This document shows, one piece after another, positions 1 to 23,247 of a DNA stretch of 23,247 bases. Below the pieces are notes generated by a model. The model was given only the letters and a program-made list of their open reading frames with translations. It was not told where the DNA came from and searched no databases. How positions within the stretch are numbered: the first letter of the stretch is position 1; every line of letters begins with the position of its first letter. Position numbers and translations under genes: made by a program. The DNA comes from a virus. The stretch is taken from positions 1 through 23,247 of IMG/VR virus record IMGVR_UViG_3300030117_004241; one strand, 5' to 3'.

Positions 1-135
1 ACCAGCAGTATTTACATTAGATACTGCAATTTGTGTATCTTTTGTATGGGCATATTTAATCCAAAACGAAATAGTAAACTTATCTGCATTTGTTGGTGTA
101 CTTGAAAAATTTCTAGTTAAATATCCGTATGCCAT
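1..135 (-). CDS. LamG-like phage tail protein, N-terminal 45 residues only (cut by window edge)
   Basis: The frame opens with ATG at 135 and stays open to the window edge, so only 45 residues are visible. AGGAG lies just upstream and overlaps the TAG stop of the tail fibre gene, so the two are translationally coupled. The visible protein (MAYGYLTRNFSS..., then FTISFWIKY) looks like the first strands of a LamG/concanavalin A-like lectin fold, in which an 'FT-x-S-x-W-x-K' strand is typical; marine phage tail proteins often begin this way. The likely role is carbohydrate binding at the tail tip or an accessory fibre. The family call rests on a short stretch and is an inference; the position next to the tail fibre supports it. 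Confidence 0.6.
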   Translation of the reverse strand, partial: MAYGYLTRNFSSTPTNADKFTISFWIKYAHTKDTQIAVSNVNTAG

Positions 136-146
136 ATTATTATCTC

Positions 147-2012
147 CTAATGACTAAAACACCCTGAGTTATTCATACCCACTGATATAGTTATACTAAA
201 TGCTCTGTCTGCTGTTTGCGATTCTGCATCTGTTGCTCGTAGGGTAAAGTTATATGTGGTCTCGCTCGATGGACTAGGAGCTGTGCCAGTAATAGCTCCT
301 GTAGACGAGTTGAGGGTTAAATTCATTGTACTCGCTGGTGTATTTGAGTTGCTTGTAAGCACGCTTGTGGTTTCACTAAACGCTACTGTTGAGTCTGACG
401 TAGCATCTACATCTAAAGATACTGACGCTCCAGCTGCTACTTCGCCTAAACTTCCAGCTGCTGTAGACCATGTAGGTGCATCAGATACTGTGAGTATTGC
501 TGAACCAGATCTGACCGCTAAACCATCAGGGTTTTCAACACGTATAAAATATGTGCCATCTGTAGGTAGTGTCACATTAACTGTAAGTTGTGTTGCTGAG
601 TCTCTAACAATACTATTTGGTAGAGTGATAACACCTGTTGAAGCAATAAATTCTACGTTAGGTGTAACTACATAATTCGTTCCTGTTATAACTATATTAG
701 TTGCTGTATTAGGTATGGTATCTGGAGAAATTGAGCTGATCGTAGGTTTAGTTTCACCTGTACTTGTATTAGTTATGGTAATAGTCTCATCGCCGCCATC
801 GTTTGTTTCTGTTAGTGATATGTTAGTACCAGCTGTTAGCTTATTAATTAATAAATCTGGTGTCGTATCGTTTGCTGATATTGCTACGTTAGTATCTGTA
901 TTTGCTACTACTGACCAAGCACTACCAGTCCAATACTTTAATTGATTAGATGAGGTATTATAATTTAAGTCACCAGCATCATTATCACTACCAGGATCTC
1001 CTGCTGTTACCCTGTACCTTGCTGCAAAATCATTGATACCTGATACATTGCTTGCTACTGTTGTCACATTTGCAGCTATACCAGCAACTGTAGTTACGTT
1101 AGAAGAAACGCCGGCGACGGTCGTTACATTAGACGCGACGCCGGCAACAGTTGTCACGTTTGAGGAAATACCTGCTACGGTTGTGACATTGCTGGATATA
1201 CCCGCAACAGTTGTAATATTCGATGCAATACCTGCTAAGGTGTCCATGTTAGTTACATTATCAGAAGTTCCTAATGTATTCATATCTGAGACTATATCAG
1301 TAGTTCCTAATATTGCTAGATCGGCAACTGCGTCTGCAGTACCTAGTCTTCCGATCTCTGTAGCTTTACCTGCAACAGCTCCAATGTCCGTTGCGTCGGC
1401 AGCGACAGCATTAATGTTAGTTGCATTACCTGCAACTGATGTAACGTTAGACGAGATTCCAGCGACAGTTGTAATGTCTGATGTAATACCTGCTAGTGTA
1501 TCAAGATTCGCGGTTGTTGGTCCCATTTCAATACCATCACCGTCTGAATTTACTTTTAAAACTTTGTCTGCTACGAGCTCCGCGCATGTAATATTCGTCG
1601 TAGCAGAGGTCTCTTGGACCTTAATAGAACGATCTGCGACCTCAGATATTTGAGCTGCAATCATTGTTAATTTGTCGAGAGCTGCTTCATGAGTCTCAGC
1701 TCCGAAGGCGTCGCCTTCTACGTAATCTGTTTCCTGAGTGAGTGGTACGTTACGCATGATTACGATCTTATGTGTATCAGGTAACGCGGTATTTACCGTA
1801 ACAGTAGCATAGTTTGTAGAAGCATTAATAGCTACAGAATAGTCATATGTCCCTGAACCATCCTTTGTTTGTAATGTTTGAACACCAGTGGCTATAACGA
1901 CAGTATAGACCTTAATCTCTGTCGCTGCAGCGACAGGAGCATTAAACGGGAACTCGGTCGTTGAACCGTTCCCCGTACTTACCGATCTTGATAATGCGGC
2001 ACCTACTGTCAT
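147..2012 (-). CDS. Tail fibre protein with T7-like N-terminus, decapeptide repeats and Ig-like C-terminal domains
   Basis: 621 aa. Residues 1-150 resemble the N-terminal tail-attachment domain of T7 gp17-type fibres (STGNGSTTEFPF, then VYIM/IVIMRNVP and a coiled-coil-prone stretch ALDKLTMIAAQISEVADRSI). Residues about 171-320 are tandem ten-residue repeats of the type G(I/V)xSNVTTVA, expected to form a fibrous shaft. Residues about 335-370 hold a GDLNYNTSSNQLKYWTGSAW motif seen in many phage fibres. Residues about 422-510 look like an IPT/TIG Ig-like domain, and 511-612 like a He_PIG/cadherin-type Ig domain (LNSSTGAITGTAP). The tip probably binds the host receptor. AGGAG precedes the ATG. 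There is no enzymatic motif and no visible chaperone domain. The domain names are family recognition by eye. Confidence 0.85.
   Translation of the reverse strand: MTVGAALSRSVSTGNGSTTEFPFNAPVAAATEIKVYTVVIATGVQTLQTKDGSGTYDYSVAINASTNYATVTVNTALPDTHKIVIMRNVPLTQETDYVEGDAFGAETHEAALDKLTMIAAQISEVADRSIKVQETSATTNITCAELVADKVLKVNSDGDGIEMGPTTANLDTLAGITSDITTVAGISSNVTSVAGNATNINAVAADATDIGAVAGKATEIGRLGTADAVADLAILGTTDIVSDMNTLGTSDNVTNMDTLAGIASNITTVAGISSNVTTVAGISSNVTTVAGVASNVTTVAGVSSNVTTVAGIAANVTTVASNVSGINDFAARYRVTAGDPGSDNDAGDLNYNTSSNQLKYWTGSAWSVVANTDTNVAISANDTTPDLLINKLTAGTNISLTETNDGGDETITITNTSTGETKPTISSISPDTIPNTATNIVITGTNYVVTPNVEFIASTGVITLPNSIVRDSATQLTVNVTLPTDGTYFIRVENPDGLAVRSGSAILTVSDAPTWSTAAGSLGEVAAGASVSLDVDATSDSTVAFSETTSVLTSNSNTPASTMNLTLNSSTGAITGTAPSPSSETTYNFTLRATDAESQTADRAFSITISVGMNNSGCFSH
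1053..1502 (-). repeat. 30-bp tandem repeats encoding the fibre decapeptide
   Basis: This stretch of the fibre gene encodes residues 171-320. The period is exactly 10 residues (30 bp). The clearest units are residues 261-320: GIASNITTVA, GISSNVTTVA, GISSNVTTVA, GVASNVTTVA, GVSSNVTTVA, GIAANVTTVA. Residues 171-260 carry more degenerate versions (TSDITTVAGI, NATNINAVAA, DATDIGAVAG). The DNA copies differ mostly at third codon positions although the peptides are nearly identical. Confidence 0.9.
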
Positions 2013-2014
2013 TC

Positions 2015-4798
2015 TTACATACTCCTAGGAACAAAGTATCTTTGTTCACTGTCCCTCATTATACGACGTTCCTCCCTTTGAAGATACCCTGGATTTGATA
2101 GCTCAAACAACCAGTTGTATAATAAGTAATCTTGTATCATTCTACCATAAAATAGGTTTTGATAAGGGGCATTGTTTTTAAGTAATCTTGCTAATTCTGC
2201 TGGTTTTTTATTTAGGTCAGCATAAAGTACTTCAAGAATGTCCTCTGCAAGAGAGGCTGTTGGCCCGCCAAGTTGATCCGCTAGTGACCTACCATACATG
2301 TTACCCAGCACCATATCTCCGTAAATACCTAGAGCGCCACCTTGCATTATTGAATCCATAACAAACCGTGCATTAAAAGCTCTAGGTGTTCGTCCTTTAA
2401 ATGCTTCTTTTGTCTGTATGGCTACCATACCAAGAATCGAAGACCCAAGTATTAGTGTAAACATACCCATATAATTATTTTCACCTGTATAACTTTTAGC
2501 ATAAAGTTTATTAAGCATAGCTTTACGTACTACGGTTACTGGAAATGTTTTAAATAACATTGCATGCCGCATAAACTCACCCATACCTGAACCAGCCTTC
2601 GTACCTTGTTTCATTAATGCTTGTTCCCAAGCACCAGGAATCATAATACCGTTTCTAGATGTGTCGTTAACCATGGTTGTAAACCTACGTTTAATAGTAT
2701 CTAAATAATCAGACGGGTTTCTAATAAATCTAAGTGATTCACCTTTTATAACGGTATCTATGTTTTTAAAGTCACTAGCATCTTTTATAGCAGCATTAAT
2801 ATCATCTTTTAAAGTACCTTTAAATTCCATGTCCATTACAGAGAAAATTTCATCTCTTCCTTCAAATTTTTTAACAGCATGCTTTCTAAGTATATCCCAT
2901 TCTTTAGCTCCGATCCTGTAGTCTTGTAGTGTTTTTCGTACGTCAGGCATTAACTTATCAAAAGATTTGTTTTTATGACTAGCAATGTGGTTCATGAAAG
3001 TAAACCCCATACCTATAGCATGACTATCATTCCACCAAGACATTAAGTTAAGATTAAAAAATTGATTTTGTAGTCGAGTCAGTACCCCTGGGTAGTTATT
3101 TGTACCTATACCAACTTTAGCAAATAAAGATCCTTTAAACATTTGTATACCAAGACCAAGAGAGTTAGCATACTTTCTTCTAATTTTACTTTGGCCACCA
3201 AGACCATCAAAGATATTACCTATAGTTCTAAAAAGTGCCTCTGTCCCACCCATACCTGAATTAGTTAATGCTCCTACTTGAAAGGCTATGTCACCAAAAG
3301 CTGAAATAGTAGCTTGGCCTAGTTTAGCCATAACTTGACCAACCCTTACAGCCCTTGAATAAAAAGCAACATGGTTAGCAAACTCACCAGCCTCAAGTAT
3401 ATTTGCACTACCATCTAATTCAGCCATCCAATGCCTAAACCTTCTAGGTAGACCTGACTCTATCTCTACTTCACTCGCCCTTAAACGTTTAGTACTAAAT
3501 CCTATTTCTTTTTCTAGACTTTTTATCTTTTTAGTATTCTTAGCACTACGTACTTTTTTTAATTCTCTTATTTCAGCTTGTGCTTTCTTTATTCTATCTT
3601 TAACTATGCTAACGGTTTTATTGAGCATACTTCGAATAGCTATATTTGGGTTTGTACCAAGTTCTCTTAGCAGTACATTATTATTTACTTGACCAGTTAT
3701 TTGATTATAGACTGATTCAACTAGTGACCTTTTAATATATTTATCTTTATACATTTTTGCTGCTTCACCTGACTTAAATTTAATTTGAGCCGGTGTAGAT
3801 TCTTTTGCAGCAACATTACGTTTTCCAGTATAAGCTTTTCTAACAATATTTTGAATTCTTTGAACAAAGGGGTTCATACCAGTATTTGCAAAATTATAAG
3901 ATTCACCGTTATAGATCATATTTCTACCTGACACAATAGTGTCCCAAAGATTATCTAAGTATATGTCCATTGATTCAGCACTATCGTGCCTTAGTACTGC
4001 TCCTTCATGGTCTACTAAAACAGTATTTTCAGTGTCCATATTGTCTCTCATAAAAGCTTTCCACTCATCCTTATCTGCTTTATAAAGAGTTGTTGTATCG
4101 TGGCCCATGAGACCAAATATTTCTTCAAAAGCATCTTCGGATCTTGACTTATGGACTGCATATTTTCTAGAAGTATTAGCCCTAGCTTCCCAATTTTTAA
4201 TAAGAATTCTTGCTATTTTTTCTGCTGCTTTTTCTTTTGCACCTGTTGCTTTAAACTCAGGGTCTTTTAAAACTTTATAACCCACTGTATAAATAGTTTG
4301 TTCCATTTTAGTATCTCTAAAAATATCAAGTACATTAGCCTCTTTTAAGTCATTTTCAAGTGCACCTAATTCCGCTTCTCTTTCTGTGTGCTGCATTGTA
4401 TCAATAGAGTTTCTTGAACCTGTTTGTGGTCCTAAACCGCCTTCCCTATCAAATGTTTTTATTTTTCCAACCAGTAAAGCTTCAAGAGCACCTAGTGGGT
4501 CATCAGCTTTACTAATAAGCTCTAGTTGAGTTTCTTGTGTAATGTGATCGTGTAAGATAGCTTTCTTTTGTAAATCCTGAGCTACTCTAACTTCAGCAAG
4601 AACTTCTTGGGTTAACTCACTGTCTGACCTGTCAAACATTTTCTTCTTACTTTGTTTAGCTACAAATATATCAACTAACTCATCTATTAGTTGAGTAACA
4701 CCTTCACCAGATAAAGTTTGACCGTCTTGTTGTAACCCTTTTACATTAATAAGGTGTTTGCGTAAAGCTTCTCTTAATTTTCCTAAATCACAACTCAT
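2015..4798 (-). CDS. Large structural / internal virion protein (gp16-like C-terminal part)
   Basis: 927 aa. The ATG overlaps the previous stop as ATGA, implying coupled translation. The N-terminal 250 residues are charged and helical. Around residues 395-450 there is a very basic Lys/Arg-rich helix with coiled-coil character (KDRIKKAQAEIRELKK, KKIKSLEKEI). Further on come hydrophobic helices, including one near residues 770-790 (FTLILGSSILGMVAIQ) and a Gly/Ala-rich stretch (MQGGALGIYGDMVLG). The C-terminus (NLFYGRMIQDYLLYNWL, then NPGYLQREERR) matches the ending common in large podovirus virion proteins next to the tail. The likely role is an ejection protein leaving the capsid with the DNA. 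No catalytic motif was found. The exact family is an inference from position, size and C-terminus. Confidence 0.75.
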   Translation of the reverse strand: MSCDLGKLREALRKHLINVKGLQQDGQTLSGEGVTQLIDELVDIFVAKQSKKKMFDRSDSELTQEVLAEVRVAQDLQKKAILHDHITQETQLELISKADDPLGALEALLVGKIKTFDREGGLGPQTGSRNSIDTMQHTEREAELGALENDLKEANVLDIFRDTKMEQTIYTVGYKVLKDPEFKATGAKEKAAEKIARILIKNWEARANTSRKYAVHKSRSEDAFEEIFGLMGHDTTTLYKADKDEWKAFMRDNMDTENTVLVDHEGAVLRHDSAESMDIYLDNLWDTIVSGRNMIYNGESYNFANTGMNPFVQRIQNIVRKAYTGKRNVAAKESTPAQIKFKSGEAAKMYKDKYIKRSLVESVYNQITGQVNNNVLLRELGTNPNIAIRSMLNKTVSIVKDRIKKAQAEIRELKKVRSAKNTKKIKSLEKEIGFSTKRLRASEVEIESGLPRRFRHWMAELDGSANILEAGEFANHVAFYSRAVRVGQVMAKLGQATISAFGDIAFQVGALTNSGMGGTEALFRTIGNIFDGLGGQSKIRRKYANSLGLGIQMFKGSLFAKVGIGTNNYPGVLTRLQNQFFNLNLMSWWNDSHAIGMGFTFMNHIASHKNKSFDKLMPDVRKTLQDYRIGAKEWDILRKHAVKKFEGRDEIFSVMDMEFKGTLKDDINAAIKDASDFKNIDTVIKGESLRFIRNPSDYLDTIKRRFTTMVNDTSRNGIMIPGAWEQALMKQGTKAGSGMGEFMRHAMLFKTFPVTVVRKAMLNKLYAKSYTGENNYMGMFTLILGSSILGMVAIQTKEAFKGRTPRAFNARFVMDSIMQGGALGIYGDMVLGNMYGRSLADQLGGPTASLAEDILEVLYADLNKKPAELARLLKNNAPYQNLFYGRMIQDYLLYNWLFELSNPGYLQREERRIMRDSEQRYFVPRSM

Positions 4799-6723
4799 TT
4801 TAGCGTCTCCTTACAATTTATTATTCTTTTATATATTGAACGTACATTATCATTGTCTAAAGTTCCTTTAAAAGTTGCATCAATTTCATCTAATTGTAAT
4901 TTCACAGACTTATAACCTTCTGGATCCATTCCTTTAGCTATTGCTTCTAGGTCTTCTACTTCTTTAGCTACGGCATTTGGGTCATCACCAAGGTTTTTGT
5001 ATTCTTCAGAAGCAGCATCATTGTTCATTTGTTTTTTAGTTGGTGGGTTACCAGCCATTGAAGAATCATTCAAGTCTCTAAGTGCTTCTAAAATTTTCTG
5101 TGCTTTTTCAACTCTTGGATCTCCGAGCCATTGAGCTCTACCAGCCAAACCCTCAGTTGCCATATACCTGCCGTTTGGGTCAAATAAAGCTAATACCTCA
5201 TCAATTTGTTGTTGTGATTTTTGATTTTCTGTTAGTACTCTAATTAGTTCTTTTTCAGAGTCCGCAATCTTTTTAGCTTTAGTTTTTTCTTTTTGAACAG
5301 CTACTTGATATTCTTGTAGCTGACTAGATTTTAATTTAGCAGGGTCTCCAAAAATTTTTTCTAAACTTTGTGCTCTACCATTCACTTCTATTCCAGGTTG
5401 GTTGTCTCTAACAGTAACCTCATGCCTTTCAATTCTATCAATTAATTTTAGTGCCTGCTGAGCAGCTGGAGTGTTAAGATCTGCTTTTATATCGGAAAGT
5501 GCTTGTTCAGTTCTTGCAAACTCATCAGCAAGTATTGTTTTTTGTTTTTCAGTTAAATCAGATCTTTCAGCTTTGTTTTTTAATCTTCTATATCTCTCTA
5601 ATAGTTTATGTTGTTTAGACCTAACTGCTAAAATTTCGTCTAGATCTGCAAAGGTTAAGTTATTTTTTTCTACTTTAATTATTTCATCTGCTTTAGACAC
5701 ATCAACATCTCTACCATTTTCTACATCGTCACCTGCTTTCCATATTTTGAATTGAAGTTCTCTTGAAGTTAAACCTCCTTCAAAGGGGTTTTCACTCCAA
5801 TTCCTACCTTTTTCATATTCTATAAACTTTAGTGAAATTGAGTCTCTAGGACCTCTATACGGTTGAGGTATAATTTCACCTGCTTCATTTCTTCGTACTG
5901 TTATATTATAAGGAACATCAACACCTTGTGCTGTTCTTTCTATTCTAGTAGTAGGTCTAAATAATGACCTAGCATCCATACCTGTCATATGACCAAAAGT
6001 ACCAAGAACACCTGAAAAAGTTGTACCAAAAGCTATGTTTATTACTGAGTTAAGTGCTGTATAGTCTAGTTGTTCTTGACGAGCTGCTGTAGCAATAGGA
6101 ACCTCTAAAATAGCAGAAGCCATAAAACCTGTTCCTGCACTAAGCTTAATGTTTGCACCAAGACGACTAGAGTTTTGTAGTCTAGAAACTAACCAAGCAG
6201 GTCTAGTAAACGCAGCCATAAACATAAAAGGAAGGTTTAATGGGTCTAAAATAGCTGCTCCCATTTCAATACCTAAACCTTTCCACCACTGAGCGCCTTC
6301 AGCTTCAGATAACATCCTATTATTTCTCATACTAGTTCTTTTACGATCTATCAACCTATTTAAACGAACGTTTGAAATAGGACCGTCAAGTTCTAAATGC
6401 TTAGATAACCCCATATCACTAATAATTTTTTTGGCGTCACTTTCCTCTAGTATTTCAAATTTTTTTAAACCATCAGTAGGGTTTAGTGAAACTAAATGAT
6501 CAACTTCCTCAGCACTTAATGAGCCACCTCTTATAGCTTTTTGTTCAAAGCTTTTTATTAAACTTGTATCATACAACCGTTTAAGAGACATAGAACCTGT
6601 ATAATTCCAACCTCTTTCCCAAGCAGCATCACTTACTGTAGTAGAACCTATATCTAACCGGTTCCATAAAGAACCATGACCTCCTGTATCTGAATGTCGT
6701 TGTTGTATTCTAAAAAAGTTCAT
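4795..6723 (-). CDS. Putative internal virion/ejection protein (gp16-like central part)
   Basis: 642 aa, linked to both neighbours by 4-nt ATGA overlaps. Residues 1-140 are polar. Residues about 145-250 hold three hydrophobic or amphipathic segments (GLGIEMGAAILDPLNLPFMF, SAGTGFMASAILEVPIAT, VINIAFGTTFSGVLGTFG), a pattern seen in the membrane-active part of T7 gp16-like ejection proteins. Residues about 350-510 are highly charged and coiled-coil prone, and the C-terminus is acidic. Ejection proteins of this kind form a channel across the host envelope for DNA entry. No Glu-Ser/Thr transglycosylase signature of the SLT type is visible at the N-terminus, unlike T7 gp16. The family assignment is inferred from location and architecture. 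Confidence 0.7.
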   Translation of the reverse strand: MNFFRIQQRHSDTGGHGSLWNRLDIGSTTVSDAAWERGWNYTGSMSLKRLYDTSLIKSFEQKAIRGGSLSAEEVDHLVSLNPTDGLKKFEILEESDAKKIISDMGLSKHLELDGPISNVRLNRLIDRKRTSMRNNRMLSEAEGAQWWKGLGIEMGAAILDPLNLPFMFMAAFTRPAWLVSRLQNSSRLGANIKLSAGTGFMASAILEVPIATAARQEQLDYTALNSVINIAFGTTFSGVLGTFGHMTGMDARSLFRPTTRIERTAQGVDVPYNITVRRNEAGEIIPQPYRGPRDSISLKFIEYEKGRNWSENPFEGGLTSRELQFKIWKAGDDVENGRDVDVSKADEIIKVEKNNLTFADLDEILAVRSKQHKLLERYRRLKNKAERSDLTEKQKTILADEFARTEQALSDIKADLNTPAAQQALKLIDRIERHEVTVRDNQPGIEVNGRAQSLEKIFGDPAKLKSSQLQEYQVAVQKEKTKAKKIADSEKELIRVLTENQKSQQQIDEVLALFDPNGRYMATEGLAGRAQWLGDPRVEKAQKILEALRDLNDSSMAGNPPTKKQMNNDAASEEYKNLGDDPNAVAKEVEDLEAIAKGMDPEGYKSVKLQLDEIDATFKGTLDNDNVRSIYKRIINCKETLK

Positions 6724-8255
6724 TTTGGAAACTTACCTTCTCTAGTGTTATTATACCAATTTCCAGCTTCAACTAATATATTGTCGCTGCTCAGTATTCG
6801 ATCGTAGGTAAACATTACCTCACCACCATTTTTTCCTACAATATTTTTATGTATAAATAGTTCATTCATCTGGACCGCAAAACCATCTCGACCGTCTCTT
6901 GTGTTAACAAGCCTCATATGGTCTGTTAGTTTGCCTATTGTATATTCTCGTAAATCTCTATCAGTAGCTGCATTTATTTCTGCTTCTAGTTTATCACTAA
7001 TTTCTCCGCTTTCTGGCATCATTTCTTTTTCGTTCATCGCATATAATTGCTGTCTAAAGTGATCGGTCATTAGATTACCTTCGTCATATATTTCTTTAGC
7101 GATAAATTGACGGAAATAAGTATGCCCAAATTCGTTCATAAATTCTTCAACTTTATCATCTGAGCCTTGTCCAAACTTCTCGACTAAAAAACTTCTATCA
7201 ACCATAGCGAGTATCTCCATAGGGCCTGTTTTTACTATTTTACCATTTGTAAAAAACTCACGTTCTATTATATCTGCTGCAGCAGAAGCAGAGTGACCAT
7301 CTTGCATATAACGATAAATCAATTGTTTCATTTTTGTGTTAAAAGCATCTGTAGGAGGATTTTCTTCAGGAAAAAATATTCTAGAATATGTAAGAGTTAA
7401 AGCTTGAGCTTCCTCACCTATGTTATGTCCTGGAATGAGGCCTCCAGTAGCCTCAAAATCGCTAATGTCTTTATCTTTAGCAGTAGCATTAAACCAAATA
7501 CTTCGATGTGCTTCAGTTGAGGCTCCAAAACCAATTTGATCAATTGGGGTTGGCCCACCTTCTTCACCTGATAAAGCATACAGTAAATCACCATACAAAT
7601 CATCTCCAAGATCGTTTTTCATTTGTGATAAATAGGCAACTTTTCCAGCAGCATCCATTTGACTATAATTTTTTGCTTGTTCTTGTATAAAAGCCTTACC
7701 AAAACCGTGGTCTAAATTTATCCCAGCACTTTCAGCTATAATTTTAAGGTTTTCATGGTACGGTTGAGTCCCAGGCTTATGACCATCCAGTAATTCTTTT
7801 GCTCCAGGAACCGTGTCTAAAATAAAACCAACCTTATCAGATTTAAATTGGTTATGTCTAGCACTAAAACCGTTCATTGTTTTACTTAATATATCACCTG
7901 CAGTAGCCTTATTTCCAAAGTCAAGACCATATTTATCTCTTAATATTTGAGTAGCTTGAAAAGGGTCACCACCGTTCATATATACTTCTTCACTTGCGTT
8001 TATCAAATCTCTCTGAAAATTTTGCATATATTCTGTGTCATTAATTTTACCTGTTAAAATTTGAATATTTGTACCTGCAGATTTATTAGATGATCTTTTC
8101 ATACCGGCTTCTAAAAGCATACTACCAATTTTTGTAAAAGTTTGACCATAATCAGCTGATGTACTTCCAGAAGATTTAATAGCTGCTGGTGAATAACCTG
8201 TCCCTGAAGGTAAGCTTACATTTACACTAGACGTATATTTTTTTATGTTAGCCAT
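6720..8255 (-). CDS. Putative internal virion protein (gp15-like position)
   Basis: 511 aa. The start codon overlaps the upstream stop by one base (TAATG) and the stop overlaps the downstream ATG by four. The first 40 residues are low-complexity Ser/Thr/Gly (SSVNVSLPSGTGYSPAA), typical of a flexible arm; the remainder is a soluble, mixed-charge, mostly helical protein with no transmembrane segment or catalytic motif. It occupies the place of T7 gp15 between the gp14-like and gp16-like proteins, so an internal core role is likely. I do not recognise the sequence itself, and a different virion role cannot be excluded. Confidence 0.65.
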   Translation of the reverse strand: MANIKKYTSSVNVSLPSGTGYSPAAIKSSGSTSADYGQTFTKIGSMLLEAGMKRSSNKSAGTNIQILTGKINDTEYMQNFQRDLINASEEVYMNGGDPFQATQILRDKYGLDFGNKATAGDILSKTMNGFSARHNQFKSDKVGFILDTVPGAKELLDGHKPGTQPYHENLKIIAESAGINLDHGFGKAFIQEQAKNYSQMDAAGKVAYLSQMKNDLGDDLYGDLLYALSGEEGGPTPIDQIGFGASTEAHRSIWFNATAKDKDISDFEATGGLIPGHNIGEEAQALTLTYSRIFFPEENPPTDAFNTKMKQLIYRYMQDGHSASAAADIIEREFFTNGKIVKTGPMEILAMVDRSFLVEKFGQGSDDKVEEFMNEFGHTYFRQFIAKEIYDEGNLMTDHFRQQLYAMNEKEMMPESGEISDKLEAEINAATDRDLREYTIGKLTDHMRLVNTRDGRDGFAVQMNELFIHKNIVGKNGGEVMFTYDRILSSDNILVEAGNWYNNTREGKFPK

Positions 8256-9250
8256 TATATCATTAACCTCGAAAGATGTTTGCTAATTCTCTTACCTTGT
8301 GCTAGATTTTTAACTGGTACTGCTTCCCCACTTTCTAAAGCATTACTTAATTTACCAGAAAATATATATGTACCTTCATCATTACTTTCTACTTTTATTT
8401 CTTTACCAAACCAAGGTGTTGTTAAACATAGTTTAGTTAGCAATTCATCACTTGATAGATCGTTTAAATCTATATTAGCTAGTTTTGAGCCATCAATTTG
8501 TCCATTATTGTTTAAAATAAAAGCTTCCTCTTCTTTTAAAAAACGGTATATATTATCTATATCAGTCTTAGCCATTGTTCTGTAAGATGTCATAGCAGCA
8601 CTATATTCATTGAATAACTGCTGATCTGATAATTCATCATGTTTTCCTGATACAATTTCATCTATAAGAAAACCTGGATCTAAATTTATCATACCATCTA
8701 TATAAGCATTTTTATATGAGGTTAAAGCAGTTTTTCTTAACTCATTAGCTTGAGCTGGTGGTATAAAAGCATTATTATCTCCCATAACCATATCAAATTC
8801 TGCGACTTTAGTATCATAAGAAAGAGGGTCTTGCCTAATTGCCTCTATATTATTTTCAACTCCTTTTGTTACTAGATTAATTCTTGCTTCCATTCTAGGC
8901 CCGATCTCTACAGCAATAGCTTTATTAATCTGGTCTTTTTTAAATACTTGTGTGTATTGTCCCCAAAGTTCTTGTGCTAGTGTGTTAGGTGGTGTATAGC
9001 TCGAGTCAGCTAGTAACTCGTCTATATAATTTTTCTTTAGGTTTGTATAAGTATTAGGGTTTGTACCATCCATATAGCTTAAGTCATTCATGTAAACATC
9101 ACTATTGACTTGACTTAAAATTGAGCTGCTATGCTCTTCATTTTTTTTGTTAAGCTCAGCTGACTTATTAAACACCCAAGCTTTAGCAGCATCTACTTCT
9201 GTTTTCGGGTCTTTATTTATAGTTTGTGTTGTTCCTGGTACTTGTATCAT
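8255..9250 (-). CDS. Putative internal virion protein, unknown family
   Basis: 331 aa. I place the start at the ATG at 9250 rather than the GTG at 9262, because the ATG forms an ATGA overlap with the preceding gene and has AGGGTGG eight bases upstream. The protein (MIQVPGTTQTINKDPKTEVD...) is polar, helical and slightly acidic, without signal peptide, membrane segment or recognisable enzyme motif. Its place between the gp14-like protein and the larger internal proteins suggests it is a virion core component, perhaps an N-terminal piece of what is one longer gp15-like protein in other phages. That last idea is inference only. Confidence 0.6.
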   Translation of the reverse strand: MIQVPGTTQTINKDPKTEVDAAKAWVFNKSAELNKKNEEHSSSILSQVNSDVYMNDLSYMDGTNPNTYTNLKKNYIDELLADSSYTPPNTLAQELWGQYTQVFKKDQINKAIAVEIGPRMEARINLVTKGVENNIEAIRQDPLSYDTKVAEFDMVMGDNNAFIPPAQANELRKTALTSYKNAYIDGMINLDPGFLIDEIVSGKHDELSDQQLFNEYSAAMTSYRTMAKTDIDNIYRFLKEEEAFILNNNGQIDGSKLANIDLNDLSSDELLTKLCLTTPWFGKEIKVESNDEGTYIFSGKLSNALESGEAVPVKNLAQGKRISKHLSRLMI

Positions 9251-9771
9251 GTTGTAAACCACCCTCTTTCTTTAATTCTATCTCTTCCTGCTTGATCAAA
9301 ATAACCCATTTCACCAAAAGTCATTTTAGTTTGTAGTAGTTGACCGCCGCCAGCTAGTAATGTAGAACCAACCTTACTATTAGCTTCGTCTATGGCAGCT
9401 TGACCTGCCATTCTAGAAGAAACTGCAGATTGTGATGCTCCACTGGCTTTTAAATCTCCGCCGTATAAAATAGCTAATGAATCTAATTCACCTTGAGTTA
9501 CTGTATCAAGTTGTACATCTAAACTACTACCTGTTCTAGTTACACCAGAAGCACTAAAGCTTGCTTTTTGTCCAGCTAATAACCTTCTAAGATTATCCCT
9601 ATGTTTTTGCTCTTCAAACTCAGCATTTTGTTTAGCTATAATTGCGTTATTTTCAGCTACCTGAGCATTATATTCATGCATAGCTTGTTGAGACTTAGCA
9701 GCCTGTCTTTGACCGTGAATTGTCATTGCTGTACTAGCTACTGTCATAGCTACCATAGCTGTTACGCACAT
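9247..9771 (-). CDS. Virion core protein, T7 gp14-like (internal virion protein B)
   Basis: 174 aa. The N-terminus (VTAMVAMTVASTAMTIHG) is a hydrophobic Ala/Met/Thr-rich segment that could insert in a membrane. It is followed by a long Gln/Ala/Asn helix (QAAKSQQAMHEYNAQVAENN) and then LLAGQKASFSASGVTRTGSSLDV. This 'hydrophobic start, QRQAAK...YNAQVAENNA, GQ-x-ASFSASGV-x-x-x-GSSL-x-V' layout is typical of gp14-like virion core proteins in podoviruses, about 150-200 aa long. In T7 this protein is ejected and sits in the outer membrane. It lies directly after tail tubular protein B, the expected place. Confidence 0.8.
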   Translation of the reverse strand: MCVTAMVAMTVASTAMTIHGQRQAAKSQQAMHEYNAQVAENNAIIAKQNAEFEEQKHRDNLRRLLAGQKASFSASGVTRTGSSLDVQLDTVTQGELDSLAILYGGDLKASGASQSAVSSRMAGQAAIDEANSKVGSTLLAGGGQLLQTKMTFGEMGYFDQAGRDRIKERGWFTT

Positions 9772-9808
9772 AAGTAAACCTCCATAATTCGTAATAATAG
9801 ACTATTTA

Positions 9809-12169
9809 TCATCGATCGGACACCACCAATGCATACATTATTGCTAAAACTGTACAAGGCTGAGGTTGGTCATGCTGTACAACTAGGTTAAATTTACGAT
9901 CTGGAGTATGAGAAATCAATACTCTCTTATCCCCGGTAAATAGTGTTACTGTGTCCATAGACTGAGCGCCTTCTCTAAATGGTACTGCTTCTAAGCCTCC
10001 AGTATCTCTAAAATCTAATTCTTCAAGTGGCAATGTTTCAGCTGCAATTTTAAGGTTATAGGTATCTACAACTCTAACCGTAGCTCGTTCAATACGTCTT
10101 ACCTTACCTTGTGACGCTCCTGTTTCTGTCTGTACTTCAGGGTCTAAGGTTACTAGCTTACCTTGATACGCTAAACCGACACTAATCTCAGTACCAGAAC
10201 TAGCTAAACTAACAGCACCTGACGAGACAGTTCTATTTGGGTGTACTGCGCCGTCAACTAATACTTGAACTGTTTCACCTTCTAAATGAGTTAAACCTGA
10301 TACACTATTAGCAGAGGCACCAGTATAAGTTAAACCTGAATCAACAAAGAAAGCGTTGCTAACTGACTTACCTTCGTTTGTATCAAATATTTCTTCTAAA
10401 AATTCTACGTAATGTTTTGTAGATCCATTAATTGTTCTTTCAACTATCATATAAAGCTGATCTTCAGTTTCAGTTGCTGTAGGTATAACTGCAATACTTA
10501 ACACCTTAGCTTCTGCTTGACTTGTTATAGCTAGTCTTGTAGAATCACCTGTTGTAATTGTTAAAGGACTAGCACCTGCTCTTGATGTTTCTTTTATAGT
10601 TACTACATTACTAGCAACAGTTGCTGTAAAATCAGAGTCCGCATCTACTAACGTTTTTAAGTTTGTAGCTGTTTGGTTATTACTAGTTGTACTATGAAAC
10701 TTTCCAGACGTAGAAGATGTAGCAGAATAAAAAGTTGTAGTTGTACCATCTGATTTTGTTAAAACTAGTTTTGAATTATTTGCTATATTAGCATAATCTG
10801 TTACAGTAACTGTACAATTACCAAAAGTACCTCCTGGTATATGTCTATGCCAAGCTACAACATCTTGTTCTCTCTCATAGGTCATACACCTTAAACCACC
10901 ATCTTCTAACAAAGTCCACACTAAATTATTAGGAGACCTTGCATAAGCAATACTTTTTATTGTAGAGCCTGATACAATATGCTCACCTATTAATGATAGG
11001 TCTGGTGTTACAAAACCGTCAATGTCATATTTATAAGCTAGCTCTCTAATTCTTAATTTATTTCTATCTGTAAAAAGTGTAGCACGGCCAGCAGTTATTG
11101 GTATTTGAGCTGCTACACCATCTGATGTTTCTCTATTTACTGTTACGTTTGTAGGCGTTAGTGCTAAGTTATCAGATCCTGATGACATAAGAAATGGTCC
11201 GTCTGATGTACCTAATTGTAATTGTCTTGCACCTTGCATCCAGCGTATCGCATTTACTTGACTTGTTGCTAGTGTAAATACTAAGGCTGAGTCATCGGTA
11301 ACTGCACCGTCAGTAGCTGTAGGTGCAAAGTTTTCAAAGTCTCCTGACTTACTACTAAATACTGTGTTTGGTTGATCTGTAGTATTAGCAAAGAATAATC
11401 GATCTTGATAGAATGTAACACATGTTGGCCAACCTGTAGTATCTGACCAAGCACCTAGTCTCCAATCAGTTGTACTACCTGTACCACCAAAATCACTTAA
11501 AATAGTGACTGTAACCACGGTCGCTGAAGTATATCCAGTAACCTTAGCATAACCCCAAGTACTGCTGTGTTTTAACCTAATTAATCTTCCTACATCCGTA
11601 CTAGCAAAAGTACTACCACTTGCTGTAATTGTTCTACTTGAACCTGATGAATGACTAGGAGTCATAGTTGTAGCAGATGTATTTTGGTCAAGATATGGTC
11701 CGTCTGTTTGATCGAACTCAGCTACAGTCCAAGTAGTATGTCCTGTTCTTGTTACTTTTCTAGGTTTAAATTCAGGGTGAGTTACATATAAAATATCTGC
11801 TGATTGTGTAAATGATAGTCCATCTAAATACTCTTCGCCCCAAGGGCTTGATATTTCATACGCTGAACCAGAGTCTAAAATTTGTCCTTCATTACGGTAG
11901 AACCTTATATAATCATTACCAAACTCTAATATATAAGCTTGTGTAGTACTAAATACAAATGGAATAAGTCTCTTAGTGTTTGCGCTGTCTTTACATTCAG
12001 CTACAAACCGTGTACCCGATCTTTTGACAATTCCACCGTGAGGAAAACAAATAAAGTTTTTAAGGGTTTTACAGCTAGCGCCATACTTTTGCAGGTCTAC
12101 ACGACCATGCATTTTAGGAGTAATTTCTCCTCCTGTGAAGTTAGTTTGTATCGGCGTAACTTTTGCCAC
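9809..12169 (-). CDS. Tail tubular protein B / nozzle (T7 gp12-like)
   Basis: 786 aa, starting with GTG; AAGGAG lies five bases upstream and the TAG stop of tail tubular A sits between them. The N-terminus carries the family hallmark: QTNFTGGEITPKMHGRVD, then LKNFICFPHGGIVKRSGTRF and a VFSTTQAYILEFG strand. Gp12-like proteins form a hexameric nozzle at the end of the short tail, to which fibres attach. Length is close to the T7 family (about 790 aa). Residues about 160-240 and 440-560 are Thr/Ser-rich beta regions probably representing inserted domains. The gene pair TubA-TubB in this order is diagnostic for a T7-type tail. Confidence 0.9.
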   Translation of the reverse strand: MAKVTPIQTNFTGGEITPKMHGRVDLQKYGASCKTLKNFICFPHGGIVKRSGTRFVAECKDSANTKRLIPFVFSTTQAYILEFGNDYIRFYRNEGQILDSGSAYEISSPWGEEYLDGLSFTQSADILYVTHPEFKPRKVTRTGHTTWTVAEFDQTDGPYLDQNTSATTMTPSHSSGSSRTITASGSTFASTDVGRLIRLKHSSTWGYAKVTGYTSATVVTVTILSDFGGTGSTTDWRLGAWSDTTGWPTCVTFYQDRLFFANTTDQPNTVFSSKSGDFENFAPTATDGAVTDDSALVFTLATSQVNAIRWMQGARQLQLGTSDGPFLMSSGSDNLALTPTNVTVNRETSDGVAAQIPITAGRATLFTDRNKLRIRELAYKYDIDGFVTPDLSLIGEHIVSGSTIKSIAYARSPNNLVWTLLEDGGLRCMTYEREQDVVAWHRHIPGGTFGNCTVTVTDYANIANNSKLVLTKSDGTTTTFYSATSSTSGKFHSTTSNNQTATNLKTLVDADSDFTATVASNVVTIKETSRAGASPLTITTGDSTRLAITSQAEAKVLSIAVIPTATETEDQLYMIVERTINGSTKHYVEFLEEIFDTNEGKSVSNAFFVDSGLTYTGASANSVSGLTHLEGETVQVLVDGAVHPNRTVSSGAVSLASSGTEISVGLAYQGKLVTLDPEVQTETGASQGKVRRIERATVRVVDTYNLKIAAETLPLEELDFRDTGGLEAVPFREGAQSMDTVTLFTGDKRVLISHTPDRKFNLVVQHDQPQPCTVLAIMYALVVSDR

Positions 12170-12170
12170 T

Positions 12171-12776
12171 CTAACTCCTTGGCGGTGTTTCTATATTAGG
12201 ACGTAATAAACCACCTCTTGAATCTATCCAGTAATCTGCATCGACTACATCTTGACAGTTTTCTTGAGCATCAACGTATCTAGCTTCTTTAAGTTTCATT
12301 TCATACATTTGCCACATTTGGTCCATTGCTGTAGAACTTTGTAGTAGTGGTTGAGCTAATTCAGCCGCTAACCTAGCAGCAAGTGCGTCAATCAATAGTG
12401 TATCATACTTAGTTACATCAGTAACTAGGGCTAGATATTGTACGTTAAGTGTATCTCCGTCATATAGAATAAAATCGTTTTCGATCTGATAGTTATCCGT
12501 AGCATTTTCTAATTGTATAAGTCTTAAAAAGTCTGCTGGTAATTGAAATCTGTTATCATAACCATAAGCTGGTGATGATGAGTCTTTTGATAATGCTACT
12601 CTTTTTGTTAAGCAGTTCCAAGGATGTGCCCTAAAAACTGCGGCTCTTGTATCATCCCATAATACAGAAGCTGTAGAAGCTGCCTTATCTGAATCAGTTA
12701 AAGCAGTAATTGTATTAACACCTAACAAAGTTAAAGCTCTGTTTACGATATTAATGTCTGCTGATGCTGTTGCCAT
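12171..12776 (-). CDS. Tail tubular protein A / adaptor (T7 gp11-like)
   Basis: 201 aa. It opens with ADINIVNRALTLLGVNTITAL and continues with a WDDTRAAVFRAHPWNCLTKR segment, the 'NRAL..LG...I..L' plus 'R...L..HPWN.A..R' signature of gp11-type tail tubular A proteins, with a matching length near 200 aa. The C-terminal half is a long helix (LIDALAARLAAELAQPLL) that packs on the portal in this family. It forms the ring joining portal to nozzle. The ATG is preceded by TGGAGG within the 3' flank of the hairpin at 12790-12809. A decoy longer start is absent. Confidence 0.92.
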   Translation of the reverse strand: MATASADINIVNRALTLLGVNTITALTDSDKAASTASVLWDDTRAAVFRAHPWNCLTKRVALSKDSSSPAYGYDNRFQLPADFLRLIQLENATDNYQIENDFILYDGDTLNVQYLALVTDVTKYDTLLIDALAARLAAELAQPLLQSSTAMDQMWQMYEMKLKEARYVDAQENCQDVVDADYWIDSRGGLLRPNIETPPRS

Positions 12777-12789
12777 TTTACCTCCAAGC

Positions 12790-12809
12790 GGGGAGCCCGA
12801 AGGCTCCCC
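12790..12809 (-). terminator. GC-rich UUCG-tetraloop hairpin between cement and tail tubular A genes
   Basis: A perfect 8-bp stem, GGGGAGCC / GGCTCCCC, closes a TTCG loop when read on the minus strand, giving the exceptionally stable C(UUCG)G tetraloop. It is followed by GCTTGGAGG, not a U-run, so it is not a classical intrinsic terminator in the direction of transcription. It may be a partial terminator, an RNA 3'-end stabiliser after processing, or a device lowering tail expression relative to capsid. It lies immediately before the ribosome binding site of tail tubular A. Confidence 0.75.
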
Positions 12810-12817
12810 TATTTATA

Positions 12818-13315
12818 TTAATCTATAACATAGATTAGATAACCTACAAGGTCATCACCTGATGCGATTGCAGTATCTTGTGATGTTGCTCTAATCACAA
12901 CACCGTCTTTACTGTCAAACGTATAAGTACCGCCAGTAGCTTTAAGGCCAGCTAGCGCTCCTTCTAATGTGAAGTACCCAACAGTATCAACAGATAAACC
13001 GTCAATTAAACCGTCAGGGTCTGCAGTTACTGCAGTTCCATCCGCATTAGTATAAGCATCAAAACCAAGGTCTAATGTAGCTGAACTTGTAGTCCAATTA
13101 CAATATACTCTTGATAGAGAAGTCAAGACACGCACACGTCCAGCTGGTAGCTTACCTAAAGCTACACTAGAAGTTGCGTCTCCAGCACCGTCTTGGTCAT
13201 GAGTAAAGAACATAATTCTTAATCTCCCATGCATTTCATCCGGTCTTGCTTGAGTAGTAATAGGATCTGCAGTGCTATTAGTATACTCTGTTGATTTCTG
13301 AGTTGTTACAGCCAT
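12818..13315 (-). CDS. Capsid cement/decoration protein, Bbp16-like
   Basis: 165 aa, directly downstream of the major capsid gene, with TAGGAGG ahead of the ATG. The central part reads LGKLPAGRVRVLTSLSRVYC, then ATLDLGFDAYTNADGT and ADPDGLIDGLSVD. This 'LP-x-GRVRVL...S...TLD-x-GY/F-x-A-Y-x-x-x-DGT...DPD-x-L' pattern is what I recognise from the BPP-1 cement protein Bbp16 family, a jelly-roll trimer stabilising the capsid shell. It is beta-rich with few Lys, no signal peptide and no membrane segment. The placement next to the capsid gene agrees. Family assignment is by eye. Confidence 0.75.
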   Translation of the reverse strand: MAVTTQKSTEYTNSTADPITTQARPDEMHGRLRIMFFTHDQDGAGDATSSVALGKLPAGRVRVLTSLSRVYCNWTTSSATLDLGFDAYTNADGTAVTADPDGLIDGLSVDTVGYFTLEGALAGLKATGGTYTFDSKDGVVIRATSQDTAIASGDDLVGYLIYVID

Positions 13316-13325
13316 TGTCTACCTC

Positions 13326-14210
13326 CTATTCTGCACATTTAATTTCAAGTACTTTTTCTTCTTCCATACGGACTGTACCGAATGAAGCTGAACAGTAAAC
13401 TTGAGTTGAATTACGTTTATCGCGTCTAGGACCGATGTCTACATTTATATCTGCACCTACTGCAAGCAATAGTCCAGATTTTGAGTAGCAAATAACTCTT
13501 CTATAAGAGCTAGCATCTGTTTCGACGAGCTCAGTTCTAATGAACTCAAAGCCCATGAACGAATTAACGTCACCTTGTACCAAAGCTTTAATAGAGTTGA
13601 AATCAGCACTAGTTACTTCAGTTGTTTGTAGCAAGTCATTAATTTGTTTTGCTGTACAAATGATGTAACGAGGATCTGATGGATCTGTTTCGTTTTGGTC
13701 TAATATTTGTTTTGCTCTTCTAAGTTTACCAATAGTTAAACCAGAGTTTGTAGCACCGCCACTTTCAACATAGTTCACAGCAATTTGTTGTGAAGCTGGG
13801 AAAGTAACAGATGTAGCTCCAGTTTTACCAGTGTAAACTGTTCCAAAAGCACCTGCGATTATAATCTCATCCATTTTTCTACCTAATGCAAAACCTGCGT
13901 TTTGAGCATATGGAGAAGTTGGATCGATTAACAATCTGATTCGGTCGGTTCTATCAATCAATTCCGCCCAATCAAAGTCACGTAGTGAGACACGTCTTCT
14001 ATCGTGTGGTACTGTGATAAGTGGAGTATCTTGATGGCGACCAGTCACTTCTTGCGCGTTAGTAGCACCTATTCTGTCGTAAAACTCGTACTCAGCGTTC
14101 TGAGACTCGACTCTTACGAATGGACGTAGGCGCGAACCTTTTTGTTGCAAGAGGTGTTCAACATTCGCTTTGTACTGTTGCACAAAAGCGGTAGTAATTT
14201 GAACTGACAT
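13326..14210 (-). CDS. Major capsid protein (Bbp17 / Phage_capsid_2-like)
   Basis: 294 aa. The N-terminus (SVQITTAFVQQYKANVEHLLQQKGSRLRPFV) and the following segment ending DTPLITVPHDRRRVSLRDFDW are typical of the HK97-fold capsid family of BPP-1-like and many marine podoviruses ('T-x-FVQQY...N...LLQQ-x-GS-x-LR'). DRIRLLIDPTSPYAQNAGFALGRKMDE matches the spine-helix region. The length, around 300 aa, is usual. It follows the scaffold gene across a 128-base leader and is preceded by AGGAGGACAATTATG, the strongest translation start in the module, in keeping with the most abundant virion protein. Confidence 0.92.
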   Translation of the reverse strand: MSVQITTAFVQQYKANVEHLLQQKGSRLRPFVRVESQNAEYEFYDRIGATNAQEVTGRHQDTPLITVPHDRRRVSLRDFDWAELIDRTDRIRLLIDPTSPYAQNAGFALGRKMDEIIIAGAFGTVYTGKTGATSVTFPASQQIAVNYVESGGATNSGLTIGKLRRAKQILDQNETDPSDPRYIICTAKQINDLLQTTEVTSADFNSIKALVQGDVNSFMGFEFIRTELVETDASSYRRVICYSKSGLLLAVGADINVDIGPRRDKRNSTQVYCSASFGTVRMEEEKVLEIKCAE

Positions 14211-14338
14211 AATTGTCCTCCTTCAAAAGTTAAACTTATCGCAATGGTTGCCCTTTCGGACCACTACTACCCTATACCTGGGTCTCGGTTACGGACTCTG
14301 TGAGCTACCCGTTAATCCGGATTATATCCTGTATTTAT
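14211..14338 (-). promoter_or_regulatory. Leader of the capsid gene with promoter-like palindrome and GNRA hairpin
   Basis: This is the only long gap inside the virion module. On the minus strand TATAAT lies at 14326-14321 and overlaps a perfect 12-bp palindrome TAATCCGGATTA (14313-14324), so a repressor or activator could sit on the putative -10/+1 region. The -35 at 17-bp spacing is poor (TGTCAA). If transcription starts near 14314, the capsid leader is about 100 nt. It contains a hairpin at 14246-14262 that folds as GUCC-GAAA-GGGC with a GNRA tetraloop, and an ACCC/GGGT stem further upstream. The gap and structures suggest extra capsid-specific transcription or message stabilisation. Confidence 0.5.
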
Positions 14339-15184
14339 CTAAGTTGACACCTCTGTATCAGGATAAGCATACTCAAATAAACGACCAAACTTCTTAACGG
14401 CTTCTTTATGCCCGTCAGTCTCTTTATTATTATATTGCTCCATGAAATTAGGGTCCCTTTGTAAACGTGCAATTTCCGCTCTAGCAGAGTCCGGCGTCAT
14501 CTCAAAAGATTGAGGTTTGCCAGGTTCTGCTCCAGCTTCAGCCATCATCTGGCCTACTTTTGCAAACATTTTAACAAACATAGGATTGTTTCCTTGACCA
14601 GTATTGTCTAGCCATGTTAAAAAATCGTCACCTCCAAGTTCTCTAGCAGCACGTTGAGAAAGGTCTACTTGCTCATCAAATGCTTTACCTAGATCAGTTT
14701 TTAGTGTTTTATACCATTCTGCTTTTTGATTTTCATCAGCATTTTTTTGGTTAGTAAATTGTTCAGACATATATTTCAAATAACCAGCATTTAAGTCATT
14801 GGCTTGTTTATTTGTTAAACCAGCTGAATGCATAATAGTTTTCATTTGTTTTTCCATGTCTTCATTATAGTCCATGCCTTCTGGAAGTTCAGCCTTACTA
14901 AACTCATACTCTTTAGGTCGTCCTAAACGATCATAAAAAGCACTCATTTCTTCAGGTGTTGCATTTTCAGTTGGTAAAGCTATTTTATCAGTACCTACCA
15001 TTTTTTGGGCATGTATATAAGACTTTGCTAGTCCTCCTACATCTTTAATATCAGCGAGACTCGGATCGGTTTTAACATCATCTGGTAATGCATTTTTCCA
15101 ATCAACCGAGCTCCCCGTATCGACTGATGACTCTACAGCTGTTTCTGTAGCAGCTTCAGCGGACCCTGTTGCCTCTTCACTCAT
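14339..15184 (-). CDS. Capsid scaffolding (head assembly) protein
   Basis: 281 aa. The first 25 residues are an acidic Ala/Ser/Thr/Glu-rich disordered tail (SEEATGSAEAATETAVESS). There follows DWKNALPDDVKTDPSLADIKDVGGLAKSY, a motif common to scaffolds of T7-like and BPP-1-like phages, then YDRLGRPKEYEFSKAELPEG. The middle and C-terminal parts are helical and charged. Scaffolds guide capsid assembly and leave before DNA packaging. AGGAG precedes the ATG, which overlaps the stop of the Bbp19-like gene by eight bases. Position between portal and capsid is as expected. Confidence 0.88.
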   Translation of the reverse strand: MSEEATGSAEAATETAVESSVDTGSSVDWKNALPDDVKTDPSLADIKDVGGLAKSYIHAQKMVGTDKIALPTENATPEEMSAFYDRLGRPKEYEFSKAELPEGMDYNEDMEKQMKTIMHSAGLTNKQANDLNAGYLKYMSEQFTNQKNADENQKAEWYKTLKTDLGKAFDEQVDLSQRAARELGGDDFLTWLDNTGQGNNPMFVKMFAKVGQMMAEAGAEPGKPQSFEMTPDSARAEIARLQRDPNFMEQYNNKETDGHKEAVKKFGRLFEYAYPDTEVST

Positions 15185-15428
15185 AATTTTCTCCTGCGAC
15201 TAATCGCAATATTTCCTTCGGATCTCGTTCAATGAACTTCAGGATTTGTAGTACAATACTTCTTTGTCCTTCTTTAAAAGATGTACTGTGTGGGTCACCT
15301 GGAGTAAAGGATGTTACATCTAAGAAACATACCTTACTTAGGTGTTCTAGCACGCGCTCACCGTCTTTGGTGTTGAACACGGCGCGATAAGAATCGTGTA
15401 ATTCGTTTAGTTTAGGTTTCCTCGCCAC
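15177..15428 (-). CDS. Bbp19-like small protein
   Basis: 83 aa, starting with GTG inside the end of the portal gene (17-base overlap). The sequence YRAVFNTKDGERVLEHLSKVC, then GDPHSTSFKEGQRSIVLQIL, matches what I know of the Bbp19 domain: 'YR-x-VF-x-x-x-DG-x-x-V-L-x-x-L...GD...T-x-F-x-EG-x-R-x-x-V-L-x-I'. The family is short, lies between portal and scaffold in many podoviruses, and has no established biochemical function; a virion assembly role is inferred from its constant location. There is no strong SD for the GTG; coupling to portal termination probably drives translation. Confidence 0.85.
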   Translation of the reverse strand: MARKPKLNELHDSYRAVFNTKDGERVLEHLSKVCFLDVTSFTPGDPHSTSFKEGQRSIVLQILKFIERDPKEILRLVAGENYE

Positions 15429-17025
15429 CTAGTAGTCCTGCCGCATTGGCATCTTTAGCAGCTCCAGCAAGTTGCTGTGCTTGTTCTGCTTGTGCCATAG
15501 CTTCTTGTTGTTGCTGTCTTTGTTCTCTCATCATAGCAACACTTTCATCATCTAACAAAGTTTCGATAGGTGCGTCAAGCGTACCATGCGCCCATTTGAA
15601 TGCACCATCAGCATCTAAGTTATCAAATATTTCAGGTTTAACTTGTGCCAACGGTATCATCTGTTCTAAGAACCTGCTAAAATTAAAGATCTGCTGAGCT
15701 TTTTGAGCACGAGCTACAGGAGATACATATTCTACTTTTAGCGCCTGACCTTGTATTTCAGGTGGTGCTGCTGGAATAGCATTTCTTCTAGCCATGATAG
15801 CAAATACTCTATCAATTAAAGGTCCTAAGAATTCTGTTTGTAGACGACCAACCATCGGTCCTAACAACCTCATTTTCTCTTCTTGACGTTGTAATACTTC
15901 TGTTGCGGTCATTTGTGGACCGTCTTGTCTCATTTGTAACCAATCAACATGGAAAGTCTTAAGTATATGTTCACGTCTAGTTTCTATAAAGTCTAAACCA
16001 ATATCTGGCCTTACTGCATTAGCAATAGGCTCAATCTTATCTTGTGTACCAGAACGATAATAGTTTAAACCACCTGGAACTGTTCTAAGTGGTAACATAA
16101 AACCGTCATCAGGAACTAAAAGGGGTGGATCAGTTGCTTTTTGAGCTGCCCTAATAACGGTTTTAGTCATCTCATTTACCATGCGAATATCTGGTAAACA
16201 AGTCATTGCTGGAGACCTTCCGTATATTTCTCCAGCGGTTTTGGACCAGCGAGGGACCATATAAGGAAATTCATTAAATCCTGATTCAGCTAATAATATC
16301 TTTTCTTCAACTAGTACATAACAGCTACTAAATGGTAATTCAGTTGCACTCTTTAAACCAGGACCATAAGAGTCTCTAGGTTCGACTGCATGTATGCATG
16401 TAAATTCTTGGTGTGGTTGTTTGTATGAATTCTCTATAAATTTTTGTGGTAGTTTATCTGCATATAATTGTACTAGTTGTCTTGCTGTATGTTTGTACTT
16501 ACGATATAGTGTATCTACCTTATGTTCTGAATCTTCAGCAATAAAACACTCTGCTAAGTGGTACGTTCTAAAGTTTACAGGACCGCCGGCTTTATCTTCA
16601 ACGTACATAACTGCTGTACCGTACGAACCAAGGTCTAAGTATAATTCATGAACTGCTGTAGTAAAGTTACCACCAGCTGCATTGAATACATCATCAAATA
16701 ATGTTTCAGTTGTACCTTGTAACCAGTTTCTTACTGAATGTGGTAAGACATCATCCATAGCTGGAATTTGTAAACTAAACCAATTCTCAGAACTTGATGT
16801 AAGAAAGCCATGTAAACCAGAAGCTAACTGTTCATTTGCTAAAGGTGCTGTAGAGTCAAACACTAAATCATAACGTGTACGATCTCCTTTACCTCGTTCA
16901 ATAGAAAAGTCACCACGTCTTGGATTGACAAAGTTAGTACAATCCTGCCAGAGTGGCTCCCAGGTTGAACGCATCGATTCTAATTGACCCATACGCTTAA
17001 TAATATGGTCTACTTTTTTTTCCAT
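15412..17025 (-). CDS. Portal protein (head-tail connector, T7 gp8-like)
   Basis: 537 aa. N-terminal LESMRSTWEPLWQDCTNFVNPRRG and DSTAPLANEQLASGLHGFL are standard for head-tail connector portals, as is FPYMVPRWSKTAGEIYGRSPAM in the middle and MTATEVLQRQEEKMRLLGP followed by RLQTEFLGPLIDR near residue 375-410 (the long portal helix). Portals form the dodecameric ring through which DNA is packaged and ejected. The C-terminus is Gln/Ala-rich (REQRQQQQEAMAQAEQAQQ), likely the flexible barrel region facing DNA. It starts one base inside the stop of the preceding small gene (TAATG). Confidence 0.95.
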   Translation of the reverse strand: MEKKVDHIIKRMGQLESMRSTWEPLWQDCTNFVNPRRGDFSIERGKGDRTRYDLVFDSTAPLANEQLASGLHGFLTSSSENWFSLQIPAMDDVLPHSVRNWLQGTTETLFDDVFNAAGGNFTTAVHELYLDLGSYGTAVMYVEDKAGGPVNFRTYHLAECFIAEDSEHKVDTLYRKYKHTARQLVQLYADKLPQKFIENSYKQPHQEFTCIHAVEPRDSYGPGLKSATELPFSSCYVLVEEKILLAESGFNEFPYMVPRWSKTAGEIYGRSPAMTCLPDIRMVNEMTKTVIRAAQKATDPPLLVPDDGFMLPLRTVPGGLNYYRSGTQDKIEPIANAVRPDIGLDFIETRREHILKTFHVDWLQMRQDGPQMTATEVLQRQEEKMRLLGPMVGRLQTEFLGPLIDRVFAIMARRNAIPAAPPEIQGQALKVEYVSPVARAQKAQQIFNFSRFLEQMIPLAQVKPEIFDNLDADGAFKWAHGTLDAPIETLLDDESVAMMREQRQQQQEAMAQAEQAQQLAGAAKDANAAGLLGGEET

Positions 17026-17246
17026 TAGGTCTCAGTATAACTTCCCATTAATTTCTTTTTCTGGATATTTTCCATACCTACTAAACCTTGAGCTTTACCA
17101 GCAGTCATTAAAGTAGATTGTCTACCTCTTGCTTTACGCTCAATAGCTGCATAATCTGCAACTGGCTTTTGCACTTCCGCCTTTTTAGGTGGAGGAGCTG
17201 GAGGTGGTGGTGGTGGTGGAGTATAACCTCCTCCGCCGCCGCACAT
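17025..17246 (-). CDS. Small Gly/Pro-rich protein, MCGGGG type
   Basis: 73 aa. It starts MCGGGGGYTPPPPPPPAPPPKK, then a basic stretch (ERKARGRQSTLMTAGKAQGL) and a charged C-terminus. A short protein with an initial MC(G)n followed by proline tract sits before the portal gene in many podoviruses and is usually listed as a hypothetical or virion protein. The Cys2-Gly start could be a lipidation-independent linker or metal/disulfide tether; no evidence decides. It is coupled at both ends by single-base TAATG overlaps. Function unknown. Confidence 0.75.
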   Translation of the reverse strand: MCGGGGGYTPPPPPPPAPPPKKAEVQKPVADYAAIERKARGRQSTLMTAGKAQGLVGMENIQKKKLMGSYTET

Positions 17247-17662
17247 TAAAGCACCTTCCTAAAGGTATTACCTGAAACTTCATATCCTAAATGTGTATAC
17301 AATTTCTTGGTCCTCTCAATTTCAATACCGGTACTAGTAGCCGGCCTTACCTCTTTTGCGTTTTTTCTTTTTGCCCATTTTTCAAACTCCTTAAACATTC
17401 TTACGGATGCCATGGCTCCCCTTTTAGACTTATCAACATATACCAATAAATCGGATGCCATAAGGTCATTACCAAAATAATACTCTGTTATTAGGCCAAC
17501 GAACATACCTAATATACAATTATTTTCATCTTCTGCTACACAAGCAAAGTAACGATCTTCACCATTGACTACGTGCCAGCCTAAATTTTTAAGCTTTTCC
17601 TTATCAAAGTCTAGGTCTCTAAAGTTAGACTCTGCATGCATTTTCTCTCCCAAAGCAATCAT
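17246..17662 (-). CDS. GNAT-family N-acetyltransferase
   Basis: 138 aa from the ATG at 17662. Features of the fold are LGEKMHAESNFRDLDFDKEKL (helices 1-2), CVAEDENNCILGMFVGLIT (strands 2-4), ASDLLVYVDKSKRGAMASVRMF (strand 4 and the acetyl-CoA loop, R-G-x-x-x-S) and IERTKKLYTHLGYEVSGNTF (strand 6-7). GNAT genes are commonly embedded between terminase and portal genes of marine podoviruses; the substrate is unknown. The ATG at 17662 has no clear SD, and the frame extends upstream to 17701 with residues (IRIREFIPTDVPQ) that look like the missing first beta strand; that start would be ATT, preceded by AGGAG. A later ATG at 17641 has GGGAG but would drop conserved residues. Confidence 0.85.
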   Translation of the reverse strand: MIALGEKMHAESNFRDLDFDKEKLKNLGWHVVNGEDRYFACVAEDENNCILGMFVGLITEYYFGNDLMASDLLVYVDKSKRGAMASVRMFKEFEKWAKRKNAKEVRPATSTGIEIERTKKLYTHLGYEVSGNTFRKVL

Positions 17663-17691
17663 TTGAGGTACGTCCGTAGGTATAAATTCTC

Positions 17692-19008
17692 TTATCCTAA
17701 TATCTGATACTCCTGGTCTGCTTGTCTAGGTAGCTTCTTCATCTTACTATTCTGTCTATCTCTAATAGCTAGGGCCAGATACCTCATAGCATCGGCCGGG
17801 TGAGAAGACCAATCGTGCAAGGGTCTATCCTTAAAGCACTTATTCTTCTCGTCAAAATCTTTACGGTACTGTCTTAAAGCTTCTACAAGGTGAGCACATT
17901 TGTCCTCGTCAAAGTAACACCTAGGTAATATGGTTCTTACGGCTTCAATCCCGTCTTCAATTCTAAGGTTAGGAATGACACGGAACTTGATTCCTAAATC
18001 TCGGGCAGATTCTAAACGAGACCTCCCAGTTGACATCTCCCTAACTTTTATATCGTGCGGTGCTATATGTTCCCCATAAACGTAGTCCTTTTCTCTCAAT
18101 GTCTTAATATAGTGAGCTAGGCCTTCCCCTTGATTTTCATAGTAATCGATAAGCCTGATCTCAGAACCGACAGTTTGATAAAAGATAATACTAGTAGAAT
18201 CTCCCATACCTAAGTCCCAGGCGGTATGCACGTCCAATAGCGGATCGTACGGTACCTTAACAATTCGCTTATCGGCCAGAGCTTTTGCCATTGGGTTACC
18301 ATAGTACGACCCGACTAAAGGAGCGTCGAATGAGCAATAGAACTCTTGCTGGATCATCTCCTCAGGCATTCCAGCGTCGCGTTCATCGTCAATTGCCTCT
18401 TGGGTCACAGCCCGTGTATCGTCGATCGACAGACTCTGACTAAACCATTTCTCATTTTTACGTCCCATACTATACAGTTCATACCCGTGATTACGGCCCC
18501 TAGCTGTATAGATAAACACAGCCCAACCTTCATTTTCTGCAAGGATAGGTCTGATATAATCCCAGGCCCGTGGGTCTTGGACCGAGTACTCTGAAAAGAT
18601 TACACCTACTGGATTGGCTCCGATCAGTCTGTCAACGTTATCTGTACCGACAACCTGATAGATTGAACCGTTCTTCAAGGTTAATCTCATTTCAGTATTA
18701 TTTTTTGCTGCTACTAATTCTTCTGGAAAGTGGTCAATGAACTTACGACCGTCCCTGGTCATACCGTCCCAAGCTATTTTTCGTCCTTGGTTATAGGTAG
18801 GGAAGAGATGCCAGTATAGTCCTGGACGCTTTAACGCGCATACTGCACACCAGTTAATTGAACATAAATCCTTGCCAGCACGACGGTGCCATACTGCTAC
18901 AGCCCGTTTGCCACCTTTCTCTAAGAACTTCCAAAGTGGAAGTTGATAGTCTCTTGGTTTCCAGTTATGTGGTATTCTGATCTTCAAAATCGTCTGAGAA
19001 TTTGACAA
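17692..19008 (-). CDS. terL: Terminase large subunit
   Basis: 438 aa. It pumps phage DNA into the procapsid and cuts it. The ATPase domain has a Walker A-like HRRAGKD (residues 41-47), Walker B VIFSEY (136-141; Glu140 catalytic) and the coupling motif YTARGRN (167-173). The RNase H-like nuclease domain carries acidic residues in AWDLGMGDST (Asp265) and HPADAMRY (Asp406). The 44-base overlap with terS is unusually long. The first codon is TTG at 19008 without well-placed SD (GAGG abuts it); a TTG at 18987, giving MKIRIPHNWKPRDYQ, better matches where homologues begin. The start is therefore uncertain, the identity is not. Confidence 0.95.
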   Translation of the reverse strand: MSNSQTILKIRIPHNWKPRDYQLPLWKFLEKGGKRAVAVWHRRAGKDLCSINWCAVCALKRPGLYWHLFPTYNQGRKIAWDGMTRDGRKFIDHFPEELVAAKNNTEMRLTLKNGSIYQVVGTDNVDRLIGANPVGVIFSEYSVQDPRAWDYIRPILAENEGWAVFIYTARGRNHGYELYSMGRKNEKWFSQSLSIDDTRAVTQEAIDDERDAGMPEEMIQQEFYCSFDAPLVGSYYGNPMAKALADKRIVKVPYDPLLDVHTAWDLGMGDSTSIIFYQTVGSEIRLIDYYENQGEGLAHYIKTLREKDYVYGEHIAPHDIKVREMSTGRSRLESARDLGIKFRVIPNLRIEDGIEAVRTILPRCYFDEDKCAHLVEALRQYRKDFDEKNKCFKDRPLHDWSSHPADAMRYLALAIRDRQNSKMKKLPRQADQEYQILG

Positions 19009-19261
19009 CCTCGATTGTCATCTCTCCTGTTGACACTTGGTTCACGTCGACAGCTTTACGCTTCGGCGCGACGTATTGTGCTAGCTCCTTTAAACATTGA
19101 AATTTTAACTCAGAACTATTGTTCGGGTCTTTAACAATCATTGCTAAACCTTCAATAGGGTCTACGCCAAGGTCGTCTAACCGATCTTGGATTTCCTGAG
19201 TCCTCTTGTTCTTTGACCCTGCTGGTCTACCAGCTCCAGGTCTTTTGCCACCATTTGCCAT
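18965..19261 (-). CDS. terS: Terminase small subunit
   Basis: 98 aa. The N-terminus GGKRPGAGRPAGSKNKRTQEI is the Gly/Arg/Pro 'GRP-x-GS-x-N-K' start characteristic of small terminases of this type, which recognise the packaging site and stimulate the large subunit. A central helix (SELKFQCLKELAQYVAPKRKA) would support oligomerisation. It is the first gene of the minus-strand virion operon and overlaps terL. No Shine-Dalgarno sequence precedes the ATG; upstream bases are AT-rich and contain a -10-like TATAAA, so the message could begin at the ATG itself. Confidence 0.88.
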   Translation of the reverse strand: MANGGKRPGAGRPAGSKNKRTQEIQDRLDDLGVDPIEGLAMIVKDPNNSSELKFQCLKELAQYVAPKRKAVDVNQVSTGEMTIEVVKFSDDFEDQNTT

Positions 19262-19268
19262 ATGAGTA

Positions 19269-19298
19269 TTTATAACACTTATTTCGGAATTTGTACAA
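19269..19298 (-). promoter_or_regulatory. Candidate leaderless promoter of terS
   Basis: On the minus strand TTGTAC (19298-19293) and TATAAA (19274-19269) are separated by 18 bases. Seven bases lie between the TATAAA and the terS ATG, so transcription would begin at or next to the A of ATG. The -35 match is weak. It overlaps an 8-bp palindrome TTGTACAA. Confidence 0.45.
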
Positions 19299-19326
19299 TT
19301 ATTTTACGGATTTTGTCAGAAGTCAA
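19298..19326 (-). promoter_or_regulatory. Second candidate promoter for the virion operon
   Basis: On the minus strand TTGACT (19326-19321) and AATAAT (19303-19298) are 17 bases apart, a good sigma-70-like match. It would give a leader of roughly 30 nt upstream of terS. It overlaps the leaderless candidate, and only transcript mapping can tell which is used. Confidence 0.4.
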
Positions 19327-19434
19327 AAAGATCCCCTCCCCAAATTCGCGGTTGGTAAGAGGATTAATAAAAATCCATAAAATGCCCCCCGGGGCCCTTT
19401 AGGTTAAAACATAAAAAATTAGGAGGATAGCATC

Positions 19435-19524
19435 ATGGTTGAAGCGATACTTAATATGTTTGCAGTAATCGGTATGATTGTTGCAATCGCTACAGCTCTA
19501 TTGTTTATTAACGATAGATATTAA
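19435..19524 (+). CDS. Small single-span membrane peptide
   Basis: 29 aa (MVEAILNMFAVIGMIVAIAT, then ALLFINDRY), preceded by AGGAGG eight bases upstream of the ATG. Residues about 5-24 form a single hydrophobic helix, with acidic N-terminal and charged C-terminal ends, so it is probably inserted in the inner membrane. It is the first plus-strand gene after the divergent region. Similar tiny membrane peptides in phages act as superinfection or host-function inhibitors or holin partners; nothing here decides. The strong SD and immediate follow-on gene argue that it is real. Confidence 0.65.
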   Translation: MVEAILNMFAVIGMIVAIATALLFINDRY

Positions 19525-19547
19525 TCAATAACAAATAGGAGTACATC

Positions 19548-19700
19548 ATGTGGAAGATAATAACTGACACTGGTTACGTAGTCCGAGTGCGTGAACGCTT
19601 GGCACTATACCAGATACAGTCTGTCTTACGTGATTGGAAAGTCTACATTGAGCGTATTGATGAAGACAAGAAGATCATGTTCGTACGACATTACATTTAA
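19548..19700 (+). CDS. Small basic protein, unknown
   Basis: 50 aa (MWKIITDTGYVVRVRERLAL, then YQIQSVLRDWKVYIERIDED...). AGGAG lies in good position ahead of the ATG. It is Arg/Lys-rich and beta-prone, with short alternating hydrophobic strands and no membrane segment. It follows the membrane peptide by 23 bases and is presumably in the same operon. No family recognised. Confidence 0.6.
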   Translation: MWKIITDTGYVVRVRERLALYQIQSVLRDWKVYIERIDEDKKIMFVRHYI

Positions 19701-19755
19701 TAGTACAAGTCCTCAGGGAAGAGGCCCATAGGTGAATAGCCGGGAGGAAGAAGAG

Positions 19756-19920
19756 ATGGCGGATCCTAGAAATAAACTAAGACAGGCTCTTGAGCTTTTG
19801 CATGAGAGACAACCTGATTCTAAGTATACGGTTCGCATTCGTAAGCCTAAAGAACTTACTTATGATGAAGTATACAAAGTCTATGACCTAGTTAGAGATG
19901 TTATAGACGGTCGCTGGTAA
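19756..19920 (+). CDS. Small charged protein, unknown
   Basis: 54 aa from the ATG at 19756. I prefer this start to the in-frame GTG at 19732 because GGGAGGA lies seven bases ahead of the ATG. The protein (MADPRNKLRQALELLHERQP, then KYTVRIRKPKELTYDEVYKVYDL) has a helical N-terminus, a basic strand and an acidic helix ending in DGRW. No family or motif recognised; the size and location fit an early phage accessory gene. Confidence 0.65.
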   Translation: MADPRNKLRQALELLHERQPDSKYTVRIRKPKELTYDEVYKVYDLVRDVIDGRW

Positions 19921-19979
19921 GACAATACGTTCTTATCATCTAGAATTATAAACTTTGCTGGAAAGCAGGAGGTGGTATC

Positions 19980-20096
19980 ATGATAAATGATATCAACGAG
20001 CTCATTCGTGAGCTTGTAGCTCTTGAAGAGGCTCTTACTTCGGTTAATCCCGAAGAGGAGAATGTTCTTGAGCAACTAAATAAGCTAGAGGAATAG
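19980..20096 (+). CDS. Small acidic helical peptide, unknown
   Basis: 38 aa (MINDINELIRELVALEEALT, then SVNPEEENVLEQLNKLEE). AGGAGG lies six bases upstream of ATG (GGTGGTATC spacer region). The heptad-like Leu/Ile spacing and strong negative charge suggest two short amphipathic helices that could pair as a coiled coil, possibly binding a host protein or mimicking nucleic acid charge. Its last codons form the left arm of a hairpin (20085-20118). Function unknown. Confidence 0.6.
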   Translation: MINDINELIRELVALEEALTSVNPEEENVLEQLNKLEE

Positions 20097-20118
20097 GACC
20101 TAGTAATAGGACCTCTAG
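20085..20118 (+). terminator. Hairpin at the end of the 38-aa gene
   Basis: CTAGAGG (20085-20091) pairs perfectly with CCTCTAG (20112-20118), and inside the loop CCTA/TAGG can form a second 4-bp stem around GTAA. The stretch also contains a direct repeat AATAGGACCT (20092 and 20105). No U-run follows, so it is better read as a processing or attenuation hairpin than a classical terminator. Confidence 0.4.
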
Positions 20119-20144
20119 TATAACTTATCGACGGAGATAACACT

Positions 20145-20513
20145 ATGAAACTGGCAATTTACGCTAAGTCTGGTGTTGGTTCGATCGAGATTGTTAGTGC
20201 TAGTACTCTCAGAGCTGCTGGTAGGTTGACTTTGGAGGAAACTCCTTATCAACTTATCAAGCTTTGGGAGACTATTGAGGCTGACGGAATGTCTGATAAG
20301 ACTTTGTCTATCACTTCATTCTGGAAGTACCTTGATGAGCTTAACAAACGTCATGCTGATGGTGGTATAGACGGTTACTCTGATAAGTACCGTTTAGCAC
20401 CTAAAGCTTGTCTTAAGTACTACTTTGACCTTAAAAAGTCAGAGGGTCCTAAAAGACAACGTTTGTTTGGTGGTATACACTACAAACTTGATCTAGCTAA
20501 CCCTAGCAAGTAA
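20145..20513 (+). CDS. Hypothetical phage protein, 122 aa
   Basis: 122 aa with a GGAG site nine bases ahead of the ATG. It begins with a beta-like MKLAIYAKSGVGSIEIVSAS, then helical segments (QLIKLWETIEADGMSDKTLS, SFWKYLDELNKRHADG) and a basic Tyr/Lys-rich C-terminal part (LKYYFDLKKSEGPKRQRLFG). No membrane segment, metal-binding or catalytic motif is visible. It is the largest gene of the left plus-strand cluster. The basic C-terminus may contact nucleic acid; that is inference. No family recognised. Confidence 0.75.
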   Translation: MKLAIYAKSGVGSIEIVSASTLRAAGRLTLEETPYQLIKLWETIEADGMSDKTLSITSFWKYLDELNKRHADGGIDGYSDKYRLAPKACLKYYFDLKKSEGPKRQRLFGGIHYKLDLANPSK

Positions 20514-20561
20514 GGATGATAAACCGGGACATGGACGTCCCACCAACAAAAGGAGATGACT

Positions 20562-20738
20562 ATGGCGAAAGTAGTTATTACTTTTAAGAGTACTTGTACC
20601 TTAGAAGTACCTGATAGCGCTGAGTCTCTACGTAAGTTGGGTGATGCGACTATCTTAGATATATGTGAAGAGTACCACGATCTAAGTTGTCACATCGCTG
20701 AGGAAACTTATGCAGATGACATACAAATAGAAGACTAA
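20562..20738 (+). CDS. Small acidic protein with two Cys, unknown
   Basis: 58 aa. Two in-frame ATGs exist; the second (20562) is preferred because AGGAG ends six bases before it, while the first (20556) directly abuts it. The sequence starts MAKVVITFKSTCTLEVPDSA with alternating hydrophobics (beta hairpin), continues with a helix ending ILDICEEYHDLSCHIAEETY and a very acidic tail. Cys and His (C-x-x-x-x-x-x-x-x-x-C-H) do not match a known finger. A small hairpin GGGAC/GTCCC (20526-20541) lies just upstream of the SD. Confidence 0.65.
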   Translation: MAKVVITFKSTCTLEVPDSAESLRKLGDATILDICEEYHDLSCHIAEETYADDIQIED

Positions 20739-21047
20739 TACAATATTATGAGGTGATGCCTATGATTGTATAAGTGACAATTTGAACTTGAACTAAGAAC
20801 CCCATATTGTGGTATCTGCTATAGGCAGGCAGAGAAGGGCGCGCTTTTAGCGGTCGGGAGTTGTCGGGCCAAGATAGCAGATTCAAGGACGTCCGCGATG
20901 TGTCAAATGCGACTGGTTTAAGGTTCCTTTATCGAAAATCGTCCGTCAAGACTCTATTAGAAATCGCGCGCGGTCCCGATTAAAACTGATTTTTAATCAA
21001 TACGGATCTCCTAATATTAAATTAATTTAAAATAGGCTAAAATAGTA
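20739..21047. other. Gene-free, GC-rich structured region (candidate ncRNA or origin)
   Basis: Over 300 bases hold no plausible gene. After a mini-frame (ATG ATT GTA TAA at 20762 with GAGGTGATG ahead) comes a block that is conspicuously richer in G and C than its neighbours (about 20820-20975), including GGGCGCGC, GTCGGGAGTTGTCGGG and TCGCGCGCGG. ATCTGCTAT (20814-20822) pairs perfectly with ATAGCAGAT (20874-20882), enclosing 51 bases. TCGGGA and TCCCGA can pair across the block. A hairpin at 20978-20998 closes it. The layout suits a structured RNA, a replication origin or a protein-binding control site; no tRNA features are present. Confidence 0.5.
20978..20998 (+). other. 8-bp hairpin at the right edge of the GC-rich block
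   Basis: GATTAAAA / TTTTAATC with loop CTGAT forms a perfect 8-bp stem. It is AT-only apart from the end pair and is followed by AATACGG, not a U-tract, so termination is possible but not obvious. Confidence 0.5.
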
Positions 21048-21077
21048 GTTTATTTTCGGATAAACTCTATATATAAT
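21048..21077 (+). promoter_or_regulatory. Palindromic promoter element, copy 1
   Basis: GTTTATTTTCGGATAAAC (21048-21065) has 6-bp inverted arms GTTTAT/ATAAAC; TATAAT follows at 21072-21077, with 18 bases between GTTTAT and TATAAT. It stands about 70 bases before the 123-aa gene. AAAATA (21039-21044) upstream can pair with TATTTT (21051-21056) of the element. The near-identical copy at 22138 shares both sequence and spacing. Confidence 0.65.
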
Positions 21078-21145
21078 AAAGATAATGGAATAGGATTATT
21101 TTTAGTCCTACCCATTAAAAAGAAAGAAGAAATAGGAGGACAATT

Positions 21146-21517
21146 ATGGAAACATCTGTTAGTCTACCTACTTCCAAAGCGGTAACTAAACCGGCTGTTA
21201 AAAAAGTGGAAAAAGTATCAAAAGGTACTTCCTACACTTTTAAAAAGTTGGATAATCTTAGCGGTTATCCAAAACAAGCCTTAGTTATCATGGGTGCCTT
21301 AGAGAATGGTAAATCATACTCTTGGGCAGACCTAGAAAATATCGCTAAGAAATTAGCGGCTGATAAGAAACTTTTGGGTAAGAAATCTAAAGATAACCCA
21401 GAAGGTCTTATCAGGCAACCAGCGGAAAGAATCCTTGGATTTTACCGTAATTGGTTTCTAGGGTCAGACCCTCTTGGAAGAGGTTGTTTGGGTTGTTTAA
21501 CTGCCAAAAACAGTTAA
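21146..21517 (+). CDS. Basic small protein, strongly translated, unknown
   Basis: 123 aa. Its initiation region AGGAGGACAATTATG is identical over 15 bases to that of the major capsid gene, suggesting very high expression. The first 35 residues are a Lys/Val/Ser/Thr-rich, probably disordered basic tail (KAVTKPAVKKVEKVSKGTSY), recalling nucleic-acid-binding tails. The body (YPKQALVIMGALENGKSYSW, then ADLENIAKKLAADKKLLGKK) has helix-turn-helix or winged-helix-like spacing, and the C-terminus holds FYRNWF and a GRGCLGCL motif. A DNA- or RNA-binding role is plausible but inferred. It stands alone between the copy-1 promoter and a hairpin terminator, so it is its own transcription unit. Confidence 0.8.
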   Translation: METSVSLPTSKAVTKPAVKKVEKVSKGTSYTFKKLDNLSGYPKQALVIMGALENGKSYSWADLENIAKKLAADKKLLGKKSKDNPEGLIRQPAERILGFYRNWFLGSDPLGRGCLGCLTAKNS

Positions 21518-21527
21518 ATAATAAATG

Positions 21528-21556
21528 GGATGACCCTATCATTAGTAGGGTCATCC
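21528..21556 (+). terminator. Intrinsic terminator-like hairpin after the 123-aa gene
   Basis: GGATGACCCTA (21528-21538) and TAGGGTCATCC (21546-21556) form a perfect 11-bp stem with a 7-base loop, followed by TTAATTAA. The U-tract is interrupted, so it may be a partial terminator allowing some read-through to the next gene, which has no promoter of its own in the 23-base gap. Confidence 0.7.
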
Positions 21557-21579
21557 TTAATTAATAATAGGAGTATATT

Positions 21580-21888
21580 ATGGAAAAGTTATGGGAAACT
21601 AACCCAGGACTTCTCTATGGTAAATACAAGGATGAAAACGGCTTATCTGAGGAAGAGATAAACGATTTCGTCCAACAAGGTATTACTGTATGCTGCAATT
21701 CACAGATAACTATGGAAGAATGGTTTGATGTGGATTGTTTGGCAAAGGTAAGCGATTTGTTAATCGAAAGGTTACCAAAAGCAACGGCGGCGGAGGAAGA
21801 TTACCGAAATAATTTTCTTAACGACCACGGGTACCTTGTGGTTAAATTAGCCATAGAGGATAAATTGGGTATAAAAATAGACTGGTAA
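21580..21888 (+). CDS. Hypothetical acidic phage protein
   Basis: 102 aa, with AGGAG ahead of the ATG. It is acidic and helical (EKLWETNPGLLYGKYKDENG, then LSEEEINDFVQQGITVCCNS; later a DVDCLAKVSDLLIERLP helix and a LVVKLAIEDKLG strand). Three cysteines (CC and C) occur but not in a recognisable metal motif. No membrane segment. The gene follows the hairpin terminator of the preceding gene by 23 bases and is spaced 13 bases from the next gene. No family recognised. Confidence 0.75.
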   Translation: MEKLWETNPGLLYGKYKDENGLSEEEINDFVQQGITVCCNSQITMEEWFDVDCLAKVSDLLIERLPKATAAEEDYRNNFLNDHGYLVVKLAIEDKLGIKIDW

Positions 21889-21901
21889 CAGGAGGATAAT
21901 A

Positions 21902-22132
21902 ATGACTAGACCGGTAGTTAAAATTACCGATCTGGTAGATGATGCGGAGGTGGCATTTTGGGAAGAAATATGTAGAAAATTCCCTGATGTCACCACTGGC
22001 GACTCAGATCCTTATATGTCTACAAAGTGGACAATAAGGAACGAGGAGATGGTTAAAAATTGGTGGTGGTGGAATGCTTCAGACCAATATGACCTAGAAC
22101 TACCAGACGGAACTATAATGAAAGGAGAATAA
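21902..22132 (+). CDS. Small Trp-rich protein
   Basis: 76 aa with AGGAGG in good position. It has an acidic N-terminal half (ITDLVDDAEVAFWEEICRKF) and a notable run of four tryptophans at residues 54-57 (NWWWWN), followed by a DLELPDG turn. Such a Trp run suggests a surface for stacking or membrane-interface contact. Together with the preceding gene it looks like one transcription unit. The stop codon lies inside an inverted repeat (22125-22147). Function unknown; no family recognised. Confidence 0.75.
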   Translation: MTRPVVKITDLVDDAEVAFWEEICRKFPDVTTGDSDPYMSTKWTIRNEEMVKNWWWWNASDQYDLELPDGTIMKGE

Positions 22133-22147
22133 AATCTGTTTATTCTC
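22125..22147 (+). terminator. Inverted repeat over the stop codon of the Trp-rich gene
   Basis: GAGAATAAA (22125-22133) pairs perfectly with TTTATTCTC (22139-22147) around ATCTG. The right arm is the left half of promoter element copy 2, so this hairpin and the element's own palindrome cannot form together. It could end the upstream transcript or act as a switch. Confidence 0.5.
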
Positions 22148-22167
22148 GGATAAACTGATTATATAAT
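22138..22167 (+). promoter_or_regulatory. Palindromic promoter element, copy 2
   Basis: GTTTATTCTCGGATAAAC (22138-22155) followed by TATAAT (22162-22167), with 18 bases between GTTTAT and TATAAT exactly as in copy 1. It sits 23 bases before the ATG of the next gene. One base in the 18-bp core differs from copy 1, within the loop, leaving both arms intact. Confidence 0.65.
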
Positions 22168-22190
22168 AATATAATAAGACAGGAGAAAGT

Positions 22191-22424
22191 ATGACCATTT
22201 ATATCTATAGAGTTGACGTCTCAGAAGACGCCAATCTCGGTGATTTATGTGGATTCATCCAAAAATATGATGGTAGCATGAAGGTTATCGCAGCTATTGG
22301 TCCTGGCGGTGGAAATCCATTCGTGGAGTTTCGCTTCAGGAAACCAATGCAACTGGAAGACCTCCGTGCATTTAATTTGGAAGATGAACCACATCATGGT
22401 GCCGATGAAATAATTAACAATTAG
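22191..22424 (+). CDS. Small phage protein, unknown
   Basis: 77 aa, with AGGAG seven bases before the ATG and the copy-2 promoter just upstream, so it starts an operon of four genes. It reads MTIYIYRVDVSEDANLGDLC, then a GPGGGNPFVEFRF strand-turn-strand and a helix (MQLEDLRAFNLED). The alternation of strands and helices fits a small alpha/beta fold of ferredoxin-like type. No catalytic or metal motif seen. Function unknown. Confidence 0.75.
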   Translation: MTIYIYRVDVSEDANLGDLCGFIQKYDGSMKVIAAIGPGGGNPFVEFRFRKPMQLEDLRAFNLEDEPHHGADEIINN

Positions 22425-22432
22425 GAGGACAA

Positions 22433-22600
22433 ATGAAAGTAACAGAAGAAGCCGATTTAGTATATCGGTGGAAGAGGTCTCATAACACCCTACTTATAAT
22501 TAATAAGTTGGTTAGTGAGTTATTCTGGGACCGCCAACGTTTAACTGATGGTGGTAAAGAGGTTCTAGATAAAATAGGAAAATTATTAGATAACAATTAG
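22433..22600 (+). CDS. Small helical protein, unknown
   Basis: 55 aa from the ATG at 22433. AGGAGG overlaps the TAG stop of the preceding gene (TTAGGAGGACAAATG), implying coupling. The sequence (MKVTEEADLVYRWKRSHNTL, then LIINKLVSELFWDRQRLTDG, ending LDKIGKLLDNN) is almost entirely amphipathic helix and mildly basic. Probably an early phage effector; no family recognised. Confidence 0.7.
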   Translation: MKVTEEADLVYRWKRSHNTLLIINKLVSELFWDRQRLTDGGKEVLDKIGKLLDNN

Positions 22601-22610
22601 GAGGACAAGT

Positions 22611-22808
22611 GTGAAAGCTGTTCAGAAAATACAACCGAAGATATGTTTATCTGAGGAAAAACTGGGCTTTGAGCATGAAGGTATTTGGATCATTGATCCA
22701 ACAGTGTCTGAATGCTCTAGGTTTAGAGTTAACAACCCTTGTAAATACTATGGTATTACCAAGGAACAACTGGCGGAAATAATAGAATTTAACAAGCTGG
22801 AGGGCTAA
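22611..22808 (+). CDS. Small protein with GTG start, unknown
   Basis: 65 aa. GTG at 22611 is preferred: AGGAGG (overlapping the TAG stop of the previous gene) lies six bases ahead. The sequence includes GIWIIDPTVSECSRFRVNNP and a C-terminal helix (TKEQLAEIIEFNKLEG). Its stop overlaps the next ATG by one base (TAATG). Three cysteines, no recognisable metal motif. Function unknown. Confidence 0.7.
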   Translation: MKAVQKIQPKICLSEEKLGFEHEGIWIIDPTVSECSRFRVNNPCKYYGITKEQLAEIIEFNKLEG

Positions 22809-23047
22809 TGAAATATAAAATAGAAAAGAATATACCATTACCAAGCAATAAGAAAGGTAAATTATGGTCTAAATGGAGTTTTGTCCCGTCGTTAGATAAT
22901 GGAGATAGCTTTGTTATCGATGAACGAGATAGAAATGGTTTTTACCAATTTTGCAGAAACAGGAAAATAAAAGTAGTTACCAGACTTAGTGATGGTAGTT
23001 CAAGAAAAGTTAGAATATGGGTATACCCACAAAAAGAAGAGAAATAA
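22808..23047 (+). CDS. Small basic phage protein with GDSF motif
   Basis: 79 aa. It starts MKYKIEKNIPLPSNKKGKLW, then a SLDNGDSFVIDERDRNGFYQ segment and RKIKVVTRLSDGSSRKVRIW. The 'KIEK-x-I-P-x-P ... GDSF-x-V' start followed by a helix and a basic R-x-W strand matches a small protein family I recognise as common in marine and other phages, with unknown function. The basic C-terminal beta strand and helix could suit nucleic acid binding (inference). It ends the four-gene operon and is followed by a strong terminator. Confidence 0.75.
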   Translation: MKYKIEKNIPLPSNKKGKLWSKWSFVPSLDNGDSFVIDERDRNGFYQFCRNRKIKVVTRLSDGSSRKVRIWVYPQKEEK

Positions 23048-23063
23048 CACCTCCGTCGGTGGG

Positions 23064-23130
23064 CCCCTATATAGTTGTCGTATCTCCTAAAGCGTTATTA
23101 CTATATAGGGGTTTTTCTAAATTTTTTTTT
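23064..23130 (+). terminator. Strong intrinsic terminator after the four-gene operon
   Basis: CCCCTATATAGT (23064-23075) pairs perfectly with ACTATATAGGGG (23100-23111), a 12-bp stem with a 24-base loop, followed by TTTTT and, after five bases, nine T (23122-23130). The long loop is unusual for a terminator and may hold a binding site or a second fold. A CACC/GGTG hairpin (23048-23061) stands just ahead of it. Confidence 0.75.
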
Positions 23131-23162
23131 CTAAATATGCTGTGCGGCTCAATAAATACAAT

Positions 23163-23219
23163 ATGCCAATAATGTCTATAAAAATCATATATATAGGGAC
23201 CCCTACATTGTATTGGCAT
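23163..23219. other. Imperfect inverted repeat in the terminal intergenic region
   Basis: ATGCCAATA (23163-23171) pairs with TATTGGCAT (23211-23219); after a two-base bulge (TG) a further ATGT/ACAT pairs. The enclosed stretch includes TATAAAAATCATATATATAGGG, promoter-like and AT-rich. It lies between the terminator and the third palindromic element. Confidence 0.5.
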
Positions 23220-23240
23220 TTTGAAGCCAATAATAAATCT

Positions 23241-23247
23241 GTTTATT
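23241..23247 (+). promoter_or_regulatory. Third copy of the palindromic element, cut by the window edge
   Basis: The window ends in AAATCTGTTTATT (23235-23247), which matches 22132-22144 exactly, so the first seven bases of a third element are probably present. AATAAA/TTTATT around TCTG again gives the upstream pairing arm. Confidence 0.45.

Follow-up and report, generated by a model that had tools for sequence, protein, structure and literature searches.

The window analysed here is the complete IMG/VR record of 23,247 bases, and its source is a T7-like podovirus. The minus strand carries the tail, internal virion, portal, capsid and terminase genes up to position 19261, and the plus strand beyond that position carries small genes without known function. 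The capsid protein shares up to 60% identity with its counterpart in a spring-water phage and 48–54% with those of the HTVC010P-type SAR11 phages; the uncultured T7-like podovirus family concerned is distant kin of the phages of marine SAR11 bacteria. In a 43-kb relative (the contig of L004), the late genes run in one direction from ~9 to 33 kb, the other arm is oppositely directed and encodes a family A DNA polymerase, and the cumulative GC skew is lowest at ~9 kb and highest at ~34 kb. A PF00940 search for a T7-type RNA polymerase gave no match, and its control likewise matched nothing anywhere, so that this negative carries no weight. From the terminase small subunit gene to the block described below, the window (19434–20738) and the same slot in relatives hold variable small unknown genes, and the gene content of this cargo slot is unlike even between close relatives.

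The longest gene-free gap of the window spans 20739–21145 (407 nt; the runners-up have 173 and 128 nt). The initial annotation had described its first 309 nt (20739–21047) as a gene-free, GC-rich block with a long inverted repeat, and its observations proved largely real. The block is indeed free of genes, with only a 40-aa frame at 20861–20983 that is considered below. The local rise in GC was found in a core (20814–20974, 51.6% vs. 37.9% window-wide) that is equalled by ~0.2% of 161-nt windows, the others all lying inside the terminase gene, whereas the full 309 nt reach just 40.5% because the flanks are AT-rich. The GTCGGG repeat, the TCGGGA/TCCCGA pair and the closing hairpin (20978–20998), whose core TGATTTTTAATCA is family-wide, were all located. 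The exception is the perfect 9-bp inverted repeat with its 69-base span: it exists (20814–20822/20874–20882), but it also arises in ~6% of mononucleotide shuffles of the block and is therefore weak taken alone. Moreover, its arms in L103, the nearest divergent relative, read TTCTGCTAT and ATACCCGAT with three uncompensated mismatches, and the repeat was accordingly rejected as the key stem. Single-sequence folding of either strand was ordinary (z -1.0 to -1.45), so that the evidence for structure is comparative rather than thermodynamic.

Table 1. Features of the block and its downstream flank in window coordinates.
Feature	Position	Strand	Remark
SD-like GAGGTG of the minigene	20750–20755	+	AGGAGG/GGAGG-type in relatives
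Start-stop minigene ATG ATT GTA TAA	20762–20773	+	Present in all 14 aligned blocks and in L101
Hairpin 1, CCA-TATTG-TGG	20802–20812	+	One-base shift relative to CGC-UNCG-GCG of other relatives
Hairpin 2, CTGC-TATAG-GCAG	20816–20828	+	Conserved UAYAG loop; paired in all 14 aligned sequences
GGGCGCGC, conserved GGGCG 3′ of hairpin 2	20837–20844	+	Possible 5′ strand of a closing helix
Variable inner domain	20845–20976	+	GTCGGG repeats in the window
Closing-hairpin core, TGATTTTTAATCA element	20987–20999		Family-wide palindrome behind an A-run
Promoter-like repeat, TTTATT, 17 nt, TATAAT	21048–21079	+	Ahead of the early gene at 21146

Relatives of the block were sought through the neighbouring proteins, the capsid protein and the terminase small subunit. 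Besides near-identical copies, 13 further distinct phages were found to carry the 5′ module at the corresponding place in their genomes, and the shared parts are an SD followed by an ATG, one or two codons and a stop, then hairpins 1 and 2, and a TGATWTTWAATCA-like element near the 3′-end. The order of variable small cargo genes, block and early gene is constant, and the distance from the terminase small subunit gene to hairpin 2 ranges from 345 to 1676 nt across relatives. The gene immediately upstream is a 60-aa gene in the window and L101 and a different gene in L103, and the downstream early gene is homologous yet divergent among relatives. RNA model R1 gave a single strong match in each genome and no match in the wider clade, in HTVC010P or in the searched parts of HTVC035P. 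Two blocks depart from the common plan: L101 keeps the minigene and the 3′ half, with hairpins 1 and 2 replaced by other sequence (a three-way alignment, in which the L103 coordinates were truncated, was used solely for this replaced 5′ half), and in L104 the arrangement is similar but the minigene is harder to make out.

A further protein-based scan and a hairpin pattern scan for relatives yielded no new phages, and the six matches that the hairpin pattern gave among genome contigs were in unrelated bacteria and were taken as chance. The Rfam 15 covariance models had no match in the window at the gathering score, and relaxed thresholds applied to the blocks of the window, L025 and L031 gave chance-level matches only. 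By blastn against annotated phages, the window block had no match and that of L025 had short partial matches only. A tRNA or tmRNA was rejected as ARAGORN reported no match, and an attP site was rejected as no PF00589 integrase was detected in six related contigs, some of them incomplete. Nothing similar was found in the literature searched, the coverage of which was partial.

The mini-frame with a good SD, which had been placed just ahead of the block, is as described but lies inside the 309 nt. Among relatives, it takes the form ATG-NAN-TAR in L105, L109 and group A (L110, L111, L115, L117, L123, L125, L126, L128 and L129), and the form ATG-ATT-GTA-TAA in the window, L101, L103 and L106. Variants include ATG CAC TAG, ATG GAC TAG, ATG GAA TAA and ATG CAA TAA; the second codon and the type of stop codon thus vary across relatives, and the start-stop frame is constant. 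Since an SD/start-stop site is no commoner in the window than in shuffled sequence, only conservation argues for the minigene, and because the upstream gene changes, the minigene is a part of the block and not the stump of one particular gene. The evidence that an immediate ribosome start and stop is intended at this site is modest but consistent.

Hairpin 1 takes the forms CGC-U(U/G)CG-GCG or CAC-UUCG-GUG in other relatives, and the shifted form CCA-UAU(U/C)G-UGG in the window type, which was read by eye and is unpaired in the counted columns. The sisters L123 and L126 have four differences in 358 bases, two of which make up one compensating hairpin 1 pair. Hairpin 2, which overlaps the left arm of the 9-bp inverted repeat, pairs in 14/14 aligned 5′ modules with the stems CTGC, CGGC, GGAC or TAGC, and two-sided changes occur at three of its four pairs. 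For hairpins 1 and 2 together, 93.9% of cells were paired, and covariation was 0.414, whereas shuffles gave 0.158 and slid versions did not exceed 0.127; these values come from 3–4 bp stems in related sequences and from shuffles that ignore kinship. A third hairpin (GGGC-CACGA-GCCC and variants) is present in eight relatives and absent from the window type; its seven distinct segments were 100% paired, two-sided changes occur at two of the pairs, and a single G-U pair is readable on the plus strand. The GGGCG after hairpin 2 is invariant in the 14 sequences save for one G-to-A neighbour, and a long-range closing helix of 20837–20844 with 20965–20976 is a possible pairing that covariation does not show; in its GGGCGC/GCGCCC form this helix fits group A and is a candidate for the others. 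The inner domain carries GGTAC-type repeats in several relatives, and its 3′ part is common only to the window type, L103 and L101.

The checks of conservation and covariation proposed for this locus were thus positive for a structured element, as two-sided changes keep the helices across relatives. An ordinary spacer with chance hairpins would share the ordinary folding energy and the highly variable inner domain, but it would not be expected to hold motifs that never vary, together with compensating changes, at a single fixed location despite differing flanking genes; this reading is largely contradicted, and we regard it as very improbable. We instead consider, with a probability of about 0.6, that 20750–20999 is a conserved RNA-level element of an uncultured T7-like podovirus clade. 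The list offered by the initial annotation (structured RNA, origin, packaging or control site) would then contain the likely answer, with the 69-base inverted repeat dropped as a conserved helix.

Two reading frames bear on whether the conserved motifs are instead the codon remains of a decayed or hidden protein gene. A frame in the 5′ module reads PLRRxxYRxAEKGA-like in most relatives, and several of its conserved residues vary only at third positions; in the 3′ half of the window type, the frame at 20861–20983, like that at 1541–1642 (minus strand) in L101, resembles a shortened helix-turn-helix, DLREVSKATGLRFLYRKSSVKTLLEIAR, and may be what is left of an old gene that the block has picked up. 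The first frame, as a small basic peptide, is however interrupted by stops in L111 and L115 and has no start codon in the window type, and the second has a stop in L103 and matched nothing in Pfam, PHROGs, NCBIfam or among solved structures. In addition, the compensating changes alter amino acids at both sides. No frame is open throughout the relatives, contrary to a decayed gene that is conserved as coding in them, and a protein-coding origin is accordingly judged improbable.

The block also has DNA-like features. Every member ends in a GATWTTWAATCA-like element, and in most of the wider clade such an element lies 379–455 bp from the terminase small-subunit gene. In all nine members of group A, two sites matching WATCAANNNNTTR, which we take to be the IHF consensus and hence presumably bound by IHF, are 69 bp apart and each stand behind an A-run, the second being 70–71 bp before the palindrome (9/9); the expectation is 0.008 such sites per shuffled block on one strand. 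A single IHF-consensus site, 104–114 bp ahead of the palindrome, occurs in some of the wider clade, and the window type block has none. A purine-rich stretch preceding the palindrome is strongly conserved in the wider clade. In the 43-kb relative, the block at ~7.5 kb is within ~1.5 kb of the GC-skew minimum (~9.0 kb), a skew that also follows transcription, and a position near the late/early divergence and this minimum is consistent with an origin or control region. In the wider clade, the ends of five contigs fall within 57 bp near the palindrome, as seen post hoc and with several of them from one lineage; the terminase neighbourhood together with these contig ends hints at a possible packaging site (cos/pac).

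These features could mean that the locus at the late/early divergence is mainly a DNA site, belonging to the replication origin or to a packaging site, where proteins bind (at the IHF-like sites of group A and the TGATWTTWAATCA palindrome) and the hairpins act as DNA. The TGATWTTWAATCA element is family-wide and also occurs in the wider clade without the RNA module, and the fixed spacing of the paired sites in group A, the nearby skew minimum and the clustered contig ends all agree with this explanation. On the other hand, an SD with start-stop codons is meaningful in RNA only, the window type lacks the IHF-consensus site, cargo genes intervene between the block and the terminase genes, and both the skew and the contig ends carry the reservations given above. 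A site acting mainly as DNA is thus rather unlikely, while remaining the strongest competitor of the RNA-level element; since the DNA-like features are present, the locus may act at both the RNA and the DNA levels.

Regarding transcription of the locus, the promoter-like repeat downstream of the block has a second copy at 22138–22169 (87.5% identical); the hexamers were identified by eye and did not reach the scan threshold. These GTTTATTYTCGGATAAACT...TATAAT repeats carry a GTTTAT/ATAAAC inverted repeat between the hexamers, as if a regulator might bind there, and a further GTTTATTYTCGGATAAACT-type copy starts at the contig end from 23239 and is whole in L002. No terminator-like site was found on the plus strand from the upstream gene to the block, and read-through transcription from the cargo operon would be expected on this ground.

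For an RNA-level element, we infer both the transcription of the block and each functional step of the following mechanism. The block would be transcribed on the plus strand with the last gene of the cargo operon, whichever gene that is. A ribosome would load at the SD, link two or three amino acids and stop, and ~30–45 nt downstream of the start-stop site the RNA would form the two small conserved hairpins, followed by the variable GC-rich domain up to the TGATWTTWAATCA element, beyond which the promoter of the following early unit is close at hand. The ribosome at the start-stop codons could in this way set folding, processing or polymerase passage as a cis-acting, leader-type switch. Such a switch between cargo and early genes is the most likely use, with about one chance in three; next come a stable noncoding RNA with a ribosome-protected 5′-end, or a transcript that serves the adjacent origin. 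More speculatively, the block might represent a new phage RNA class in which the ribosome loaded by a purposely empty frame (start, one or two codons, stop) forms a structural or regulatory component of a noncoding RNA at the junction of the exchangeable cargo operon and the early genes, an idea that we hold to be doubtful; such an RNA would gate transcription or occupy ribosomes early in infection.

The bar minigenes of phage lambda are two-codon reading frames, and they resemble the present frame in having a strong ribosome-binding site, a start, one or two codons and a stop in a phage genome. Unlike them, the present frame is coupled to a conserved fold downstream, and different codons can stand in second position (CAC, GAC, GAA, CAA, ATT-GTA), which makes the holding of one particular tRNA an unlikely purpose. 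Another mark of the lambda type is toxicity, as peptidyl-tRNA accumulates when Pth is limiting. Bacterial translated leaders and attenuators place a short reading frame ahead of RNA hairpins, before a gene, and the block likewise has a short frame just before hairpins and ahead of a gene; however, leader peptides are much longer than this frame, no plus strand terminator hairpin follows, and a separate promoter-like sequence precedes the next gene. The HTVC010P-type SAR11 phages share a related capsid protein (about 50–54% identity) and noncoding sequence ahead of the terminase genes, and differ in the lack of a match to the RNA model in HTVC010P and the searched parts of HTVC035P. Structured RNAs have also been identified by comparative genomics, as in PMC2864571 and, for SAR11, PMC2704228, and the block resembles such RNAs in being noncoding and conserved with covarying short helices, whereas it is not in Rfam 15 and is led by a start-stop minigene.

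The best reading is that the block is a new candidate structured phage RNA element and a member of no named family, situated in the control or putative origin region that separates late from early genes. It would give distant kin of the abundant SAR11 phages an RNA element that Rfam lacks, and it is unusual for a conserved start-stop frame to be coupled to a covarying fold. Moreover, the cargo slot beside the terminase genes is bounded by the block, which aids the mining of small early phage proteins without known function.

Other sequence elements were also observed. A conserved GC-rich, palindrome-like GCCCCCCGGGGCCC at 19382–19396 lies near the terminase small-subunit gene, has equally placed counterparts in L026 and the wider clade, and is possibly a packaging site. 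The wider clade (e.g. L132–L153) has strongly conserved noncoding motifs, e.g. CCCCGCAGANCNACT, at 0–560 bp from its terminase small-subunit gene. A TTATTGGCATATTGTATTTATTGGC-like element is present at 23150–23172, and several contigs end near such elements; it adjoins the terminase gene in the wider clade (about 100–130 bp from the small-subunit gene) and is distant and inverted in the window type.
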